Below, piece after piece: positions 1-64,000 of a DNA stretch of 64,000 nucleotides; positions within the stretch are counted from its first letter, which is position 1, and each line of letters begins with the position of its first letter. The notes below the pieces were generated by a model, which saw nothing but the letters and a program-made list of their open reading frames with translations, searched no databases and was not told where the DNA came from. This DNA is from a virus. The DNA is taken from positions 1-64,000 of IMG/VR virus record IMGVR_UViG_3300025942_000003. One strand, 5' to 3'. The position numbers and the translations under genes were made by a program.

Positions 1-168
1 TCCGGCATTCGCAGTTGCAGAGGATCCAGAGAGCGCAAGACTGAGCCCAACAACGAGAGTGCCTATCGCAGATGTGGCCGATACGCCAGAGAGCGCGATT
101 GTTACATTTGCCGAAGGCGGTGCCTTCGAGATAAAAGGCTTAAACGGTTGTGACCGTCCCAGTCTCAT
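1..168 (-). CDS. Repeat-containing virion protein, N-terminal part (runs off left edge)
   Basis: Fifty-six codons without a stop begin at an ATG directly after the TAA of the upstream gene, so the two are probably translationally coupled. After a basic start (MRLGRSQPFKPF) the frame repeats a motif of the type ALSGVSAT / ALSGSSAT about every 20 residues. Short Ala/Gly/Ser/Thr/Val repeats of this kind are common in phage tail and decoration proteins. The rest lies beyond the window, so only a structural role is suggested. Confidence 0.6.
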   Translation of the reverse strand, partial: MRLGRSQPFKPFISKAPPSANVTIALSGVSATSAIGTLVVGLSLALSGSSATANAG

Positions 169-1359
169 TTAATAGCTACTACTTCGATTAACTGCTTGCC
201 TGACTATATATGCTTTGTTAGGAATGGGCGCAGCGACGCTTAAGGAAATCTTATTCCAAAAGGCCGTTGTGTCAACGACTGAAACGAGGTAGCAATAATC
301 AATCTGGGATGTCCCGCCATTATTAAAATATTGGGACCATTTGCAGTTCACGCGATCAACATCCGTTGCTTCAAGCACGGTGACCGCGGACCACGAGCCT
401 GTGTAGGTTTGATAGACGATATTACCGTCACTCCGGCGCTGGTAGATCGCGTAAACGGTCGTACCGTTAATGGATATGCTCTGGACCGAACCCTCCCCAC
501 CGTGGCCGGGACTAGTTTCTACTGACTTTGAATCCGTAACTGGTGTCTGCCACGTGGTCCAAGTATCGGCTGCGTTGTGCTTCACGAGGTAAAGGAGGTC
601 GTTTGTGCTGCTACGACAATATGAGACCCACGTGTTATTCCCCGAGTCCAGCGCTATTGAAACTGGAACCGATAGAACATCGGTCGATGCTTCGCAGTCC
701 GAAAGCGTGAACGATGTGGCATTGTTCGCATTGCCGATTGCTGCCCGAATTTTGCCATCCGTAATAACCACGAAGGCGATCTGCGGTTTATTGTTATTGT
801 CTATAAGCATGGAAGAGCCAAAGTCCACGCCCTTAGAGGATGCCTGACCATAGACTTCGACTTTCGTGGCCCAACTGCCGGAAATTCGGTTTGAGTATTG
901 CAGGGTGCGGAAGCTCGTACCCATATTAGTGATCGACTCAGTCCAGAAAGCGTGAGGCTTGTCGTTGGAATCGACCGCTACGCCGCACGCCCCATGTTCA
1001 GAGAGGCTCAAGGTAGTGATTTGCGCGTCGTTCTGGAAAAGGTCGGTTGCGGTGTTGAACTGCACATACCGCATAGTTGGTGTCATTGAGGCTTCGTTGC
1101 GATACACGATATGGATAACACCCGCACTATCGATGGCCCCGGTAGCCCCTGAATAAACTGCGCCGCTATTGGGGGCGTGGGCATGATCCTGTTCGGCCCA
1201 TGACGATCCATCACTGGATTTCCAGACTTCGATAAATGATGTTGAGCCGCCAACGACGACATTAAGAATCTGGTAAATCGTCCCGCCGCTGGTGCGCACG
1301 GTTGAGCGGTTACTGTTGTATATAAACGCTGAGTCCGTGCTGTTTATTTGTGTGCCCAT
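169..1359 (-). CDS. Beta-propeller-like virion protein (possible receptor-binding or glycan-binding)
   Basis: The product is 396 residues and has no signal peptide or membrane segment. It shows recurrent units of about 50-60 residues with Asp/Asn turns and hydrophobic-aromatic strands (VWKSSDGSSW, HIVYRNEA, KPHAFWTES, KPQIAFVV, NTWVSYCRSS, TVYAIYQRRSDGNIVYQ), the look of a sialidase/BNR-type propeller. I see no complete sialidase catalytic set, so a binding function is more likely than an enzyme. It sits directly downstream of a methyltransferase at the promoter-distal end of the head and glycan region. A fibre or decoration protein is the best guess. Confidence 0.55.
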   Translation of the reverse strand: MGTQINSTDSAFIYNSNRSTVRTSGGTIYQILNVVVGGSTSFIEVWKSSDGSSWAEQDHAHAPNSGAVYSGATGAIDSAGVIHIVYRNEASMTPTMRYVQFNTATDLFQNDAQITTLSLSEHGACGVAVDSNDKPHAFWTESITNMGTSFRTLQYSNRISGSWATKVEVYGQASSKGVDFGSSMLIDNNNKPQIAFVVITDGKIRAAIGNANNATSFTLSDCEASTDVLSVPVSIALDSGNNTWVSYCRSSTNDLLYLVKHNAADTWTTWQTPVTDSKSVETSPGHGGEGSVQSISINGTTVYAIYQRRSDGNIVYQTYTGSWSAVTVLEATDVDRVNCKWSQYFNNGGTSQIDYCYLVSVVDTTAFWNKISLSVAAPIPNKAYIVRQAVNRSSSY

Positions 1360-1950
1360 TTACGTGTTATAGACCTCTCCACCGTCAATCGCGATCAGGA
1401 CTGTGCCTTCTTTCCAGTCAAACGCAGCCCATTGATGAAGTGATTGCCGCACATAACACTCTTGGTTGATTTCGGTATGAACGAAGTGAATCTGTTTCTG
1501 TGCAGCGCGATTCATCTCAGCGACAAGGGAAGGGAAGACGACAGGATCAATGCACTCAAGGAACCCTCGGCTAATAATGAAATCGTATTCCTCTGTCGGG
1601 GTATTTCGCAGTATCGAGAGTGATTCCCCGCACAGCAAATAAGGCTGGACGGATTCAGAGGCCTTAGAGATGGCGTATTCTGAAACATCGCAGCCATATG
1701 CATCTACACCTTGAGCACGAAGATCTTCAACAATAAATCCTTTTGCGCAGCCCAGTTCTAAGATCTTCTTTCCCGCCAAGTCAAAATCCCTTAGCAGCGA
1801 GGCGGCGAAGTCAGCCCAAAACTCTCCCGTGGAATTCATTCCATCGTAGCGATGCCAGCGTTCATAGCGTGAGTATCCAGCATTGTGACGCATTCGCGTC
1901 GTCTCGCCATCAAAGTAACTCTGATCAAACTCTTTTGATTTCAGGGTCAT
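1360..1950 (-). CDS. Class I SAM-dependent methyltransferase
   Basis: This 196-residue protein has a Rossmann motif I (ILELGCAKGF, about residues 62-71), an acidic motif II (YGCDVSEYA) and a motif IV-like DFIISRGFLECI, as in the Methyltransf_11/25 type of small-molecule methyltransferase. It lies in a region rich in glycosyltransferases, which suggests sugar or glycan methylation rather than DNA methylation; no DNA-binding or PCQ/DPPY motif is visible. The start overlaps the stop of a 25-codon ORF upstream (TAATG). The substrate is unknown. Confidence 0.8.
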   Translation of the reverse strand: MTLKSKEFDQSYFDGETTRMRHNAGYSRYERWHRYDGMNSTGEFWADFAASLLRDFDLAGKKILELGCAKGFIVEDLRAQGVDAYGCDVSEYAISKASESVQPYLLCGESLSILRNTPTEEYDFIISRGFLECIDPVVFPSLVAEMNRAAQKQIHFVHTEINQECYVRQSLHQWAAFDWKEGTVLIAIDGGEVYNT

Positions 1951-2027
1951 TAGCGATAGCGTGCTCCCTGCATCCAGTCGCGATCATCCAGAATGAGATT
2001 ATCCCGATCAGCGGCATCCACCCCCAT
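1950..2027 (-). CDS. 25-residue small ORF linking two genes
   Basis: The ATG lies one base after the TAA of the 2029-2541 gene, and its TAA overlaps the ATG of the methyltransferase. The peptide is acidic then basic (MGVDAADRDNL...GARYR). Its exact fit between two genes suggests a real coupled gene or a translational bridge. No homologue is recognised. Confidence 0.4.
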   Translation of the reverse strand: MGVDAADRDNLILDDRDWMQGARYR

Positions 2028-2028
2028 C

Positions 2029-2541
2029 TTAAACCTCAACAATCATATAAGCATAGGCGTTTACTGCCGCTCCTGCCTTAACTCGAATACGCGCAAACTT
2101 GGAAATTTGAATAACAGGTTCACGCCCCAGAGGGAACTGTTTAACGTATTGGTTAGTAGGAGCAATAAGTTGAATATCAAACTCCCGGATAGCCGTGATG
2201 CTTCCTTCACCAGAAGCGTTATAGCCTGTCGATGTAGTGCCCACCGGGAACAGATTTGTTGTTGGATCGCCACCCTGTAGAGCTTCGGCGTTGTACTTCA
2301 TAATGTCCGCCGCTGCAGAGGCCGTTACGGTTGCTGCAACGTCTGTCTCGCACAGTTCGACTTTAATTGGAGTGGCTGCGCTTGAGCCGTCAAACGAGAT
2401 GCCCCATTCAATGATCTTAAAGGTTGCCGTGGCGCTTGCCTTAACTTGGAGTAGCGTGAGGATCGACGTAGTAGTTGACAGTGTGGCAAATGATGCCGTA
2501 GTCGGCATTGGTCCACTGCCAATGAGATATTGTTGGGCCAT
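2029..2541 (-). CDS. Virion structural protein, unknown family
   Basis: This 170-residue protein is rich in Ala, Thr and Ser with alternating hydrophobic strands (FKIIEWGISFDGS, EFDIQLIAP, FARIRVKAGAA) and ends in AYMIVEV. The composition and its place after the capsid region fit a small beta-rich decoration, fibre or head-associated protein. There is no signal peptide or enzymatic motif. It is preceded by a broken GIY-YIG endonuclease. Confidence 0.5.
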   Translation of the reverse strand: MAQQYLIGSGPMPTTASFATLSTTTSILTLLQVKASATATFKIIEWGISFDGSSAATPIKVELCETDVAATVTASAAADIMKYNAEALQGGDPTTNLFPVGTTSTGYNASGEGSITAIREFDIQLIAPTNQYVKQFPLGREPVIQISKFARIRVKAGAAVNAYAYMIVEV

Positions 2542-2544
2542 CTT

Positions 2545-3250
2545 TTACGCGACTATCCCTCGCTCAGCACGTTCCCGAGCAAAACGCTTTTGTTGTGCGA
2601 TGGCTAGTTTCGCTCGATGCTCCGCGGAAAGAAGCCGGCCCTTTTGCGCTAACGAAATCTTTAGGCGGGTCTCGATCGTGTGTGGGCCATTTATCTTTCC
2701 GAGGTTGGCTGCGCGTAATTTAGCTCGCGTTTCCTGCGTCACTGTTTTGCCGACTAGAGCAAGCGCTGCGTTGCGAACATGCTCTGGCGATTTTGGTTTT
2801 CCCCTTAGTGCGGCACTAACGCCCGCTGCGATCCTAGCCTTCAATTCTGGTTGGCTAAGAGTTTTGCGCAGTTTCGCTAACGATTCAGGACTACGCCTGA
2901 GTCCCCGCTTGGCCGCAGCCATCTTCGCGATGTATTCAGGTGAGCGCTTAATACCGAGCACTGTTCCAGCGGTAGGAGACTTGTTGTAGCCCTTACGCAC
3001 TACTTCAAACCTGTCCAGGCACCGCTGCCTCGTAAAAGTACAAATCATCTCGCGAACATAGCAGAAGCACTCTGAACTGAAACGCGTCTGGTCCATACTT
3101 ACGCCAAGCACTTTGCAGATGCGCGTTGTGATGCGTCCCACGATCAAGATGCAGTTGATGCAGACGTAGCCGATCACGAAGATTCACGGCTGACCCAATA
3201 TAGATCTTACCGTTTGCGGTATTTGTAATCTGGTAAACTCCTGTGTTCAT
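2545..3250 (-). pseudogene. GIY-YIG homing endonuclease with NUMOD3 repeats, frameshifted
   Basis: The first frame (3250 to about 3029) carries the GIY-YIG module: VYQITNTANGKIYIGS, then RDRLRLHQ, and the position of the catalytic glutamate in DDLYFYE. The second frame, read from about 3027 to 2545, continues as QRCLDRFEV and then several NUMOD3-type DNA-binding repeats (GIKRSPEYIAKM, GLRRSPESLAKL, GKPKSPEHVRN). Skipping one G in GAGG at 3028-3031 joins them into a normal-length free-standing homing endonuclease of about 235 residues. The gene is either recently inactivated, needs a frameshift, or carries a sequencing indel. Confidence 0.8.
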
Positions 3251-3277
3251 GGCCCGGGAATTATATCACTTTCCGCC

Positions 3278-3742
3278 TTAGGCGATGCGGATAAGTCCCG
3301 TGCTTGCGTCATTTGTGGGCATCGTGAGCGTGAATGTACCTGATGTCACGGTTTGACTCCCAAAGACATGCACACTCACCGCCTTATCGCCCTGGGTTGA
3401 GTTGTAGATCAGCACTGCATCGAACGCCGTGGAGAGCGTGACGTTCGTAAAGACAATCGAATTAGTTGGCGTTGTAAAGGCGGTGGTGCCTGACGTATTC
3501 GGCGCAATCCAATCAGGCGAACCCGTCAGATCCACGCCGCCAGCAGTGTAGTTTGTGCCGGTGACTTCACCGCTAGACGAATAGCCTGTAGTACCAGCAC
3601 CTAATGAAGCTGAGGCGAGATAAAGAGCAGCCTTAAAGGAATCTGGCGTAGTGCCTGCTCGTACAACAGAAGTTCCGAGCGCGTGAATGCCGTTAAGGAT
3701 CTCTTTTTTGAAACTTGTGCAAAGACTTTGCGTGTTGCTAAT
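3278..3742 (-). CDS. Small virion protein, apparent ATT start
   Basis: The open frame extends well upstream of the only GTG in it (at 3535) and covers 154 residues from ATT at 3742, preceded by a strong GGAGGTG ribosome site six bases away. An in-frame TAA lies 18 bases upstream, and there is no ATG, GTG or TTG before codon 70. The extended N-terminus (SLCTSFKKEILNGIHALG, then FKAALYLASASLGAGTT, then GTNYTAGGVDL) resembles a small phage protein family that I remember as beginning with a CTSFK.E...G.H motif. A head or tail-associated beta-rich protein is likely. Confidence 0.7.
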   Translation of the reverse strand: MSNTQSLCTSFKKEILNGIHALGTSVVRAGTTPDSFKAALYLASASLGAGTTGYSSSGEVTGTNYTAGGVDLTGSPDWIAPNTSGTTAFTTPTNSIVFTNVTLSTAFDAVLIYNSTQGDKAVSVHVFGSQTVTSGTFTLTMPTNDASTGLIRIA

Positions 3743-3780
3743 GGCGCACCTCCGTGTTTAAGGCCAAATAGGTGAAATCT

Positions 3781-3972
3781 TTAGAGCGGGGCTGCTATAC
3801 CTTCTGTCGTTATATTCTTTTTCAATCTCACATGCGCAGAGCGATGGACCAACTCACCGTTGAAGTAGTATTCTACCCATGTTGTGTACTCGTCTTCATT
3901 GTCGACTTCGCCCGTTCTTTTTTCGAGTAGGGACTCATCCATATCGCCGTGTGTAGTAGTGATAATTGCCAT
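3781..3972 (-). CDS. Small hypothetical protein (63 aa)
   Basis: It begins three bases after the stop of the glycosyltransferase upstream, so it belongs to the same transcript. The product is acidic in its first half (GDMDESLLEKRTGEVDNED) with aromatic strands (YTTWVEYYFNGELVH) and a basic tail. No family is recognised and no signal or membrane segment is seen. Confidence 0.55.
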   Translation of the reverse strand: MAIITTTHGDMDESLLEKRTGEVDNEDEYTTWVEYYFNGELVHRSAHVRLKKNITTEGIAAPL

Positions 3973-3975
3973 TAT

Positions 3976-5298
3976 TTACGCAGCTACACTTTCGTCTTTC
4001 TTGCGCTTACGTTGTTTGTTTTCATCAGGTGATTCGATTGCTTTATTCTCAGCCGGGGCAGCAACCGCTTTAGCCTGAGCATCAGTGTCAATCCATCCGT
4101 GCTCACGCGCTAGCGCCTCTGGAACCGATGTACCTTTACCCGCGAATAGTGTTACCGCATCAACCGGGATGCGCTGATCATCTGTTGCTTTGTAGTTTCC
4201 ATCGCGCAACTTCCATATCCATCGGTCACAAGTCCACATCTTCATAAGTTTGCCTTCTCCTGTCTGATAGCGCGCGATGGTTTCAATAAACGCCTGCTCC
4301 AGCCGATCAAACTCTTTCTCCGGTTCGATCGATTCTACCAAGTCGAGTACCGCCTGTGAGCGCTGGTGATAATAGATGTCGTCAGTCAGCAAGCGTTCCA
4401 CTTCATTGAACCATGCGGCGATCTCGTTTCGATCAATGAAGATACCAGCATCGCCAAATGCCTCTTTAAGTCCGGGCGTAGGATGTGCAATAGTTGGAAT
4501 CCCACAGCACGCAGCTTCAATACCTACACGGCCAAAGGACTCGTATTCGGAAGGCATTAGCAGGATCTTGGTTTGACGAAACACTTTGCGAATATCTGGG
4601 GTGTGGGCCATCCATGCGATATTGCCGCTGGCAGGGAGCGTGCCTCGATTCGGTGGGACATCAGGCGCAAGAATCATCTGCTCACCATAGCCGCCTTCGA
4701 CTGCAAGAAACTTTCGATCGGGCAATAGCCGAGCTAGCGCCTTAAAAGTCTCTACGCCTTTACCTGGTGTTGGGTTAACGAGAGTAATCTTCGTCCCGCG
4801 CTCGCAAACGTAATGCTCTTTCTCGACTACAGGATGAACAACTACCGATGGACCGACCCAATCACTCGGCATGGTAAAGCCGCCGTATGAACTGGACTTC
4901 GCTGCTAACCAATGCGAGTTGTAAACGGTCAACGCATTCTTGTATGGCACTCGCGCATCTACTCGCCAACAGGCTAATTGAGCATCGTTATGGACGAAGT
5001 GTATTAAGGGAATCTTAGTCGCCATTGCCAATGTCATTGCTTGGCTGGTGAGGTCAAGATGTGTCACCAAGAGATCCGAGTCACGCACATACCACTCTAA
5101 CCATGATTGCAAGCCTCGGCGCGGAGGACGGACAACACTGATGCCGTCAATTTCGTAAGGCGCAGTCTTGCTATTCGCGCAGATCACCTTTACCTCATGG
5201 CCGCGTCGTGCTAAAGAACGTAGCGCCGCATGGAGCGTGGTTTCACTGCCAGCACAGTGTTCAGGCGGGAAAAGATGGATTAGAGCGGTGATCTTCAT
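3976..5298 (-). CDS. Glycosyltransferase, GT4/GT1-type (GT-B fold)
   Basis: The start chosen gives MKITALIHLFPPEHCAGSE, the usual first strand and glycine-rich loop of GT4 enzymes; an in-frame ATG seven codons upstream is possible. The N-domain shows HEVKVICANS, and the C-domain has KITLVNPTPGKGVETFKAL, RQTKILLMPSEYESFGRVG and EAACCGIPTIAHPTPGL. That contains the E..xxGxP signature that binds the nucleotide-sugar diphosphate. The 440-residue length is slightly long because of a lysine- and glutamate-rich tail of about 70 residues. It lies just downstream of the capsid gene and probably adds a sugar to a virion or host glycan. Donor and acceptor cannot be read from the sequence. Confidence 0.85.
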   Translation of the reverse strand: MKITALIHLFPPEHCAGSETTLHAALRSLARRGHEVKVICANSKTAPYEIDGISVVRPPRRGLQSWLEWYVRDSDLLVTHLDLTSQAMTLAMATKIPLIHFVHNDAQLACWRVDARVPYKNALTVYNSHWLAAKSSSYGGFTMPSDWVGPSVVVHPVVEKEHYVCERGTKITLVNPTPGKGVETFKALARLLPDRKFLAVEGGYGEQMILAPDVPPNRGTLPASGNIAWMAHTPDIRKVFRQTKILLMPSEYESFGRVGIEAACCGIPTIAHPTPGLKEAFGDAGIFIDRNEIAAWFNEVERLLTDDIYYHQRSQAVLDLVESIEPEKEFDRLEQAFIETIARYQTGEGKLMKMWTCDRWIWKLRDGNYKATDDQRIPVDAVTLFAGKGTSVPEALAREHGWIDTDAQAKAVAAPAENKAIESPDENKQRKRKKDESVAA

Positions 5299-5386
5299 AA
5301 AAGTTGGTGGCGGCTCCATCTTCCACGGGTTAAGAAGAAGCCGCCTGCTCGATGAACGGGCTGTTGTGCGCCGTCACGAGATCTAA

Positions 5387-6739
5387 CTAGCTGTTTGCTC
5401 CAGCATGGAGGTCAATCTTCACTACTGCCGGCGGACGAAGCACACCGAACGCCCATCGGCCCTCATACAAGATGTCGATGATATTGCGTTCAAAGTGATC
5501 GCGGTTTGAGTCGGTGATATAGACCGTGGGATCTTGGCGGTCCCACACTACCAACTGTTTCAGGTCGCCAGTGTAACCAGTGCCCTGTGGAATAACTTCC
5601 GACTCAATTACCGGCAAACCCCAGAGCATCTTCGTTCCCATCTGCATTGGGCCACCAAAGTAGAACTGCCCCTGTGCACCGCGCGCCAGATCAATTGTTT
5701 CCCAATCGTACGGATTGAGCAGGAAGCCGGTTGAGCGTGCGCGGCCTGTAATTAGCGCCGCCGTGCGCGCCTTGCGGGTTGTCGTCAACAGTCCGCCGGT
5801 TGTGTCTTCTGAATCGGCGACAAATGGTTGCGGCGTCAGGTTCGGCGTGTTCTCGAGTCCGGTAAAGTGGTTTGCCCCACCTGGTCCAGCGATGATTTCC
5901 TCCTCGAGCTCGAGATCAATGTCCTTCCGCATGAACTCGGTCATCATTGATTGGAGCTGCGGGTAGTCGGCCAGAATCGTTCGGGTCGCATTCATGATAA
6001 CCGCGATGGTCTTAACCGCCGTCTGCACCACTTCCAGCGACATAGCCGCTTTCGGCTTGAGTGCGGCATCATCGGTTAGTGACGTTGCCTCGGGCACGAT
6101 CTTCGCCGCGCGTGTCAACGCATTAACCCGCACGTACTCAATTAAGTTCGAGCCTGTTTGCAGGATGGTGATCACATCGCGGATTGAAGGCGTTCGGAGT
6201 GGCAAGTCAATCGGCCACGGCCCATAATCACGTCGAACGAGCGAGCCGCCAGCCGATCCCGGCACGGTCATTACCAGCGTATCCTTGAATGATAAGCTGC
6301 CAAGGCCGACATCTTTCAATGAGATTGTCGGAGAGCGTCCAAACTGCACCGACATACTCATCTCTTTGCCTTCCGGGGCAATCTGTTTGCGCCACTGAGT
6401 AAATTCGGGAGCGCTGAAAACCAATTCGCCGGTTGATTTCAGTTCGGGGTCGTTGCCGTTCGTCGGATTGCCATAGTCAGGTTGGTGAAGTGGCTGCGAG
6501 AGGTAAGTCTCAATTGCTTTCAATTGTTTACTTCTATCGGCAAATTTGTTCTCTTCATCAACCTGGGCTTTCAGGTCTTCAATCTCTTTCCACCGGGCAT
6601 CAAGCTCGGCGTTCTGCTCAGTTGTGACAGTGGCGTCTCCCTGCTTTGCCCAGAACGCTTTTTCGGCGTCGGCGAGCTCTTTTAGTCGCTGAGTGGCGGT
6701 CTTTTTCTCTTCGGGCATCGAATAAAACTCCTTCTCCAT
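5387..6739 (-). CDS. Major capsid protein, HK97 fold
   Basis: The 450-residue product has the two-part plan of HK97-type capsid precursors. A charged coiled-coil delta domain covers about residues 10-85 (AEKAFWAKQGD, KEIEDLKAQVDEENKFADR). The shell domain follows, with DVITILQTGSNLIEYVRV, VVQTAVKTIAVIMNATR, FLLNPYDWETIDLARGAQGQ and LWGLPVIESEVIPQGTGYTG, typical of the Phage_capsid family. The prohead protease is directly upstream and overlaps by one base. A start at MPEEKK, seven codons in, is equally possible. The delta domain is expected to be removed by the protease. Confidence 0.93.
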   Translation of the reverse strand: MEKEFYSMPEEKKTATQRLKELADAEKAFWAKQGDATVTTEQNAELDARWKEIEDLKAQVDEENKFADRSKQLKAIETYLSQPLHQPDYGNPTNGNDPELKSTGELVFSAPEFTQWRKQIAPEGKEMSMSVQFGRSPTISLKDVGLGSLSFKDTLVMTVPGSAGGSLVRRDYGPWPIDLPLRTPSIRDVITILQTGSNLIEYVRVNALTRAAKIVPEATSLTDDAALKPKAAMSLEVVQTAVKTIAVIMNATRTILADYPQLQSMMTEFMRKDIDLELEEEIIAGPGGANHFTGLENTPNLTPQPFVADSEDTTGGLLTTTRKARTAALITGRARSTGFLLNPYDWETIDLARGAQGQFYFGGPMQMGTKMLWGLPVIESEVIPQGTGYTGDLKQLVVWDRQDPTVYITDSNRDHFERNIIDILYEGRWAFGVLRPPAVVKIDLHAGANS

Positions 6740-7800
6740 TAGGCAGCGTCAACACCAGCCAGTAAAGCCAGACTTTGTGCACGCCGCGATTGAGTCCTTA
6801 GCACATCCACGTCGATCTCTTTCTCTTTAGGCTTCGGTTCGCTCATCGCCAATAGCGCATCAAGATCTCCCATTAATACCGTGAGAGAATCTTTGCACTT
6901 TTGTACGGTGGCGCGATTTGAAGCAGAGAGAACGCGGCCCTCTTTCACGCGGGCCTCGTGGTTGCGCTGCATATTTTCGATAAACTTCTTCAACGCAGCG
7001 GGTGCCGCTTTATCGAAGGACTCAAAGGATTCGGATGCCGTGATCTCTTTGAGGTAAAACTCATCATCAGAACTGTTTAGAAATTCTTCAATCTGTGCTG
7101 TGACCAGCGGGATCATTGTCGGCGGGTATTCGTTAAAGGCTTCTGTCACTTTCGCCTTCCAGTCGATCACCACGCCGGTTGTGCCAGAGTCTTTTGCTGT
7201 CTCAGCAATCTTTCGGATTACACGGCGAAGGGCTGACTCAACCTCCCAAGTGGAAGGAGTCGTTTGGGCCATCTCTTCAGCAAGCATGCCCTTGGCTGCG
7301 TCAGACTTGATCGAAATGAGTGCGGTTTGATCATTCATTCCCACCAGCACCGGGCTCCACTCTTTCCAGTCGCCCTTGATCAATTCTCGAACACCTGACT
7401 CTTTATCCTTTTTGTCTTCGATTACTGAGTAGCCGATAGAGAATTCATCAACGATCCCGAACTTGATATCAGAGTAGGCTTCGCGCCCGCGTTGTGTATC
7501 AAGATTGAATTGGCCCTTAATGTAAGCGCCGCCTAATGTTTTGAGCGAAGCGGGTAACAAAGGATCGCCTGGAAGCAACTCCTTCGCTTCCAGTGTCTTC
7601 GCAATCGGCTGTTTCCAATCATGTGCCCACACGCCTTTAGGCAGCTTCTTCTCGATTGACTTAGCAAAAAAGCCCGGCATTACTTTCTCATTGCCGAGAT
7701 CTACGTTTGAGAAGACGCTGACAATGGCCTCGATTACTCCAGCCTGATCGTTAGCTACCTTCATATCGGCGACTGAGTAAGATTTGCGCTCGATTTGCAT
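6739..7800 (-). CDS. Prohead maturation protease (HK97 U35 type)
   Basis: The expected features are in order: SVFSNVDLGNEKVMPGFFAKSI, then GVWAHDWKQPIAKTLEAKE with the catalytic histidine, then FGIVDEFSIGYSV with the catalytic serine. The protease domain covers about residues 15-175. The remaining 180 residues are helical and charged and may serve as a scaffold. I chose the ATG at 7800 (MQIERKSYSV); an in-frame TTG at 7869 adds 23 residues with less typical content. It lies directly before the capsid gene. Confidence 0.9.
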   Translation of the reverse strand: MQIERKSYSVADMKVANDQAGVIEAIVSVFSNVDLGNEKVMPGFFAKSIEKKLPKGVWAHDWKQPIAKTLEAKELLPGDPLLPASLKTLGGAYIKGQFNLDTQRGREAYSDIKFGIVDEFSIGYSVIEDKKDKESGVRELIKGDWKEWSPVLVGMNDQTALISIKSDAAKGMLAEEMAQTTPSTWEVESALRRVIRKIAETAKDSGTTGVVIDWKAKVTEAFNEYPPTMIPLVTAQIEEFLNSSDDEFYLKEITASESFESFDKAAPAALKKFIENMQRNHEARVKEGRVLSASNRATVQKCKDSLTVLMGDLDALLAMSEPKPKEKEIDVDVLRTQSRRAQSLALLAGVDAA

Positions 7801-7910
7801 TTGGTTCCAAGCAATGGAAAAGCCCGCGCTAATTCTCGTTAAGAGAACCAGGCGGGCGGTTTCGGTCAACTTACTGCCGAACTTGACTCGCGATCGATTT
7901 TACAAAATAG

Positions 7911-8081
7911 CTACACTCGTTCCTTCAATTGACGAAGCGATTTGCTCAACCCTTCCAACTGTCGCGCCATGCGATCAATTTCTCGGCGCGCATTCTGATT
8001 AACCCCCTGCTGCGGTTTCGGCAACGGTACTGTTTGAGAATTCAGGAGCGGCGACGGCTTATCAGGGGATTGTTGGCTCAT
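7911..8081 (-). CDS. Small proline-rich and helical protein (56 aa)
   Basis: The frame starts MSQQSPDKPSPLLNSQ, has a Pro/Gln-rich first half and an amphipathic basic helix at the end (RMARQLEGLSKSLRQLKERV). A weak GGA element precedes the ATG. It lies between an 94-residue CxxC protein and the protease. It could be a small scaffold or adaptor, but nothing identifies it. Confidence 0.55.
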   Translation of the reverse strand: MSQQSPDKPSPLLNSQTVPLPKPQQGVNQNARREIDRMARQLEGLSKSLRQLKERV

Positions 8082-8129
8082 TCCAGCGCGGAGTTTAGCA
8101 CAAGTTGATTAACACAATGCAACGATTTA

Positions 8130-8414
8130 TTACGCATTGAGCCATCGTGCGGCTAATTCGCGCATCTTTGCAGGACAATAAGCACGCGGATTCAGATTGC
8201 CGCAATACTCGCAAAGCATGAGGTTGTAGCTGATATTGAAGGCTTTCCCACTGAGAATTGAGAAGCCGTCACGCTCAGAATGTCGCCCTCGTCCACTTGC
8301 CTGCTGGCGTGTCATGTGGCAGGCGAGTAGAGACTCGTCAAGGTTATTAGCGCGGACCAGTTCAAGGAGCGCTGCTTCTTCATGCTTCGGGAGTGGTTGG
8401 AGTGCTTGGTTCAC
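8130..8414 (-). CDS. Small protein with C-terminal zinc-knuckle-like motif (94 aa)
   Basis: It starts three bases after the upstream stop. The first half is helical (NQALQPLPKHEEAALLELVR). The second half holds LMLCEYCGNLNPRAYCPAK, three cysteines in a CxxC-x7-C pattern that could bind metal with a histidine. The function is unknown. Confidence 0.55.
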   Translation of the reverse strand: MNQALQPLPKHEEAALLELVRANNLDESLLACHMTRQQASGRGRHSERDGFSILSGKAFNISYNLMLCEYCGNLNPRAYCPAKMRELAARWLNA

Positions 8415-8417
8415 TGC

Positions 8418-8687
8418 TCAGTAAATCGACTTAATTTCATTCAGTGGTAATTTGTCATTGAAGACAATTTCGATGCCCCATAACGTAGAAGATGGGCTTG
8501 AGCGGGGTATCAAATCAAACTTTCGCTCGATCGCGCTTAGTGTTAAACGGCTCATCTCGAATCGCTTGGGAGTAAGCATCTGCTTGCGCCTAATATCCTG
8601 AAGCAAGGCAAATAGCTTCACTAAATCCGGGGAGCCATTATCGGAGTCGTCCGAAGTGTAAGTTACGTCCAGTTGATTACCCTCCAA
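8418..8687 (-). CDS. Hypothetical protein (89 aa)
   Basis: The start overlaps the end of the fucosyltransferase gene by 25 bases, and the stop is followed after three bases by the next ATG, so it fits the operon. It contains a helical basic stretch (LLQDIRRKQMLTPKRFEMSRL) and a strand-rich end (TLWGIEIVFNDKLPL). No family is recognised. Confidence 0.5.
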   Translation of the reverse strand: MEGNQLDVTYTSDDSDNGSPDLVKLFALLQDIRRKQMLTPKRFEMSRLTLSAIERKFDLIPRSSPSSTLWGIEIVFNDKLPLNEIKSIY

Positions 8688-9412
8688 TCAAGACTATAAA
8701 TATCCTCACCTGTTATTTGCGTGTAACTCGGGCCAAACCACGGACGAGGCGCAACAACTTGTTTATTAGGCGCATCGCTCAGCACTGCGGCGATTGCTCC
8801 ATAGCTGCTATTGCCAATAATGAACCGCGAACAGGCTTTGAGCAACTTGAAATCTTCAAGATAGTCGCGACCCTCGCTATATTCGACATCACGGCCGAAC
8901 ATTCGCTTGCAATCTTCAATGTCGTCACTGAATACGAAATACGGACCGGCAACGTGTTTCATTGCTTCGTAGTAGTACGATGTGGGTATTCGCGGGTGGT
9001 AGCCTCCATTATAATCTCCGCGCCTGACATGAATACCGCAGTAATTACTGCGGGGATATTCACCAACCATGCGCAATTGCCATCTAACCTCGTCAATCGC
9101 GTGTTCAAAGAATTTCTCTGATTGCATGTGTCCGCTAAGACTGACGCTTTCAGTTAATACGACATCGCGATAGCCCCAATGAACGAAGTAATCAGGTAGC
9201 GATGGTCCACTGTAACGCGGCAGGGGATTAACGAAGTATTTCCCAACGTCAATGTCGCCACTGTAGCCGAGGCGTTGGTGATCGAAATTCTGCCATTCAG
9301 GAAATGCGTAGTCAGCATTATTCCTTCTGGCTGTCCCTATCGTTGATGCTATTTGATAGAGCTGGTTGGCCCATCGGCCATAATTTCCCAACGCAGAAAA
9401 GGTCACTATCAC
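8663..9412 (-). CDS. Alpha-1,2-fucosyltransferase (GT11)
   Basis: GT11 enzymes move L-fucose from GDP-fucose to galactose-type acceptors. The signature GIHVRRGDYNGG is present at about residues 125-136, with the N-terminal LGNYGRWANQLYQIAS typical of the family and the C-terminal LKACSRFIIGNSSYGAIAA motif. The length of 249 residues is a little short for GT11. The gene ends 25 bases into the next one and overlaps the GDP-L-fucose synthase gene upstream by four bases, so donor synthesis and transfer are co-expressed. No signal or membrane anchor is seen, so it should act in the host cytoplasm. Confidence 0.85.
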   Translation of the reverse strand: MIVTFSALGNYGRWANQLYQIASTIGTARRNNADYAFPEWQNFDHQRLGYSGDIDVGKYFVNPLPRYSGPSLPDYFVHWGYRDVVLTESVSLSGHMQSEKFFEHAIDEVRWQLRMVGEYPRSNYCGIHVRRGDYNGGYHPRIPTSYYYEAMKHVAGPYFVFSDDIEDCKRMFGRDVEYSEGRDYLEDFKLLKACSRFIIGNSSYGAIAAVLSDAPNKQVVAPRPWFGPSYTQITGEDIYSLDWRVINWT

Positions 9413-10368
9413 AAGAGTTCGCTCCGCACTGGATGCACTTCGCCTCCCCCTGGTCCAATTGTTCCCAGATGTGCGCGATACCAGTCGAAGGTTGAGCGGA
9501 GTCCGTCATAGAGAGAGATTTTAGCATGCCAGCCAAGAGCGTTGATGCGGGAACTGTCGAGCAGTTTGCGGGGCGGGCCATCGGGCTTGGTTGAGTCAAA
9601 GCGAATCTCACCACGATAGCCAACTACTTCTGCAATCATGTGCGCCAACTCGCAGATCGTTACTTCCTGCCCAGAACCGACATTAATTATCTCCGCATCG
9701 TTGTATTCAGCCATCAGCATGATAAGAGCGTCCGCGAGATCGTCAACGTGCATGAATTCTCGCAACGCCTTACCCGTTCCCCAGAGAGTAACGGCCGGCA
9801 ATTCGGCTAAGGTTGCGCGGTACAACTTCGACATTAGTGATGGAATAACGTGCGCATCAACAGAATCGAAGTGATCCTTAGGCCCATAGAGGTTTGTGGG
9901 CATGGCACAGATGGCATTGAATCCATGCTGGCGACGATAGGCTTGGCAGAGTTTAATCCCGGCGATCTTAGCAATAGCGTAAGGCTCATTAGTTGGCTCC
10001 AGTGAGCCTGTAAGCAGAGCGGATTCTTTCATGGGCTGTGCTGCGTTACGCGGGTAGATGCAGGAGGAGCCGAGGAAGAGAAGTTTGTTCACGCTGTAGT
10101 AATACGCCGCGCTGATTACGTTGGTTTGGATTTCCAGGTTGTCCTGAATAAATACGGTAGGGTAAGTACTATTCGCGTGGATACCGCCCACTCTGGCAGC
10201 AACGAGATATATCTGATCGATCTTATTGTCAAAAAAGAATTCGTGGACGGCACTCTGACTCCTCAGGTCAAGCTGCTTACGAGTTCGTGCGCCTGCGTTA
10301 GGTATCCGTCGCAGCAACGCACTGCCGACGAGTCCGGTATGACCTGCGATGTAAGTTGTGCTAGCGAT
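9409..10368 (-). CDS. fcl: GDP-L-fucose synthase (short-chain epimerase/reductase), apparent ATC start
   Basis: This NADPH-dependent enzyme turns GDP-4-keto-6-deoxymannose into GDP-L-fucose. The NAD(P)-binding loop (TYIAGHTGLVGSALLRRI) lies upstream of the first TTG in frame. The true start must therefore be earlier: ATC at 10368, ten bases after AAGGAG, gives the usual short lead before strand one. No ATG, GTG or TTG exists between the upstream TGA and this loop. The catalytic serine and YxxxK are in LFLGSSCIYPR and NEPYAIAKIAG; the MPTNLYGPKDHFD segment is typical of the family. The expected length of about 319 residues matches. No GDP-mannose dehydratase is in the window, so the precursor probably comes from the host. 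Confidence 0.88.
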   Translation of the reverse strand: MASTTYIAGHTGLVGSALLRRIPNAGARTRKQLDLRSQSAVHEFFFDNKIDQIYLVAARVGGIHANSTYPTVFIQDNLEIQTNVISAAYYYSVNKLLFLGSSCIYPRNAAQPMKESALLTGSLEPTNEPYAIAKIAGIKLCQAYRRQHGFNAICAMPTNLYGPKDHFDSVDAHVIPSLMSKLYRATLAELPAVTLWGTGKALREFMHVDDLADALIMLMAEYNDAEIINVGSGQEVTICELAHMIAEVVGYRGEIRFDSTKPDGPPRKLLDSSRINALGWHAKISLYDGLRSTFDWYRAHLGTIGPGGGEVHPVRSELL

Positions 10369-10540
10369 AGCGTTCGCGCTCCTTGCACTCGAAACTCAAC
10401 CGATAGAACGCAAGAGCTAAGTGGTAAATACAGATCTTGGTCCAGAACTCCGCTTCCCTTGTGTAACCAAAGAACACATGACGCTCTACTGCCTTGGCGA
10501 AGACCGCCGCGTGGTACATGTGATATTTTGAGTCGGTCAC
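10361..10540 (-). CDS. Small aromatic protein (59 aa), GTG start
   Basis: The GTG overlaps the upstream stop as GTGA and is preceded by GGAAAGAGC. The product (VTDSKYHMYHAAVFAKAVER... ending FECKERERYR) is rich in Tyr, Phe and His and is probably helical. Its 3' end overlaps the proposed ATC start of the fucose synthase by eight bases, which would allow coupled translation of that gene. No family is recognised. Confidence 0.6.
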   Translation of the reverse strand: MTDSKYHMYHAAVFAKAVERHVFFGYTREAEFWTKICIYHLALAFYRLSFECKERERYR

Positions 10541-10668
10541 GCTCTTTCCTTATCACAACTACCTACTTGCTGATTACCCTCCAGTGTCTTAATGCGTCTT
10601 TCAAGACGGGCTATCCAAAGCGTCAGTCCGGCCACGATGAAGAACAGCCATAAGATATAGAAGGCCAT
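10537..10668 (-). CDS. Small single-pass membrane protein (43 aa)
   Basis: From the ATG at 10668 the product is MAFYILWLFFIVAGLTLWIA, one transmembrane segment, followed by a charged helix (RLERRIKTLEGNQQ). A longer in-frame start exists at 10740 but would overlap the upstream gene. It could anchor or recruit a cytoplasmic glycan enzyme, or be holin-like; the sequence does not decide. Confidence 0.55.
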   Translation of the reverse strand: MAFYILWLFFIVAGLTLWIARLERRIKTLEGNQQVGSCDKERA

Positions 10669-10675
10669 ACCAAAA

Positions 10676-11323
10676 TCATCCTTGCGATATCCAGCCCCGA
10701 TTAAAGTACAACTCCCACTCGAGCAACGGATGCGGCCCACACTCGGGAAACAGATGTCCGTATTCCTGTCTACATAGAATGAGATTGCCAGTATGACAAA
10801 TAACCAAATAGCCCCGCTCTAACGCAGCAACCGTCATAGTCCAATAGCCTACTCCACCATCTGAATTAACACGTTCGCTTGGTGGTTCGATAGATGAGTC
10901 GATTTCTACTATAACGATCTTTGGGCGGGCTTGCATTCCGCAGAAGATCTCGTAGTCGGAGCCATCGGTATCGATCGACAAAAGATCGCAATCATCATCG
11001 ACGAAGGCGTTGACGTTGCGCCCATCTACGCGGGAGCATTGTATTCGCACCAATGGATTGTGCTTCCAGTTTGATTTGCACTGTTGATAGAGAGCGTAGT
11101 CGGCCTCGACAAATAGGCCAGTTACGACTGCGGTATCGCTCTCAATTACCATCGCTGTGTTGGAACAGAATCGACCATCGTGAGCACCGATCTCTACGCA
11201 GTGAAAGATGCTGATGCCGCGCCTCTGACATTCAGACAGTATTCCCTCTTCACCATTTTGTGAGTAGTGGTAATTCTTTGCGTATTTGTGTAAGAAGTTA
11301 AGCATAATGGGCGTGGTGTCCAT
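10676..11323 (-). CDS. FkbM-like methyltransferase or glycan-modifying protein
   Basis: The core reads IFHCVEIGAHDGRFCSNTA (a glycine-containing SAM-binding loop), VVTGLFVEADYALYQQCK and DLLSIDTDGSDYEIFCGM. The last is the IDTDGxDYE pattern seen in FkbM-type methyltransferases and relatives encoded in O-antigen and capsule clusters. The ATG at 11323 is preferred; ATG 11305 is possible, and both overlap the upstream gene. It probably O-methylates a sugar of the glycan made by neighbouring enzymes. Confidence 0.65.
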   Translation of the reverse strand: MDTTPIMLNFLHKYAKNYHYSQNGEEGILSECQRRGISIFHCVEIGAHDGRFCSNTAMVIESDTAVVTGLFVEADYALYQQCKSNWKHNPLVRIQCSRVDGRNVNAFVDDDCDLLSIDTDGSDYEIFCGMQARPKIVIVEIDSSIEPPSERVNSDGGVGYWTMTVAALERGYLVICHTGNLILCRQEYGHLFPECGPHPLLEWELYFNRGWISQG

Positions 11324-12182
11324 AACCGCTAAGATCTTCCATGGGCCACTCGTGATTACGTTTGCGATGGTGAGAAAAGAGCACGGGATACTCGTCTCCC
11401 GCATACTCTGGTAACTTCTCATAAACAAACTCGGGCGATCCGCCTCTGTTGTAAACTGCGGGCCACCAATGCAATTTAATTCGTTCTCTATATGCCAATG
11501 TGGTTAGGATTGCTTGATCGTGTCGGTTCTCTCTGAACTCTGGATGGTTAGGTGCTCGGGATGGTGAATCATCTATCAGTCTTCCGCCTTCAAAGAGGCA
11601 CCACTTCAACCATTCAGCAACAAACTGTCTTGAGTATTCAGAGACGCGAAAGAAGATTACTGAGGCTTGGCACTGCTTGCCGAAACGATCAAATGCGGCT
11701 ATCGCCTGTTGGCGACTAAACCCGTTATTCCGATTATCTGTATCCATCTTCTCGATTCTGCTCTGCCATTGATCGCCCGTAAGCGGCCAAATCTCTTCAA
11801 CAATATCTCGCTTACACCAGTGCGCATGTTCATAATTATTTCCGAATAGAAAGATGTTCTGATCCATTCGATCTATTATGTGATTCACATTGTTGATGAA
11901 CTCGACTCCGACATCGGCGTAAACAACTACGTGATTTGGATTCGGCCCGTCAAACAACTGGCAGATGCGATCAAGGATAATGAACGGCTTCCACGCCCAG
12001 TACCCAACTCCGCGAGGTTTGTCAAATAGCTTTCCGTGCTCTCGGTAGATCTTCGTGTTGTGTAATTCATCTAAGCGCCAGTCGAAGACCGTATCTACGC
12101 CGTGCCGCCTTGCGCTCACCGTACACAACTCACGCGAGCGGCTCATGCTTTCATCTGAGAATGTAACGAGATGGGCTATCAT
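11298..12182 (-). CDS. Glycosyltransferase-like protein with DXD-type motif
   Basis: From ATG 12182 (MIAHLVTFSDESMSRSRE) the product is 294 residues. It contains GVGYWAWKPFIILDRI, HVVVYADVGVEFINN with an acidic metal-binding candidate, and NRHDQAILTTLAYR. This order of a sugar-nucleotide pocket, an acidic loop and DQ-type motif resembles bacterial glycosyltransferases encoded in polysaccharide clusters. Its ATG overlaps the stop of an upstream 57-residue membrane protein. Family assignment is tentative. Confidence 0.65.
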   Translation of the reverse strand: MIAHLVTFSDESMSRSRELCTVSARRHGVDTVFDWRLDELHNTKIYREHGKLFDKPRGVGYWAWKPFIILDRICQLFDGPNPNHVVVYADVGVEFINNVNHIIDRMDQNIFLFGNNYEHAHWCKRDIVEEIWPLTGDQWQSRIEKMDTDNRNNGFSRQQAIAAFDRFGKQCQASVIFFRVSEYSRQFVAEWLKWCLFEGGRLIDDSPSRAPNHPEFRENRHDQAILTTLAYRERIKLHWWPAVYNRGGSPEFVYEKLPEYAGDEYPVLFSHHRKRNHEWPMEDLSGYGHHAHYA

Positions 12183-12352
12183 CTGTAGTAACCAGCGATT
12201 GCCTTGTGCCACATATACATAGACCAAGCGAATAGCGAAGCACCGAGAAGGCTCATAATCCAACCGCCGCCAGCGATTCCTGTGAATACAGCGAACAGAC
12301 CGAGCGGACCCGACAACACAACCGCCAAACATTCGATGAGGCTATCTTTCAT
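12179..12352 (-). CDS. Two-helix small membrane protein (57 aa)
   Basis: The frame begins MKDSLIECLAVVLSGPLGLF and has two hydrophobic spans, about residues 8-27 and 30-48, separated by a Gly-rich turn. It ends WHKAIAGYYR. GGTTGAG precedes the ATG and the stop overlaps the next start as ATGA. Its size and topology are holin-like. Its place inside the glycan cassette would also suit a membrane partner for lipid-linked sugar transfer. Confidence 0.6.
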   Translation of the reverse strand: MKDSLIECLAVVLSGPLGLFAVFTGIAGGGWIMSLLGASLFAWSMYMWHKAIAGYYR

Positions 12353-12388
12353 CTCAACCTCGCCTCACTCGCCTCAAATATAGGCGTA

Positions 12389-12589
12389 TTATGGGAACGG
12401 ATTCTCCTTATATGGAATACCAGCCTCAGCAATCTTACGCTTCATCTCTGGCCATAAGTCATCGTCAGCGAATTGCATCTTTAGATTGGGCTGAGCTAGC
12501 CTGCCTTCGCGTTCAAGTATGGCTAATCGTATATCACGAGCTGCGCGATAATCCTCGTCATTCGCAAATTCCAGTTCTTTCAAGCCCAT
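12389..12589 (-). CDS. Small acidic helical protein (66 aa)
   Basis: The ATG follows the stop of the upstream GT25-like gene without a gap. The product (MGLKELEFANDEDYRAARD..., ending IPYKENPFP) is charged and helical with no membrane segment. The function is unknown. Confidence 0.55.
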   Translation of the reverse strand: MGLKELEFANDEDYRAARDIRLAILEREGRLAQPNLKMQFADDDLWPEMKRKIAEAGIPYKENPFP

Positions 12590-13204
12590 TTACTTTAACC
12601 TCTCTTCACTCATTTGAAAGATTTCCGTGTAATCATCAACCTCATTCCGATCCCATATTGAACTCTTGCGTGGCCTTTGCCATGCAACCATCGGTGCAAC
12701 ACAATAAGCATTCAACTCAGGCAATCGAGTACTAAGGTAATTATCCCACATTTGTGCATCGAACGATGGCTGACCTTCGAGGATTCGCCTCACACAACGC
12801 TTGTGGTACGCAATCGCGTGAGTAGTCCAAGCTGCGCGTATTCGCCATAGGTGCTCGCTGTGGCGTTCTGGAGATGGTTCACCATTGTTCCAGCAAACAA
12901 GGTTCGCGCCAAGGTAGAGGATGTCCCAATCTTCAGGGAGTTCGCCGATTGCGGCTGGTAGATGGCTGAGATTGCGAAATACTACATCATCTTCTAAATG
13001 CAATAGTCGATTATCTTCGCTAAATAGGAAGTCAAGCAGGATGTTTCGCTCGCTGTGGGAGAAGGACTGATGAGGACCGATCTCCTTGACGGCTTCGTAC
13101 TTTTCAACAGTAAGCCCGACGCGTTGAAACTCTGCCCATGCCTTTACCCACTCGCTATAAACAGCGGTGAGGCAGACACGACGCTGAAAGAATGACCAGT
13201 CCAC
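12590..13204 (-). CDS. GT25-type (LPS/LOS) glycosyltransferase
   Basis: The start is GTG at 13204, six bases after GGAGAG and overlapping the upstream TAG. The product of 204 residues opens with DWSFFQRRVCLTAVYSEW. It then shows NRLLHLEDDVVF, the EDD metal-binding motif of GT25 enzymes, and DWDILYLGANLV followed by AWTTHAIAYHKRCVRRIL, both typical of the family. The usual partner substrate is a lipopolysaccharide core or a glycan on protein. It is the first glycosyltransferase of the cassette in the direction of transcription. Confidence 0.8.
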   Translation of the reverse strand: MDWSFFQRRVCLTAVYSEWVKAWAEFQRVGLTVEKYEAVKEIGPHQSFSHSERNILLDFLFSEDNRLLHLEDDVVFRNLSHLPAAIGELPEDWDILYLGANLVCWNNGEPSPERHSEHLWRIRAAWTTHAIAYHKRCVRRILEGQPSFDAQMWDNYLSTRLPELNAYCVAPMVAWQRPRKSSIWDRNEVDDYTEIFQMSEERLK

Positions 13205-13398
13205 TAGTCGCTCTCCAGTTGTTTCGATAGTCCCCAAAGACAAAGCACCGCCAATACCAAGTTTACTAAGAGCTTGGCGGCTGCGCCCCACTTGTTTATG
13301 TGCTGATTCAAGCCACATGTTGCGAGGGCAATTGCTATAAGTGAGACGGATGCCATGATCGTGAATAGGATCGTCCCCAAAGTTAATATCAACTTCAT
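13204..13398 (-). CDS. Small membrane protein with two transmembrane helices (64 aa)
   Basis: The N-terminus MKLILTLGTILFTIMASVSL is a hydrophobic span, and a second one (AAKLLVNLVLAVLCLWGL) lies near the C-terminus. The stop TAG overlaps the GTG of the glycosyltransferase, so the two are translated together. It may be a membrane partner or a holin-like protein. Confidence 0.55.
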   Translation of the reverse strand: MKLILTLGTILFTIMASVSLIAIALATCGLNQHINKWGAAAKLLVNLVLAVLCLWGLSKQLESD

Positions 13399-13413
13399 AA
13401 TCCCCTCACTTCA

Positions 13414-13617
13414 TTACAGGCTAGACACTTTGTTCTCAGACTGATTCAGCCACCGCTCAACAGGTGGTCGCCACTGTGCGCCAAATTGCATAAGAACCCA
13501 TGCAGTGACAAAACCGTATAGACCATATTCGCCAGTCAGCCAAGTGATAGCCCCGATGCCAGCAACGATATTTAGTCCGTTATTGAATCTTCTAAATAGT
13601 TTGCGCCACTCGCTCAT
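13414..13617 (-). CDS. Small membrane-associated protein (67 aa)
   Basis: ATG 13617 overlaps the upstream TGA and gives MSEWRKLFRRFNNGLNIVAG, a basic amphipathic start. A hydrophobic stretch follows (ITWLTGEYGLYGFVTAWVLM) and then a polar end. A single membrane segment is likely. The function is unknown. Confidence 0.55.
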   Translation of the reverse strand: MSEWRKLFRRFNNGLNIVAGIGAITWLTGEYGLYGFVTAWVLMQFGAQWRPPVERWLNQSENKVSSL

Positions 13618-13979
13618 ATCCCTCTCCCTTCTCCACATACAGGACATTCAGCGGGGGTTAATGTATGTCCTGATGCCTTGCAGTCTGAACAAATAGTAGC
13701 GAAGCGCTGCCCTGCAAATCGACTCCCACAATGCTTACAGTAGGCGTTCTTTGGGCCAGAGTCCTCAACCTTGAATTCCCCGCTAATCTCAGTCTTAACA
13801 GCATCACTCGGCAAAGTAAGGATTAGTTCCCGCAGTTCATCGATCTTATTCTCGATACTTGACCCGCCCTCAATCAGCAATTGCCGCATGGCTTCGTTCT
13901 GAGTGCGCCCCGGCAAAGCCTGAATTGCTGCCCATACTTCATCATCTACGCGGATTGTGCGTGTGCGCGTCTCAGCCAT
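13614..13979 (-). CDS. Ribbon-helix-helix-like protein with C-terminal zinc ribbon
   Basis: The first 40 residues (TRTIRVDDEVWAAIQALPGR) look like a MetJ/Arc-type ribbon-helix-helix that would bind DNA as a dimer. The C-terminal third has three CxxC pairs (YCKHCGSRF, ICSDCKASG, ECPVCGEGRG). It is the first gene after the minor head protein, 46 bases downstream of it, and heads the small-protein and glycan segment, so a local regulator is possible. No clear ribosome site is seen. Confidence 0.6.
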   Translation of the reverse strand: MAETRTRTIRVDDEVWAAIQALPGRTQNEAMRQLLIEGGSSIENKIDELRELILTLPSDAVKTEISGEFKVEDSGPKNAYCKHCGSRFAGQRFATICSDCKASGHTLTPAECPVCGEGRGI

Positions 13980-14025
13980 GCACACAATGTAACACGAGGC
14001 GTATGCGGATGCAATACATTTGGAA

Positions 14026-14913
14026 TTATTGGTTGATGTAGATCAGGAAGCAGCGGCACTGATCGCCGCCAAGACAGTCGGGGTTAGGGGTCGGCTGTAG
14101 ATCGTCTTCATTGCTCGCAGTCTTTCCGTCTTCTGCCGCACAGTGAGGACATACCGAAGGGTCCAATAATGCACTGTACTCTATTTGATCCCAATCATCT
14201 TTTCGGCTTTCTGCTTCATCACTTCGCCCGATGTTGATTACCTTATTCGCCAGTCCTCTCGAAGCGCGATCAATGTACGTTACTGAGCCTCCGGTAATTT
14301 CATTTGTTACCGCGTTGATTAAACCTGCTCCTGTTTGACCTAAAAGAGCGTGGCGTGTAGCTGCATCAATAATGCGTGACTGAACATCGTTAGCAACGCG
14401 GCTAGTTGTTAGGTCTGTGAGAATGTCGAGATCGTCAAACTCATCATCGTCAATTATCGCTGCTTTCTTGCCGAGTTCAGCCGCGACCAACATTCGGCCC
14501 TGATGATGAACCGTCATTAGCTGTTCTTTGAGCGTGGCCGCTGTCTCATTAGGCGTTTGCAGCACTAAGGTATGGTACGAGGCGGGTTTGAGCTTTTGAA
14601 TGCGTTTGAGGCCGTCTGTAATCAATTCCTCACGCAGACTCAACAGGATCTTACCAATGGACTCCTTTGCTGATTCTTGAGCACCGTGGATTCCTTTGAC
14701 GGCGATCTTTTCGTGCTCTTTAGGCTCGCGTGAGAGCGTTAATCCATCCCACTCGATTGATTTCTTTTCGAGATGATTCAAGCCTAGATGTGTATAGAAC
14801 GCCGTGGCCTTAGCTTCTCCGTGCGTGTCAATGGCGTGCTGCCAAAAGGAAGCGTGACGCGCAGCCATAAGCGCTTGCAATCTCAGATCAAAGATTTTGC
14901 GCTGGAGGGTCAT
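14026..14913 (-). CDS. Minor head / head morphogenesis protein (SPP1 gp7-like)
   Basis: The 295-residue protein ends with the family signature: EYSALLDPSVCPHCAAEDGK and NPDCLGGDQCRCFLIYI. That is the CxxC...DxxH/C pattern of Mu F / SPP1 gp7 minor head proteins. The rest is helical. It lies after the portal gene, as is usual for this family, and should sit inside or at the portal vertex of the procapsid. Confidence 0.75.
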   Translation of the reverse strand: MTLQRKIFDLRLQALMAARHASFWQHAIDTHGEAKATAFYTHLGLNHLEKKSIEWDGLTLSREPKEHEKIAVKGIHGAQESAKESIGKILLSLREELITDGLKRIQKLKPASYHTLVLQTPNETAATLKEQLMTVHHQGRMLVAAELGKKAAIIDDDEFDDLDILTDLTTSRVANDVQSRIIDAATRHALLGQTGAGLINAVTNEITGGSVTYIDRASRGLANKVINIGRSDEAESRKDDWDQIEYSALLDPSVCPHCAAEDGKTASNEDDLQPTPNPDCLGGDQCRCFLIYINQ

Positions 14914-15167
14914 CTGCCACAGTTTTCACAACCGAGAGATTGCCCGCAATTGTAGCAATTGCCGTTGTCGTGTAACTCACGCTCAAAGTAGTAAACTTGG
15001 TTGACCAAAGCTATTAGCCGCCAACGTTGCGCGGCCTGCTTATTAAGCCACGCAGTAAGTTTTTCCGACATCTGTTCATCGTTGACAATATACAGGTATT
15101 CTACGATGTTGTACTCTATCCGCCGTGCGGGTAAGCTTATTCCCGACGCTATCCAGTTTGTACTCAC
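14910..15167 (-). CDS. DUF4177-like small protein with C-terminal zinc knuckles
   Basis: It is 85 residues and overlaps its neighbours on both sides by ATGA junctions. The middle (IEYNIVEYLYIVNDEQMSEK, then LNKQAAQRWRLIALVNQVYY) has the strand-helix-strand pattern of DUF4177, with its xxLNxxAxxGWxLV core. The end, CYNCGQSLGCENCGR, holds two CxxC pairs. The combination may bind zinc. Its role between portal and minor head protein is unknown. Confidence 0.6.
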   Translation of the reverse strand: MSTNWIASGISLPARRIEYNIVEYLYIVNDEQMSEKLTAWLNKQAAQRWRLIALVNQVYYFERELHDNGNCYNCGQSLGCENCGR

Positions 15168-16762
15168 CGTTGTACCTCAAACCCTTTCATCTGCGCCTCC
15201 AGTTCTTCAAACCAGTGTTCCAGTTCTGCAAATTTAGCTAACGATGCGGGATCAATAGGCGGCTTATCTGTTGGTGCGGGCTCCGGCGCCTTGGTAGCCA
15301 TCTCTATCAGCCGCTCAGGACTCATTGGAGTAGAGAGCCCCGGCACCATCCGAATATCGCCTAATGGAGCCCCGACAGGCTTCTTGCCGACCGCGGTTAG
15401 ATACTGATCCAAGGTGGACCCGCCTGACTTGAATATCTCGGATTCGCGTTTAACCTTGGCATCTTCGTCCTCTTGGAGCACTCTAACTTTTGTTGTATCA
15501 AACTCGAATTCAGAGTTCTTCGCGTCTTGAAAGTCAGGCTTAAGCTGCCAGTTAAACTCTTCTGCCCATACGTTCTGAATCGGAATGATTACTTCCTCGT
15601 ATCCCTGCTGCCGTGCTTGCTCGGATGAGGCGTAGCTAGTGCCGTTCTGAACACCTACCATCAATTGCAATGCGGCTGGCGAGATATTGCACACCGCGCA
15701 GACTCGAGCTTCGATAATCAGCCGCAGTTCAGAGACATTCAACTCAGTCGGATTGAAGCCAAACTTCTCTACCTTCACAGGTGCTGTAAGGATGACAGGC
15801 TCACCTGCTCGACGCCCGGTTGTCTTCGCCATCCAGGACTCTTTCATGTGCGCAGCTTCAGCATCATCAATCGTGTCGCCTTCCAGCGCCGGCGAAATCA
15901 CAGGCACTTGAATACCCATATTAGCGAAGATTGACGCCGTGAATAGCGCCATTTTGTCATCAGCGCAGAGTTCCTTGTAAAGAGCTTCAAATGGTCCGAT
16001 GCCGAGGCGAGGATTACTAAGATCTACGTGTCGTTTGAGGTGCACAATGTCTCGAGCCGGATAGAGAACGGGCGCTTTACCTGGTGGCGTGTACTGATAG
16101 TGGGAGAGAAACGGATCAAGGTTGGCTTCATTTGGCACTACCGGCGATCCCCCGTCTCCAGGCCAGCGCGGTTTTACAAGGAAGTGTGGGAGATACCATA
16201 ACTGCTCCACACCTGTAAGACTGCGAGTCTTGTAGAAGTAGACGTTCCCATTCAGCCACCACGACACAGAACACGCACCTGCATAGTTAGCCCAAATGTG
16301 ATGCGGATTAGGACGTCGGATGAGTTGTGCGAGCGGATGGTTGAAGTCGCGCTTTTCATCGCTCTCAGTGCGCGTCACAACGCAGGGCTTAGCTTCGGGA
16401 ATGCGTGTAGCAGTGAAGTTTACGATCGCCATCGCAAGCGAGTTGAGATCGAGATCGCCCACTTCGGCCTTATGATCAACACGTTCTGGTCGTCTACCCC
16501 AATAGCTACGATAAGTTGGGTATGTAGGAGAGTAGTTGTACTGACCTAGATCGGGAGCGGGGAGTGGTTTGGCTTTGCTTTCATGCTGAATTCCAGCTAC
16601 CCCTAGTGTTGTAAACTCTGATTTATCACTACGAAAGGCATTAACTGCATCAAGGAACCGATCAGCCATGCGGCGCTCTTTGATCATCGCGCCAACAGGA
16701 GAGTTGCGCGCTTCGATCTCTTCGCCAAGAATTGCTTCTTGTAATGGTTCGGATTCAGCCAT
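15164..16762 (-). CDS. Portal protein (HK97-like)
   Basis: The 532-residue protein follows the terminase and carries the wing and stem pattern of HK97-type portals: LAMAIVNFTATRIPEAKPCV, PLAQLIRRPNPHHIW, SWWLNGNVYFYKTR, LWYLPHFLVKP, DIVHLKRHVDLSNPRLGIGP and CNISPAALQLMVGVQNGTSY. The dodecamer would form the DNA channel at one capsid vertex. The C-terminal 60 residues are proline-rich and acidic. It shares one base with the terminase stop. Confidence 0.92.
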   Translation of the reverse strand: MAESEPLQEAILGEEIEARNSPVGAMIKERRMADRFLDAVNAFRSDKSEFTTLGVAGIQHESKAKPLPAPDLGQYNYSPTYPTYRSYWGRRPERVDHKAEVGDLDLNSLAMAIVNFTATRIPEAKPCVVTRTESDEKRDFNHPLAQLIRRPNPHHIWANYAGACSVSWWLNGNVYFYKTRSLTGVEQLWYLPHFLVKPRWPGDGGSPVVPNEANLDPFLSHYQYTPPGKAPVLYPARDIVHLKRHVDLSNPRLGIGPFEALYKELCADDKMALFTASIFANMGIQVPVISPALEGDTIDDAEAAHMKESWMAKTTGRRAGEPVILTAPVKVEKFGFNPTELNVSELRLIIEARVCAVCNISPAALQLMVGVQNGTSYASSEQARQQGYEEVIIPIQNVWAEEFNWQLKPDFQDAKNSEFEFDTTKVRVLQEDEDAKVKRESEIFKSGGSTLDQYLTAVGKKPVGAPLGDIRMVPGLSTPMSPERLIEMATKAPEPAPTDKPPIDPASLAKFAELEHWFEELEAQMKGFEVQR

Positions 16763-18285
16763 CAGTGCATCTTTATCATTCGTCGCCCTGCAAGTTTAGA
16801 GAACGCTCCACTCGCAGCATCAACTTGATCGTCGTTTGAACCGTGCGGGAAGGCTGTTAGCTCATTACGAAATGCGACATTCCACGGTCCTTTAACGATT
16901 CTAACATTCTTTGCCTCGCACTGACTCGCAAAAGGATCGGCGCGAGTTGTTTTGTCGGTCCTAGCCATCTCCGTCTGCACCTTGAACCCTGCCAGAAGCT
17001 TCACGATGTTATCGATTACCTCGACGGCTAAGCCGGGCACTTTCTCAATCCATGTAGGTATCACCCCATAACTGTTGCGATCAGTCTCGGCTGTATCTTT
17101 CATCTGTTGATTCCGGTCATTTGGCGACCACTGCCCGCGCTGAACGTCCTCGATGTAGAAAATGCCTTGATGTTCAGCCATTAAACACCCTACAGAGTAA
17201 TCGGCTTTGGTGCTGTCGCTACCGCCAAGATCCCAATATCTAACCCGTTTAGCCTCAACTGGTGCTGCGCTAACCTCATGCGCGAGGTCAGCGAGTTTGA
17301 ACATGTTCCCCTCGCGTGCTGTTGGCCTCTGTCGGTAAAGCGCGTTCCAAAAGTACGTGCCGATGCGCTTGGCGATCTTCTGTAATCTCTTCAGAGAATA
17401 ACGCTCCGGACACAAGGGCTCTCCAACCTCGCGATCATCAGGCTCAATCGTACACGTGGGCGGAAACTCGGGCGGCTCGCCGGCGACGGGCGGCGGCGTA
17501 GGTTCTTCCTTAATTGCCTCGAATTTAACGATGTGCCACCGCTCTGGCTCCTCTTCATATTCTTGCTGTAATAGCCAACCGCACAAGTCGCTTTCATTCC
17601 AGCGTGTCATCATTATCACAATGGCGCCGCCAGGTTCTTCGCGCGTATAAAAGGTTGAGGCGTACCAAGCTTGATGGCTCTTCTGAACGGTTTCTGATGC
17701 CGCCTCTTCTGCGTTCTTAATCGGATCGTCAATAATGCCCAGATGAAAGCCCTTGCCGGTTATCGGACCACCTACGCCAGCCGCCCACAGTCCGCCGCCC
17801 TGGTCGGTTTCCCAATGCTTTACGGCTGCGGCATCGTCTTTGACTTGGCCTCCGTTTGCCATGAAGTTGTCTCGGGATGAGCGAGAGAGCGTATAGGCGA
17901 GCTCTGCGGCGTACGAATTGATGCCAACAAAGCGATTAGGAAAGCATTTAAGGTAATACGCAGAGAATAGGCGAGAGAGTTCTTCCGACTTTCCGTGTCG
18001 AGGTGGCGCAAAGATCATTACCCGCGTCAACTCGCCTAACGCCACGCGGATTAGAACTTGTGCGATTTTTACGCAGTGCGGGTACCACTTAAAGCGCGGG
18101 TTAGCGATCTGGACAAAAGCCTGGAAGTGCGCAAGGGACGGCTTAACACTGGCCGCTTTAGTTGACTGCTGCGCTCTCTGCTGCCGAATCTCCTGTAGCC
18201 GATCCTCTATCGGCCATAGGTGTCTCATCCTGAGCGAAGGAGGCAGCAAGTTTTCCGAGGTCGAGTTTGACTCCATCAGTTTCAC
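16762..18285 (-). CDS. terL: Terminase large subunit
   Basis: The ATPase half has Walker A (IFAPPRHGKSEE, about residues 92-102), Walker B with catalytic acid (HLGIIDDPIK, about 181-190) and a coupling motif region (IVIMMTRWNESD). The nuclease half shows RYWDLGGSDSTKADYSVG (first metal-binding Asp at about 362) and FPHGSNDDQVDAASG at the end. The length of 507 residues is normal. The first ATG overlaps the small-subunit gene by 128 bases; an internal start at MRHLWPIEDRL (18228) would reduce but not remove this overlap. Confidence 0.93.
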   Translation of the reverse strand: MKLMESNSTSENLLPPSLRMRHLWPIEDRLQEIRQQRAQQSTKAASVKPSLAHFQAFVQIANPRFKWYPHCVKIAQVLIRVALGELTRVMIFAPPRHGKSEELSRLFSAYYLKCFPNRFVGINSYAAELAYTLSRSSRDNFMANGGQVKDDAAAVKHWETDQGGGLWAAGVGGPITGKGFHLGIIDDPIKNAEEAASETVQKSHQAWYASTFYTREEPGGAIVIMMTRWNESDLCGWLLQQEYEEEPERWHIVKFEAIKEEPTPPPVAGEPPEFPPTCTIEPDDREVGEPLCPERYSLKRLQKIAKRIGTYFWNALYRQRPTAREGNMFKLADLAHEVSAAPVEAKRVRYWDLGGSDSTKADYSVGCLMAEHQGIFYIEDVQRGQWSPNDRNQQMKDTAETDRNSYGVIPTWIEKVPGLAVEVIDNIVKLLAGFKVQTEMARTDKTTRADPFASQCEAKNVRIVKGPWNVAFRNELTAFPHGSNDDQVDAASGAFSKLAGRRMIKMH

Positions 18286-18610
18286 TTTGGGCGAACTTCA
18301 ACCAGTCCAGCAGGTCTTTTTCAGTTTCAATTTTACTTCCCTCTAGTTTTTGGCGTATGACTCGCTTAGTAATCCGTAGACGCTCTGCCCTTGAAGCCGC
18401 TTCGGTCATTAATGATAACCGATCAACTTCTCCAGCAAAATCAACGTGCTGCAACCAGTTAACGATAGTCCGTCTTGAGCATCCTACCTCAGAGGCTATC
18501 TCTTCCTGTGTCTTACCGGCAGCTAATCCGATAGCGGCCTGAGAGCGCTGCTCATCCCACTCGAATTGGGCAATTTTAGGGAAACGGACTGACGGCTTTT
18601 CTTCGCTCAC
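18158..18610 (-). CDS. Terminase small subunit-like HTH protein
   Basis: A homeodomain-like helix-turn-helix covers about residues 22-55 (QAAIGLAAGKTQEEIASEVG, then SRRTIVNWLQHVDF), followed by helices rich in Arg and Lys and an Ala/Ser-rich tail. Together with its place directly upstream of terL, this fits the DNA-recognition subunit of the packaging motor. A palindromic site lies 25 bases upstream of its ATG. The C-terminal 42 codons overlap terL. Confidence 0.8.
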   Translation of the reverse strand: MSEEKPSVRFPKIAQFEWDEQRSQAAIGLAAGKTQEEIASEVGCSRRTIVNWLQHVDFAGEVDRLSLMTEAASRAERLRITKRVIRQKLEGSKIETEKDLLDWLKFAQSETDGVKLDLGKLAASFAQDETPMADRGSATGDSAAESAAVN

Positions 18611-18634
18611 TGCCCCGACTCCCGTCCCGTAGAA

Positions 18635-18650
18635 TGTTTCACGTGGAACG
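18635..18650. other. parS-like 16-bp palindromic site
   Basis: The bases TGTTTCACGTGGAACG differ at only the last position from TGTTTCACGTGGAACA, one accepted form of the chromosomal parS centromere (consensus TGTTNCACGTGNAACA) bound by ParB. The site lies in the short gap before the small terminase gene. No ParA or ParB homologue is visible here. It might be bound by host ParB, be part of the packaging site, or be chance. Confidence 0.5.
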
Positions 18651-18710
18651 TAGATGTATCTAGAATTGATAAGTCTGATTTAGGGCGTTGAATAATAGCT
18701 GCGCTCATCT

Positions 18711-18899
18711 TTACTGAGTTGCTTTCCAAGCGTTTAGCCAGCGTTCACAAGCTTCTCGATGCGTGAAGGACAGCCTTATGCAGTGAGCTACGAATAATCG
18801 GGCCTTTTCTTTGCGCCCCAAGATCGACAAGAAGACTGCTACGCCGAGTTGCCGCGCGATTCTCCTTGCAATTTCTTCATCGCTTAATGTTTGGCTCAT
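18711..18899 (-). CDS. Small helical protein (62 aa)
   Basis: The product (MSQTLSDEEIARRIARQLGV, then AVFLSILGRKEKARLFVAHC, then HREACERWLNAWKAT) is basic and helical, with no clear membrane segment. It begins 22 bases after the stop of the large upstream gene. A 33-codon ORF could follow it at about 18.7-18.6 kb but is not convincing. The function is unknown. Confidence 0.55.
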   Translation of the reverse strand: MSQTLSDEEIARRIARQLGVAVFLSILGRKEKARLFVAHCIRLSFTHREACERWLNAWKATQ

Positions 18900-18920
18900 C
18901 TCACATTCACCATTACAGGT

Positions 18921-20621
18921 TTAGAACTTCACAAACTCTACATAGTTTCCCTTAGGCTGGTTTGCCGGACGTGGCACTAATCGATTTGGTCTGTAACCTT
19001 CTCCTGCCTGTTGCTGCCAAAGTGTTACTTGTTCATTCAGCCCAGTTGGATAACGAAGAACGCGCACAGGTGCAGGAGCAGGGATGGGCGTAGGTGGTGG
19101 TACTGGTGTAGGCGTGGGAGTTGGCGTTGGGGTAGGAGTTGGGCTTGGCGTTGTTCCCGGCTCCGTCTGCGTTAGACGCTCCCATGCGCTCGTTCCCCAT
19201 TTGTACCAAAAGTTATCCATCCCCAACACATAAACCACTTGTGCTGAGTACTTATAAATCGTTCCTTCTCCACCACCTGCCTGTACGCCATTTCGCAGCG
19301 TCTTATTTGCAACCAGCGTCCACTTTGCTCCAGTAGAATCAACAATCGTTGTTGCCTTCGTATCATCGGGGCTCGGGGGAAGTGGAGATGGCGACGGGGC
19401 TGGCGTAGGCGCGGGAGGCTGAACGACAGATCCACCTATCCACGCAAGCGACGCAGGCACGCGACGGATATGCTGATTGTAGTTCTTTGGCGTGTCGTCA
19501 AGCATTGCACGTACGCCATCAGTACCAACGTAAGCAGAGTCGTACATCTCCTCCCACGCAGCTTTGAAGAACGGATCGCCAGAAATCTTGTAGGCATAAG
19601 CGTATGCAGGAATAATCGTTGAACTCGCCTGTCGCGTACTCGGCAACCACCACGCTTCAAGCGCGGTCCACGGAAAGGCAATATCACCCTTCTCATAGCG
19701 GGTTGGGTTTTTTGATGTGCCGCCGTGATAGAAATAGTGCCAGCCGCGAATGCGCTTGCCTGATACCTGCTCGATCTGATCTTTGATGTATGGTCCATCG
19801 TTGTACAAGTGACGACAGCCATTGAGGATCTGATTCTTGACGCTCTCTTTGACTGTTGAGTTTGTGGTGAGTTGATGGACATCGCCGAGCGCGGGGAGGA
19901 GTAGTCCCACCATAAACGGCTGCATCACGCCAACTAACGACCCACCATCATCACTAACCCAGTCATCATTCCATACCCAGGCTCCGTCAGATCGTTGTGT
20001 GCGCCCAAAGTATTGCACCGCGGCCGCTTCCACATCAGCAAGATACTGCGCTCGCAGTTCGGCGCCATTTGTAACTGTTCCGGTTATAGATGGAAAAGAG
20101 TCAGGTAGCACCTTCGCTAACCACGTTTTGTAGTGCAGCATGAATGCGCCTTCGCGCAGATCGTAAAGTGGTTCGGTTATGCGCCGCTTGATGTAGATGT
20201 AGAAGAAATACTGAACGTAGGAATTGATCCAATCCCACATCTCCGGCCGGCCATCAAGCGCGCGCAGAATAAGTCCAGCAATTCCTGCGTGACGAGGGGG
20301 CGGACTGGCTTCATCGGGCCACTTGCGGACCTTCCCTTCTCCGATCCATGACTGTTGCTGCCACCATGAATCAGCGCATTTACGAAATAGGGTTAGAAAA
20401 GCAAGATCTCCCGAGCGCAGATATGCGATGTATTCACTGAGAGGCAGGTCGTAGTAGTTCAGCAGCACGAAGCTATTGGCACCGATCTCATCCGTAGGCG
20501 GCGTAATCGGACAGGCTTCTCCGTGTTGCTTAGCTTTGGCAATCTGCGTCTGGTCAAAGTAAGTATTGCCGATAGGGGTTTGCGGGCCAGTGATGAGCTC
20601 AATCTGCTCTTGTAAGGTCAT
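18921..20621 (-). CDS. Large modular protein: helical glycan-hydrolase-like domain, proline linkers, carbohydrate-associated domain
   Basis: Residues 1-400 contain repeated helical units with aromatic and Gly-rich loops (AGIAGLILRALDGRPEMWDW, LVGVMQPFMVGLLLPALGDV, FPWTALEAWWLPSTRQASS), suggestive of an alpha/alpha-barrel as in polysaccharide lyases or glycosidases. A Pro/Ser/Ala linker leads to a domain with DSTGAKWTLVANKTLRNG, GGGEGTIYKYSAQVVYVLG and FWYKWGTSAWERL, a beta-rich module I know from secreted hydrolases. A second linker of Pro-Thr repeats precedes the C-terminus. No signal peptide is seen. A tail spike or glycan depolymerase is possible, although the gene lies far from the tail genes. 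Confidence 0.55.
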   Translation of the reverse strand: MTLQEQIELITGPQTPIGNTYFDQTQIAKAKQHGEACPITPPTDEIGANSFVLLNYYDLPLSEYIAYLRSGDLAFLTLFRKCADSWWQQQSWIGEGKVRKWPDEASPPPRHAGIAGLILRALDGRPEMWDWINSYVQYFFYIYIKRRITEPLYDLREGAFMLHYKTWLAKVLPDSFPSITGTVTNGAELRAQYLADVEAAAVQYFGRTQRSDGAWVWNDDWVSDDGGSLVGVMQPFMVGLLLPALGDVHQLTTNSTVKESVKNQILNGCRHLYNDGPYIKDQIEQVSGKRIRGWHYFYHGGTSKNPTRYEKGDIAFPWTALEAWWLPSTRQASSTIIPAYAYAYKISGDPFFKAAWEEMYDSAYVGTDGVRAMLDDTPKNYNQHIRRVPASLAWIGGSVVQPPAPTPAPSPSPLPPSPDDTKATTIVDSTGAKWTLVANKTLRNGVQAGGGEGTIYKYSAQVVYVLGMDNFWYKWGTSAWERLTQTEPGTTPSPTPTPTPTPTPTPVPPPTPIPAPAPVRVLRYPTGLNEQVTLWQQQAGEGYRPNRLVPRPANQPKGNYVEFVKF

Positions 20622-20645
20622 GGGAGCGGATTGTATTACTTTGTC

Positions 20646-21155
20646 TCAGTTCTGTCTAAGGTTTGTTGCGGTATCTTCTGGGGGTGTTATATCTTTAGGG
20701 TGCTCATCCCCTTCACTAAAGCTGATATTATGCTCCGCCAGAATTCGCATCGCACGTTTCAGGTGATAATCTTTCAACCCGTAGCGAATTCTCAACTGTG
20801 TGTTTGCGTCGCGTGAGTCAATCAGCTCGCCATCCAGTTCTTCAGCCTTACAACGCCAGTGGTTAATCTTGCCATGTAGCTGTTCCTCTTTCAGTAGCCA
20901 GTCCTCGCGGCGCTGCTCCGCCTTGGCAATGACCGCCTGAATCTCGCGAAAGGTTTCCAAGGTTAGGCCACCGAATGATACATCGGCCGAGGTGTGGATC
21001 CCGCGTGTCTCTGCGTCAATCTTGCGGACCTCGGCAGGTTCGCGCTTCTGCTTAAATTGTAAGGTCTTTATAGTTGTAACAACTGCAAGGATTGCTGTTA
21101 CTACGTTTGAGAGTAGGAGCCAAACGTGAGGCAGTGTGGGGGATTCTTGCTGCAT
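20646..21155 (-). CDS. N-terminally anchored coiled-coil protein (spanin-like candidate)
   Basis: A membrane segment (VWLLLSNVVTAILAVVTTI) near the N-terminus is followed by about 110 residues of charged helix (RKIDAETRG, QAVIAKAEQRREDWLLKEEQ, RCKAEELDGELIDSRDANTQ). Inner-membrane spanins and several other phage lysis-region proteins share this plan. No lipoprotein partner is obvious next to it. The function is therefore only suggested. Confidence 0.5.
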   Translation of the reverse strand: MQQESPTLPHVWLLLSNVVTAILAVVTTIKTLQFKQKREPAEVRKIDAETRGIHTSADVSFGGLTLETFREIQAVIAKAEQRREDWLLKEEQLHGKINHWRCKAEELDGELIDSRDANTQLRIRYGLKDYHLKRAMRILAEHNISFSEGDEHPKDITPPEDTATNLRQN

Positions 21156-21164
21156 CGGGAATCA

Positions 21165-21641
21165 TTAGTCCAGTGCCCTATTTAGTTGCTTAAGCGCCTC
21201 GGTTAGCGTCTGCTCTCTTCGTTCATCTTCCTTGCGATCTTTGACTACCAAACTGAAAGTTGGCTGCTTGCGATGCTGGCGCGGGTTCTTCTGTCTCGGA
21301 AAAACCAGCGAACTGTATTGCGCCGACTCAGGCGGGAAGCGGCGATCCAAGGGCACGTCTTTGTAGCCATGCCACGGACTAATACAAGCAATGTCGGCTT
21401 GGTCCTCCGACGAGAAGAATCCGCCGTTCTCAAACCATATTAGCTTCTGCTTCTTTCCGTCAACCTCAACGCCTTTTGGACATGGAATCTTCATCACGTT
21501 CCATGAGAAGTGAATGAATGGACGGAAGACGCACTTGAAAAACAGCTTGCGATACCACGGCGTTGAAGGGTCAAGATCCCACTTCCAGTGAGCCACCATC
21601 CAGATTCTGTCCAGAGATTCAGCGACTCGTTCTGGAAGCAT
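21165..21641 (-). CDS. Hypothetical protein (158 aa)
   Basis: It starts three bases after the upstream stop. It is rich in Trp and Phe (MVAHWKWDLDPSTPWYRKLF, then FIHFSWNVMKIPCPKGVEV) and ends with a basic helical segment. It may associate with membranes through aromatic patches, but I see no full transmembrane span. The family is unknown. Confidence 0.5.
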   Translation of the reverse strand: MLPERVAESLDRIWMVAHWKWDLDPSTPWYRKLFFKCVFRPFIHFSWNVMKIPCPKGVEVDGKKQKLIWFENGGFFSSEDQADIACISPWHGYKDVPLDRRFPPESAQYSSLVFPRQKNPRQHRKQPTFSLVVKDRKEDERREQTLTEALKQLNRALD

Positions 21642-21644
21642 TCG

Positions 21645-21782
21645 CTAACCTCCTCCTTGCCCCGGCCCTTTGCCTGGATTATCAATGTCACCTTGCGGCT
21701 TTGGCTTTGGTGCTGGTTTGGGCTCTGGTTGCGGTTGAGGTGGTCGCTGTGGCTTGTCTTTATCAGGTTTATTTGCACTCAT
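21645..21782 (-). CDS. Proline-rich short protein (45 aa)
   Basis: ATG 21782 lies six bases after GGAG. The product is a Lys-Pro-Gln-rich chain (MSANKPDKDKPQRPPQPQPE..., ending GKGPGQGGG) and should be extended and unstructured. An upstream in-frame ATG at 21833 lacks a ribosome site. It could be a spacer-type or periplasm-spanning peptide. No homologue is recognised. Confidence 0.55.
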   Translation of the reverse strand: MSANKPDKDKPQRPPQPQPEPKPAPKPKPQGDIDNPGKGPGQGGG

Positions 21783-21881
21783 ACTCGACTCCGTTATCCT
21801 TTTCAAGTAATCGAACAGTGAGTGAGATAGCACTGTAAGGTTCCAAAACTGTCACGTCTGATGCTCCTTGGGGGCTGCGTC

Positions 21882-22472
21882 TCATCTTGCGCGAATGGCG
21901 AACGCAATTGCTATCACTACTGAGCCGATGGTTATCAACGACACCAGTAATCCTACTCCTATAATCGCATAGGTCACAGTGTTCTTTGCTCCAGCCCCCT
22001 TACCAGCGCCTTCATAACTGGACTTCTCCAGCGCTGAGATACGTTCAGTCAAACCCGTCACGGTATTGGCTAACTGTGTGGCGAGCGCGGTTGCGGTGCT
22101 GCTTACAGATGCGCGAATGGTTTCCGCTGCGGCTGTTGTTGTTGCAGCTAGTGTCTGCACGGCGGCAAGTTGTTGTTCTGCCGTCCTTCCTACCGCCAAC
22201 ACGTCCACCTGACGTATCGCGTCGATGCGTCTTGATTCCGAGTCTCGAAGTTCTTTCGCGTGTTCCGCTCGGATAACCATACGCTGCTCAACTCCGCTCA
22301 ACTTCTCTGCCAGAACTCGGATCTCTGCATCAATTCGTCGGTCATTCAGTTGTCGAAGATCATCCTGCCTTTTGTTGGCAGCCTCGGTCAGAGCGATGAC
22401 GTTCTCAGTCGGATCGATAACCTGATTCCCCTGAGCGTCTACGCCAATCCCCTGTCTGTTCTGTCCAGCCAA
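21882..22472 (-). CDS. Coiled-coil protein with C-terminal membrane anchor
   Basis: Most of the 196 residues are coiled coil (EAANKRQDDLRQLNDRRIDA, then EIRVLAEKLSGVEQRMVIRA), followed by an Ala/Thr-rich helix and a C-terminal transmembrane segment (IIGVGLLVSLITIGSVVIAI). The tail-anchored plan is common in phage lysis or superinfection-exclusion loci. The next small gene also encodes a membrane protein. Confidence 0.55.
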   Translation of the reverse strand: MAGQNRQGIGVDAQGNQVIDPTENVIALTEAANKRQDDLRQLNDRRIDAEIRVLAEKLSGVEQRMVIRAEHAKELRDSESRRIDAIRQVDVLAVGRTAEQQLAAVQTLAATTTAAAETIRASVSSTATALATQLANTVTGLTERISALEKSSYEGAGKGAGAKNTVTYAIIGVGLLVSLITIGSVVIAIAFAIRAR

Positions 22473-22487
22473 GCACGGAATCTCCTT

Positions 22488-22655
22488 CTATAAGATCTTC
22501 CCGTTCACCAGCCCTGTTACCTTCTCATTCGTATCTGTCACAGTCTGTTCTGTCTGTCGGTGTTCCAGATGGCTCCAGAGACGGCTAAGCACCACGACGA
22601 GGATAGTGGTTGCGTTGCTGATAATGGCGACGATGACTGCTTCGGTGAATTTCAT
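22488..22655 (-). CDS. Small membrane protein (55 aa), holin-like size
   Basis: MKFTEAVIVAIISNATTILV is followed by a second half that is polar (LSRLWSHLEHRQTEQTVTDT). There is one N-terminal transmembrane span and a C-terminal cytoplasmic or periplasmic helix. It lies 15 bases before the coiled-coil membrane protein and may act with it. Confidence 0.55.
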   Translation of the reverse strand: MKFTEAVIVAIISNATTILVVVLSRLWSHLEHRQTEQTVTDTNEKVTGLVNGKIL

Positions 22656-22684
22656 TTAGGTGTCAGGTTCTGGGTAAGTAATCA

Positions 22685-22764
22685 CAGCGTCTCGGAGCCC
22701 TTCACGAAGTTTTCATCGTTGTCTCCCCAACAGACTATCCCTGCAAAATAACTCCGAGACGCTG
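22685..22764. repeat. 13-bp perfect inverted repeat in a gene-free gap
   Basis: CAGCGTCTCGGAG at 22685-22697 is exactly complementary to CTCCGAGACGCTG at 22752-22764. It lies in the roughly 200-base gap between the Ig-like protein and the small membrane protein. In the leftward transcript it would form a long stem closing a 54-nt loop. There is no T-run, so it is not a standard terminator. Confidence 0.6.
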
Positions 22765-22853
22765 CTACTTGATGTCGCCTCCCCGTGGCAGCCCCTCCAG
22801 CAGCACGGGCTGACCAACTCGCGCTGCATCTGTCCCGAAGAGGCGGCAACTCG

Positions 22854-23486
22854 TTAGGTAGTGGGCTCTGTCGCGGGCGGCTCTTCCGTCAGTCCGCCAA
22901 AAGCGATCTTTACATCACTGACCGCTGCGGGGTCGCCTGTGGTAACAGTGAAGTCAGCCGCGCCACTGCCAAGGATTTCGCCCTTTGCATTAGTAACCGA
23001 CGCGGTAAGCGACGCAACCCCTGAATGGCCGAAACTGGCAACTCCCGAACCCGTTGCTCGATCGAACGATACGGCAACAACTGAATCGTCGCTGGATTTG
23101 ACATCAACGCTCAGTCCGCTGGTGTTGGGCAGCGGCTCGCCCTCAGCGTCCGTCACGCCGCCGATGGAAATCGAAAATGGTTCGTCCTGATGATCGTTTG
23201 CTACTTTGAACACGAATGTTACCTCCAAAGGTTTAGGCTGCGGTGGCGGCAGCGTTAGTCCCTTTGCAATCGCTTCGGCCACCAGAGCGAAGCCTGCCAT
23301 AATTGAATCGTTCTGAATCGATAGCCACTTGGATAAATCCGCAAACCCTTCTTCCAGTGTCCGCTGAATTGACTTGTCCTTATCGACTGGTCCAAGGCGC
23401 TCGCGAATGATTTGCAGTTCGCCGTGCATGCCGCCAAGTCGTTGCATGAAGGCTGCGTCAAATGTCACTAATTCTCTATCGCTCAT
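22854..23486 (-). CDS. Protein with helical N-domain and Ig-like (BIG2-type) C-domain
   Basis: The ATG at 23486 follows AGGTGAAG. The first 80 residues are helical (MHGELQIIRERLGP, EEGFADLSKWLS). After a Pro-rich joint (LPPPQPKPLE) an Ig-like domain follows: FVFKVANDHQDEPFSISIGG, then DDSVVAVSFDRATGSGVASF, then TASVTNAKGEILGSG. Such domains usually sit on the outside of virions or secreted proteins and bind surfaces or glycans. Confidence 0.6.
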   Translation of the reverse strand: MSDRELVTFDAAFMQRLGGMHGELQIIRERLGPVDKDKSIQRTLEEGFADLSKWLSIQNDSIMAGFALVAEAIAKGLTLPPPQPKPLEVTFVFKVANDHQDEPFSISIGGVTDAEGEPLPNTSGLSVDVKSSDDSVVAVSFDRATGSGVASFGHSGVASLTASVTNAKGEILGSGAADFTVTTGDPAAVSDVKIAFGGLTEEPPATEPTT

Positions 23487-23490
23487 TACT

Positions 23491-23967
23491 TCACCTGATC
23501 GCGATGCACTGTCTTGGATCAATATCCCCCGGCCTGCCCCACGGACAGCCGGTCAGTTGGTAGAAGATCTCGGTGCGCACTGATGGTTGCTCGATGGAAC
23601 CGCTCAGCCAGTGAGCAAATACATCACTGGGGATCGTTAACTCTCTGCCGTTATTGCCAAGTACTTGAAGTGCTTGAACCAGTGGCGGGATGTCGGCAGT
23701 GCGGCGGATGAATTCGATGGCGGACTCGCTGAGTCGCACGATGATCTCTGCTCGGTTGTACGCCGACCACTCATCATCCGGCACATCCAGCAGTTTCTCT
23801 TTGTTGGGACAGGAGAGCGTAACCATCAGCTTCGTGTCTGCTGAGCCATTGAATCGCAAGGTTGGGTGCTGTTCTCGCCACTGAGCTACAGGCGTAACTT
23901 GAACTACAGTGCAGGGCGGGAGGTTGGGTTGCTGCAAGGTGAGCAGGGTTAGTAGCAGGATGAGCAT
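23491..23967 (-). CDS. Putative exported protein (158 aa)
   Basis: The N-terminus MLILLLTLLTLQQPNLPPC is a short signal sequence, possibly with cleavage near residue 12. The mature part mixes strands and helices (LMVTLSCPNKEKLLDVP, AEIIVRLSESAIEFIRRTAD), without enzymatic motifs I can name. Its stop is just before the next start (23486). It may act in the host periplasm or envelope. Confidence 0.55.
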   Translation of the reverse strand: MLILLLTLLTLQQPNLPPCTVVQVTPVAQWREQHPTLRFNGSADTKLMVTLSCPNKEKLLDVPDDEWSAYNRAEIIVRLSESAIEFIRRTADIPPLVQALQVLGNNGRELTIPSDVFAHWLSGSIEQPSVRTEIFYQLTGCPWGRPGDIDPRQCIAIR

Positions 23968-23981
23968 TAAGTCGATCCTCC

Positions 23982-24488
23982 TTACAGTTTAGCCGCTTCG
24001 AACGCTGCGCTCACGGCCGACGGATTAGCCAGTCGTTCAATCGTGCTGATAGCTGTATTCGCTGCCGGGGATGCCGCACGAGCACGTGAGACTACTTCTG
24101 GCTGCGCTGTTCCCTGTTGCTGGAGCAACACCGCAATCAGCCGCACGCTGGACGAGACGATTGCCAAAGCCACCTTCACCTGCGAACTAAGATTGATACC
24201 AATAGCCGCCATCAGCGTTGAGATATTGCCCACCAGCGTATTGAAGAACGTCGTCGCATTGGTGAAGTCGCCGCGGCGATAAGCGGAGTCAAACTCACCT
24301 GCGACACTGATAATCCTGGCAATGAACTGGGCTTGCGCCGGCAGCAATCCAGCAATTTCATTGAGAAACGCGCTGATGGTCTGCACGTAGATAGTAACTT
24401 TTTCGGCTCCGCACTTGTACGCAGATGTTGTAAGAGTGAGAGCAGCCAGCCCTATTGCACCGCGCTTGGCAAATGTTCTTCGATTCAT
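23982..24488 (-). CDS. Putative Tat-exported helical protein
   Basis: The N-terminus MNRRTFAKRGAIGLAALTLT has a twin-arginine motif (RRTFAKR) followed by a weakly hydrophobic stretch and Ala/Thr, matching a Tat signal. The mature part is helical and hydrophobic-amphipathic (FLNEIAGLLPAQAQFIARII, SQVKVALAIVSSSVRLIAVL), and ends in an Ala-rich tail. It may be exported folded, or anchored by the uncleaved signal. Phage proteins with Tat signals are uncommon. It belongs to the same exported group as the next two genes. Confidence 0.6.
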   Translation of the reverse strand: MNRRTFAKRGAIGLAALTLTTSAYKCGAEKVTIYVQTISAFLNEIAGLLPAQAQFIARIISVAGEFDSAYRRGDFTNATTFFNTLVGNISTLMAAIGINLSSQVKVALAIVSSSVRLIAVLLQQQGTAQPEVVSRARAASPAANTAISTIERLANPSAVSAAFEAAKL

Positions 24489-24716
24489 TTAGGAGAATCT
24501 CCATTCGTTAAATTCTCAAGGAAAGTGCAAGGGCGACTGAGGCCCGCTGGTCACTTGTCCGCTGTGTTTACCTAGGCCACAACCTTCAAAGTGTGCGGGC
24601 ACGAATCGCAAGCGACTCTCTCAGACGCGGGCGCGAGTTACTTTAAGGCTCAGGGCACATATTTCGTCCACGCAGGCCCATAATAGCACTAGCACGCTAC
24701 TTGCAGGAAAGAATTA
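24489..24716. other. Gene-free gap of about 230 bases
   Basis: I find no convincing reading frame here. A GGAGATTCTCC palindrome and a GAGAAT/ATTCTC pair lie just upstream of the Tat-signal gene and could mask its ribosome site. Several GC-rich short inverted repeats fill the middle. It may be a leader or a spacer. Confidence 0.4.
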
Positions 24717-24863
24717 TCAGGACGATGCCGCCGAACGCTTCTCTTCCAGCCTTTTCAGTTTACGTGCACGCCTCTTAATCCGTAGGCGCATGCGCCCGCG
24801 ACTGCCGTTTGCACTCTTGGTTTTTTCTGGCTTCGCCAGGTATCGGCGGATGTCCGCCGTAAT
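24717..24863 (-). CDS. Possible basic small protein lacking a normal start
   Basis: After the TAA of the 24882-25151 gene the same frame stays open to 24717. It reads LEEFTITADIRRYLAKPEKT and a Lys/Arg-rich helix (LRIKRRARKLKRLEEKRSAA). No ATG, GTG or TTG opens it; ATT at 24863 is the first candidate. An ATG overlapping the upstream stop is in another frame, so an indel next to the start, or readthrough of TAA, is possible. It may also be non-coding. Confidence 0.3.
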   Translation of the reverse strand: MTADIRRYLAKPEKTKSANGSRGRMRLRIKRRARKLKRLEEKRSAASS

Positions 24864-24881
24864 GGTAAATTCTTCGAGACA

Positions 24882-25151
24882 TTAGTAACTCGCTTTCTGA
24901 AAGGACTCTGCAACCTTATTCGCTACTGCTGATAGTTCTGATCCAGCAAGATGAAATACTAAAGCTGCAATTAGAACCGCTAAGGCAAACATGAGAATAG
25001 ATTCAAGAAAGTTATTTGATGTAGTTGTCATCATTGTCTCCCTGGTTCGGATTGTCCCTCGCCATACTTCTTGTAAGCCACGCACGCAGTAGCCAAATAT
25101 CACTCCGCCCACAAATATTGCAAGTAGGGCCATCCCCGCCATTTCATTCAC
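24882..25151 (-). CDS. Two-span small membrane protein (89 aa)
   Basis: Hydrophobic spans lie at about residues 5-22 (AGMALLAIFVGGVIFGYCV) and 50-70 (LESILMFALAVLIAALVFHL). An internal ATG (MTTTSNNFLES) could produce a shorter form with only the second span. It overlaps the upstream gene by eight bases. Dual starts are a known holin/antiholin trick, but nothing else confirms that role. Confidence 0.55.
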   Translation of the reverse strand: MNEMAGMALLAIFVGGVIFGYCVRGLQEVWRGTIRTRETMMTTTSNNFLESILMFALAVLIAALVFHLAGSELSAVANKVAESFQKASY

Positions 25152-25386
25152 CTCCGTCTGGTTGCTGCGTCGTGATTGCAGGCTCTGATGCTAACCACGC
25201 CTCTTCAATTAACTGCTTATCACCCTGACACTGGAGACAGCCCGTGGCTTTCCACTGCGCCTGAAACTGACAGGGACAAAGTTCAACACGAAGGTAAAGG
25301 CGACGCAGTGCTTGAGCAACAGGGTCAACGCGGTCCCCCTCATATTTGTTGAAGTTCACCATTAGACGCTCAGTCTCAGGTTTCAT
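25144..25386 (-). CDS. Small protein with CPC / CLQC cysteines (80 aa)
   Basis: The product begins MKPETERLMVNFNKYEGDRV and contains ELCPCQFQAQWKATGCLQCQ, four cysteines that could bind zinc. It overlaps the following membrane-protein gene. The function is unknown. Confidence 0.55.
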   Translation of the reverse strand: MKPETERLMVNFNKYEGDRVDPVAQALRRLYLRVELCPCQFQAQWKATGCLQCQGDKQLIEEAWLASEPAITTQQPDGGE

Positions 25387-25405
25387 TCATCTCTCCCTTG
25401 TCGCG

Positions 25406-27652
25406 CTATTCATCGGTGTCAACCCACGTATCGAGCGGGCAATGCCGACCAGTCTTTGCGGGTTCGCCGTCACGAAGCTGTGGGCACTGGTCCCACTGGC
25501 ACTCTCCGTCAGAGCGCGCAGCCCTGCATCGTTCCCGGTCCTCGTAGCGTTCCTTGCTCAACGCCTCCAACTTCCTCACCACTTGATCTCTATCTACATA
25601 CGCCACTCCAGCAAAGGGAATAATGGAAGCGTTATTTACTATGTCGATGCAGGATTGGATGGTGGTAGAGCGCGTCTCAGTGAGATCAGCGCTATGTTTC
25701 GTAATCTGTTTCTGAAAGTTCTTCGCCAGCCCCTTCTCAAGCGCGTAACCAACCCGCAACGTAGATAACTCCCGCTCGAATCTCTGCAATCGCGCGACCT
25801 CAGTTCGTAGCCGCTCTACTTCTCCAGCCTCAGCAAGCACAGCGCAGTGCTTAGAGATGATCGCAGTGACAATCTCCTTGAATGCCTGCATAGTGTTGTC
25901 ATCAGGGGTCAATTCGTTATCAAGCGTTTCCTCGCACAGGTTAAACACGAACGACGCTATTTCATCCGTCGCCGCTTCTACCCCTGCCTGCGTGGGCTCA
26001 GTGGGTGGGAAGTGTGCCAAGGTGTCAGTAATGATGCTTCGCAGGTCTGCCGCTCCGCACTTCATTCTGATTCTCTCGCCTGCGGGAGTCTCAACGATGG
26101 ACTGCAAGATTGCATCAATGTGGGCTGCCCCTTCACCGGGAGCGATGGTGCTCGGCTGGCGATCTGAAAGACTGTTCTCGTTAATCGCTTTAATCAATTG
26201 GTCCAGATGTTCATCGTGCTCAACGTCAGGATGCTCGCTCAGCCATTTATCTAGTAAATCGATCGCACGTTGGTTCCCGTGCGTAAACGTGTAATAACCA
26301 AACGCGCCAAGGTTCTCGATTGAGCCAATGACGCACGGTCCGCAGAGAAGATTTTCATCGCCGTGGATCTTGGACCACAGTTCATCCGATACCATCACGT
26401 CCACCTTGTAGCGCGTGCCGCAACGTTGACATTTACAGCCATCAGCACGCAGATCGTGTGCGGCCACACCCGCGATTATTGGAGCGGGAGCGGGATCTAA
26501 CAACTCCTTATCGTGGCAACGACATTCACACCATCCATCAGGACCAGTTGGCACAAACGACGGATCACAGTGAATACACCTACCCGGCGGAGTTTCTCCT
26601 GTTGCTGTTATGCCGACGTTGAATGCGATGCACGGTTCGCCCTGACAATCGCAGCAGTAAGAAGGAGCATCGACCCGCGTGTGCCAGTGATGCCCATCGC
26701 GCCACCCTTCGGCTGCTGCTGCGGGTGGAGCATATGCGTGTGCGTCTCTGAATCCGCTGTCAGCATCGTGGATGGGATGCGTGGATAATTTATCGCACTC
26801 TGCGCAGGGCGCTCCCTTGAGCCGTTGCTCCCCTTTGACCCCTACCACGAACGGGGCGGCGTGGAGTTGTCGTCCTTCGGTGACGTAGTTTCTTGTTAGG
26901 TTGTAGTTGTGTTTCTGTTCGACTGCGGCGAATAGATCAAAGCCGTGAAGTTCAGCGTTGTAGAAGAGGCCAATCAGCACATCGGCCAACTCAATCGGTA
27001 CGCCTTGAGGTTTGCCGTTCGCGTCAACGGTTATTCGGAAGTCTCCGTTACGCCTAAATGCGCGGAATGCTTCAGAGAGTTCCTCGTGCAAGTGCGCTAC
27101 CTCTTCAGCGAACGTATTCTTAAGTTCCGGGTCCCAATTCGCGGTTCGGCACTCTTCAAACAATCGCCGCTGAAACGATTGCTCTCCAACGCCTGCGCCA
27201 GTGGTTGCAGACACGAACGTTTGTCCACAGTCTTTGCAGTAAGGAGCATCAATGCGGTGTTTGCCCGTGACTGAAACGTCGCACCGCTCACTCACCACGG
27301 GTGGCTGGTGGACCAGAGAGGCGGGTTGATGAAGTAAGACCTGACGAACTCGAACGCACTCGTTTTCCATGCACGCGGCACTTGAAGCGCGATGGTTTTG
27401 CTGATCGTGCCAATAACCAAAGAAGAAGGCTAGCTCTCGTTGACAATCGTGATAGGTAGAGGGGTGGACCAGATCCTTCTCAACGTGACAGGTAATTTGG
27501 CTCGCTATCTGTCTTACTGCTGCCTTAAATTGTGGCGGGGTAAATAGCTCGCTCCAAGGACTCAGCGCAAACTCGGCCCGTTCTTCTCTGGTCCAAGGTA
27601 AAGTGAACGGTTTACGCTCCACTGGGGCTGCTGGTTGATTGTCGTCAGTCAT
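25406..27652 (-). CDS. Large multidomain protein: MazG-like domain plus several cysteine/histidine modules
   Basis: A MazG-like nucleotide pyrophosphohydrolase segment covers about residues 158-256, with EEVAHLHEELSEAFRAFRRN (the EExxE/EE motif) and IELADVLIGLFYNAELHGFD (ELAD acid motif), as in house-cleaning NTP hydrolases. Around it are repeated metal-site candidates (RIDAPYCKDCGQ at about 133, RVDAPSYCCDCQG, CKCQRCG). A helical C-terminal region includes a coiled coil (AEAGEVERLRTEVARLQRFE) and cysteines at the end. At 748 residues it is far longer than a normal MazG protein, so it may be a fusion of several small phage proteins. It opens with the shared leader MTDDNQP. Confidence 0.65.
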   Translation of the reverse strand: MTDDNQPAAPVERKPFTLPWTREERAEFALSPWSELFTPPQFKAAVRQIASQITCHVEKDLVHPSTYHDCQRELAFFFGYWHDQQNHRASSAACMENECVRVRQVLLHQPASLVHQPPVVSERCDVSVTGKHRIDAPYCKDCGQTFVSATTGAGVGEQSFQRRLFEECRTANWDPELKNTFAEEVAHLHEELSEAFRAFRRNGDFRITVDANGKPQGVPIELADVLIGLFYNAELHGFDLFAAVEQKHNYNLTRNYVTEGRQLHAAPFVVGVKGEQRLKGAPCAECDKLSTHPIHDADSGFRDAHAYAPPAAAAEGWRDGHHWHTRVDAPSYCCDCQGEPCIAFNVGITATGETPPGRCIHCDPSFVPTGPDGWCECRCHDKELLDPAPAPIIAGVAAHDLRADGCKCQRCGTRYKVDVMVSDELWSKIHGDENLLCGPCVIGSIENLGAFGYYTFTHGNQRAIDLLDKWLSEHPDVEHDEHLDQLIKAINENSLSDRQPSTIAPGEGAAHIDAILQSIVETPAGERIRMKCGAADLRSIITDTLAHFPPTEPTQAGVEAATDEIASFVFNLCEETLDNELTPDDNTMQAFKEIVTAIISKHCAVLAEAGEVERLRTEVARLQRFERELSTLRVGYALEKGLAKNFQKQITKHSADLTETRSTTIQSCIDIVNNASIIPFAGVAYVDRDQVVRKLEALSKERYEDRERCRAARSDGECQWDQCPQLRDGEPAKTGRHCPLDTWVDTDE

Positions 27653-27658
27653 GGCTCG

Positions 27659-27946
27659 CTACTCCTTCACCATTGCTGTGAATTCCGGCACCGCCTCACG
27701 CTGAACCAGATAGCGGCCTATCAACTGATCGTTAGGATCATACATTGCGAACGTGAGTGGCCACTCCGCTTCCCATCCATCGTGGTTGCTGTGATAGTCC
27801 TCCGCCGCAAACTCCGCTGCCCAGCGACCGGCACCGCCTTCTGTTGACGGTTTGAAGCCGGGGAGATCGTAGCGTTCGTCCGCGTCGTGGTCCTCGACGC
27901 TGTACCGGAAGTAAACCCGCTTCACTGGTTGATTGTCGTTACTCAT
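27659..27946 (-). CDS. Small protein with MSNDNQP leader (95 aa)
   Basis: ATG 27946 lies inside the end of the upstream gene. The product (MSNDNQPVKRVYFRYSVEDH, then GRWAAEFAAEDYHSNHDGWE, then PLTFAMYDPNDQLIGRYLVQ) is acidic with aromatic strands and resembles short phage proteins of unknown function. An upstream in-frame extension to 28165 is unlikely, as it overlaps the preceding gene throughout. Confidence 0.6.
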   Translation of the reverse strand: MSNDNQPVKRVYFRYSVEDHDADERYDLPGFKPSTEGGAGRWAAEFAAEDYHSNHDGWEAEWPLTFAMYDPNDQLIGRYLVQREAVPEFTAMVKE

Positions 27947-28241
27947 CGTAAACTCCAAGTGATTTAGCGCAAGCGTACCAGCCTTCGCGAGCGGCGCGTT
28001 TGATAGACCAATGCTTGTCGCCATTCTTGGCCCACCACTGCTCAAATAGGTCTGGTGCTTTGGCCTGACTGTTCCATGTTCGGTTTGGTCCTTTTGCGAC
28101 TTCTGCCACTGAGACGGGCTGTAATCGATCAAGATCAATGCCTTGGCGACGTGCTGCCAGTTCATTACCTTTTACACATGAAATCTTGTGTCCCCGGCTC
28201 AGCCCGCATTCAGAACAGCCCGCTGGTTGATTGTTGCTCAT
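27939..28241 (-). CDS. Small zinc-knuckle protein with MSNNQP leader (100 aa)
   Basis: The ATG at 28241 follows GGAG by seven bases. The N-terminus holds CSECGLSRGHKISC, a zinc-knuckle-like set. A helical region near the end, WAKNGDKHWSIKRAAREGWY, recalls small phage proteins of unknown function. Its end overlaps the next gene. Confidence 0.6.
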   Translation of the reverse strand: MSNNQPAGCSECGLSRGHKISCVKGNELAARRQGIDLDRLQPVSVAEVAKGPNRTWNSQAKAPDLFEQWWAKNGDKHWSIKRAAREGWYACAKSLGVYDE

Positions 28242-28283
28242 TTCGTTTCTCCAAGTGCTGCGCACTTGCTATAATTCAACATC

Positions 28284-28379
28284 GTGATTAAGTCCCTCCG
28301 CTATCGGATTTACCCAACAAAACAACAGACCGCCAAATTGAATTTTCAACTTGTTCTGTGTTGCGAACTTTACAACGCG
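28284..28379 (+). pseudogene. tnpB: IS605-type TnpB, N-terminal fragment
   Basis: Thirty-two codons read MIKSLRYRIYPTKQQTAKLN and then FQLVLCCELYNA, the characteristic start of TnpB/OrfB (RYRIYPTxxQ ... LCCELYNA). The match stops abruptly after YNA at about 28379; the rest of the frame runs antisense to phage genes and is not TnpB-like. A TATAAT box lies just upstream (about 28270). It is a relic of an insertion sequence on the opposite strand to its neighbours. No left or right end hairpins are evident. Confidence 0.7.
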
Positions 28380-28528
28380 TATCCAGCGGCGCACTTGTTC
28401 GGACATGGCTCTTTGATTAACACTGGTCCAACTTTGCCGCTAACACGCCGCTCTTCTTGGCACATCTCACAGGTGCGCGTCTGCGGCTCCAGTTCCCGCC
28501 TCTCTGTTGCTGCTGTATCAGTAGTCAT
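28370..28528 (-). CDS. Small zinc-knuckle protein (52 aa)
   Basis: The product begins MTTDTAATERRELEPQTRTC and has CEMCQEERRVSGKV and EPCPNKCAAGYAL, four cysteines likely to bind zinc. Its last three codons enter the tnpB relic, so its C-terminus may have been altered by that insertion or deletion. The start lies within the upstream gene. Confidence 0.55.
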   Translation of the reverse strand: MTTDTAATERRELEPQTRTCEMCQEERRVSGKVGPVLIKEPCPNKCAAGYAL

Positions 28529-28655
28529 TGGTATCCTCTTCGTCTGGCTGCTGAGTTGGTGGAAAGTAAGTTGTGATGTCTCTACCACAATCACACCGAC
28601 TGCGAATTATGATCAACTTATCGTCGGCTGTATCAGGTTTAGATTGAGTGGTCAT
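28518..28655 (-). CDS. Small acidic protein with CxC motif (45 aa)
   Basis: Its ATG overlaps the upstream TGA (ATGA) and its end overlaps the next start by eleven bases. The product is MTTQSKPDTADDKLIIIRSR followed by CDCGRDITTYFPPTQQPDEE. No family is recognised. Confidence 0.6.
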   Translation of the reverse strand: MTTQSKPDTADDKLIIIRSRCDCGRDITTYFPPTQQPDEEDTNDY

Positions 28656-28891
28656 CGTTGATTCTCCGCTCGCTGGTCTAACATTGCACTGGCAAGGTCA
28701 TAGGCTTTGGCCGCAGCCCACCGGGGATTTGTTTCTCCAGCGTCTTTGCCTAACATGACGCCCGCCAGCGCAAATGCGGCAAATAGATCGCGCAACGACA
28801 CACTCAAGTGGACCTCTATCGATTCCGACTTCTGTATAAACTGGTCAACCGGAGAATCGATCGTTCCTGTTATCCCTACTCCGTCAGCCAT
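28652..28891 (-). CDS. Small helical protein (79 aa)
   Basis: The product has a central helical part (VSLRDLFAAFALAGVMLGKD) and an Ala-rich C-terminal helix (RWAAAKAYDLASAMLDQRAE). This resembles short phage proteins of unknown function with a LAALAMQ-type helix. The stop forms an ATGA junction with the next gene. Confidence 0.55.
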   Translation of the reverse strand: MADGVGITGTIDSPVDQFIQKSESIEVHLSVSLRDLFAAFALAGVMLGKDAGETNPRWAAAKAYDLASAMLDQRAENQR

Positions 28892-28908
28892 TAGAAACCT
28901 CCAGTTAC

Positions 28909-29130
28909 TTATCCTTTAGGACGATCTTTATGCTTGGGTATTGGCTTACGACTGGCTCGCCATTTCTCAAGAGCCTTTTCGCCTGTCTCTACAAATTTAA
29001 CCCTGCGCGGTCGATCCCAATAGGGGGAATTACATTTCTTATTCGCACACGTCTTTGGTTTCTCTGGTGACTTAGGCCACCATTCATAGCCACAGCGAAG
29101 GCAGATAAGTTGTTTAAGTGCCGAGCTCAT
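28909..29130 (-). CDS. Zinc-ribbon protein (73 aa)
   Basis: Starting at ATG 29130 (ATGA overlap with the upstream gene), the product reads MSSALKQLICLRCGYEWWPK, then a second pair in KTCANKKCNSPYWDRPR. CxxC-x15-CxxxxC is a zinc ribbon of the kind common in phage and plasmid small proteins. The C-terminal half is basic. It may bind nucleic acid. Confidence 0.65.
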   Translation of the reverse strand: MSSALKQLICLRCGYEWWPKSPEKPKTCANKKCNSPYWDRPRRVKFVETGEKALEKWRASRKPIPKHKDRPKG

Positions 29131-29726
29131 TGCAACCCTCCCCACTGTTCAGCCATTGCTTCGGCAATGCCATTCAATGTCCGCGATCTATTCTTCCATC
29201 TGTCCGGCGAAGGCGGCTCGTGATGCACTCGCGGTCTACGACCCTCAACTATGTTTGTCGGTTGCAAGGGTGACAGATTCTTCAACCATAGACAGGTTGC
29301 TTTGACTTCGCCGTGCCCGAATTGCCAAGGCTGGATAATCTGATCAGGCTTGCGCCACCTCGTTGACATAATTCCAACCGGGTTTTCAATAGCGATCCGC
29401 TCGATAGGCGCATTTGCCAGTGTCATGAAGAAACTGACCGCCTCAGACTGCTCTCGCTGCTTCTCCTTAAACCAGCGGGCGCCTGGAACCGCAAGATGCG
29501 TACACGGCGGAAACGCAATCATTAAATCGAATGGGTTCACGTCTAAAGTGGTTAAGAACTCGAGGAGATCTCCTTGATGGTGTACGGCTAGAGATAACTG
29601 GCTCAAAGGCTCATCGGGACGACTGCTCTCGCAGGGAAGCAGATCTACAGACCATGCCTCATGTCCACGTGCAGCAAACGCATCACGTACGATTCCCGAG
29701 AACTCACATGCCACAAGGACTCTCAC
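29127..29726 (-). CDS. DNA cytosine methyltransferase-like protein
   Basis: The 199-residue product starts at GTG with MRVLVACEFSGIVRDAFAAR, a SAM-binding loop with the FxxxVRxAF pattern. It continues with EAWSVDLLPC and DLMIAFPPCTHLAVPGARWF (the PPC catalytic-loop candidate) and IAIENPVGIMSTRW (an ENP motif). These resemble motifs I, II, IV and VI of C5-cytosine methyltransferases in compact form. Similar short phage proteins are often annotated as DNA methyltransferases. A target-recognition domain is not obvious, so activity is uncertain. Confidence 0.65.
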   Translation of the reverse strand: MRVLVACEFSGIVRDAFAARGHEAWSVDLLPCESSRPDEPLSQLSLAVHHQGDLLEFLTTLDVNPFDLMIAFPPCTHLAVPGARWFKEKQREQSEAVSFFMTLANAPIERIAIENPVGIMSTRWRKPDQIIQPWQFGHGEVKATCLWLKNLSPLQPTNIVEGRRPRVHHEPPSPDRWKNRSRTLNGIAEAMAEQWGGLQ

Positions 29727-29736
29727 GCCAGCGCCC

Positions 29737-29901
29737 TCAAGATCTCCGCATTTCTGTAAACGCCTCGTCTATTTGCGCCCAACTCCACTCTGAAAAGTCC
29801 GGTAGGCAGTAGTCGTACAGGTGATCAGCAACCCATCGGGCTTCTTCTTTTGACATCCCGAGCTGGTTTAGGCATCGTTCGATTATTTGTTGGTTTGTCA
29901 T
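29737..29901 (-). CDS. Small protein (54 aa), first gene behind a palindrome-containing promoter region
   Basis: MTNQQIIERCLNQLGMSKEE is followed by ARWVADHLYDYCLPDFSEWS. The product is acidic and helical. It begins 25 bases downstream of a 16-bp palindrome that may be an operator. No family is recognised. Confidence 0.55.
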   Translation of the reverse strand: MTNQQIIERCLNQLGMSKEEARWVADHLYDYCLPDFSEWSWAQIDEAFTEMRRS

Positions 29902-29925
29902 AGTGAGGACAAGATAACATAACTA

Positions 29926-29941
29926 TATAGACTTGTCTATA
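29926..29941. promoter_or_regulatory. 16-bp palindrome, likely operator
   Basis: TATAGACTTGTCTATA has two perfect 7-bp arms (TATAGAC / GTCTATA) around TT. It lies upstream of the leftward 54-residue gene. On the minus strand its TAGACA could serve as a -35 box with TTATCT about 16 bases on, so a bound protein would block transcription. Confidence 0.5.
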
Positions 29942-30157
29942 GCTCTGTGAGAATTCTTTTAGGTGAGGCAGAAAGGGGCTGAACCGCTTGGCTGGTTATT
30001 TCCTCGCGCACTGCCTTATAGCGATTCGCCACAGCAGCACGGTCTGGATGGGTTATTGCGTATCAGTTCGCCCCTTCCCTGCTGGTTATGGTTTTACAGG
30101 TTAACATTACGGGCAGGCTGTTCCTTTATCTTCTGCTCATGATGCAGATGTCCGTGC
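29942..30157. other. Gene-free segment with long-range pairing
   Basis: No convincing frame is present. AAGGGGCTGAAC (29973-29984) pairs with GTTCGCCCCTT (30066-30076) apart from one bulged base, and a GTGCC/GGCAC hairpin with loop TAAAAAC overlaps the stop of the Fic gene. It could be a 3' structure of the Fic transcript or a small RNA. Confidence 0.4.
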
Positions 30158-30616
30158 CTAAAAACGGCACTTGTTCAATGTCTGGTAGTACCAAGCGTGA
30201 AGAAATCCAAGTTCTAGAAACGCGGCGTCCGTGCGCCACATTTGCCAAGCCCAAAGAGCCCTTCCGGTTCTCCCGTTTCCGTCCAAAAATGGATGCAGGG
30301 TTTCATATTGAATATGAAAGTCCAACGGGTCTGCCACTTTAATACTTTCGAGAAGTCTCTTTAACCGCGCCTGGATGTGTGGCCCGCCTTTTGGCGGAAC
30401 ATGTGCTCCGACGCGTACATTCATTGATTCTTTCTCACGCAAGATGCCTTCCCCGTTCGTCAACACAAGCGCCAGCGTGCTAAGGGTTTCGACGCTTGGC
30501 GCTTCGCTTTCCACAAAAACTTTAGTGGCTACTATCTCGGTTTGCAGCGGCGGACGGAGTATGCCTTCAATGCGATTAGATTCAATCACAAAGCGTTCGT
30601 AATTTATCTCTCCCAC
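30158..30616 (-). CDS. Fic-domain protein, short, with inhibitory helix motif
   Basis: Fic proteins transfer AMP or other nucleotide parts to target proteins. The full core HPFLDGNGRTGR is present at about residues 108-119, with catalytic His first. An N-terminal IESNRIEGI fits the inhibitory (S/T)xxxE(G/N) motif, so the protein may be self-inhibited. At 152 residues it is shorter than typical Fic proteins. GTG is the start and overlaps the RuvC-like gene by 13 bases. A phage Fic could modify a host protein, or be a toxin-like defence gene. Confidence 0.85.
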   Translation of the reverse strand: MGEINYERFVIESNRIEGILRPPLQTEIVATKVFVESEAPSVETLSTLALVLTNGEGILREKESMNVRVGAHVPPKGGPHIQARLKRLLESIKVADPLDFHIQYETLHPFLDGNGRTGRALWAWQMWRTDAAFLELGFLHAWYYQTLNKCRF

Positions 30617-31260
30617 GGTGCTTTAGCCTCCCGCTTTTGCGACTCAAATAATGCTCCCGCACTTAATCCCATTCTGATTTTTCTACCTGCCTCAGCTATC
30701 AGAAGTGCATCTGCGATCTTGTGTGTGACTTGAACTGTCGGAAATAGTTGTTGAGCCTTGGCCTTTGAGATGTTCTTGTTTCCCCGTGTCATGCAGCCCA
30801 GAAGTTTCTGCCATGCTTGCGGGCGAATGTCTTCAATCGGAATGCCGATAGAGATAAGACAGCCACGTAGAAAGCCGTAGCCTTGCATGAACTTGGCCGT
30901 ACTGACTATTCCCGCATTAACCTCTTCGCGTTTCTCTCCGTCTGGACCTTTCACTCTTCTGATTGCGGGCATCACCTGGACCCGCTCTAAGAACGCAATT
31001 ATTTCAACGTCTTCTTTTTGGGCTTCTTGCATCATGGACCATAAGTAATCTACGATCCCCTTTTCAGTTACAGGCATTGGCTGCGCAGAAGGATACCAAC
31101 GCCCACAGTCTTGTTTTAGTCGCGCCAACCCTCCAGACATACCAGGATCGATACCTAAGATAATCAGAGAGGCATTCTGCGCTAAAGACGTGCTATTTAG
31201 CAGTGCTTCTCTTTTTGCTTTGTAGTTAGCGAGCCATTGCTCGTCATATCGATGGCTCAT
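30604..31260 (-). CDS. RuvC-like Holliday junction resolvase
   Basis: The RNase H-fold signature is visible: IILGIDPGMSGGLARL with the first Asp at about residue 38, EIIAFLERVQVMP with Glu at about 102, and THKIADALLIAEAGRKI with an acidic residue at about 184. These form the two-metal site of the RuvC family. The enzyme would cut recombination intermediates and branched DNA before packaging. It overlaps the methyltransferase gene upstream by four bases and the Fic gene downstream. Confidence 0.8.
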   Translation of the reverse strand: MSHRYDEQWLANYKAKREALLNSTSLAQNASLIILGIDPGMSGGLARLKQDCGRWYPSAQPMPVTEKGIVDYLWSMMQEAQKEDVEIIAFLERVQVMPAIRRVKGPDGEKREEVNAGIVSTAKFMQGYGFLRGCLISIGIPIEDIRPQAWQKLLGCMTRGNKNISKAKAQQLFPTVQVTHKIADALLIAEAGRKIRMGLSAGALFESQKREAKAPWER

Positions 31261-32618
31261 GTTTCTATGCTCATGTAAGCTTCGATAAATGCTTGCGCTT
31301 GCGGCGCACAGAGCGCGTTACCGTATCCGCGCAGTTTGCCCATGCGTCCGGAAGCCCCTGTAACCAGCGGGAATAGTCCGGTGCCAATTGGCCTGTACTT
31401 CCCATCTCTGCCGTACCACCAGTCGCAGTCGTTCCAGTAGCCGCGTGTTGCGCCTGCCTCGGCAACTGATCGAGCCGTGATTGGATCGAGCCATCCGGGT
31501 CCACGCCACTCTCGTATAATTTCGCCTCGTGGCATAGTTGTTTCTGACCGCTGCCCTTCCGAGTACCGCCCTTCGCATCCACCGTGTTCGGTGTTGAAAC
31601 CGTTGCTAGTCCCACGATCTTCCGCGCGTAGTCCGTGCTGCCCGCTTCGTTGTAGCCCTTCTGTGCTGGCGTCCCCGCCATCGGAGTTGGAACCGTTGAA
31701 AGAAACACTTGATCCTCTAAGCGGCTTTTGTGATTCATGGCTCGGGCTGGATTGCCCGTTGAGTGCCCCGCCTCTGTTGATCTCGGCGTTGCCACGGTCG
31801 CAAGCATTGCTAGATCGTTGTTCCGTCTTCCGTGATGGAGTTCCTTCCTGTTCAAGTGACGCTTCGCCTGACCGCTGTGATAATCCGAATGTTGCGGCGT
31901 GTTCACATGAGCCAAACTCGCCGCGCCCGGCAAACGATCCGTTCCCTTTGATGGCCCGCCTTTTGGTCCGTCCTGCTGACAGGGTGTTGGCACAGTCGAT
32001 AGCAATGCCGCCGTGCCCAACTTGTAAGACCCTACGCCCTTCATCTTGCCTGCTCGTCGATGGATCGCGTTTCTGGCGTCCTTCACTTCCGGCGCTTCGT
32101 TCTGCTCTTGCGCGTTCGGAGTCGGCAACGAAGTAAATTCGCTGTCTGATGTGCGGAGCGCCAACGCCCGCAGCGCAGGTATCGATCGCCCCGATGGAGT
32201 AACCCTGGTTTTCCAGGTCAGCCGAAACAACGTCGAGCCAAGCAAGTCCGTCTTTTGACGAAACCTGTTCGCCAAAGATTGTGTAAGGCGCGCACTCTCC
32301 AATGAGCCTGAACCATGCAGGCCATAGGTGACGCTTATCTGAGAAGCCTCCCCTTTGCCCGCTTGCACTGAAACCTTGGCAGGGGCAGGAGCCTGTCCAC
32401 ACGGGAGTATCATCTGACCATCCAGCGTTTCTAAGTGCGTAGCTCCAGATTCCAATGCCGGCGAAGAAATGGCATTGCGTAAATCCTCGGAGATCGTCTG
32501 GGTTAACTTCTTCAATGCTTCGCTCATCAACTTCGCCCGGTGCTATCAGATTTTCTTTAATCAACTCTCGAAGCCATGCTGCCGCAAACGGATCGTTTTC
32601 ATTGTAATACGCGCTCAT
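31257..32618 (-). CDS. DNA cytosine-5 methyltransferase (Dcm-like)
   Basis: The start at MSAYYNENDPFAAAWLREL (32618) overlaps an upstream TGA. Motif I is CHFFAGIGIWSYALRNAGW (about residues 50-68) and motif IV is TGSCPCQGFSASGQRGGF with the catalytic cysteine. Next come TIFGEQVSSKDGLAWLDVV and IRQRIYFVADS, and the end has LRGYGNALCAPQAQAFIEAY (motif X region). Between about residues 165 and 370 is a Gly/Arg/Ser-rich low-complexity part, where a second protein is encoded in another frame. It probably protects phage DNA from restriction. Confidence 0.88.
   Translation of the reverse strand: MSAYYNENDPFAAAWLRELIKENLIAPGEVDERSIEEVNPDDLRGFTQCHFFAGIGIWSYALRNAGWSDDTPVWTGSCPCQGFSASGQRGGFSDKRHLWPAWFRLIGECAPYTIFGEQVSSKDGLAWLDVVSADLENQGYSIGAIDTCAAGVGAPHIRQRIYFVADSERARAERSAGSEGRQKRDPSTSRQDEGRRVLQVGHGGIAIDCANTLSAGRTKRRAIKGNGSFAGRGEFGSCEHAATFGLSQRSGEASLEQEGTPSRKTEQRSSNACDRGNAEINRGGALNGQSSPSHESQKPLRGSSVSFNGSNSDGGDASTEGLQRSGQHGLRAEDRGTSNGFNTEHGGCEGRYSEGQRSETTMPRGEIIREWRGPGWLDPITARSVAEAGATRGYWNDCDWWYGRDGKYRPIGTGLFPLVTGASGRMGKLRGYGNALCAPQAQAFIEAYMSIET
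31271..32530 (-). CDS. Overlapping gene inside the Dcm-like methyltransferase gene
   Basis: A 419-codon frame on the same strand lies wholly within the methyltransferase gene. It reads like a known phage protein family: RLTQSLANRFRQKTDLLGST, LFRLTWKTRVTPSGRSIPAL, several VPTP/VATP repeats, and SRWLQGLPDAWANCADTVT near the end, a pattern I remember from proteins encoded beside phage cytosine methyltransferases. Family-level motifs in both frames mean both are likely translated. The function is unknown; it may assist or regulate the methyltransferase. The start may be MSEALKKLTQTI. Confidence 0.7.
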   Translation of the reverse strand: MMSEALKKLTQTISEDLRNAISSPALESGATHLETLDGQMILPCGQAPAPAKVSVQAGKGEASQISVTYGLHGSGSLESARLTQSLANRFRQKTDLLGSTLFRLTWKTRVTPSGRSIPALRALALRTSDSEFTSLPTPNAQEQNEAPEVKDARNAIHRRAGKMKGVGSYKLGTAALLSTVPTPCQQDGPKGGPSKGTDRLPGAASLAHVNTPQHSDYHSGQAKRHLNRKELHHGRRNNDLAMLATVATPRSTEAGHSTGNPARAMNHKSRLEDQVFLSTVPTPMAGTPAQKGYNEAGSTDYARKIVGLATVSTPNTVDAKGGTRKGSGQKQLCHEAKLYESGVDPDGSIQSRLDQLPRQAQHAATGTTATGGTAEMGSTGQLAPDYSRWLQGLPDAWANCADTVTRSVRRKRKHLSKLT

Positions 32619-32704
32619 CGCGTTAGGTCCGCATATCCAAACTGCACAACGAACTGTGCAGGCCACATCATTTCACAACGCTGACATGAGTATGTGGGAG
32701 AGCC

Positions 32705-32821
32705 TCAATCATCGTACTTAAACTGATCGCCGCACTTCTGACAATGCCACTGTTCGGGTGGTATTGAGTCTATAAAATGCTGGTACGCGGGCTCGCTTGC
32801 CCCTCTGTAGCTGAAAGCCAT
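32705..32821 (-). CDS. Short CxxC protein (38 aa), possibly an interrupted zinc ribbon
   Basis: ATG 32821 follows GAGGCGAT. The product MAFSYRGASEPAYQHFIDSI continues with PEQWHCQKCGDQFKYDD and then TGA. After the TGA the same frame reads GSPTYSCQRCEMMWPAQFVV, a second CxxC at the right spacing for a zinc ribbon, and ends at the methyltransferase start. The gene may have been cut by a nonsense mutation or may be read through. Confidence 0.55.
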   Translation of the reverse strand: MAFSYRGASEPAYQHFIDSIPPEQWHCQKCGDQFKYDD

Positions 32822-32858
32822 ATCGCCTCTCTTTTCATCCTGTTCTCTAAAGCCCTTT

Positions 32859-32889
32859 GCCGACCGCCCTCTAGCGTTTAACGGTCGGC
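32859..32889 (-). terminator. 8-bp stem-loop (GCCGACCG / CGGTCGGC)
   Basis: Perfect 8-bp arms enclose a 15-base loop in the gap between the HNH gene and the short CxxC gene. No T-run follows on the minus strand, so it may be an RNA-stability hairpin or a weak terminator. Confidence 0.4.
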
Positions 32890-32985
32890 CTCAGGCTCCG
32901 CACTCCCACACTCAATGTTTGCGATAGATCGTTCGCGCCATTTCTCTGTCTTCTCTGCGTAGCGTTCGGATACCAGCCGCATCAT
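32878..32985 (-). CDS. Possible small acidic-basic helical protein (35 aa or more)
   Basis: From ATG 32985 the frame reads MMRLVSERYAEKTEKWRERS and ends IECGSAEPEADR. The open frame reaches about 11 codons further upstream (VSAETLNALDE), but no normal start is in frame there. An ATG next to AGGAG is two bases out of frame. The coding-like composition suggests a real gene, perhaps with an indel at its start. Confidence 0.35.
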   Translation of the reverse strand: MMRLVSERYAEKTEKWRERSIANIECGSAEPEADR

Positions 32986-33062
32986 TTCATCTAGCGCGTT
33001 TAGAGTTTCCGCAGAGACATTCTCCTAAACATTTGCTTCGGCGCCACATGGTAGTACTACTC

Positions 33063-33464
33063 TCAAGGTTGCGCCTTCCGTTGGTTAATCGTTTCGTTAA
33101 CGATGGCTTTCATTTTCTCTGGAGGCCAAACTTCAATAATGTCGTGTCCGAAGTTGCAGATCAGAATTACGTGATAGAGATCCGCTTCGCTTAGTTTGCG
33201 TCTTTTGGCGTTGTGAGCAAATCCTAAATAGTTATCAACCCCGCAGTCGTGTTTTAGTTTTCCCTGGAGTTCGCATGTCGTAATTCCTACCGCTTCAAAT
33301 CTGCGCTTGATGATCGTCCGCGCACTGTTCCACTGCTTTGTTTTCTTCCCCGGTCCTACACGCTTCGTGCAGCGCTTCGTCTGCTTCGTGCCACGCTGGA
33401 TCGCTTTGCGGGACATGGGCTTGAACTTTCCTCGAGCTTCGGAGTAGGCCTTAGCGAAACTCAT
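33063..33464 (-). CDS. HNH-like endonuclease / recombination protein
   Basis: After a very basic N-terminal half (Lys/Arg-rich, residues 1-50), the pattern ITTCELQGKLKHDCGVDNYL, then GFAHNAKRRK, then HVILICNFGHDIIEVWPPEK gives Cys, Cys, His, Cys and His placed as in a zinc-supported HNH/treble-clef nuclease of phages. It overlaps the helicase-methyltransferase upstream by four bases. A DNA-junction or nicking nuclease is likely. Confidence 0.65.
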   Translation of the reverse strand: MSFAKAYSEARGKFKPMSRKAIQRGTKQTKRCTKRVGPGKKTKQWNSARTIIKRRFEAVGITTCELQGKLKHDCGVDNYLGFAHNAKRRKLSEADLYHVILICNFGHDIIEVWPPEKMKAIVNETINQRKAQP

Positions 33465-35752
33465 ACGGCGTCTGCGAATAGTCCTTCCTGAGTTTTCTCT
33501 GCGGCTCTAAGATTTGCACATGCTTGTTTGAAGTAAGATTCTTTTAGCTCGATTCCGATGAAGTTACGGAGGCGTTGAACGGCCACGTAGCCCTCGCTAC
33601 CGATGCCCGCGAACGGACTCAATACCATATCGTGTGGGTTGGTCCATAATTGGATTGCTCGCTCAATTACATCTAACTGTAAAGGGCAGATGTGGCGTTC
33701 GTCTCTATCCTCTCGTGCTGATTCCCTTTGCAGTGTGCGTGACGGATTTATGTCCATCCAAACAGGCGAAGCGTAGCGTTGCCAAATATTGATTGAGTTA
33801 CGCATGTCGTTCGATGGTCGTGGTAGTTCTGGATTCCAGTTTGCATTATCAAAGGATGGGTCATCACCAACATATGTAGTCAGTGGTCCTTTGACCCGTT
33901 CGGGGTTATCGCCTGACTTTCGCATGGTGACGAGGTAGTCAGGAATTCCCTGCCGACTCATGCATGAGTCTTTGAGTAATTGCTTGTGGAGTAGACCTAA
34001 CGCCTTGGTCCTCTGCATTGCTGTGACTGGATCTTTCCAGATTACTACCTCTGAGTGGTAGATAAAGCCCGCCTCGCTAAACATTCGGATTAACTCGCCG
34101 CGGAAATCCGTAAGACCGATCACACCATCGCGTTCTTTTGAAGTCGGGAGATTCATGCAATGGAAACTCAGCAATCGCCCTGGCATCAACACGCGATGGA
34201 GTTCAACGATTAGATATTGGAAGTGCTCATAGAATTCTGTATGAGTGCGAGCGTTGCCCATGTCTCTCTCGCTTGCTGAATATGTATAGAGCGACGCGAA
34301 TGGGGGCGAAAAGATTGAGTAATGGATTGAATTATCAGGAGTCGTTTTCGATAACTCCACGCAATCCCCAAGCTTCATGATCCAACCTTGGCCGCTCTCT
34401 GTGCGCGTTTGATAGGACTCCGCAGTTCTAACAGTTTGTTTATGGATTGCTTCTGTGTTGTATACGCTCATGTGCTTAACCATTTCTGCCGCCATTCGTG
34501 CAGCATCCGCTTCTTTGCGTTGAATGTTCTTAACTACTGCGCCTTCTGCTTCTGAGGTTATTACATGACAGTGAACGGGCTTCTTTTGTCCAAAGCGCCA
34601 TACGCGCCGGATCGCCTGATACCACTTCTCCCAACTATCAGACAGCCCGACAAATGCGGTGTTCGGACAGTGTTGCCAGTTCATGCCGTAGCCCGCGATC
34701 GATGGCTTAGTGACGAGTACGCGGAATTGACCATCAGCAAATCCGAGCATTCGAGATTCTTTCGCTTCATCAGTATCGGCACCTACTACTTGAACCGCGT
34801 CAGGGATTGCTCTCGTCAGCGCATCGCCTTCTGCGTTAAGGTCACACCACACCAGCCAAGGTTCCGTGCTTTGATTAACCATGTCTGCGGTGACTTGTAC
34901 GCGCTCGTCTAAACTCACACGCCGAGCGGATCGTCTCTCTTCAAGTGTTTGCGCTTCTACTTGAAACAGAAACCCATCAAGCGGTCTATTCGATGAAACT
35001 ACATGTGAGTGATAAGTCAGTGGGGGTAACTCAAACCCCTCGTCAGGGTATCCGAGATCTGATGGCTTCCGAATCATCACGGCCCATTGACAAATCCACT
35101 TCCAGTATTCCTCTTCGGCGTGCCCCTTGAGTCTCCACTTCGACGTATCACCGCCATCGTGAACAAAGAACGTAGATAGCATTTCCGTCCGCGTTAGCAC
35201 ACCCAGAAACTCCGAATGGTTTCCTAACTCCATGAAGTCGTTCGGCGCCGGTGTAGCCGTGCAGCACAACTTCATCGGCGCCTCTCTAAAGCGTTCTATT
35301 AGCGCGTTTCTCGTTGCGCCGGTGAATGATTTGAGGATCGAACTCTCATCGGGAACTACTCCGCCAAAACGTGATGGATCAAATCGGTCAAGCTTCTCGT
35401 AGTTCGTCACAAAGATGCCGTTCTTCCGAATGTCGATGTCGGAATTAGCGACAGAGACTTTTATTCCGAACTTCTTTCCCTCGCGCTCGGTCTGTCTAGA
35501 AACCGCCAAGGGTGCTAGGATCAATACTGGCTTGTTGAGTTTAGCGGTAACAGCTTCCGCCCAGGCTAACTGCATCGGAGTTTTCCCAAGTCCACAATCA
35601 GCAAAGATCGCCGAGCGTCCGCGCTCAATGGACCACCGATCAATGTCTCTCTGAAACTCGAAGAGAGATCCGTTTAGATTGGTCGCTCTGAAGCCGGACG
35701 GATGGACCGTGACGCGCTTGCTATTCAGGAAATCAGCGTATGTAGTTGTCAT
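33461..35752 (-). CDS. SF2 helicase fused to a DNA N4/N6 methyltransferase
   Basis: Residues 1-430 form an SNF2-like helicase: Walker A AIFADCGLGKTPMQ (about 48-61), motif II VVPDESS (about 132-138), motif III CCTATPAPNDF and motif VI QAIRRVWRFGQ (about 379-389). Residues 455-745 form a methyltransferase: MKLGDCVEL, catalytic FSPPFASLY (about 481-489) and, later, the SAM-binding VLSPFAGIGSEGY (about 710-722). The IV-before-I order is that of beta-class amino methyltransferases. One protein thus couples ATP-driven DNA movement to base modification, probably anti-restriction or replication-linked. At 763 residues both domains are complete. Confidence 0.85.
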   Translation of the reverse strand: MTTTYADFLNSKRVTVHPSGFRATNLNGSLFEFQRDIDRWSIERGRSAIFADCGLGKTPMQLAWAEAVTAKLNKPVLILAPLAVSRQTEREGKKFGIKVSVANSDIDIRKNGIFVTNYEKLDRFDPSRFGGVVPDESSILKSFTGATRNALIERFREAPMKLCCTATPAPNDFMELGNHSEFLGVLTRTEMLSTFFVHDGGDTSKWRLKGHAEEEYWKWICQWAVMIRKPSDLGYPDEGFELPPLTYHSHVVSSNRPLDGFLFQVEAQTLEERRSARRVSLDERVQVTADMVNQSTEPWLVWCDLNAEGDALTRAIPDAVQVVGADTDEAKESRMLGFADGQFRVLVTKPSIAGYGMNWQHCPNTAFVGLSDSWEKWYQAIRRVWRFGQKKPVHCHVITSEAEGAVVKNIQRKEADAARMAAEMVKHMSVYNTEAIHKQTVRTAESYQTRTESGQGWIMKLGDCVELSKTTPDNSIHYSIFSPPFASLYTYSASERDMGNARTHTEFYEHFQYLIVELHRVLMPGRLLSFHCMNLPTSKERDGVIGLTDFRGELIRMFSEAGFIYHSEVVIWKDPVTAMQRTKALGLLHKQLLKDSCMSRQGIPDYLVTMRKSGDNPERVKGPLTTYVGDDPSFDNANWNPELPRPSNDMRNSINIWQRYASPVWMDINPSRTLQRESAREDRDERHICPLQLDVIERAIQLWTNPHDMVLSPFAGIGSEGYVAVQRLRNFIGIELKESYFKQACANLRAAEKTQEGLFADAV

Positions 35753-35921
35753 AGGTTTTCTTCGGCCACTTGATCAACCAGTCGCCGCACTGTGAGCACA
35801 ACTCAACATAGCAATTAAATTCTACGGTTGTTGTTGAAATCTTTGTCGGTTTCTTTGCGTTACAAGTGGTGCAGAAACGGGTCTTTCCCGTTGGCTGAAA
35901 CCTGAGAGTTTTATCGCTCAT
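35733..35921 (-). CDS. Small zinc-ribbon protein (62 aa)
   Basis: The product MSDKTLRFQPTGKTRFCTTC is followed by NCYVELCSQCGDWLIKWP, CxxC twice. It overlaps the helicase gene by 20 bases downstream and the 55-residue gene upstream by an ATGA junction. A nucleic-acid-binding role is possible. Confidence 0.6.
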   Translation of the reverse strand: MSDKTLRFQPTGKTRFCTTCNAKKPTKISTTTVEFNCYVELCSQCGDWLIKWPKKTYDNYIR

Positions 35922-36085
35922 CCGCGCATTCCCTTCTTAATCAGTTGAAGTGCCGTTACTGCTCCAAGATAGGACCACGAATAACAAGCGAACTCATTTC
36001 CGTAATAGATGGCCCAACTTAAGGGAGTTTGTCCTGTGTTATCTGGAAACCATTGCGGGACTATACGTAGTCGTTTGCGTTTCAT
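35918..36085 (-). CDS. Small basic protein (55 aa)
   Basis: The product starts MKRKRLRIVPQWFPDNTGQT, goes on with PLSWAIYYGNEFACYSWSYL and ends LQLIKKGMRG. It begins three bases after the upstream stop and its own stop overlaps the next start. No family is recognised. Confidence 0.6.
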   Translation of the reverse strand: MKRKRLRIVPQWFPDNTGQTPLSWAIYYGNEFACYSWSYLGAVTALQLIKKGMRG

Positions 36086-36087
36086 AG

Positions 36088-36348
36088 TTAGAAGCTTGGG
36101 ATTTGGTCTATTGCTATCATTTCCATTCTCTTATTTTGGCAGCACTTGGGCCACGTTAAGTCGACAATCATCACTGCGGTATCTTCAAGGCTGAATTCTT
36201 GAACTGAGTTGCACTCAAAACAGACGGCAGCGAGCATTCCCTCTGGAAAGCCCTTCTCTAGGATCTTCATTACGTTAGCTACACGTTGATCCCCTTCATC
36301 CGGATCTTTAGGTGGCGCTCCTAGTGCTATTGATTGGATGGATTCCAT
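36088..36348 (-). CDS. Small protein with paired cysteines (86 aa)
   Basis: The sequence has AAVCFECNSVQEF and LTWPKCCQNKRMEM, which may form a zinc ribbon, preceded by a helical part (VANVMKILEKGFPEG). It fits closely between its neighbours. The function is unknown. Confidence 0.6.
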   Translation of the reverse strand: MESIQSIALGAPPKDPDEGDQRVANVMKILEKGFPEGMLAAVCFECNSVQEFSLEDTAVMIVDLTWPKCCQNKRMEMIAIDQIPSF

Positions 36349-36362
36349 CGATCGAGCTTTCT

Positions 36363-36575
36363 TTACTTATCCGCTGGTACGGGCGTACTCATGATGAATG
36401 ATTTAACCGCGCTCGTACATTGCCCGCACAAATCGAATTTCGTTTCGTCGGTCTTACCCTGAAACTCGGGAAGTGTTATCGTGATTACTGACCAGTCCAC
36501 ACTGTTGAAGTAATCAACCTGCTTAGAACATCGGTCACAAACCCGCACGTTCCTTGTTGCCGTTTTCTCTCTCAC
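36363..36575 (-). CDS. Small zinc-ribbon protein (70 aa)
   Basis: NVRVCDRCSKQVDYF and FDLCGQCTSAVKSF provide two CxxC pairs separated by about 35 residues of strands (WSVITITLPEFQGK). This is the composition of a single zinc-ribbon domain. It overlaps the upstream gene by about 40 bases. Confidence 0.6.
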   Translation of the reverse strand: MREKTATRNVRVCDRCSKQVDYFNSVDWSVITITLPEFQGKTDETKFDLCGQCTSAVKSFIMSTPVPADK

Positions 36576-37146
36576 CTTTCTTTGCGATCAGTTGTGCAAT
36601 CACCGGCTGTCCTTGGTTTAATTGTTTCAGTTCTCGCGCAGAGGGCAGCAACCGTTCATTTGCTTCTTTTCTTGCTACAAGTTGATCATAGATCTTCATG
36701 AAGTGTGCGCGGTCTGCTACCGCATTGTCGGACTCAAATAAAGTAGACCAGCCGCCAATTGCCTCCACTGTTTCCACAATAAAGGGATGCTCAATCGGTG
36801 GTCTAGGTCGCGGAGGATATGACTCGTATGGTCCGTATCGCTTCATTCGCTGAACCACCACGCCCCACGCTTCGCCGGCTGAAAGTACATCCCTCGGCGC
36901 GGTCAGAAGCCTCCACTTTTCTCTGATCTCCGCAACGCTAGGAAAAAACTTTAATTCAGACCCGCACTGGTCCAACGCCACCATTAACTCCGACACTGAA
37001 ATATCACAAAGCTTGACTGCGTACGCCTTGCAGTTCTCCGTGCTGACTTCTTCGCGTGGATACATCGTGGCGAGCGCTCCGATCATCTCGCTAATTTGCG
37101 CTTTTGCTTCACTGCTATTGGGTTCGGGATCGCTAGTCATGCTCAC
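36535..37146 (-). CDS. Helicase-loader-like protein
   Basis: The 203-residue protein has a helical N-domain (ISEMIGALATMYPREEVSTE) and a middle typical of phage replicative-helicase loaders and inhibitors: ELKFFPSVAEIREKWR. Further on are ETVEAIGGWSTLFESD and DRAHFMKIYDQLVARKEAN. The W.....D......F...Y pattern near the C-terminus recalls the G39P/DnaT-type loader family. No replicative helicase gene is nearby, so a host DnaB would be loaded. Assignment is by pattern only. Confidence 0.55.
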   Translation of the reverse strand: MSMTSDPEPNSSEAKAQISEMIGALATMYPREEVSTENCKAYAVKLCDISVSELMVALDQCGSELKFFPSVAEIREKWRLLTAPRDVLSAGEAWGVVVQRMKRYGPYESYPPRPRPPIEHPFIVETVEAIGGWSTLFESDNAVADRAHFMKIYDQLVARKEANERLLPSARELKQLNQGQPVIAQLIAKKGERENGNKERAGL

Positions 37147-37337
37147 TTTTTAGTAAACCCCCGCTTTCTGACTGGGGTGCGCGGCATAGCCATCTCTACG
37201 TGGGTAGGATATATCCGTGCTTCTACGCAGTTTCTTTGTAACAATTCAAGGGCTTGGACATACAAGCCCACGTCGGCAAGTTTGCGCGCCTTCTCTGCGA
37301 TAACTGACGGTGCCAACGTGTAGGTTTCACAGTCCAT
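37143..37337 (-). CDS. Small helical protein (64 aa)
   Basis: It overlaps the loader-like gene by four bases. The product MDCETYTLAPSVIAEKARKL and ADVGLYVQALELLQRNCVEA is helical with a basic tail (RTPVRKRGFTKK). The function is unknown; a replication accessory role is suggested only by position. Confidence 0.5.
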   Translation of the reverse strand: MDCETYTLAPSVIAEKARKLADVGLYVQALELLQRNCVEARIYPTHVEMAMPRTPVRKRGFTKK

Positions 37338-37346
37338 ATTGAGAAG

Positions 37347-37916
37347 TCAGGATCGGCCCTCATTTCTATAATATGCCGCCGCTTCTTTTGCTGCGTCTAT
37401 GCTGCGATCTGCTCTCGTGGTGGTGCTTCTTTTCCCTCGTGCCATCCATTGACCTATCTCGCTTTTGACAGTCAACCACCCACGAAAACGATCTCTCCAA
37501 ATTTCTCCGTTGAGCGCCTCGTAGCACTCTTTGAGTATTTCAACAGCGTAGCGATCAACCAGATACTTGAGCACTGCCGCCTGTGCTCCAGCGTCGCCGA
37601 TCGGCCCCTTAATGTGATCGTGATGAAACTTCATCAACTCACGGTGGGCACCGCCGTTTCCGTTTGATTCTGGAGGCGTAATCTGTTGTGCTGAGATGCG
37701 CCCGGTCTTTAACTTTGCAATATAGCCGTTTGAGAAGTTCAGCCCTTTGCGCATGGCCTCATCATTTACTAATTCTACTTCTGCCATGATGCGGTAGATC
37801 TTCTTGTCGCGCTTTGGGCCGTGCTCTTGGGCCATTGTTTTCTTTAGAGCGTTCAAAGCCTTCTGCAAAGTAGTTGCCAGTATTTGTAAGGATGCGCGTT
37901 CAGGGGATTCGCCCAT
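37347..37916 (-). CDS. Hypothetical protein (189 aa), possible replication accessory
   Basis: The product is basic and helical with segments KALNALKKTMAQEHGPKRDK and FSNGYIAKLKTGRISAQQIT. The second resembles a weak HTH. A later part, QAAVLKYLVDRYAVEILKEC, is helical, and the end is Arg- and Ala-rich. It is next to the loader-like gene. No family is recognised. Confidence 0.5.
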   Translation of the reverse strand: MGESPERASLQILATTLQKALNALKKTMAQEHGPKRDKKIYRIMAEVELVNDEAMRKGLNFSNGYIAKLKTGRISAQQITPPESNGNGGAHRELMKFHHDHIKGPIGDAGAQAAVLKYLVDRYAVEILKECYEALNGEIWRDRFRGWLTVKSEIGQWMARGKRSTTTRADRSIDAAKEAAAYYRNEGRS

Positions 37917-37981
37917 GTATCGTTAGTTTCTTTCGTTGCTGAGATAGGTAGAGCATAGACCTCCTTGATCGATGAGAGTAG

Positions 37982-38389
37982 TCAAGTAGCGCTGATTCGT
38001 GTTTCCTTGAACTTATTTAGCATTGAGAAGTGGTGGTCGCGCTCAGGATCTTCCTCGTAAGCGTAATTGTCTTTTTCCAGTTCTATCCAGAATGAACGAT
38101 CCTCATATGAACGCATGAACGCCGCTTCATCGACGGACCATTCTGACCTTGGTTTCTCGTAAAGCGCCTTTGCCCTGTTGATCGCCCGATCCTTATCCCA
38201 ATCGTGTCGTTGGCGATTATCTTCGGCCTTCTTTGCTGTCTGATATTGGCGTACGGCTTCATCAACGAGAATAGCGGCCTGCTTTCTCATCTCGTTTATC
38301 TGGTCCAAATCCATTTCCTGATCGCTTGATAAAGCAACCTCAAAATGGCAATAGTCATATGAGCGCATCACTTTAACCGCTGCTTTCAT
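37982..38389 (-). CDS. Acidic phage protein (135 aa)
   Basis: ATG 38389 follows AAGGAG. The product begins MKAAVKVMRSYDYCHFEVAL and has a long charged helix (INEMRKQAAILVDEAVRQYQ, TAKKAEDNRQRHDWDKDRAI). It continues with ALYEKPRSEWSVDEAAFM. I have seen similar short proteins in phage early regions but cannot name a function. It may bind single-stranded nucleic acid or another protein. Confidence 0.6.
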   Translation of the reverse strand: MKAAVKVMRSYDYCHFEVALSSDQEMDLDQINEMRKQAAILVDEAVRQYQTAKKAEDNRQRHDWDKDRAINRAKALYEKPRSEWSVDEAAFMRSYEDRSFWIELEKDNYAYEEDPERDHHFSMLNKFKETRISAT

Positions 38390-38427
38390 CTTTTTCTCCT
38401 TCTTCATCGCAGACATGCGTACAGTAT

Positions 38428-38721
38428 CTAATTAAGATCCGCCTTTGGTAGTTGTGCTCGTCTCTGTTGGTTCAACTCCACGGCCATGTAATGCAGAGCG
38501 CGTTTCATCAAGTGTCCCGGCGTTCCATTCACTTGCTCAATAAATTCCGCATCGCATCCCTCTTGCAGTACTCCGATAACACGGTCTTCGGACCATCCAG
38601 CCAAAAGCATATTGCGCTGCATCTCGAATACCTGTTTAAGTTCAGGATGTGCTGAGCATAAAGCTTCATAAATTTCTTTGTCACTAAAGGCCGCGTAATG
38701 TTCAGGTGATCGGTTACTCAT
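38428..38721 (-). CDS. Hypothetical helical protein (97 aa)
   Basis: The product MSNRSPEHYAAFSDKEIYEA, then QVFEMQRNMLLAGWSEDRVI, then IEQVNGTPGHLMKRALHYMA is helical and close to neutral. It is related in feel to the 99-residue gene at 40947 (both have an MLLAGW / MVAWGY helix followed by a V...L segment), so they may be distant paralogues. The function is unknown. Confidence 0.55.
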   Translation of the reverse strand: MSNRSPEHYAAFSDKEIYEALCSAHPELKQVFEMQRNMLLAGWSEDRVIGVLQEGCDAEFIEQVNGTPGHLMKRALHYMAVELNQQRRAQLPKADLN

Positions 38722-38765
38722 CGGCTAACTCGTGATGCTTGCTTGGATGTGGAGCACTATTGAAA

Positions 38766-39071
38766 TCAAAGTCCGCATCGATCTAACTCCGTAGGTCGCA
38801 TAGCACGACGACGGTGCGGGTTTGGTTGCGGATAACGGTTTTCCGTGCGAACGTATTGGACCGGAGGCGACGGACGAATTAACTCCTGTAACTGCCGCGT
38901 AAACATCTCGCCTGTGGGCTCATCAAGCTCTAAGGTCTGACCATTGTCAAACGTGACCGTGTAACAGACCCGCTCGTTCTCCGTCCTTTCCACATACAAA
39001 ATGCGCTCGTTATTCATGAGCATATTTCTAGTGCAGTCTCGCCAGTTCGTTGACGTGAAGATCTCATCCAC
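38766..39071 (-). CDS. Hypothetical protein (101 aa), first gene after the gene-free region
   Basis: ATG 39071 follows AAGGTGG. The middle is strand-rich (ERILYVERTENERVCYTVTF, DNGQTLELDEPTGEMF), with a Pro/Arg-rich end. Internal ATGs at codons 17 and 19 are possible starts. It is the first gene downstream of a 980-base gene-free stretch. No family is recognised. Confidence 0.5.
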   Translation of the reverse strand: MDEIFTSTNWRDCTRNMLMNNERILYVERTENERVCYTVTFDNGQTLELDEPTGEMFTRQLQELIRPSPPVQYVRTENRYPQPNPHRRRAMRPTELDRCGL

Positions 39072-39837
39072 CTTGTTAACTCCCTTCTTCTTGCTGCTCC
39101 GTTTGATTCGTTGTAAAGAATCTCAAATATCATGATAGACCGTGCTTCCTGCCTGAGATTGCGGAAATGTCAGTTTCGTGCGTTTTTGTCAAAATCTGTC
39201 AATTCCGACGTTTTTCAACTTTCGTTCGCGCGCGTAATTCCTCTCAGATCTTCTGATCTTTAAGACACCACGACTATTATCCCGTGAGAGATCTCTGGCG
39301 CTATTTGCAGGGCTGAATGTTTAGCCATAAGCGCGTTTTGCAGGTTGAGACTGGGCTTTAGTCGTTGGGGATTTCACCCAAAGCTATCTCTCAGTTGACC
39401 GGGTTGCCAAGTCGTCAGCCATTGCCCGGAATTCAGCCTTTAGTCCGTCACGTTCCCTCGTGACATTTCAACCACTGCCGCTCGTACAGTGCGCATTAGG
39501 CAACCTTGATTTTATTGCGGTGCTCAAGGTTTCAGAGGAACCGTTGTCTCAACCCAAAGCGAGGATGTGATATACTGCCGACATCCTTAGCAAAGTGTAG
39601 CTTTTCGGTCGGGCAATAGCCCTGCTGAGCGTGGTTAGGGCGGGAATCAAATCTCGCCCTAATTGCTTTCAAAGCGGCCGTTTCTTTCCACGGCCAAGTC
39701 GCGTCTGTGCCCGACGTTCAGCTCGATGGCTATTCTCACCCAGGACAGCAGCCATCGATCTGCCGTAGTCCAAGAGGTCGCGGTCTGATCTCCGCGCTCA
39801 CGCCGCTGCGATACTCTGCGAGGGGCGGATGAAATAT
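39072..39837. other. Gene-free region with many inverted repeats
   Basis: No convincing gene is present. A folded domain is suggested at 39309-39440: AGGGCTGAAT pairs with ATTCAGCCTT (one G-U), enclosing CCGGG/CCCGG, GACT/AGTC and TGGG/CCCA stems. GTCACG/CGTGAC follows at 39447-39464. TTAGGGCGGGA pairs with TCTCGCCCTAA (39635-39662). Two leftward TTGACA boxes lie at 39187-39192 and 39197-39202 before the 39071 gene. An origin, a large RNA or eroded genes are all possible. Confidence 0.5.
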
Positions 39838-39988
39838 CAAAGAAAAAGCGATTGATAGTCGCGCCCGCGCTTTGCCCGCCTTCACCTGCCTGTAGGAACA
39901 AGAAAAGACTTTTATGGCGTAACGCGACTATCAATCGCTCCTACAGAACTCTTTTATGACCGGGGCAAATCGGTATTTATCAAAGCGC
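39838..39988 (-). ncRNA. Putative small structured RNA ending in a 17-bp stem and T-tract
   Basis: The predicted transcript starts just after the promoter at 39995-40022. It contains CTGTAGGA then AGCGATTGATAGTCGCG (39939-39923), and after 59 bases the exact complement CGCGACTATCAATCGCT (39863-39847), followed by TTTTCTTT, like an intrinsic terminator. The CTGTAGGA can instead pair with TCCTACAG in the loop, which crosses the long stem (a pseudoknot or switch). The loop also has AAAAG/CTTTT and CGCC/GGCG pairs. A TTG-initiated frame overlapping it is not protein-like. Confidence 0.6.
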
Positions 39989-39994
39989 GAGCGA

Positions 39995-40022
39995 ATTATA
40001 CTCAAACTAACAATCAAAGCAA
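39995..40022 (-). promoter_or_regulatory. Sigma-70-type promoter for the small RNA
   Basis: The -10 box is a perfect TATAAT (40000-39995). The -35 box is TTGCTT (40022-40017), with a 16-base spacer. Transcription would start near 39988 and run left into the structured region. It lies 29 bases downstream of the stop of the 40051 gene. Confidence 0.65.
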
Positions 40023-40050
40023 CCATTTTTCTCAAACAACCCCTCCGTGG

Positions 40051-40269
40051 CTACTTCCCTATAGGATTTAGTGGGTGAGACGTTTGTGCTTTCAATCGTT
40101 CAATGAGACGCCCGTATTCGTCAATGTCTCGGTTCAGGGTTTCTATTTCTTCGTTCAGCAAATCACGCTGGAGAATCGCGTGAGCACGGGCATCACACGC
40201 CGATTCTTGACCCTCTTGAAGACGTTGCAACCTGATCTCAATCGGAACCCGGTTTATAATCGTTCTCAC
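40051..40269 (-). CDS. Small coiled-coil protein (72 aa)
   Basis: GTG start preceded by GGAGGTTGAGAG. The product (MRTIINRVPIEIRLQRLQEG, then LNEEIETLNRDIDEYGRLIE) is a charged coiled coil ending in a polar tail. It may form dimers. The function is unknown. Confidence 0.6.
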   Translation of the reverse strand: MRTIINRVPIEIRLQRLQEGQESACDARAHAILQRDLLNEEIETLNRDIDEYGRLIERLKAQTSHPLNPIGK

Positions 40270-40307
40270 CTCTCAACCTCCTCCGCTGGAAGCACTGACA
40301 GCAGATT

Positions 40308-40559
40308 CTAATAAGTTCTAGTAAGAACCCCCACTTCTGCCCTACGGACTGTTGCTTCCATCTCGAACGCGTCCAAAGCATCAACCGCATCTCGTAACGC
40401 ATGGCTGTTCATTAACCAGTCCTGACGCCAAAGGGCAGCTGCATTTAGTACATCTTGTTCTAGTTGCCTTCTCTGCTCAGCGACTGTCACACTGCCAACC
40501 CATAAGCGGGACCCAATGGGCGCGCCACCCATAACGATCGGAATCTTCTTTTTCTTCAT
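40308..40559 (-). CDS. Small helical protein (83 aa)
   Basis: It begins MKKKKIPIVMGGAPIGSRLW with a Lys-rich start and continues with SVTVAEQRRQLEQDVLNAAA and VDALDAFEMEATVRRAEVGV. It overlaps the upstream gene by four bases. The function is unknown. Confidence 0.55.
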   Translation of the reverse strand: MKKKKIPIVMGGAPIGSRLWVGSVTVAEQRRQLEQDVLNAAALWRQDWLMNSHALRDAVDALDAFEMEATVRRAEVGVLTRTY

Positions 40560-40930
40560 ATCGCCTCTGATTTCTTGGTTGATTTGCGCGAAGCACGCGC
40601 TACAGACTTTGGGCCTTCAAACTCATGGAAGTTAGGCGAAGGCTTTAAGTGATCTTGGAAGCCTGGAGCATTGCCACATAAACCACACATTGGCTCTTTG
40701 TCAGATGGCGCTTCTTTTGGCGCTGCTGCCCCTCCCGCTGCTTTCTTTGCTGCTTTACGAGGCGTAGGTGCCAGTTCGTTTTCAAGTGCGTTGTGGGCCT
40801 CTTGTAGCTCAAACAGCACGTCTTTGGCTGAGTTGAGTTGTGATTGCGCGGTCTGGACGCGAATACGCGCTGCTTCTAACCGCATTGCGGAATCATTCAG
40901 TATCCTATCAGCCTTTGTTTGCCTTTTCAT
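40556..40930 (-). CDS. Coiled-coil protein with CxxC motif (124 aa)
   Basis: The first 55 residues form a coiled coil (RLEAARIRVQTAQSQLNSAK, DVLFELQEAHNALENELA). A Lys/Ala/Pro linker follows, then EPMCGLCGNAPGFQDH with a CxxC and possible histidine ligand, and a basic tail. It is probably a nucleic-acid- or protein-binding adaptor. Confidence 0.6.
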   Translation of the reverse strand: MKRQTKADRILNDSAMRLEAARIRVQTAQSQLNSAKDVLFELQEAHNALENELAPTPRKAAKKAAGGAAAPKEAPSDKEPMCGLCGNAPGFQDHLKPSPNFHEFEGPKSVARASRKSTKKSEAI

Positions 40931-40946
40931 TGTTGTTCCTTTTCAT

Positions 40947-41246
40947 TTAGTTAAGAGGGGCGGTATGGAATGCGGCATCAAGCCGTGTGGCCGCGTATTC
41001 CGTTGCACGAATGAGCAGAGTTCTAACGTGGGGATTGTCCTCAGCATACTTCTTGTTATCACCGGATAGTCCGCTAATCACGTTGTCAACAATTTGCTCG
41101 GGCGTGTACCCCCACGCTACCATTTGCCTGGCCTGCTCGAAAACATTCCCAAACTCACTCTCACGCTCAAGAAATAATCGATACGCCATTTCGCCTGTAC
41201 ACTGTTCTATGAATTCATCGACCTGCTCTTTGCTAAGTTTGCCCAT
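40947..41246 (-). CDS. Hypothetical helical protein (99 aa)
   Basis: MGKLSKEQVDEFIEQCTGEM, then FEQARQMVAWGYTPEQIVDN, then RTLLIRATEYAATRLDAAFH. The protein is helical without membrane segments. The MVAWGYTPEQIVDN helix resembles MLLAGWSEDRVIGV in the 38428 gene. The function is unknown. Confidence 0.55.
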   Translation of the reverse strand: MGKLSKEQVDEFIEQCTGEMAYRLFLERESEFGNVFEQARQMVAWGYTPEQIVDNVISGLSGDNKKYAEDNPHVRTLLIRATEYAATRLDAAFHTAPLN

Positions 41247-41472
41247 AGCCCACCTCCACTACATATCTCCCATTTACTCTCCAAACAATTTCTTCTCCTA
41301 CATAGATCGCAAACCAAAGCACATAATCAGGACCAGCAAATTCATTGTAGGCTTCGATCTTTGTGACTCCGTTTGAGCCAATCCTGACATTCCAATCCCG
41401 AACATGTTGCGCTTCATCGATCACAAGGCTGGTAATTGGTCGGTTATCTTTCAATGTTAGGTTGAGACTCAT
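41233..41472 (-). CDS. Hypothetical beta-rich protein (79 aa)
   Basis: ATG 41472 gives MSLNLTLKDNRPITSLVIDE with alternating strands (VTKIEAYNEFAGPDYVLWFA, IYVGEEIVWRVNGRYVVEV). It is probably a small beta-barrel or sandwich. An upstream in-frame start at 41508 would overlap the preceding gene. Confidence 0.55.
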   Translation of the reverse strand: MSLNLTLKDNRPITSLVIDEAQHVRDWNVRIGSNGVTKIEAYNEFAGPDYVLWFAIYVGEEIVWRVNGRYVVEVGYGQT

Positions 41473-41483
41473 AAGCGATTCCC

Positions 41484-41729
41484 CTAGTCGCTCGCCTGAA
41501 CGAACCACTTATAAAGACACATCGGGCATGTTTGTTCGCCTTGTGCCCAGTGTACAGGCGGACCATCGGGTGTACCCGGTTGCGTTCCGGTTTCTTCCGC
41601 CTTAAACCAAGGCGCTTTCATGTACCATGTCTCCCAATCGTTATCGCCGCAGTTTGGACATCGTAGGTTATCATTCTCATCAGGACCAGGATCGGCCCAT
41701 GCTTTCGTGAGTGCGTCGCCAGAACTCAC
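41484..41729 (-). CDS. Zinc-ribbon protein (81 aa)
   Basis: The sequence shows LRCPNCGDNDWETWYMKAPW and, 40 residues on, EQTCPMCLYKWFVQ, two CxxC pairs in the usual ribbon arrangement. It overlaps the upstream gene by 50 bases. The function is unknown; possibly nucleic-acid binding. Confidence 0.6.
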   Translation of the reverse strand: MSSGDALTKAWADPGPDENDNLRCPNCGDNDWETWYMKAPWFKAEETGTQPGTPDGPPVHWAQGEQTCPMCLYKWFVQASD

Positions 41730-42321
41730 GATCCGTCGAGTCCGTCACATAGCCCTCGGTTGTATCGATCAGGCGCTTTGATGATTCCGTGAGAATGTGC
41801 GCTACACAAACATGGGCCTTTGCGCTATCAATCATCTCAGGCGGGAATTGATCCATACCAGCGAATGTCTGATTGAGAATGTCGCAGGCGATCGGCTCCG
41901 TGCCTAAACAACACATTAATCTGTTTTCGGGCAGTGATTCGGACGGAGAAAATGAGCAGTGCTTATACTGAGTCGGGAGTTCGCCCTTGCGCTGTAACTC
42001 ATACAGGCGGGTGATCCGGGCTATCTCAGCGGGCAGAGTCTTACCTTCATACAGCCAAGATTCCCATTCCTCGCCCGCCTTTCGCCTCGTATCCTGTCGC
42101 TGGTTTATGTTCACGTGCATGGCGTGATCGAACCGTCGCCTCTGTCGCGCTACGTCAAATTCGCTAAACATATGACAGCCACAACGACAACACGATCCGA
42201 CTTCACCGCTTGCGTTATCAGTATGGTTGCGTAGCGAGTGCAAGCATTCACAACTTGGATTAGGACCACAGTCGATATGCCCGATACTCGGATCGCAGTA
42301 ATACCCGCCACATTCTTCCAT
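41680..42321 (-). CDS. Cysteine- and histidine-rich protein (213 aa)
   Basis: The N-terminal third has many cysteines (MEECGGYYCDPSIGHIDCGP, CECLHSLRNH, CCRCGCHMF), probably two or more metal sites. The rest is helical and charged, with further cysteines (MCCLGTEPIACDI, HVCVAHIL). It lies downstream of the recombination genes. No family is recognised. Confidence 0.55.
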   Translation of the reverse strand: MEECGGYYCDPSIGHIDCGPNPSCECLHSLRNHTDNASGEVGSCCRCGCHMFSEFDVARQRRRFDHAMHVNINQRQDTRRKAGEEWESWLYEGKTLPAEIARITRLYELQRKGELPTQYKHCSFSPSESLPENRLMCCLGTEPIACDILNQTFAGMDQFPPEMIDSAKAHVCVAHILTESSKRLIDTTEGYVTDSTDREFWRRTHESMGRSWS

Positions 42322-42332
42322 CTAAATCCCCC

Positions 42333-43190
42333 TCACTTCACTAACTGAATAACTTTTCCTTTACGTGCGTGTAATACATTAGGCTTCTTAGCCAGCGCGA
42401 TTGAGTCTTCAAGTTGCCTCGTTAACTCCAGGGGTTCGTATCCTGACCGCACTCGGTTTTTAATCCGCTCGACCTTTTCATTGAGCTCGACAAGAAACCT
42501 TCTCACTGAGTTTTCCAATGCGCTTATTTCGGATTCGTTTCGCCACTCTGTTCTCACATATAATTTGTCTTCTTCGTTCAACATTGTCGGACAGTAGCTT
42601 ATGAAGTCGCAGAATTCTCTGTTGGTACAGGCAAGCCCTGAATTCACCTGTGGGCGATACTCGCAAAAGACTGATTCTTCTCGCTCGCCACCTTCCAAAA
42701 GTTTGATATGCTGTGCGGCGTCCAGATTCTTGATTTCGATTATTCCATTATCGCCAACGTATCCATCCGGGCTCGCTCCAAATCGCTCAATGAACAGATG
42801 GTGGATAAACCCAACTTGAACGACTTCTCGATCATAAAAGAATGAGTACGCCGCCCGAGCCGCAGGCTCCATCTTTAGTCGCTCAATTAGCGAGTACACG
42901 TTCTTACCGAGTTGTGGCCGTCCAGTGAATCGTTCCGCTAGAAGCTGGTCCATGTAACGATCACGGTCTGATGATGATTTCCATTCAGTTACGATTCCTT
43001 TTTCTTTCTTCTTCTGAACCAACTTTGTGATGTCATGGGCTTTGCTTGCAGTGGCAAATCCGCATCTCGCTTGTAGCCATTCTGGATTTACGCTTCCGTC
43101 CTCGAGCTGCTGAGACAGCGCGGCCGCACAATGCCGACAGACTTCCGTGCGGACTTCATACTCATCGTACTTGCAGAAGCAGTTATTCAT
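42333..43190 (-). CDS. YqaJ-like viral recombinase (lambda-exonuclease fold), with N-terminal zinc segment
   Basis: The nuclease core has WLQARCGFATASKAHDI, then AAYSFFYDREVVQVGFIHH, then FGASPDGYVGDNGIIEIKNL, where D and ExK are the two-metal catalytic residues. It then has EYRPQVNSGLACTNREFCDF, the QVxxGL helix of the family. About 30 Cys/His-rich residues precede it (MNNCFCKYDEYEVRTEVCRH). The enzyme would degrade one strand from double-stranded ends for single-strand annealing. Its partner, an Erf-type annealase, overlaps it by four bases. Confidence 0.85.
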   Translation of the reverse strand: MNNCFCKYDEYEVRTEVCRHCAAALSQQLEDGSVNPEWLQARCGFATASKAHDITKLVQKKKEKGIVTEWKSSSDRDRYMDQLLAERFTGRPQLGKNVYSLIERLKMEPAARAAYSFFYDREVVQVGFIHHLFIERFGASPDGYVGDNGIIEIKNLDAAQHIKLLEGGEREESVFCEYRPQVNSGLACTNREFCDFISYCPTMLNEEDKLYVRTEWRNESEISALENSVRRFLVELNEKVERIKNRVRSGYEPLELTRQLEDSIALAKKPNVLHARKGKVIQLVK

Positions 43191-44125
43191 TGTCGGTTCT
43201 GTTGTTGGTGAAGCGCTGCTAATGCGCCTTGATACTGACTCGCGGGAAGTTCGCTGACCTTCTTGATCTGGTTGGCTTTAAGGAAGTCGGCTTTACAGTT
43301 GCCGCCAATGCCGTCGATCATGGCAACCAGGGTTGCTTCCTGATCCTCGCTGATTGTCGCCTTGCGTTCAGCGTCTTTATGATGAGCAAGGTTAATTTTA
43401 TCTACGGCGCTCTGGTACTTGGTGCGAGGTAGCTCAGAGAGATCTTGAATGCCGAACTGTTTCAAAAACCAGTCTCGACGCGCTTGGCTGTCATCCTTCA
43501 TCATCTTCTCAAGGTTTACCCGCTCCACATCGCTGATGGCTCGACTAATTGGATTTCCGTCGTTGTCGTCTTTATCAACAAGCATGGGGATCTTCCAGAC
43601 CATTTTCTCGATGTACCGCATGCCAAGGCTACATCCGTTGCCAACAGCCTGAGCCGCAGTCATAACGCCGTTTCCCTTTGGGCCTTCCCCACTGATTGAC
43701 ATGGGCAGGTGAAAGCGGCGCCGATGGGTTCCTTCCGGCCCTTTATAAGTGACATCCGAATACATCATCATCAGGTTTGGCGCTGGCAATTCCTTCTCAA
43801 CCCCAAAAGACTCGCTAAAACCGAACTTCTCACGGATAGGTTTTAGCATGTCATCGATCTTCGGAAAACTAACCCATCGGCTGTTATTAGATTCCCGGTT
43901 GATTTTGTCCCAACGAAGCGCTTGGACTTCTTTCTGTGCTTCCTGCATAGCAGCATCGAATGCCTTTTCTGCGGCGCGGTCCTCGAGTTGGAGTTTTAAT
44001 CCGACGATTACCTTTAGCTTCTCAGCATCGATTTCCGGATTCAGCGCTACCTTCTCAATCAACGCGAGAAATTCATCCTGTTGCTGTGGGCGCTCGAGCG
44101 CTAGTGTCTCTGAACTAGTTGACAT
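43187..44125 (-). CDS. Erf-family single-strand annealing protein
   Basis: The N-terminal 200 residues show the Erf pattern: AEKAFDAAMQEAQKEVQALR, WVSFPKIDDMLKPIREKFGF, then YSDVTYKGPEGTHRRRFHLP and VMTAAQAVGNGCSLGMRYIE. The C-terminal part is charged and helical with repeated LSELP/VSELP segments. The protein would coat exonuclease-made single strands and anneal them. The gene directly precedes the YqaJ exonuclease, forming a phage recombination pair. Confidence 0.8.
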   Translation of the reverse strand: MSTSSETLALERPQQQDEFLALIEKVALNPEIDAEKLKVIVGLKLQLEDRAAEKAFDAAMQEAQKEVQALRWDKINRESNNSRWVSFPKIDDMLKPIREKFGFSESFGVEKELPAPNLMMMYSDVTYKGPEGTHRRRFHLPMSISGEGPKGNGVMTAAQAVGNGCSLGMRYIEKMVWKIPMLVDKDDNDGNPISRAISDVERVNLEKMMKDDSQARRDWFLKQFGIQDLSELPRTKYQSAVDKINLAHHKDAERKATISEDQEATLVAMIDGIGGNCKADFLKANQIKKVSELPASQYQGALAALHQQQNRQ

Positions 44126-44777
44126 TAGTTTCCTCTTTTAGACCGTGGAATAGATTGTATTGCTCTCGATAGAATTCATAGAGCCGGCGTTGAAAACCCG
44201 CGTCCCGAAGCATCATGTTAATCGCACGACACTGGTCCACGTCATCAACAAGGCGGCAGTCTGGAATTAAGTCAACGTATTGGTCTAGCACGGCATGGTT
44301 GGGGAATGGCGGGATAAAATCCACAAGTTCCCCCTTGGGCTCAAACCACTCAGTATCGTGAACTTGATCTACGGTGAACTTTGGGCCATCAAAGTCAAGA
44401 TAAATTCCCTCTGCGCCATTGTCATGTTTCCACTCGCTGATCTTGCGGAAGTAGAACCGCTGAGTAGCCCCGTGCCAATTAATTGTGCGGCCCGCTTTGT
44501 AGCCAGGAATATCTTTCAACAGCATATAGTTATGCGCGAACTTGTCATCCATTTGATTCTCCTCTAAATAGCCGATGCGCGGTTGTGTTTCTGTGTTAAT
44601 CCTCGCCAGACCTGCTTGCCATCCACCTATCGGTGTGAGCGCCTCTTCGATCATGTCGCGCACTGATTCATCCAAAGACATGTAGCCAAGATCGTTTTTA
44701 ACTGCGCGCAGAGTCTTGATGCAGAAAAGAAGTTTCCGATTCCTCTGCGCTTCTGTAGCTTTCATTTCGATAGCCAT
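44115..44777 (-). CDS. Hypothetical protein (220 aa) upstream of the recombinase pair
   Basis: The product is acidic with a helical start (KLLFCIKTLRAVKNDLGYMS, DESVRDMIEEAL) and a beta-rich middle with many aromatic residues (TQRFYFRKISEWKHDNGAEG, IYLDFDGPKFTVDQVHDTEW). It overlaps the Erf gene by 11 bases. No family is recognised; a recombination accessory role is suggested only by context. Confidence 0.5.
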   Translation of the reverse strand: MAIEMKATEAQRNRKLLFCIKTLRAVKNDLGYMSLDESVRDMIEEALTPIGGWQAGLARINTETQPRIGYLEENQMDDKFAHNYMLLKDIPGYKAGRTINWHGATQRFYFRKISEWKHDNGAEGIYLDFDGPKFTVDQVHDTEWFEPKGELVDFIPPFPNHAVLDQYVDLIPDCRLVDDVDQCRAINMMLRDAGFQRRLYEFYREQYNLFHGLKEETNVN

Positions 44778-44818
44778 TTCAATTTTGCCCTCCTACTACT
44801 AAAGGCGTAGAAAGTGAT

Positions 44819-44849
44819 CAAGACCCGTCACGCTAAGTGGCGGGTCTTG
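44819..44849 (-). terminator. Strong 13-bp hairpin over a stop codon
   Basis: CAAGACCCGTCAC and GTGGCGGGTCTTG pair with one G-U around a GCTAA loop. The hairpin overlaps the TAG of the 44833 gene. Only a modest T-rich tail (TCACTTTCT) follows leftward, so it may be a partial terminator or a 3' stabiliser. Confidence 0.6.
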
Positions 44850-45024
44850 AGTCGCTCGGGCCTTGCGATTCTTCCAGCGTGATCCAGCGCTCTCCGCTTT
44901 CAGGCGATGGGCGCTGATGGATCGGGTCCGTGAACCAGCGCTCACAATAGCGGCAGATTGATGACGTTGTTGGTAGTCCTTCAAATGCATGTTTAGTTGT
45001 GTCGTAAATCGTTCCGGTTGACAT
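44833..45024 (-). CDS. Small zinc-knuckle protein (63 aa)
   Basis: ATG 45024 follows GGAG by seven bases and begins MSTGTIYDTTKHAFEGLPTT. It continues SSICRYCERWFTDPIHQ (CxxC plus His) and ends with a polar tail. Its stop sits inside a strong hairpin. The function is unknown. Confidence 0.6.
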   Translation of the reverse strand: MSTGTIYDTTKHAFEGLPTTSSICRYCERWFTDPIHQRPSPESGERWITLEESQGPSDSRPAT

Positions 45025-45069
45025 TTGTGTTCTCCTTTTCATCAAAGATGTGCGCTACTCATGAAGCAG

Positions 45070-46302
45070 CTACTCATGAAGCAGGTCGACATCCTGAGCC
45101 CACCGCCCAAGCTGGTATCCCGATACATTGTTAACCGTTGCCCGATACAGGAAATAGTTCCCAAACCGATCTCTGCGACCGGCGAACTTGTATTCAAGGT
45201 CAATTGAATCAATGCCCATCGCGGACAGGGAATGGAGCTCGGGTGCTTCCGAAATCCCGTTGTGATTCGCGTCGCGCCATAACCTCAGATAACGGAAGAT
45301 CTCGTCTCGACCGTCAATGGCCCCATCTTCATTCCCGCCGTTTAGAAATTGGTCAAAGACCCGTAGCGCTAGAAACCCATTTCTCTTCGTGCCTTCGGCA
45401 GGCTTAGGCTGTGGCGTGAAGTTCCCGAAAAGCTCGCTTCCATCGTCAATCACACCGTTTCCGTTTCGGTCCAGAGACAGCCAAGCGTCATCAGAGTCTG
45501 CTGATGTCCAGGAGATCTTGCGTGCAACACCGGGCCTAAGACTGAAAGAAACGCCGTCTACAAGACTTGTCAACTGAAATCCATTCCCCGCGGTGTCGAT
45601 GAGAATCGGGGTGTGTGGGCCAATACCGGTGTCGCAGGAGCAGGTGTCGAAATCCCAAATGTGCTGAGCCTGCTGACACTGGTCGATTTGATCTTCATAA
45701 CCAGGACAAGCAGAGCCACCACCCTCCTCCCAGAAAAGCGCACCGCACTCGCAGTAAAATGAGCTCACGCGATTGAAGCACGACTGACAGTGTTGCTCGC
45801 TCATGCAGGAGAGATAAACCTGCCCCGCTCTATCTCTACATGTCGCCTCTGAGCCTCCTTGTTGCCCACAGGTGACATAGGCTTCGGTTTCCCTGTCCCG
45901 ACAGGTCGACTTCACCTGGTTGCATCGAGTTATGCATTCGTACTGTGTTTGCGCCTGAACCTTCGTATCCAGGTCCGCGCTGGTATTCGTTAGCAGGAAG
46001 CAAACAGCCGCTACGATCGCTGCTAAGCATAGAAATCTCTTCGTGGACTGTGAACGATGGTGCCCATTAAAGGCGGTGATGGGACTAAATGATTGTTCGC
46101 CTCTTGCTTTTATATGAGCGCAGTCTGCACAGTCAGCGGGATCGCGCTGTTCCGGGTTGTCTTCGTCCAAGCCGCCCTCATAACTATCGATCGCTCCGCA
46201 AAGAGCTCGGCCTTCGCGTATGTAGTGATAATTCTCTTGAAAGTTTGGTTGATAGGGCTTTTGGACCTGCCAGCCCTCAGTTTGTTCTGTTCCTATTTGC
46301 AT
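45070..46302 (-). CDS. Fusion of a phage zinc-type N-terminus to a bacterial secreted calcium-loop protein
   Basis: Residues 1-70 have phage-like content with [20 protein letters not shown] and DCADCAH. A membrane or signal segment follows ([20 protein letters not shown], about residues 88-107), then a Cys-rich domain with about ten cysteines. The C-terminal 190 residues hold [40 protein letters not shown] and [19 protein letters not shown]. These are Asp/Asn-rich loops as in calcium-binding secreted proteins that I associate with acidobacteria. It would be exported or displayed on the host surface. Host-derived transfer is likely. Confidence 0.75.
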
Positions 46303-46320
46303 CGTTCTATCTCCTTTTGG

Positions 46321-46620
46321 TTAGCCCGGCTTTCCGAACTCAGGTTTCTTTTCAATTACATCTGCCAATACTGCGCGTACGTGTCTGCATTTACGTAGTC
46401 CTAATTCAGAAGCTTTGCATTGGCAGTAGCCGCAGATCGTATTGAGGTCGCTCAAGAAAATCTCCGTCTCGTACAAACTTCCACTATCGCTAACAACTGC
46501 ATAATGGAAGACTTCGCGCCCGCTGTGACCACTTCTCAAGGCAGACCACTCAGGTTGATATTGAAGCGAGAGATTGTCATCGCTGAGCGCATCCGACAGT
46601 TTTAGTTCGATAACGCTCAT
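46321..46620 (-). CDS. SWIM zinc-finger protein (99 aa)
   Basis: The second half reads NTICGYCQCKASELGLRKCR followed by HVRAVLADVIEKK, the SWIM pattern (CxCx(n)CxH) that binds zinc and usually nucleic acid or protein. The first half is strand-rich. Another SWIM protein is two genes upstream. The role is unknown. Confidence 0.7.
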   Translation of the reverse strand: MSVIELKLSDALSDDNLSLQYQPEWSALRSGHSGREVFHYAVVSDSGSLYETEIFLSDLNTICGYCQCKASELGLRKCRHVRAVLADVIEKKPEFGKPG

Positions 46621-46793
46621 CTCTTATTTTCTATGGCCCTAGCAATCTCAAAGAGAGCGAAAATCAGTGCGGCGGTTGAAAGATAGGCCAGCCATGCCCA
46701 TGCTTTACCGACAACTCCGACCGCTGCCCCCGATCCGAGCAGGCACAGCCAGCACAAAAGACGGGGCATCGTCGGTCTTGGAAAATCATTCAT
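46617..46793 (-). CDS. Two-span small membrane protein (58 aa)
   Basis: ATG 46793 follows GGAA by six bases and gives MNDFPRPTMPRLLCWLCLLG, then SGAAVGVVGKAWAWLAYLST and a C-terminal helix. Two transmembrane spans are predicted by eye. It overlaps both neighbours by ATGA junctions. The function is unknown. Confidence 0.6.
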   Translation of the reverse strand: MNDFPRPTMPRLLCWLCLLGSGAAVGVVGKAWAWLAYLSTAALIFALFEIARAIENKR

Positions 46794-47107
46794 AGACGTT
46801 TCCTTCCCGTGCTTTCTGCGGATTCGTGAATTAAGACACCGGCAACATGAAAGCAGTGAGTCGGCTCCTGCGGTACATAGAACGCTTCGCAATTGCACTG
46901 CGCGACCGGTTCTCCCTGTTCATCAAGCCAAAGCGTAACAACGTAGCGCGAGCCACCCCGACCGACTACTCTAAAGTATCTTTCTCCCTGGATTGTGCCG
47001 ATAAGTTGCACGTCTGGCTTTAACTCTATCGCGCGGCACAATGCTTTATGCGCTCGACTCTGCGGCTCGGGATTGATGAAGTTAGATACAGGGATTGAGG
47101 GAAGCAT
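46790..47107 (-). CDS. SWIM zinc-finger protein (105 aa)
   Basis: The SWIM pattern is AQCNCEAFYVPQEPTHCFHV (CxC and CxH), preceded by strands typical of the fold (YFRVVGRGGSRYVVTLWLDE). Phage and plasmid SWIM proteins often have just this one domain. It is the second of a pair in the same operon. Confidence 0.7.
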   Translation of the reverse strand: MLPSIPVSNFINPEPQSRAHKALCRAIELKPDVQLIGTIQGERYFRVVGRGGSRYVVTLWLDEQGEPVAQCNCEAFYVPQEPTHCFHVAGVLIHESAESTGRKRL

Positions 47108-47109
47108 AA

Positions 47110-47517
47110 TTAAACCAACTCATCCATGTGCGAGGCTTGAATGTCGTCGGAATGATTACCTCGCCATAGCGCATCTGCTCCCCGTTCTTGGCACTTGCAA
47201 TGCAGGTCAAGCGCTACGTCATAACCGTAGAAGGTCTTCATGTAGCGCCCCTTGCCTTCGCCCCGAGATGTCAACTCCCCTGAATCTGCTTCGAGATCCA
47301 ACGCATGATCATCGCCTTTATGTTCTGCGATAACTTCTTGAGGTATCTCGCCCTCGAAATCAAATGATGCCTCTTTCAATTCTTGTCCGCATTCATCATG
47401 CGTTAGAACGATTCGCACCGTACCGCTGTAGGAACCATCATCGCTCAGATCGACTTCGACCTCTGGTTCCGTCGAATCATCGTAAGCCGCAAATTTGTTA
47501 CATTGATCGCATCTCAT
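47110..47517 (-). CDS. Small acidic zinc protein (135 aa)
   Basis: The start MRCDQCNKFAAYDDSTEPEV has a CxxC, and the end has ALDLHCKCQERGADALWRG. Between them is an acidic beta-rich part (EVEVDLSDDGSYSGTVRIVL, KEASFDFEGEIPQEVIAEHK). The function is unknown. Confidence 0.6.
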   Translation of the reverse strand: MRCDQCNKFAAYDDSTEPEVEVDLSDDGSYSGTVRIVLTHDECGQELKEASFDFEGEIPQEVIAEHKGDDHALDLEADSGELTSRGEGKGRYMKTFYGYDVALDLHCKCQERGADALWRGNHSDDIQASHMDELV

Positions 47518-47520
47518 TTT

Positions 47521-47865
47521 TTACGCTCCTGCTGTTTTCTGTTTCTTTTTACACTCAGCACAAACCATTGCAGATGGTCGCGGCAAGGCCTCGCGGATAT
47601 GTGTGGGGCAAAGATTCTCTAGCTTGGTGAACTTGAAGTTGGATTGTAGATCTTCAATCATGCTGACTACCTGATCGGCAAAACGACAGCGGCGTTCAGA
47701 TTCTTCGTCACTCTCATCTTGCGCTAACAACCAAGCGGCTCCGTCTTGATCACCAGCTTCAATCACATCAAAGATCGCGGCGCGAATAGTGGCCGGATCA
47801 GCAAACGTTCTTCTCATCACGCAATGCTCCTTCCGAGTTACTAGATATATGGGGTAGACGCTCAT
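47521..47865 (-). CDS. Hypothetical protein with C-terminal cysteines (114 aa)
   Basis: GGGAGGG lies before ATG 47865, which overlaps the upstream TGA. The helical middle reads IRAAIFDVIEAGDQDGAAWL, and the end AMVCAECKKKQKTAGA has a CxxC. No family is recognised. Confidence 0.6.
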   Translation of the reverse strand: MSVYPIYLVTRKEHCVMRRTFADPATIRAAIFDVIEAGDQDGAAWLLAQDESDEESERRCRFADQVVSMIEDLQSNFKFTKLENLCPTHIREALPRPSAMVCAECKKKQKTAGA

Positions 47866-48167
47866 TTAGACCCTCCCGCCTGCTTTATCGCTGTTATTGC
47901 CGCTTCCTTGAAGGCAGAAGCTCGTGTGAAATTCTGAACGTGATTGTCGATTGGGATCTTAGAAACAATTTCAGCGGCTCTTTTCAAGCCTTCCAACCGG
48001 AGCGAGGCGGTCATGGTCTCCAGTGAAACGTACTTATGATCGTAATCGTGGCCTCCCCAAGTCTCAGCGCGTCCGCAATACCAGCCACGCTCTTCATCAA
48101 GTAGCGCGAAACACGCAGGTCCGCCATTTAGAACAACCTGTTGCCAGTCCAGTCTAGGCTCACCCAT
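47862..48167 (-). CDS. Hypothetical protein (101 aa)
   Basis: The product MGEPRLDWQQVVLNGGPACF goes on with GWYCGRAETWGGHDYDHKYV, then two helices (TASLRLEGLKRAAEIVSKIP, RASAFKEAAITAIKQAGG). The W.QV...GGPACF start is typical of short phage proteins of unknown function. It lies between coupled genes. Confidence 0.6.
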   Translation of the reverse strand: MGEPRLDWQQVVLNGGPACFALLDEERGWYCGRAETWGGHDYDHKYVSLETMTASLRLEGLKRAAEIVSKIPIDNHVQNFTRASAFKEAAITAIKQAGGSK

Positions 48168-48171
48168 GCCG

Positions 48172-48402
48172 CTACTCCTTTCCTGTTAATCCAAAGAAGA
48201 AAACAAAACTAACTAATCCAAAGAACAACAGCGCCAACAAGATCCGAATTATCACAGTGAGCAAAGAAATCCGCTTGCTCCGTTTATCTTCTGGTAAAAC
48301 TACGCCTCTCGTGTAGGTCAAAGGTGGTTTAAGGTGATCAGCGCTCTTTCCAATTAGCGCATCGCGTTGTCGGTGGTATTCTTCAAGTGGTTCGCGGATC
48401 AT
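48172..48402 (-). CDS. Small protein with C-terminal membrane anchor (76 aa)
   Basis: ATG 48402 overlaps the upstream TGA. A basic soluble part (MIREPLEEYHRQRDALIGKS, DKRSKRISLL) precedes a transmembrane segment (TVIIRILLALLFFGLVSFVF). It is tail-anchored. The function is unknown. Confidence 0.6.
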   Translation of the reverse strand: MIREPLEEYHRQRDALIGKSADHLKPPLTYTRGVVLPEDKRSKRISLLTVIIRILLALLFFGLVSFVFFFGLTGKE

Positions 48403-48650
48403 GGTTTCGCCCCCTCCACACATCTCGGACAAAAGACGTACTCACGGCCTCGCTCGTCCTCTCGTAAGCGCCAGCCTTTATCGTAGAGGTGAAAACCGAG
48501 CGTAGACATTGTTAGGTCGTCTGTGGTCCCTCGGCACTCATCACAAATAATGTAATATATGGTTGTTTCTTCAATGTGATCTTGAAGCAGGGACTTCTGA
48601 TCACCGGCATCAATTTCTAGCAGGCTCTGAATTAGTTTGCTACTACCCAT
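48399..48650 (-). CDS. Zinc-ribbon protein (83 aa)
   Basis: The product has IIYYIICDECRGTTDD-like content (IYYIICDECRGTTDDLTMST) and EYVFCPRCVEGAKP near the end, two CxxC pairs forming a ribbon. A helical N-terminus (KLIQSLLEIDAGDQKSLLQD) precedes it. The function is unknown. Confidence 0.6.
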   Translation of the reverse strand: MGSSKLIQSLLEIDAGDQKSLLQDHIEETTIYYIICDECRGTTDDLTMSTLGFHLYDKGWRLREDERGREYVFCPRCVEGAKP

Positions 48651-48659
48651 CCCACTCTC

Positions 48660-48854
48660 CTATCTACTCACCGGAACTGAGTCAACTATCGGACCTCCAA
48701 GTACACTGCCCTCATGCCATTCTTCGCAATCGGGACAGTAGAACTTTTCTACCTTCTCTCCCGGTCGCGGATTCATCCTGCTCAAAGGTCCGTCGTTTGA
48801 ATACTTCCCCTTGAGTACTTCTTTTTCAGTCTTGTCTAGTTCATAGAGCATCAT
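48660..48854 (-). CDS. Small protein with CxxC (64 aa)
   Basis: MMLYELDKTEKEVLKGKYSN and KFYCPDCEEWHEGSVLGG. The CPDC with nearby Glu, Trp and His may bind zinc. It overlaps the upstream gene by four bases. The function is unknown. Confidence 0.55.
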   Translation of the reverse strand: MMLYELDKTEKEVLKGKYSNDGPLSRMNPRPGEKVEKFYCPDCEEWHEGSVLGGPIVDSVPVSR

Positions 48855-49132
48855 TTTACTTTCTCCAGTTTTGGCGGAAACTCGGCTTCGTGTTCTTCGG
48901 CCCGCTTTATCATTTGCGGTCTTAGGTCGCGTCTAAGATCATCAGCAAGAGATTGCATTTCAACCGCTTGCTCGCGCTTACGCATTCTGAAAAGCAATGT
49001 GGCCTTTTCTTCAAGCCATCCACAACACTCATCTAATCCGCTGTAGTGACCCTCAAGCCACTTCTGCGTAGCGAGATTATCCAGAGAGTAAACATTACCG
49101 TGTGAATCCTTTAGTACAGTGTCACTGCTCAT
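48851..49132 (-). CDS. Hypothetical protein (93 aa), first leftward gene after the divergent promoters
   Basis: From ATG 49132 the product is MSSDTVLKDSHGNVYSLDNL, then CCGWLEEKATLLFRMRKREQ, then LADDLRRDLRPQMIKRAEEH, a helical charged protein. An in-frame TTG at 49201 adds 23 residues but lacks support. It would be the first early gene expressed from the promoter at 49285-49313. Confidence 0.6.
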   Translation of the reverse strand: MSSDTVLKDSHGNVYSLDNLATQKWLEGHYSGLDECCGWLEEKATLLFRMRKREQAVEMQSLADDLRRDLRPQMIKRAEEHEAEFPPKLEKVK

Positions 49133-49223
49133 TTCTACGGTATCCTTGGCATCCGATTTTCCGCCAAGAGCAAGCGCGGCGATCTTCGCTCCGAAAACCA
49201 AGCTCGCTACTTTTCCCGGCTAA

Positions 49224-49244
49224 AACTTTAACCCCCTTAAAGTT
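49224..49244. promoter_or_regulatory. Leader hairpin AACTTTAA-CCCCC-TTAAAGTT
   Basis: A perfect 8-bp palindrome with a five-base loop lies in the leader between the leftward promoter and its first gene. It may be an RNA hairpin or a protein site. There is no T-run typical of a terminator. Confidence 0.45.
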
Positions 49245-49284
49245 CGCCTTCGTCTTCAAACGCGCCTGCTCTTGCGCGAAATGA

Positions 49285-49313
49285 ATCCTAGTCGAAAGTT
49301 ACAGTTCTGTCAA
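49285..49313 (-). promoter_or_regulatory. Strong leftward early promoter
   Basis: TTGACA (49313-49308) and TAGGAT (49290-49285) are separated by exactly 17 bases. The -35 is consensus. Transcription would start near 49278 and enter the long minus-strand early operon. It is surrounded by GTTACA half-sites. Confidence 0.8.
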
Positions 49314-49354
49314 CTACTATTTTGTAACTTATCTACTTTACATCTCGGTTACAA
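49297..49354. repeat. Three GTTACA half-sites between divergent promoters
   Basis: AGTTACA (49297-49303), its inverse TGTAACT (49323-49329) and GTTACAA (49348-49354) lie between or over the two divergent promoters. The first two form a 7-bp inverted repeat. They are candidate operators for the HTH protein encoded directly to the right or the LexA-like protein downstream. Confidence 0.55.
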
Positions 49355-49365
49355 TTTAGTAATGT
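49337..49365 (+). promoter_or_regulatory. Rightward promoter candidate, nearly leaderless
   Basis: TTTACA (49337-49342), 17 bases, TAATGT (49360-49365). The start codon of the first rightward gene is only ten bases further, and no ribosome site precedes it, so the mRNA may begin at or just before the ATG. Confidence 0.5.
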
Positions 49366-49374
49366 AGCACGCCC

Positions 49375-49629
49375 ATGAAGCAGAGATCACAAAGTCAGCC
49401 CGCATATCTAACACCTGAAGCAGCAGCAGCAATGGCGGGCATGTCTCGCCCTGCATTTCTGAAACACGTCGCCAAGGGAAACATTGAGCCTATTATTACC
49501 GTCAATAAGCGGTGCTTGTTTCTGCCTGAAGCGGTTAAACAATGGGCCGCCTCCCGTCGTAAGAACGGCACCAAGAAGCGCGGGCCGCAACCGCAAGACG
49601 GCAAAACTAAATCCCGAAAGGAAAGCTAA
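49375..49629 (+). CDS. Excisionase/MerR-like HTH DNA-binding protein
   Basis: The 84-residue protein has YLTPEAAAAMAGMSRPAFLK, then HVAKGNIEPIITVNKRCLFL and PEAVKQWAASRRKNGTKKRG. This is the layout of a winged HTH of the excisionase/MerR N-terminal type (helix-turn-helix, wing, R-x-F/L-xxxxVxxW end). It is the first gene of the rightward operon and lies beside repeated half-sites, so it likely controls the divergent region. The tail is Lys-rich. Confidence 0.75.
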   Translation: MKQRSQSQPAYLTPEAAAAMAGMSRPAFLKHVAKGNIEPIITVNKRCLFLPEAVKQWAASRRKNGTKKRGPQPQDGKTKSRKES

Positions 49630-49630
49630 A

Positions 49631-50140
49631 GTGAGAATTCGCTTTAACGAAGAAGAGGACTTCAATAACGCAGCGATTCTTTGGGAGGCGAATCAAGAGC
49701 GTTCATTAAAGAGCCGTAAGGGGCAGGCTGCGCTAAGACGATTAGAAGCCGCGTTGATTGCCTTACCCGAGCCGAAGCTAATCGCGGATGCTATTGAATC
49801 TGATGGGCTGGTCTGCGGGCTTGGGGCTTTAGCAAAACACGAAAACTATACCGATATACCTGAATTGCCAAGGTATCCCGGTGGCGATGCCAGCAACGAA
49901 GAATTGGACGCATGGGATTGTGGGGAAACGGAACAGGAAATCGAAGATACCATGCTCGCACTTGCGGAGGCTCTTGATGTGCCAAGGATGGTTGCGGTCG
50001 CAATCATCTATCACAACGATGATTCTTATGGCGCAATAACTCCCGAAGCGCGATATGCCAAGTTACTTGCATGGACGCGAAGCTGGATCGCAAAAGATCG
50101 ATCTACGTGGACTCAGAAGAACATGGAAGGATACATTTAG
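49631..50140 (+). CDS. Hypothetical acidic protein (169 aa)
   Basis: GTG at 49631 follows AAGGAAAG. The product reads MRIRFNEEEDFNNAAILWEA, with helices and acidic stretches (ALRRLEAALIALPEPKLIAD, EEIDAW-type NEELDAWDCGETEQEIED). It ends with ARYAKLLAWTRSWIAKDR. An upstream ATG in frame (49484) overlaps the preceding gene heavily and is unlikely. The function is unknown. Confidence 0.6.
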   Translation: MRIRFNEEEDFNNAAILWEANQERSLKSRKGQAALRRLEAALIALPEPKLIADAIESDGLVCGLGALAKHENYTDIPELPRYPGGDASNEELDAWDCGETEQEIEDTMLALAEALDVPRMVAVAIIYHNDDSYGAITPEARYAKLLAWTRSWIAKDRSTWTQKNMEGYI

Positions 50141-50265
50141 CGGCTCCGAGTATCGCGCTGTGGGAGGCAGCGATGCTTGGCGGGAGCGGTGCGGAGGTGA
50201 GGTTGAGGACCCTCGGCCTTTTGCGCTGCTCCCACTTTTTGAAAGGAGAAATCAATGCGGCCTAA
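50071..50265 (+). CDS. Possible small gene spanning the gap (64 aa)
   Basis: An ATG inside the previous gene opens a frame that covers the 114-base gap and ends at a TAA overlapping the next start region. The product (MDAKLDRKRSIYVDSEEHGR, IALWEAAMLGGSGAEVRLRT) looks partly coding. It has no clear ribosome site and overlaps its neighbour by 70 bases, so it may be spurious. Confidence 0.3.
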   Translation: MDAKLDRKRSIYVDSEEHGRIHLAAPSIALWEAAMLGGSGAEVRLRTLGLLRCSHFLKGEINAA

Positions 50266-50938
50266 TGAGGTCGTTTTAACTGTTAAGTGCTTACTCGGCG
50301 AATGGTCCGAGCGGGATAAATATGTTGAATATCTACGCTCGCCGTTCAGGGTAAGTACCTTCAAAACCCTGCCCATGCTGAAGGCGGAACTGGCGCATCT
50401 CGAAGCTCAGGATGTCGTGATCTACACGGAGCATGAGCGACGCGATTTGCGACAGGATGGATGGGTACGATCTGACCGTGCGCCTCGTGGCCCTGGCGTG
50501 ATTCTTACATTCAAGAGGCGAATGGACGATGGGCGTTGGGAAGAATTGCGGTTTCCCTGTCGAACTTTTCCGCTGTGGGAAGATAATCTGCGTGCGATTA
50601 CTTTGGCTCTAGAAGCGCTGCGCAAGGTTGATCGTTATGGAGTCACAACTGGCGCGCAGTACACAGGGTATCGCGCCCTTCCTCCCGCTGAACCGGGCAC
50701 GCAAGGGCAAACGCCTGAACAGGCAGCGGAGTTCATCGCTAACTCAGCGCAGGTCGATCCTGCTACTTATGCGCATTTAATGGTTGGAGATCTTACATTG
50801 GCGGAACACATCTTCAAACGCGCCTCCAAGCGTCTGCATCCTGACGTTGAGGGCGGATCTGCCGAAGCATTTGCTCGCTTGGAAAACTCAATAAGTCTCT
50901 TGCGTGAACATCTGAACGGGCATAAGGTGAATGACTGA
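50255..50938 (+). CDS. Protein with C-terminal J-domain-like segment
   Basis: ATG 50255 follows AAAGGAG. Residues 1-160 have strands and charged helices of unknown type (VILTFKRRMDDGRWEELRFP, ALEALRKVDRYGVTTGAQYT). Residues 175-222 read TLAEHIFKRASKRLHPDVEG, then AEAFARLENSISLLREHLNG, the helix-HPD-helix pattern of a J domain, which stimulates DnaK ATPase. The phage may recruit the host chaperone for control or replication. Confidence 0.7.
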   Translation: MRPNEVVLTVKCLLGEWSERDKYVEYLRSPFRVSTFKTLPMLKAELAHLEAQDVVIYTEHERRDLRQDGWVRSDRAPRGPGVILTFKRRMDDGRWEELRFPCRTFPLWEDNLRAITLALEALRKVDRYGVTTGAQYTGYRALPPAEPGTQGQTPEQAAEFIANSAQVDPATYAHLMVGDLTLAEHIFKRASKRLHPDVEGGSAEAFARLENSISLLREHLNGHKVND

Positions 50939-51065
50939 AGACGCACACGGCTCCCGCAGCGCTGAAGGGGGATGTATTGCGATAGTCCTAATCCTGTTTG
51001 GGATCGTAATTGGAATAGGTTTGAGTGCGGGGTTTGTGTGGTACTGGCTTCCAGGATGTAAGTAA
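50931..51065 (+). CDS. Small single-span membrane protein (44 aa)
   Basis: ATG 50931 lies within the end of the upstream gene. The product MTEDAHGSRSAEGGCIAIVL, then ILFGIVIGIGLSAGFVWYWL has one transmembrane helix and a short Gly/Cys/Lys end. The function is unknown. Confidence 0.6.
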   Translation: MTEDAHGSRSAEGGCIAIVLILFGIVIGIGLSAGFVWYWLPGCK

Positions 51066-51090
51066 AGTTGGCTTAGGAGTGGAGAACTAG

Positions 51091-52062
51091 ATGCAAGCAA
51101 CACCTATCGGGTGGACCGATTTCTCTTCAAACTTGCTGAAATACCTTGATGCCGAAGGCAACGTAGTACATGCCTGTGTTCGCATTTCTGAGGCTTGTAG
51201 ATTTTGCTATGCATGTGCGCTTGCGGGACGGTTTGGTCGGAAGGGGAAGGACTTCACGGCTGAGAACATGAAGAAGCTAACGCCGTACTTCGACACCAAG
51301 GAAGCGGATCAGGTTCTAAAGGCCAAGAAGATCACAGGTAAGAAAGTCTTCGTTGACGATATGACTGATCTGTTTGGTGAATGGGTGTCTGATGAAATTA
51401 TCGATCAGCACTTTGCGATCTTTGCCATGCGTCCAGATGTGACGTTTCAAATCCTCACGAAGCGCGCGGATAGGATGATGCGCTACCTAAACCGAGACAT
51501 CGAAGATCGGCTTGATGACATCTGCCACGAGCTCCCCGGCGCGTTAGATGTGACATGGCACTATCCGGCCGAGTGGCCGTTACGCAATGTTCACGCGGGT
51601 GTCTCAGTCGAAGATCAAAAGAGCGCCGACGAACGAATTCCGCATCTACTTGAAGCTTCGGCGGTGGTCAGATGGATTAGCGCAGAGCCATTGCTGGGCG
51701 GCATCAATGCTCGCACATGGTATTGCGCGTGCGGATGGAAAGGATCGGAGTCAACGCTATTGCCTTCGCCTTCGTCGTCGCTTGTGTGCCCGAAGTGTGG
51801 AGGATCGGGCGGCTTGCTATATCGGAACTGGCTAGACTCTGACGAGGGCCGCAGAACTGCGATTGACGGGATCGTGATCGGCGGGGAATCGGGCGCGGGC
51901 CATAGAGAAATGCCGCTGACCGAAGCGTTAGCGCTTGCCGAATCAGCGCGAGCGGCAGGCGTAAGCGTTTATGTAAAGCAGGACAGTGGTCCAAGACCGG
52001 GAATGCAAGGCCGAATCCTTGATGATGTTTGGGCAATGAAGGAATGGCCCACTGCTAACTGA
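51091..52062 (+). CDS. DUF5131 (phage Gp37/Gp68-type) protein
   Basis: The N-terminus has IGWTDFSSNLLKYLDAEGN and a Cys-rich CVRISEACRFCYACALAGRF, then FVDDMTDLFGEWVSDEIIDQ, FQILTKRADRMMRYL, NVHAGVSVEDQKSADERIPH, VVRWISAEPLLGG and DGIVIGGESGAGHREM. These are the conserved blocks of DUF5131. A two-CxxC insert (CACGWKGSESTLL, LVCPKCGGSGGLL) splits the C-terminal half. The family has radical-SAM-like cysteines, but its reaction is not established to my knowledge. Confidence 0.85.
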   Translation: MQATPIGWTDFSSNLLKYLDAEGNVVHACVRISEACRFCYACALAGRFGRKGKDFTAENMKKLTPYFDTKEADQVLKAKKITGKKVFVDDMTDLFGEWVSDEIIDQHFAIFAMRPDVTFQILTKRADRMMRYLNRDIEDRLDDICHELPGALDVTWHYPAEWPLRNVHAGVSVEDQKSADERIPHLLEASAVVRWISAEPLLGGINARTWYCACGWKGSESTLLPSPSSSLVCPKCGGSGGLLYRNWLDSDEGRRTAIDGIVIGGESGAGHREMPLTEALALAESARAAGVSVYVKQDSGPRPGMQGRILDDVWAMKEWPTAN

Positions 52063-52071
52063 AAGGATCTT

Positions 52072-52314
52072 ATGCCACCATCCCCTAAGCAACAACGTGT
52101 GTACAACTTTATCCGCGGATACATCACTTCCAACCACGGCGAAGCTCCTACCATTGCAGAAATAGGTAGACAGTTTCAGTTACGCTCATCTGCAAGCGTA
52201 TATGACATCTTAGTTGCTCTAGAGAATCAGGGATTGATTGAGCGAACACCAAACGTGTCGAGAGGGATAAAGCTAGTTACCGAAACACAGAGCCCGCCTG
52301 CACCATCTGCTTAG
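52072..52314 (+). CDS. LexA-type winged-helix DNA-binding domain without protease
   Basis: The 80-residue product reads MPPSPKQQRVYNFIRGYITS, then HGEAPTIAEIGRQFQLRSSA, then VYDILVALENQGLIERTPNV. This is the LexA N-terminal winged helix almost along its whole length. The self-cleaving S24 domain is missing, so it could bind SOS-type operators without being cleaved, or act as the phage switch repressor. It is the last rightward gene before the convergent tail genes. Confidence 0.8.
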   Translation: MPPSPKQQRVYNFIRGYITSNHGEAPTIAEIGRQFQLRSSASVYDILVALENQGLIERTPNVSRGIKLVTETQSPPAPSA

Positions 52315-52375
52315 TTGAGGTTTAGTGTCATTCGTGGCGAAGTATACATTAGTTACGCTTGAAAACCGCGCAGTT

Positions 52376-53611
52376 TTAAGCTGCGGCAACGGTCCATGCG
52401 CTACCATTGTAATATGCGAGTACATGATTCGAACCGCCGCCGGTGATCGTCGCGCCCCATGTTGCCGTGGTGCTATCAGTGACGGGAACCATCATTCCCT
52501 CAACACCTGTTGGCAAGTTAGCGACCGTGACCGGGTTGCCCTTCCAATACTGCGACCTTATTCCCTTAAAGTTATTTGCGTCCCCGCTCTTCACTTCAAA
52601 GTAATCGTTTACACCGTTGGGCTTCTGGAGACTGATGCCGCTGTTTTGATCACCCATTGTGAAGCGCATTTCTCCGCCCGTGCTTCCCCCCGCCGACATC
52701 TTCATGAATCCAGCGCCGTAGCCGTGCAGATCCCAGTTGTTTTGTGAGCGGAAAATCCCGCCGTTTGAGACTACATCGAAGCCCGTGATCGTGTCCCAAC
52801 GGTTTGAGCCACCGCCCAGACTTAGACCGCGATCAGTTACCGGAGACAGTGAACCAGTGCTAAGAATGATTCCATTCCCCCCGCCACTGACGCGCAGTAC
52901 CAAATTCTGCGGTCCTGTTGATCCGGTCCCCGTTGATAGAATCTCGCCATTACCGCCAGTGAATGTAAATTGAATCCAACGTGCGTTTCCAGCCCCATCG
53001 TCGGTGTTATGCACCTTGAATGTTTGATTATTGGTGGTGTTACGTTGTGAAACCGTGTTCGCGCTATCAATAGTGAGCGGCGCAATACTTCCACCACCCG
53101 TACTGTCAATCGTTAGCGTACCGGCCGGATCGTTGTAGGTAATGGTGATATTTGAGCCAGCAACAACCATTGCTGCAACAGTGTCTTGTACTTGCTCTGT
53201 ATTTAGTCCAGATCCGGGCGGCACACTGAACCCGCCTGACGCATCAAGGTATTTTCCCGCAGCCGCATCCCCTGCTCCCGGTGCTGGTACTAATCCCTTC
53301 GTTCCGCCTGATCCTGAATCACCAACGAAGGCATTTAGAATTGCTGTGGCTTGTGTGGGAGTAAGGTCTGTAGGATCCCCCGTTCCGGCGCCGACTGCCC
53401 GGCCCTTGATCGTTGCTTGGGCCATGTTTGCAAGCTTTGCGTTAGTCACGGAATCATCAGGAATAGAAGCGGCGCCAAGGTTGCCTATTTGAACCTTTTT
53501 CGATGATCCTTCAGGGCTGTCTGTGGTGTCGGATACGTCAACGGTCGTAATAAAGTCAGTTGCGGCCGGTGTTGTATCTTCTGGTAAGTCAACAATCTTT
53601 TGATTAGGCAT
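52376..53611 (-). CDS. Tail fibre / tail-tip-associated protein
   Basis: The 411-residue protein begins MPNQKIVDLPEDTTPAATDF with a phage-fibre N-domain, then has repeated short motifs of coiled or beta-helical fibres (SIPDDSVTNAKLANMAQATI, GRAVGAGTGDPTDLTPTQA) and a Gly/Ser/Thr/Asn-rich C-terminal part ending AYYNGSAWTVAAA. It directly follows the tip protein and overlaps it by eight bases. It likely forms a side or central fibre. It is the last gene of the leftward tail operon. Confidence 0.75.
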   Translation of the reverse strand: MPNQKIVDLPEDTTPAATDFITTVDVSDTTDSPEGSSKKVQIGNLGAASIPDDSVTNAKLANMAQATIKGRAVGAGTGDPTDLTPTQATAILNAFVGDSGSGGTKGLVPAPGAGDAAAGKYLDASGGFSVPPGSGLNTEQVQDTVAAMVVAGSNITITYNDPAGTLTIDSTGGGSIAPLTIDSANTVSQRNTTNNQTFKVHNTDDGAGNARWIQFTFTGGNGEILSTGTGSTGPQNLVLRVSGGGNGIILSTGSLSPVTDRGLSLGGGSNRWDTITGFDVVSNGGIFRSQNNWDLHGYGAGFMKMSAGGSTGGEMRFTMGDQNSGISLQKPNGVNDYFEVKSGDANNFKGIRSQYWKGNPVTVANLPTGVEGMMVPVTDSTTATWGATITGGGSNHVLAYYNGSAWTVAAA

Positions 53612-56600
53612 CCTGTTTCTCCAAAATATCCCCGTCTTGCGTTAGATATAAAAACCCATCCATCAGCGCGAGTCCGTTCAGCGTTCCAAACCCAACAATA
53701 ATGTCTGCCGTAATTGGATCTGAGCATCCCCATTGATTACAAGCGACTGCCTCAACTGTGTATAGACCATCAACACTCGCAAGGAATTCAAATACGCCTT
53801 CACCATCTTCGTTAGGCGGGAGTCGTGAATTAATTGATTCATCGACTACAACACCGCCACGAAGTATCAATCGGATTTTTGCGTACTGTGCATAAACAGA
53901 GTCACCAAAGATAACACCACCACGGATTGAGGTTAACCCTGCTGACCCATCTGTGGCTTGCATTAGACCATCGGGCGGAAAGTCTTCATCATTGAATTGA
54001 ATGTCTGGAGGTGGTGCCTGAAAGTTAGGTAATCCTGCTTCAATTGAGGCGTCAACCGGATCAGGAATCAGATCGCTGAATTGATCTCGCGAGTAGAGCC
54101 GTGAGACAAAAAAGATTTCTACGTTGTTGCGAACTTGCGCATCTTCGATCCGCATTAAGACATTGCGATAGTTTCCTGAATCATCTGAGGCACAAATAAC
54201 ATCCCCTTCATCAAGCAATAAGGCCCTGCCCGTTGACCCTAGCTTAAAGAACTTATCTCCAGCCCGAAACTTATTAAGTAGGGCATTACACCGTCTTGCG
54301 TCTTGGTTGTAGTTGTCGATCGCGGAATGATCTGGTTCGAATGGGCTGACTTTTATATAATCTTCCTGATGCGGATCGTCGTTAACAACAATCGGGAATT
54401 CGCCAAAGTCTTGTATTGCTTCTCTGTGAGTTGCTTTGATCTGATTGATAACCGGCTGGCGAGATGCTTCCGGCCATTCAAATGTACCATCAAGAATGTT
54501 CGCCCGAGCGGTATCAGCGTAAGTCAGTGCTTTGCCTGCGAATGAACCTAAGACCCTCGTGAGTTCGGTCCCTTCTTCATGCTCTTCCTCAAGTTCAGAG
54601 GCTAAAACCAGGACGCCAATTTTCGAGTAAATTGTGACCACATTATCTTCGGCGTGGGCTTCGATGTATTCTCTCAGAATCGGATCTGCGTTTATGACGC
54701 AGGCCATCCGATGTCCGATGATTGAAGAGGTTTCCCCGTTAACAAGATCGAGCACACAATCAATACTGTCTATGGTTACGGTAATGCTTGATCCGTTAGC
54801 CAGAGAGCCTCCAATTGTCACTGTAGCGGACGATTGGACGGTATCGGAGCCTCCGCCCAGGGTTGCAGCAGAAGCTACAGCCGTAGGCCCGCCTGACGCA
54901 GAAGCGGCTAGCGTAACCTCATCCCCGAGATCGGAATAAATGGCTTCTGCAATCGGACGCACTTCTGAGAGGTTCCCGCCGATATGGAGTTTTCCGTGGA
55001 GCAGGTAAGGTGAGCCTAGCGTGTTCTTCCAAGGCAGGACATCATTGACAATCAACTCCGTGGCACCGACATCGCTTGATACCCTTAACTTAGTCCGGTC
55101 TGCCGGCCGCTCGCTATCGATTACGAGTTGGCCTTTAGCGTTCCAGCGGAAGAACAGTCCAAACGTAGGCCCGATTTGATCGTGGATAACATCAATGACC
55201 TTTTTGGATTGAGATAGTTCAGTATTGCAGGTGTTTCGCTTTCGATAGGCAATCAGGAGATCTAAAGATGTTGGGGGAGCACTCGGATCATAGAATTCAT
55301 ATTCCCCAATCGCGTCGCCACCTGATCCAACATTAATCAGAGATCGAGCAGGTACGCCGGCGGGAATCTGTGTGCGGGTAGACTCAAAGGATTGGGGACC
55401 AAGCAATCCTGTGGAAGTGTAGCGCCGGAAATCCACCCCCGCTTTCGAGACTTCGGTATTAGGTAGGAGCGCTCGTTCTGCATTCGTTTCGTCTTTAATT
55501 GCGCCGCAATTATAAGCGGCTGCATAAGCGCTCTGAAAATCATCAATCATATTTTCAGGAAAGTTAAGCGCAGAAGGTTCTGTAAGCAGCCAACGAACGT
55601 GATCGACCGGATTGTCCGTCCAGTCTTCGCCGGGGCATCCGGTGGGATTGACGCGCATCGACGCCCACAGTCTCGAGACTTGTTCCGGAGTCCACGCAAT
55701 CCCGTTGTACATTCCTAGGCGTGTGGTGCCCTGGCTTTGATGAATGGCACCAGCAAAAAGATTAGGTGTGTAACCAAATCGCCACGGTGAGTTGTTGAAA
55801 TCAGAAAATACTATCTCGCCCGTAAACGGCTGCCGGTCCCTCAGGCACCCTTGCACATAAAGACTGATCGTTGTGCCATCGTAGACAAAGACGATTAAGT
55901 ACGGCGTTCCATCTTCCGCAATTGGTCCATAGGATAATTGCCCTGACCCGCCGCCAATTGCGCCATTGCCAAACGAGGCGAAGATGGTGTCCGAACCAAG
56001 ACCCAAACCAAACGATAGACCAAAGGGCACACCGCCGGCGGTATCTGTGCCGCGATTCAGAATAAAAGACTGGTCAACATGCGAGGTGATGCGTCCGACA
56101 GCAACCCATGTTTGGATGCCGCGTGGATCAAGATCGCCCCCAGAAGGCGCTGAGAGAAATCCAAATCCTCCCGAGACAAACCGCGAATCAGGATCGGTTT
56201 CAACTGGGATTTCAGGAGTTGAGATATTGAGCGTTGGTGAGTTGTCGATCACATAAAAGCCGTGATTGCCGTTTCCACTCGAGTCGGTCATGCCGCCTGG
56301 TGGTGTTGGGAAAATCCCGCCGTAGATAGTTTCTTGTGTTTTGAAGTAGAAAGTAGGAGTGCCTGGCTCAAACATCGCCGCATCAAAACTATCTGCTGGT
56401 GCCGATGGCGCAGTAACAGACGAACCCGGACTGGTAACGCCTCCCGATCCGTCTCTAAGTTTCCCCGTGCCATCCGGATCAACGTCGAAATAGATTTGAT
56501 CGGGAACTATCCCCGCCACTACGGACGAGATAGCCGGAGCCGGGTCCTCTGTTTCAATATCTGAGCCGGTGCAGTAGCCGGTTAGGTATGCCAGTCGTGA

Positions 56601-57656
56601 GTGAAAACTATGATCAGGGAACACGTTATCGGCAGTTTGTGATCCGTCACCACCATACTCGCCTAAATGTTTTGTTACCCCTTGGGGTTGATTGAAGCCG
56701 AGCGACTCATTTCTGATATTTATGAAGTCGTGGATCTTCCCGCGACAGGCCGCCATCTTGAAATTGATTGATGTGCCAACATCCTGAAACTGGAGCGGGA
56801 TGAGTTGCCTATACCAGCGACCAAGAATTACGGGTATTACATTTCCATAGGGTGTGCCATCATGCGTGGAGTTGTTGACTGTAACTTTGCGTCTACTAAT
56901 TCCCGGCAGGATGTTGAGGATCTTCTTGAAAAAACTCTCGTGTGACTTATGCAGGAACGAGCTCTCGATTTGAACGATGCGCGTGCCCTGGAAGAACGGA
57001 CGATTATCATAGAAAATACATTTCTCTTCGGTCTTGTTGCAGACCGTTCCGGCCTGATACTCTGCGGACTTTTCTGAGAGTAGTTCCGTGCCAAGACACT
57101 CTGGCCCTTTGAATTTAACAGTGCAGTGCTGTTGGAATTGATAGCGCGGGATCAGGGCTTCGACATTGCCAACATCCTGCTTGGCTGAAATGGAGCCACT
57201 CTCACGGTTAAAGTTATCGGGTTTGTCACATCGACCGGCGAAGAGAACAATCGAATTAGCCAGGACCGCTATGCTATTGCCGATTGTTTCTGCCGCAGAG
57301 AGTGAGAGAATCCGAACGACAAGCTTTTTCCCTTCAACCCTATTCGAGTTGACATACCGAGCCATGTAGCGGAAGCCATCAATGTCATTATCGACGTTAG
57401 AAAATCGAATCGTAACGGAGTTGATCTGCTTCTTTATTGTCTTGTCCAGTGTGACGGTGGCTTTTACTTGCCGCTTATATGTGACTGGCCCAAAGGGAAG
57501 TACATAATTGAAGCCCGCAAAGGTTCGTTCTGCATCTCGGGGATCGAATCCACTGCTTGAATCATAATCACTGGAATATATTTCGAAGACCGCGAACAGA
57601 TCGCGATCACGCGAGTCGAGAACAACCTCCAAGTATGTGCCGATGTTGAGTTGCAT
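53604..57656 (-). CDS. Large tail tip / host-specificity protein with LamG-like domain
   Basis: The 1350-residue protein lies after the minor tail protein, where the lambda J-type attachment protein is expected. The N-terminal 330 residues have baseplate-like strands and cysteines (FKGPECLGTELL, GTVCNKTEEKCIFYDNRPF). Residues about 440-660 form a concanavalin/LamG-like module (NHGFYVIDNSPTLNIS, QSFILNRGTDTAGG, WRFGYTPNLFAGAI), suggesting glycan binding. The later part has hub-type segments (FGLFFRWNAKGQLVIDSERP, YLIVFVYDGTTISL earlier) and a beta-rich end (GGVIFGDSVYAQYAKIRLIL). It probably recognises the host surface. Confidence 0.75.
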   Translation of the reverse strand: MQLNIGTYLEVVLDSRDRDLFAVFEIYSSDYDSSSGFDPRDAERTFAGFNYVLPFGPVTYKRQVKATVTLDKTIKKQINSVTIRFSNVDNDIDGFRYMARYVNSNRVEGKKLVVRILSLSAAETIGNSIAVLANSIVLFAGRCDKPDNFNRESGSISAKQDVGNVEALIPRYQFQQHCTVKFKGPECLGTELLSEKSAEYQAGTVCNKTEEKCIFYDNRPFFQGTRIVQIESSFLHKSHESFFKKILNILPGISRRKVTVNNSTHDGTPYGNVIPVILGRWYRQLIPLQFQDVGTSINFKMAACRGKIHDFINIRNESLGFNQPQGVTKHLGEYGGDGSQTADNVFPDHSFHSRLAYLTGYCTGSDIETEDPAPAISSVVAGIVPDQIYFDVDPDGTGKLRDGSGGVTSPGSSVTAPSAPADSFDAAMFEPGTPTFYFKTQETIYGGIFPTPPGGMTDSSGNGNHGFYVIDNSPTLNISTPEIPVETDPDSRFVSGGFGFLSAPSGGDLDPRGIQTWVAVGRITSHVDQSFILNRGTDTAGGVPFGLSFGLGLGSDTIFASFGNGAIGGGSGQLSYGPIAEDGTPYLIVFVYDGTTISLYVQGCLRDRQPFTGEIVFSDFNNSPWRFGYTPNLFAGAIHQSQGTTRLGMYNGIAWTPEQVSRLWASMRVNPTGCPGEDWTDNPVDHVRWLLTEPSALNFPENMIDDFQSAYAAAYNCGAIKDETNAERALLPNTEVSKAGVDFRRYTSTGLLGPQSFESTRTQIPAGVPARSLINVGSGGDAIGEYEFYDPSAPPTSLDLLIAYRKRNTCNTELSQSKKVIDVIHDQIGPTFGLFFRWNAKGQLVIDSERPADRTKLRVSSDVGATELIVNDVLPWKNTLGSPYLLHGKLHIGGNLSEVRPIAEAIYSDLGDEVTLAASASGGPTAVASAATLGGGSDTVQSSATVTIGGSLANGSSITVTIDSIDCVLDLVNGETSSIIGHRMACVINADPILREYIEAHAEDNVVTIYSKIGVLVLASELEEEHEEGTELTRVLGSFAGKALTYADTARANILDGTFEWPEASRQPVINQIKATHREAIQDFGEFPIVVNDDPHQEDYIKVSPFEPDHSAIDNYNQDARRCNALLNKFRAGDKFFKLGSTGRALLLDEGDVICASDDSGNYRNVLMRIEDAQVRNNVEIFFVSRLYSRDQFSDLIPDPVDASIEAGLPNFQAPPPDIQFNDEDFPPDGLMQATDGSAGLTSIRGGVIFGDSVYAQYAKIRLILRGGVVVDESINSRLPPNEDGEGVFEFLASVDGLYTVEAVACNQWGCSDPITADIIVGFGTLNGLALMDGFLYLTQDGDILEKQDA

Positions 57657-58060
57657 CAGGAGGGGTACTTACCGATCACCACCTCACGCTTCTGAATTCC
57701 CTTAACACTAGTGTGGTCCCTTTCGTACGAGATGAATCGACATCCTGTAACTGTATTGCCTTCCTGAAAGGTCCAGGGATGATCACGGGGCTCTACAAAA
57801 GTGAACGGTGTATGCAGACCGTGCGCATCCCAAAACTGATCAAGAATATTTGCGTCTTCATCAGTTAGACCATCGTAGGACAATTGGTACTCTTGTAAGC
57901 AGTTGCTTGCGCTGGTGTTGGTATCAATTGAACCGTCCTCAAACTTCGATATTAGGGTTAAGCTGGCCCAATCCTTTCGGACTTTTAAAAACTTAAGATA
58001 AATAGGACCAGTGTCGTAAGTGGCGCTATGTAATGGGGTGGGATAAACATCTTCCGGCAT
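57656..58060 (-). CDS. Minor tail protein (tip assembly)
   Basis: The 134-residue protein has strands typical of minor tail proteins that link the tube end to the tip (FLKVRKDWASLTLISKFEDG, FWDAHGLHTPFTFVEPRDHP, GCRFISYERDHTSVKGIQKR). It shares one base with the tape-measure gene upstream and one with the tip gene downstream, the order TMP - minor tail - J. Confidence 0.7.
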   Translation of the reverse strand: MPEDVYPTPLHSATYDTGPIYLKFLKVRKDWASLTLISKFEDGSIDTNTSASNCLQEYQLSYDGLTDEDANILDQFWDAHGLHTPFTFVEPRDHPWTFQEGNTVTGCRFISYERDHTSVKGIQKREVVIGKYPS

Positions 58061-61000
58061 CAGTCAACGCCTCCGTCATTTATAATTATCTGCCTCAGTT
58101 TGCCCCCGCTGTTATAGTTGGCTCCCACTACTTTAACTATGTGCGAGTCGTTGCTCTGAACTTCGAGGATTATTCGTTGAGTTGAAATCTGCGGTGCTGT
58201 ACCTGCGTTACGTGAAAGGGTTACAGGATTAACTTGACCCGTACCGCCGCGCGAACCGTTGTTTGCGCCAGTGTTGGAGTCCTTTGGCTTGAACAGATCG
58301 CCCGCTGCTGCTCGTCCTGCTAGTGCCGCAACGCCACCAATTGATGCCCATATGCCCGCGGCCGTGAAGTGCGCTGCGGACTCCGCTGGATTAAAGAATA
58401 GCGTGGCGAATCCAAGCGCTAGTTCCTTAATTGCGTTGACCGCAGCCTCCGCAGCGATTGAGGCTAGCGCCTGGGCCAGAATCTTCCGCATGACCGCCGG
58501 CCCGGTTTCACCTAACAGCACCCAATTGGCGACTACTTGACCTAACGCGTCCGCGAACTGAGAAAACGTATCTCGCAGGATTTCGCCCAGAGGTCGAATA
58601 GTAGTTTCTGTCTCGGCGACAAACGCTCTCATCGAATCTTGCAATTCGGCAAAAGCCCGTTTCACCGCCTCAATCGGAGAGAGGATTGCATCTTTGATAA
58701 TCCGAGCGAAGTCGTCTAAACCTTCAGCGTCGAACCCCAATCGGCCTAAAGGCGTGGCTTCCTTCTGGGCCAATTGCGCCTCTCTAAGAATGCGTTCCTT
58801 CTCCTTCTCGGATCGTTGTAGTTCTGCCCCTTCTTCATCGTGAAGCGCCGCCTTCTTCGCGTTGGCCGCGGCAAGATCGTCAACCGCTTTCTGATACTTG
58901 GCACTGGTTTCTTTACCTGCTGCCTGTAGCGTCTTGAGTCGGCTCTCAAGGATTCGGATATGGGTATCGTTTGCGCGCTGGTCTTCTCGAATTAATTCAA
59001 GTTGTGTCTCATGGCGTTTGGCGGCATCTGCTAAATCAAGTTGCAATTGAGCATCAATGATCGCCTTGCGAGAGACGAAGTGGAGGCGCATAAGGTTAAT
59101 AACTTCTTGTGCGGTATCCTGCTGAATGCGGAAGATGCGATCCTCAATTTCCTTTAACTGATTAAGGTAGTTTCGCTCATCCTCAATGTCCTTCCTGCGT
59201 CCCTCGCGGATCGCCTCATTACCTTGGGCCTGAATTGTCTTCCGCTGCTCGGCAAGAATCTTCAATCGGTTATTGAGTTCTGCTTCAGTGCGTACTCGCT
59301 CATCAACGTCGACAATAGTCTTTGCCGCTTCCAGTCGCGCGCGCGTTGCTTCAATCTCTTGATCGATCAGGTCCAAACGAATTTGCAGAATGCGTTTCGC
59401 CGCTTCTTCCTCGGTAACGACACGCCGATCCGCCAGTGCCTCAGTGGTTTCAATAATCCGCTCCGCGACAATCCGCTCGAGTTCCAGTGTCGTCTCGAGT
59501 TCACCAATCTTGATGTCGCGGATGCGTTCAGCGGTAGCACGTTCGCGCTGTAAACGTCGGGCGCGCTGCTCGTCATCTAGCCGATCCGCTTCCTGATTCA
59601 GTGCTTGAATGCGGTTGTTCAGATCCTGTTGTTCGGTAACAGTGAGGAAGCCGATGCGTTTTTGTTCTTCCAGCCCTTCGCGCCGTGCATCGATCTTTGC
59701 TCGCTCTAATGCCTCTATAATGGTTAATCCCTCAGATTCGACCGTTGCACCGCGTGCGATCGATGCTTCGATAACCTTGATTTGTCTGTCGAATTCGTTG
59801 ACCAACAGATCAGTTTCATTCCCTCGTTGATTACGTATTGAGTCGGCGCGTTCTTTGGCGGCCTTTGCTCTCAACGCTGCGCTGGCGACATCAAACTCAT
59901 TTTCCTTGTCTAACCTCTCTTGTTGTAGCTTGCTGATTTGATCGCTCAGTTTCCTAAAGTTGTCCTCAAATTGAGTGTCAGCCCGATTCAGCCCTTTAAT
60001 TTCCGTCTCACGTTGAGCCAATATCGCATCAATACGAGATCTCTCTGCGTCCAGCACCTTCTTATTGTCCGCAATAAGCTGCTCCGATTGTTTCTCTCGA
60101 TTAATGCGACCTTGCTGAAAGAGTTCATCAAGCGCCTGGTTGGTTTTTGCCGCCGCTCGACGTGCTGCTGCGACTACCGCTTCAGCCGTCCGCGTTGCTT
60201 CGGCTTCTATCTCTTCGCGTGATGGCGCTCCCGGCAATGGCACAGGAGCAAGCTGCGGGATGGAGATCGCCGGGATATTCTTCAGCGCTTCCATCTCTTT
60301 TATCTGTCGCACCAGCCCCTTAAAATCGCCTGTTAACCCCAACACAATCAGCGACAGTCCGCGCATCGAACTTGCGAACGCTCGGGCAGTCGGACCAGCG
60401 ATCGTATTGAATATGTTTATTAGTGGGCGGGCCGCAGTAACGACTTCTCCAAAACTTCGTACGATGTCAGTAAGTGCTGGAATGAGATCACGAACAGCCA
60501 CGGCACCCAACGCACGGATCTGGAAATTTAGAATTGCTAATTCATCGTTGAACTTGTCTGCCGCGCGTGCATCGTCTACTGAGATCAGGATGCCCAACTC
60601 ACGAGCTCGTTTAATTACCGCATCAAGATCACCGCTGCTCTCCTTCAGAATTGCGAGCATCTGCTTGCCACCGCGCGTTCCGAACAGTTCTGCCGCGGCA
60701 TTGGTCTGTGTAAACCCTTCTGGCATTTGAGCCAAAGCGGAGAGCGCATCGCGTAGTGCCGTTTCGGTATCTGAAATACTGATGTCGTATTTATTGAACA
60801 GATCGGCGGCCTTGCTGAGAGGATCTTGGGCCTCTTCCAGTTTGCGCTGAAAGTTAATAAGAGATTGCGTGAGGCTCCCGATCTCTCCGCCGGTTGTCTT
60901 TGCCACAATCTCCAGCGCTGAGAGCGTTTCGACTCCGACGCCCGTTTGTTGGGCGAGGTCAAACATCCGTCCCTGAAACTCGGCGGTGGACTTGCTAAGT

Positions 61001-61617
61001 TCAACAATCTCCTTGATGGCGACAACAGCAGCAGCAGCAAGGGCAGTAATCGCAACTACAGCAATGCCAATCGGTAACACAATCCCTCCCGCCGCCGCTC
61101 CAACACCTTCGGTTGCTGTGGCGAGCGAGGCTAGTTCGCCAGTCGCCTGCTCAGTTGATGGAATGATCTTCGCATTGTTAGCAAGCACTTCGGCGCCGAA
61201 GAACTTAATGGCGGCAGCATCACGATTGGCCTGCCCTTCGATCTTGGCGAATTGAGTAAGGAAAGTGGTTAACTGTGGGACTGATTTGCCGGTAGTTGAT
61301 GCGAGGTTTGAGATCGACGCCGCAGCCTTATTAATCGCGGCTTCTTGCTTACCAGCCTCTTTGCCCAACCCGCCGATGTTCTCTGTGACACGCAAGAATG
61401 CCCCGCCGACTAAGGGGAGGCGCTGAGAAACAAATACATTCAGGTTATCGCCAATCTGACTAAATACTTTATTCGTTGATGAAACTGTCTGTGAAAGTTC
61501 GGGTCCGAGAGATTGGCGCAATTGGGCCACTGCCGCGCGCGTCTCAGCTACCGCCGCCTTACCACCAGACGAGTCGCCGCGAATGCGAAGCAGTAATGAG
61601 TTCTCTGACTGCGACAT
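58060..61617 (-). CDS. Tape measure protein
   Basis: About 1185 residues, mainly helical. Two hydrophobic segments (IVLPIGIAVVAITALAAAAV near residue 195 and ELALGFATLFF near the end) flank a central coiled coil of about 550 residues (RINREKQSEQLIADNKKVLD, AKERADSIRNQRGNETDLLV, ERATAERIRDIKIGELETTL). This is the pattern of tape measures that set tail length. I prefer ATG 61617 (MSQSENSLLLRIRGD); ATG 61662 adds 15 residues. The chaperone genes are upstream and tip genes downstream. Confidence 0.92.
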   Translation of the reverse strand: MSQSENSLLLRIRGDSSGGKAAVAETRAAVAQLRQSLGPELSQTVSSTNKVFSQIGDNLNVFVSQRLPLVGGAFLRVTENIGGLGKEAGKQEAAINKAAASISNLASTTGKSVPQLTTFLTQFAKIEGQANRDAAAIKFFGAEVLANNAKIIPSTEQATGELASLATATEGVGAAAGGIVLPIGIAVVAITALAAAAVVAIKEIVELSKSTAEFQGRMFDLAQQTGVGVETLSALEIVAKTTGGEIGSLTQSLINFQRKLEEAQDPLSKAADLFNKYDISISDTETALRDALSALAQMPEGFTQTNAAAELFGTRGGKQMLAILKESSGDLDAVIKRARELGILISVDDARAADKFNDELAILNFQIRALGAVAVRDLIPALTDIVRSFGEVVTAARPLINIFNTIAGPTARAFASSMRGLSLIVLGLTGDFKGLVRQIKEMEALKNIPAISIPQLAPVPLPGAPSREEIEAEATRTAEAVVAAARRAAAKTNQALDELFQQGRINREKQSEQLIADNKKVLDAERSRIDAILAQRETEIKGLNRADTQFEDNFRKLSDQISKLQQERLDKENEFDVASAALRAKAAKERADSIRNQRGNETDLLVNEFDRQIKVIEASIARGATVESEGLTIIEALERAKIDARREGLEEQKRIGFLTVTEQQDLNNRIQALNQEADRLDDEQRARRLQRERATAERIRDIKIGELETTLELERIVAERIIETTEALADRRVVTEEEAAKRILQIRLDLIDQEIEATRARLEAAKTIVDVDERVRTEAELNNRLKILAEQRKTIQAQGNEAIREGRRKDIEDERNYLNQLKEIEDRIFRIQQDTAQEVINLMRLHFVSRKAIIDAQLQLDLADAAKRHETQLELIREDQRANDTHIRILESRLKTLQAAGKETSAKYQKAVDDLAAANAKKAALHDEEGAELQRSEKEKERILREAQLAQKEATPLGRLGFDAEGLDDFARIIKDAILSPIEAVKRAFAELQDSMRAFVAETETTIRPLGEILRDTFSQFADALGQVVANWVLLGETGPAVMRKILAQALASIAAEAAVNAIKELALGFATLFFNPAESAAHFTAAGIWASIGGVAALAGRAAAGDLFKPKDSNTGANNGSRGGTGQVNPVTLSRNAGTAPQISTQRIILEVQSNDSHIVKVVGANYNSGGKLRQIIINDGGVD

Positions 61618-61679
61618 AAAGTAAAACGCGCCCTTCAACTTCGGAAGGACGCGCAAAGGCATCGCTAGTTAATTGTCAG

Positions 61680-61898
61680 CTACCAACTCTCAGGCGGTCG
61701 CGGCGGATGTAGTTGTGTGTACATTGCTACCGCCATCATCCGCAGGTGATCAATCGTCAACAAGTTTTCATGTTCGCTCGATCCGTGTTTTGACTTGAAC
61801 CGTACCTGACCATTTTCTATGTCCGCGAAGGGGCGTTTGCAGTGACTACAAATCAGGACTGAGACTTCGCCTCTGGTTTCAAGAGTGAACTTGTGCAT
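61680..61898 (-). CDS. Small CxxC protein between chaperone and tape measure (72 aa)
   Basis: MHKFTLETRGEVSVLICSHC then KRPFADIENGQVRFKSKHGS. It has one CxxC and later histidines and overlaps the upstream gene by 20 bases. The function is unknown; it may be a tail-assembly accessory. Confidence 0.55.
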   Translation of the reverse strand: MHKFTLETRGEVSVLICSHCKRPFADIENGQVRFKSKHGSSEHENLLTIDHLRMMAVAMYTQLHPPRPPESW

Positions 61899-62175
61899 TC
61901 AAAACGATCGGGCCACTTTGTTTCGGAGCCGGTTTTGTTGTTGATTCAGCGAATATGCCAGCAACCGCAGACTCAATTCGCCGCGTCTCTGTTTCCATTT
62001 CCCACTCAGTAAGAACAGCGTTGCATTCCATATCGAAGGCTAAGGCCACGCTTTCATCCAGAATGCCTATCAAGTAGGAACATCGACTACTGGACGCTTT
62101 CGCTGTTTGCGCTAACCTCAGCACTGCTTCCCTGCTCTCCAGGAAAGCCGGCGATGGCATCAATGCTCGTCTCAC
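61879..62175 (-). CDS. Tail assembly chaperone T-like frame (may be joined to G by frameshift)
   Basis: The frame overlaps the end of the G-like gene by about 89 bases in a different phase (+1 or -2 relative to G). It reads LESREAVLRLAQTAKASSSR, then YLIGILDESVALAFDMECNA and TEWEMETETRRIESAVAGIF. Many siphoviruses make a G-T fusion by slippage in just this place. A stand-alone start at GTG 62175 or ATG at codon 6 is also possible. I see no classic heptanucleotide. Confidence 0.55.
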   Translation of the reverse strand: MRRALMPSPAFLESREAVLRLAQTAKASSSRCSYLIGILDESVALAFDMECNAVLTEWEMETETRRIESAVAGIFAESTTKPAPKQSGPIVLNAQVHS

Positions 62176-62557
62176 CGTCCTTCATCGCTACTGGGATTTC
62201 AGGACATCCCCGGCTGATATAGATGAAAAGTTCCCAAAAGTCCCCAAGGGGAACGTCATGCGGGCTTAATTGGCCTTGTTTAGGCTTCACCGACAAACGA
62301 GGTTCTGCTACGGCATCAGCTAATACAATCTCCGCGTAGTCTGTAAGCCTCTCCAGCTCATCGTCGGGCAGTTCCAAGATCGCAGCCATCTCATCATCGA
62401 GCTTTGCTTTACCCTCTGGCCCGACAATCTTTTTTAAGATTGGGAGAAACCTCTGGGACTTGAGCGCTAGACTGGGACTTGGGCGCTGAACCATTACTTC
62501 ATTCCCTGATTTACACTCGTACTTTCTTGGAACACGCTTAGACCACTGATTTTGCAT
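62087..62557 (-). CDS. Tail assembly chaperone G-like protein
   Basis: The 156-residue protein lies between tail tube and tape measure. It has helical segments (SQRFLPILKKIVGPEGKAKL, DDEMAAILELPDDELERLTD) and an acidic Gly/Ser end, as in G-type chaperones that hold the tape measure during tail assembly. It overlaps the tube gene by one base. Confidence 0.65.
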   Translation of the reverse strand: MQNQWSKRVPRKYECKSGNEVMVQRPSPSLALKSQRFLPILKKIVGPEGKAKLDDEMAAILELPDDELERLTDYAEIVLADAVAEPRLSVKPKQGQLSPHDVPLGDFWELFIYISRGCPEIPVAMKDGETSIDAIAGFPGEQGSSAEVSANSESVQ

Positions 62558-63186
62558 TACGATTGTGCTCCTGCGTTAGTAATGAAGTAGCGACCAGCTC
62601 GGTCGCCCGCTGCGCGCGTACCGATTCCGTTGCCTTGAAACGCAAACGCTGATGCGGTCGGCTTCTTTGAGGTGAGTTGTGCCGCAAGCCCGGCATTATT
62701 GAACGCCTTGTAGAGATGGAAGACCGCGAACCGTGTCGGATCGCCTTCAAGTGGGGCAATCACCGCAACTGATGTGTACGATAGGATTCCGGCTCCGCCG
62801 AAGGTCAACCCCTTGGAGCCCATTACGTCACTCCGAGTCGCGGTAGGCATGAGAATCTCGGCAAGATCCATATCGCCTACTTGCCATGCGGAGCCAGAGA
62901 TTACCTTTTCCTCCGCCTGTACGCGCGAGATTACCGCTTCCTGCGACTCGTCCGGGATGAAGTTGAGGACATTCGGCTTTACTAGCCACTCAGCTCCGTC
63001 TTGAGTCCATCCGACATGTCTGGCGTTGGGGTTTTGATCTGCATCAGGAGATCCGTCGAGAGCGAGGATGAGTCGTACGTCAGGTGCCCCGTCCCACTCG
63101 CCAGACCCGCCTCCCAGATCTGCGTAGATCTTACAGGGACCAATAAGGACCGCTTCAACTACGTAATTATCGGCTGTGCCTGCCAT
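62557..63186 (-). CDS. Major tail (tube) protein
   Basis: The 209-residue product (MAGTADNYVVEAVLIGPCKI) is a beta-rich protein of tube type, with PDVRLILALDGSPDADQNPN, VLNFIPDESQEAVISRVQAE, then AWQVGDMDLAEILMPTATRS and YTSVAVIAPLEGDPTRFAVF. Position before the chaperone and tape-measure genes supports this. A hairpin covers its ribosome site. Confidence 0.8.
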   Translation of the reverse strand: MAGTADNYVVEAVLIGPCKIYADLGGGSGEWDGAPDVRLILALDGSPDADQNPNARHVGWTQDGAEWLVKPNVLNFIPDESQEAVISRVQAEEKVISGSAWQVGDMDLAEILMPTATRSDVMGSKGLTFGGAGILSYTSVAVIAPLEGDPTRFAVFHLYKAFNNAGLAAQLTSKKPTASAFAFQGNGIGTRAAGDRAGRYFITNAGAQS

Positions 63187-63189
63187 TGA

Positions 63190-63224
63190 ATAGCTCCTCT
63201 CGTGGGTGAGTCTGAGGAGGCTAT
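63190..63224 (-). promoter_or_regulatory. Hairpin sequestering the tail tube ribosome site
   Basis: In the leftward RNA, ATAGCCTCCTC pairs with GAGGAGCTAT apart from one bulged base. The second arm holds the GAGGAG ribosome site, seven bases before the tube ATG at 63186. Folding would limit translation until it opens. Confidence 0.55.
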
Positions 63225-63280
63225 CTTTCGCTGGCGAGGCTTATGAAGCGAGGCCGAGCGGCGTGCTCAGAAGGGTTTGA

Positions 63281-63448
63281 TTAAGAAATATCTTTCAACC
63301 ACTGTTCCCAAGCGGCAATGATGCCCTTGACCAGTCTAATAACGCTTTCGTGCAACTTACGAGTAGCAGGATGCAAGTGCTTCGGCGGCTGATCTATCGT
63401 GGCCGCAACGGGCAAACGGATCTCGCTGTCGAATGCACTACTGCTCAT
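63281..63448 (-). CDS. Small helical protein (55 aa)
   Basis: ATG 63448 overlaps the end of the upstream gene. The product MSSSAFDSEIRLPVAATIDQ is followed by a basic helix (ATRKLHESVIRLVKGIIAAW). It is short and lies between tail completion and tube genes. The function is unknown. Confidence 0.6.
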   Translation of the reverse strand: MSSSAFDSEIRLPVAATIDQPPKHLHPATRKLHESVIRLVKGIIAAWEQWLKDIS

Positions 63449-63959
63449 TGAACACAAGCGTCACTTGCATCAAGGCGTCCCGGTAATAAACTGACTCACG
63501 CTCACGGATTGCTCCGTAGACGTGCTCTGCTTCCAAAACAATGCCGAAGATTATAGCAGACATGTTTCGTTTCCAGTCAGAAGTTTTTGCACTGCGCAGA
63601 GTCGCATCGAGGGCCGCCATGTAACGCATGATTTTGCGTGTCACGTTTGGGGCGGAATCAGCAGTCACGCCGACATAAATATCGAATCTCACTGCCTGAT
63701 TAAGTCGATCGCGGGCTGCCGATTCAGAAGCAGCATTGCGATTCGGGCCTATGGCAAGTGTGGGAAACACCATTCGTTGAATTTGCCCTAATGCCCGTTC
63801 CTGAAAGTCTTCCATGTAGGCCGGATCGTCGGGCGGAAGCATTGCCTCAATCGGGTTGAACTCATCTAGGATCGCTTTGAAGTCACGCTCAATGACAAAG
63901 AGAGCGTTGTCAATTACGCCCTCTTCCTGAACTGCATAATATTTAAGGTTAGCTACCAT
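63438..63959 (-). CDS. Tail completion / head-tail joining protein candidate
   Basis: The 173-residue protein has AVQEEGVIDNALFVIERDFK, then RFDIYVGVTADSAPNVTRKI and MRYMAALDATLRSAKTSDWK. It ends ESVYYRDALMQVTLVFNEQ, the strand pattern of minor proteins that cap the tail tube before joining the head. Position directly before the tube gene supports this. Confidence 0.6.
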   Translation of the reverse strand: MVANLKYYAVQEEGVIDNALFVIERDFKAILDEFNPIEAMLPPDDPAYMEDFQERALGQIQRMVFPTLAIGPNRNAASESAARDRLNQAVRFDIYVGVTADSAPNVTRKIMRYMAALDATLRSAKTSDWKRNMSAIIFGIVLEAEHVYGAIRERESVYYRDALMQVTLVFNEQ

Positions 63960-64000
63960 CTATGCTGCTCGCTCCTGAACCCCAAACCCGGCACTCCGAG
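63960..64000 (-). CDS. C-terminal end of a gene entering from the right edge
   Basis: The last 13 codons of a leftward frame (RSAGFGVQERAA, then TAG at 63962-63960) adjoin the ATG of the tail-completion gene. It is probably another head-tail connector gene, cut by the window edge. Confidence 0.4.
   Translation of the reverse strand, partial: RSAGFGVQERAA

Follow-up and report, generated by a model that had tools for sequence, protein, structure and literature searches.

A putative gene for a structured non-coding RNA with crossing helices in an uncultured phage

The window analysed here, a stretch of 64,000 nucleotides from a 67,212-base IMG/VR virus record, carries on its minus strand a locus, RNA-1, that is probably a free-standing gene; its product would be a structured, non-coding phage RNA some 150 nt long. 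The original prediction had left the choice between a structured regulatory RNA and an attenuator. Its reading as a structured RNA is supported by compensated base pairs in a second phage genome (L004), and of its two alternatives the free-standing RNA appears to fit better, because conservation ends with the T-tract, beyond which the two genomes differ in sequence. RNA-1 adds an RNA family that is absent from Rfam, and covariation speaks for a pseudoknot within its intrinsic terminator; its surroundings point to a phage site at which several structured RNAs appear to be exchanged, each as a unit. Few non-coding RNAs of phages are known so far, most of them with no assigned function, and RNA-1 is a defined object to test.

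Layout of the RNA-1 locus

RNA-1 is situated in a 980-bp non-coding tract (39072-40050) without a convincing gene, in a genome that is otherwise, as had been claimed, densely packed with genes; these lie on the minus strand. The claimed promoter and the roughly 150 bases ending in a perfect 17-bp stem and a T-tract were both present at the predicted place, on the minus strand (Table 1). In the 5′ to 3′ direction, the promoter is followed by a leader, arm a, arm b, a 59-nt loop holding a′ (unusual for a terminator), arm b′, and the T-tract. Transcription would start at ∼39988, 6-7 nt past the −10 element. A third helix, P1, was found by a repeat search and joins the first bases of the putative transcript to those before b′; depending on the actual start, its outermost pairs may fall upstream of the RNA. 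P1 encloses a/a′, and both helices cross the b/b′ stem.

Table 1. Features of the RNA-1 locus (window coordinates).
Feature	Position	Strand	Sequence and remarks
Promoter	39995..40022	-	−35 TTGCTT 40022-40017, 16-nt spacer, −10 TATAAT 40000-39995
RNA-1, putative non-coding transcript of ∼150 nt	39838..39988	-	From promoter and terminator positions, the homology block, and frames not kept in L004
Helix P1, 5′ strand	39981..39993	-	CGCTCGCGCTTTG; 13/13 pairs with 39862-39874
Pseudoknot arm a	39939..39946	-	CTGTAGGA; pairs with 39890-39897 (8 bp)
Terminator stem arm b	39923..39939	-	AGCGATTGATAGTCGCG; half of the perfect 17-bp inverted repeat; identical in L004
Pseudoknot arm a′	39890..39897	-	TCCTACAG; within the terminator loop; partner of arm a
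Helix P1, 3′ strand	39862..39874	-	CAAAGCGCGGGCG; directly before arm b′
Terminator stem arm b′	39847..39863	-	CGCGACTATCAATCGCT; second half of the perfect 17-bp inverted repeat; identical in L004
T-tract of intrinsic terminator	39838..39846	-	TTTTCTTTG; T-rich tail kept in L004

The second pairing of the original prediction, a/a′, was said to cross the stem and to compete with it. The crossing was found but the competition was not, as a and b have a single base in common (39939); P1 and b′ have two. Since both helices share almost no bases with the 17-bp stem, they would interlock with it or hand over to it rather than compete for bases.

Taken together, these signals exceed what chance would provide. 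The minimum free energy of RNA-1 is −58.5 kcal/mol (z = −4.2), and none of 200 shuffled sequences was equally stable. A perfect 17-bp inverted repeat at such spacing is expected about 4e-4 times per 64 kb (estimated as 64000 x 110 / 4^17). The pattern TTGnnn-15..19-TATAAT, scanned on both strands, occurs only once in the window, namely, in the RNA-1 promoter, the −35 element of which is weak (3/6). Taken alone, the 8-bp a/a′ pairing would be just mildly improbable in a single sequence (estimated at ∼0.03); it gains support from the compensatory changes in L004.

A homologous RNA and its covariation

Searching IMG/VR with the 17-mer of the stem revealed one true relative, L004 (IMGVR_UViG_3300005336_000007; 57.6 kb, G001), a record that is probably complete, judging from its 110-bp terminal direct repeat. 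At 57118-57224, the same record contains a tRNA gene (Rfam 68 bits) overlapping a 16-bp inverted repeat, CAACGGTCTACTAAAC. Both stem arms are present in L004 at nearly the spacing of the window, and the RNA-1 DNA is 84% identical over 39836-40029 (E about 1e-50), whereas for most L004 proteins no counterpart could be detected in the window's phage and the matched ones are 28-77% identical. The homology block begins at the T-tract and ends a little upstream of the −35 element, with unrelated flanks on both sides, and within it the −35 element, the spacing, the −10 element, the stem and the T-tract are kept. Its edges thus coincide with promoter and terminator, which is the footprint expected of a promoter-to-terminator gene. 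Indels of 1 and 2 nt between the two sequences break the reading frame and thereby argue against a protein gene. It is indeed extremely improbable that a small protein is encoded here, by a TTG ORF at 39934-39659 (91 aa): a Shine-Dalgarno-like AGGAG does precede its TTG by a few bases, but, besides losing its frame in L004, the ORF runs across the terminator into an unrelated element.

Paired changes in relatives, the absence of which was to count against a structured RNA, were found in 2 of the 8 a/a′ pairs and in one P1 pair. Arms a and a′ are CTGTAGGA and TCCTACAG in the window and CTTCAGGA and TCCTGAAG in L004; the two changed pairs are double-compensated, and none is broken. In P1, one double change (C-G to U-A) and one wobble change (U-G to C-G) are accompanied by one broken pair, and in L004 both strands carry one extra nucleotide at matching positions. 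Altogether, three pairs are double-compensated, and all but one of the 70 scored cells are paired (98.6%), a result from two sequences, both of which had been seen when P1 was picked. When the 3′ partners were slid by 1-3 columns as a control, pairing dropped to 35-43% and no double change was left. The two sequences differ by 22 substitutions over 154 aligned columns. In a null simulation that scattered the same number at random over these columns and treated sites as independent, at least three double compensations arose with P = 0.001, and a/a′ alone gave P = 3e-4. A shuffle control, which is weak with two rows, matched the observed values in 48 of 500 shuffles. As the 17-bp stem does not differ between the two genomes, covariation is silent on it. 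The fold of RNA-1 is nonetheless probably real, because matched base changes preserve it in a phage whose neighbouring genes are mostly unrelated.

The same data bear on two further explanations. The resemblance might reflect recently transferred, undiverged DNA shared by two phages, with no functional RNA involved, and the fact that just two copies are known is in line with this. Yet the simulated substitutions yielded at least three double compensations with at most one broken pair at P about 1e-5, and the block edges match promoter and terminator, which makes chance quite improbable. Alternatively, the locus could act as DNA, as a binding site for a protein, as a replication origin or as the termini of a small transposable element. 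The perfect 17-bp inverted repeat, the same in both genomes, and nearby recombination genes (an Erf-like annealing protein and an exonuclease) would suit such an element, but the crossing helices covary, poly-T is present on one side only, homology continues for ∼80 nt beyond the repeat through the promoter, and the window's genome has a single copy; we regard a DNA-level function as very improbable. A transposable repeat of the MITE or REP type was rejected on account of the single copy.

Four pattern scans of IMG/VR left L004 as the sole relative, that is, two RNA-1 sequences in all. Beyond L004, the stem 17-mer gave just two chance matches, neither of them an inverted repeat. L004 was the sole relative among 15 matches to the loop 17-mer, among 31 to GGCAGGTNAAGGCGGGC (the others lacking the surrounding RNA), and among 3 to ACCGANTTGCCCCGGTCA. 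In GTDB genomes, the stem 17-mer matched 40 times with a single arm, and no relative was found. RNA-1 was also absent, by blastn, from the records of related phages, which had been collected via three proteins: the tail protein, a conserved protein of small size, and one of 450 aa, likewise conserved, that belongs to the structural module (window 5387-6739) and is probably the major capsid protein. Apparent matches of 15-19 nt in these records fell in unrelated sequence. Neither did blastn against named phages and plasmids return anything credible, nor did a scan of the relatives for long stems with T-tails reveal a convincing analogue.

Predicted folding order and possible mode of action

Pair probabilities calculated on growing 3′ ends predict the same order of events in both genomes. 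The a/a′ helix reaches a probability of 0.9-1.0 before P1 can form, P1 reaches ∼1.0 as soon as its 3′ strand has emerged, before b′ has been made, and b/b′ reaches 1.0 when b′ is complete. P1 and a/a′ are then lost, but in a nested model, which cannot represent pseudoknots. Freeing the a and a′ strands within the b/b′ fold costs ∼5 kcal/mol and a/a′ gives back ∼11; with a pseudoknot penalty of 7-9 kcal/mol, assumed as the usual value, the interlocked form would be about as stable as the b/b′ fold, and energies do not decide between them. The helices may constitute successive states or, with equal likelihood, a topological pseudoknot in which all of them coexist.

Under the favored reading, RNA polymerase would start at the TATAAT element, and in the growing RNA the 8-bp a/a′ helix is predicted to form first, before P1 brings the 5′ end beside it. 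Once the last 17 nt have been made, b′ would capture b, just 3′ of arm a, and the long-range 17-bp stem together with the U-tract would release RNA-1, so that its own terminator would be its last folding step. In the finished RNA, a/a′ and P1 may be kept as an interlocked pseudoknot or be swapped for the terminator stem. RNA-1 would then most likely act in trans during infection, conjecturally by pairing through its CU-rich conserved loop, AAAGUCUUUUCUUGUUCCU, or by binding a protein. A scan for trans targets by unconstrained duplex energy was uninformative and identified no target.

The two ordered, crossing states predicted in both genomes would also suit an attenuator or 5′ leader switch, in which P1 and a/a′, stabilized by a ligand, a protein or the ribosome, delay or prevent b/b′ and so cause read-through. 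The position of the adjoining sequences is compatible with this: in L004, a 115-aa ORF of the DUF1376 family (Pfam E 4e-10) starts ∼20 nt past the T-tract, and in the window the T-tract marks the beginning of another conserved RNA-like element (39673-39839), for which no promoter is obvious. A leader and its gene normally move together, however, and what follows RNA-1 in the window is ∼770 nt of non-coding sequence unrelated to that downstream of the T-tract in L004. Moreover, no aptamer family matched, and the early helices barely occupy the terminator arms, which argues against a classical antiterminator. An attenuator is, on balance, unlikely, though it is the foremost of the alternatives.

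Neighbouring elements and known kinds of RNA

RNA-1 shares the 980-bp tract with two or more further conserved RNA-like elements, each of which recurs in a different set of phages. RNA-4 (provisionally 39673-39839) directly abuts the T-tract of RNA-1 on its downstream side and is 90.5% identical to G010 17469-17637, where other sequence precedes it. Folding of the region is strong, more so on the plus strand, and its main hairpin shows compensated changes (GATGG/CCATC to GGCGG/CCGCC). RNA-2 (39304-39544) is a conserved non-coding element with covarying hairpins, related to G002 8839-9070 (73%) and L163 1072-1350 (70%); the RNAalifold consensus of the three sequences contains 12 double-compensated pairs. 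At the place corresponding to RNA-1 and RNA-2, G005 (L043 1919-2522) and G011 (2607-3214) carry RNA-3, ∼400-500 nt of highly conserved non-coding sequence in which, for example, CAGCTAAGGTAAACGCCCCTCGGTGAGTCGAGGCAAGCGGCTGA is invariant; RNA-3 is also found in G002 (14927-15319), and in two copies it starts with a promoter-like TTGACA. Among the members tested, RNA-2, RNA-3 and RNA-4 had no significant Rfam match.

Further conserved regions were noted elsewhere. Window 32819-33065 has low coding potential, is conserved at 75% with G008 and G009, and contains the hairpin GGCCGACCG. In the corresponding part of the genome, G008 39989-40340 and G007 12451-12801 share 352 nt that are 98% identical, strongly folded and of little coding potential. 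A block of ∼50 nt upstream of gene 39071-38766 (window 39086-39136) is conserved at 87-92% in G007, G008 and G009 and coincides in part with the beginning of a small ORF (MTFEILYNES...) in G008 and G009.

As the three elements of the window are each shared with different phages, the distribution suggests that RNA cassettes are exchanged between phages. It is possible, if somewhat doubtful, that RNA-1 is one cassette of a modular island of non-coding RNAs in a group of uncultured phages, in which several unrelated structured RNAs (RNA-1, RNA-2 and RNA-4, with RNA-3 at the corresponding place in relatives) would be exchanged independently of one another, much as genes for tRNAs or accessory proteins are, and would help in taking over the host or in countering its defences.

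No Rfam 15 family reached the gathering threshold anywhere in the window, none was found at E<=1 in 39050-40060, and none at E<=5 in the L004 homologue; the Rfam riboswitches were rejected for RNA-1 for want of a family match. In attenuators and riboswitch expression platforms with an intrinsic terminator, the terminator stem is formed only after an earlier fold. The stem of RNA-1 is likewise predicted to form only after an earlier fold; in contrast to those platforms, its early helices do not sequester either arm of the terminator, and no gene is conserved downstream, where the sequences of the two genomes are unrelated. The ToxI antitoxin RNAs of type III toxin-antitoxin systems are pseudoknotted, and RNA-1 would have the same H-type pseudoknot topology, but it lacks tandem repeats and no adjoining toxin was found. 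A type III antitoxin RNA was rejected because 39060-40300 contains no tandem pseudoknot repeats; a search for the ToxN-like endoribonuclease (PF13958) gave no match, as was also the case for the control genomes. A retron RNA was rejected because reverse transcriptase (PF00078) was matched in the controls but in neither of the two genomes. Abi_2 (PF07751), the partner of AbiF-associated RNA, matched neither genome, which lends no support to such an RNA, but the control itself scored only below the cut-off.

GOLLD and ROOL, ornate structured RNAs of bacteria or phages with unknown function, are far larger (PMC12286853); RNA-1 is a structured phage RNA as well, but far smaller and without an Rfam match. 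The nearest comparison is with free-standing phage small RNAs such as VpdS of VP882 and PreS/LPR1 of lambda, which are Hfq-binding RNAs with host or phage mRNAs as their targets (PMC12197685). Like them, RNA-1 would be a short phage non-coding RNA gene, within the 50-550 nt range of prokaryotic small RNAs (PMC12197685), and, as in phage small RNAs, it has the sequence elements of its own promoter and intrinsic terminator, which the two genomes conserve. A relation to any named small RNA was not found, and RNA-1 differs from VpdS and PreS/LPR1 in being built on a long-range 17-bp stem crossed by two helices; by kind it is, as far as its sequence tells, a phage-encoded small RNA.
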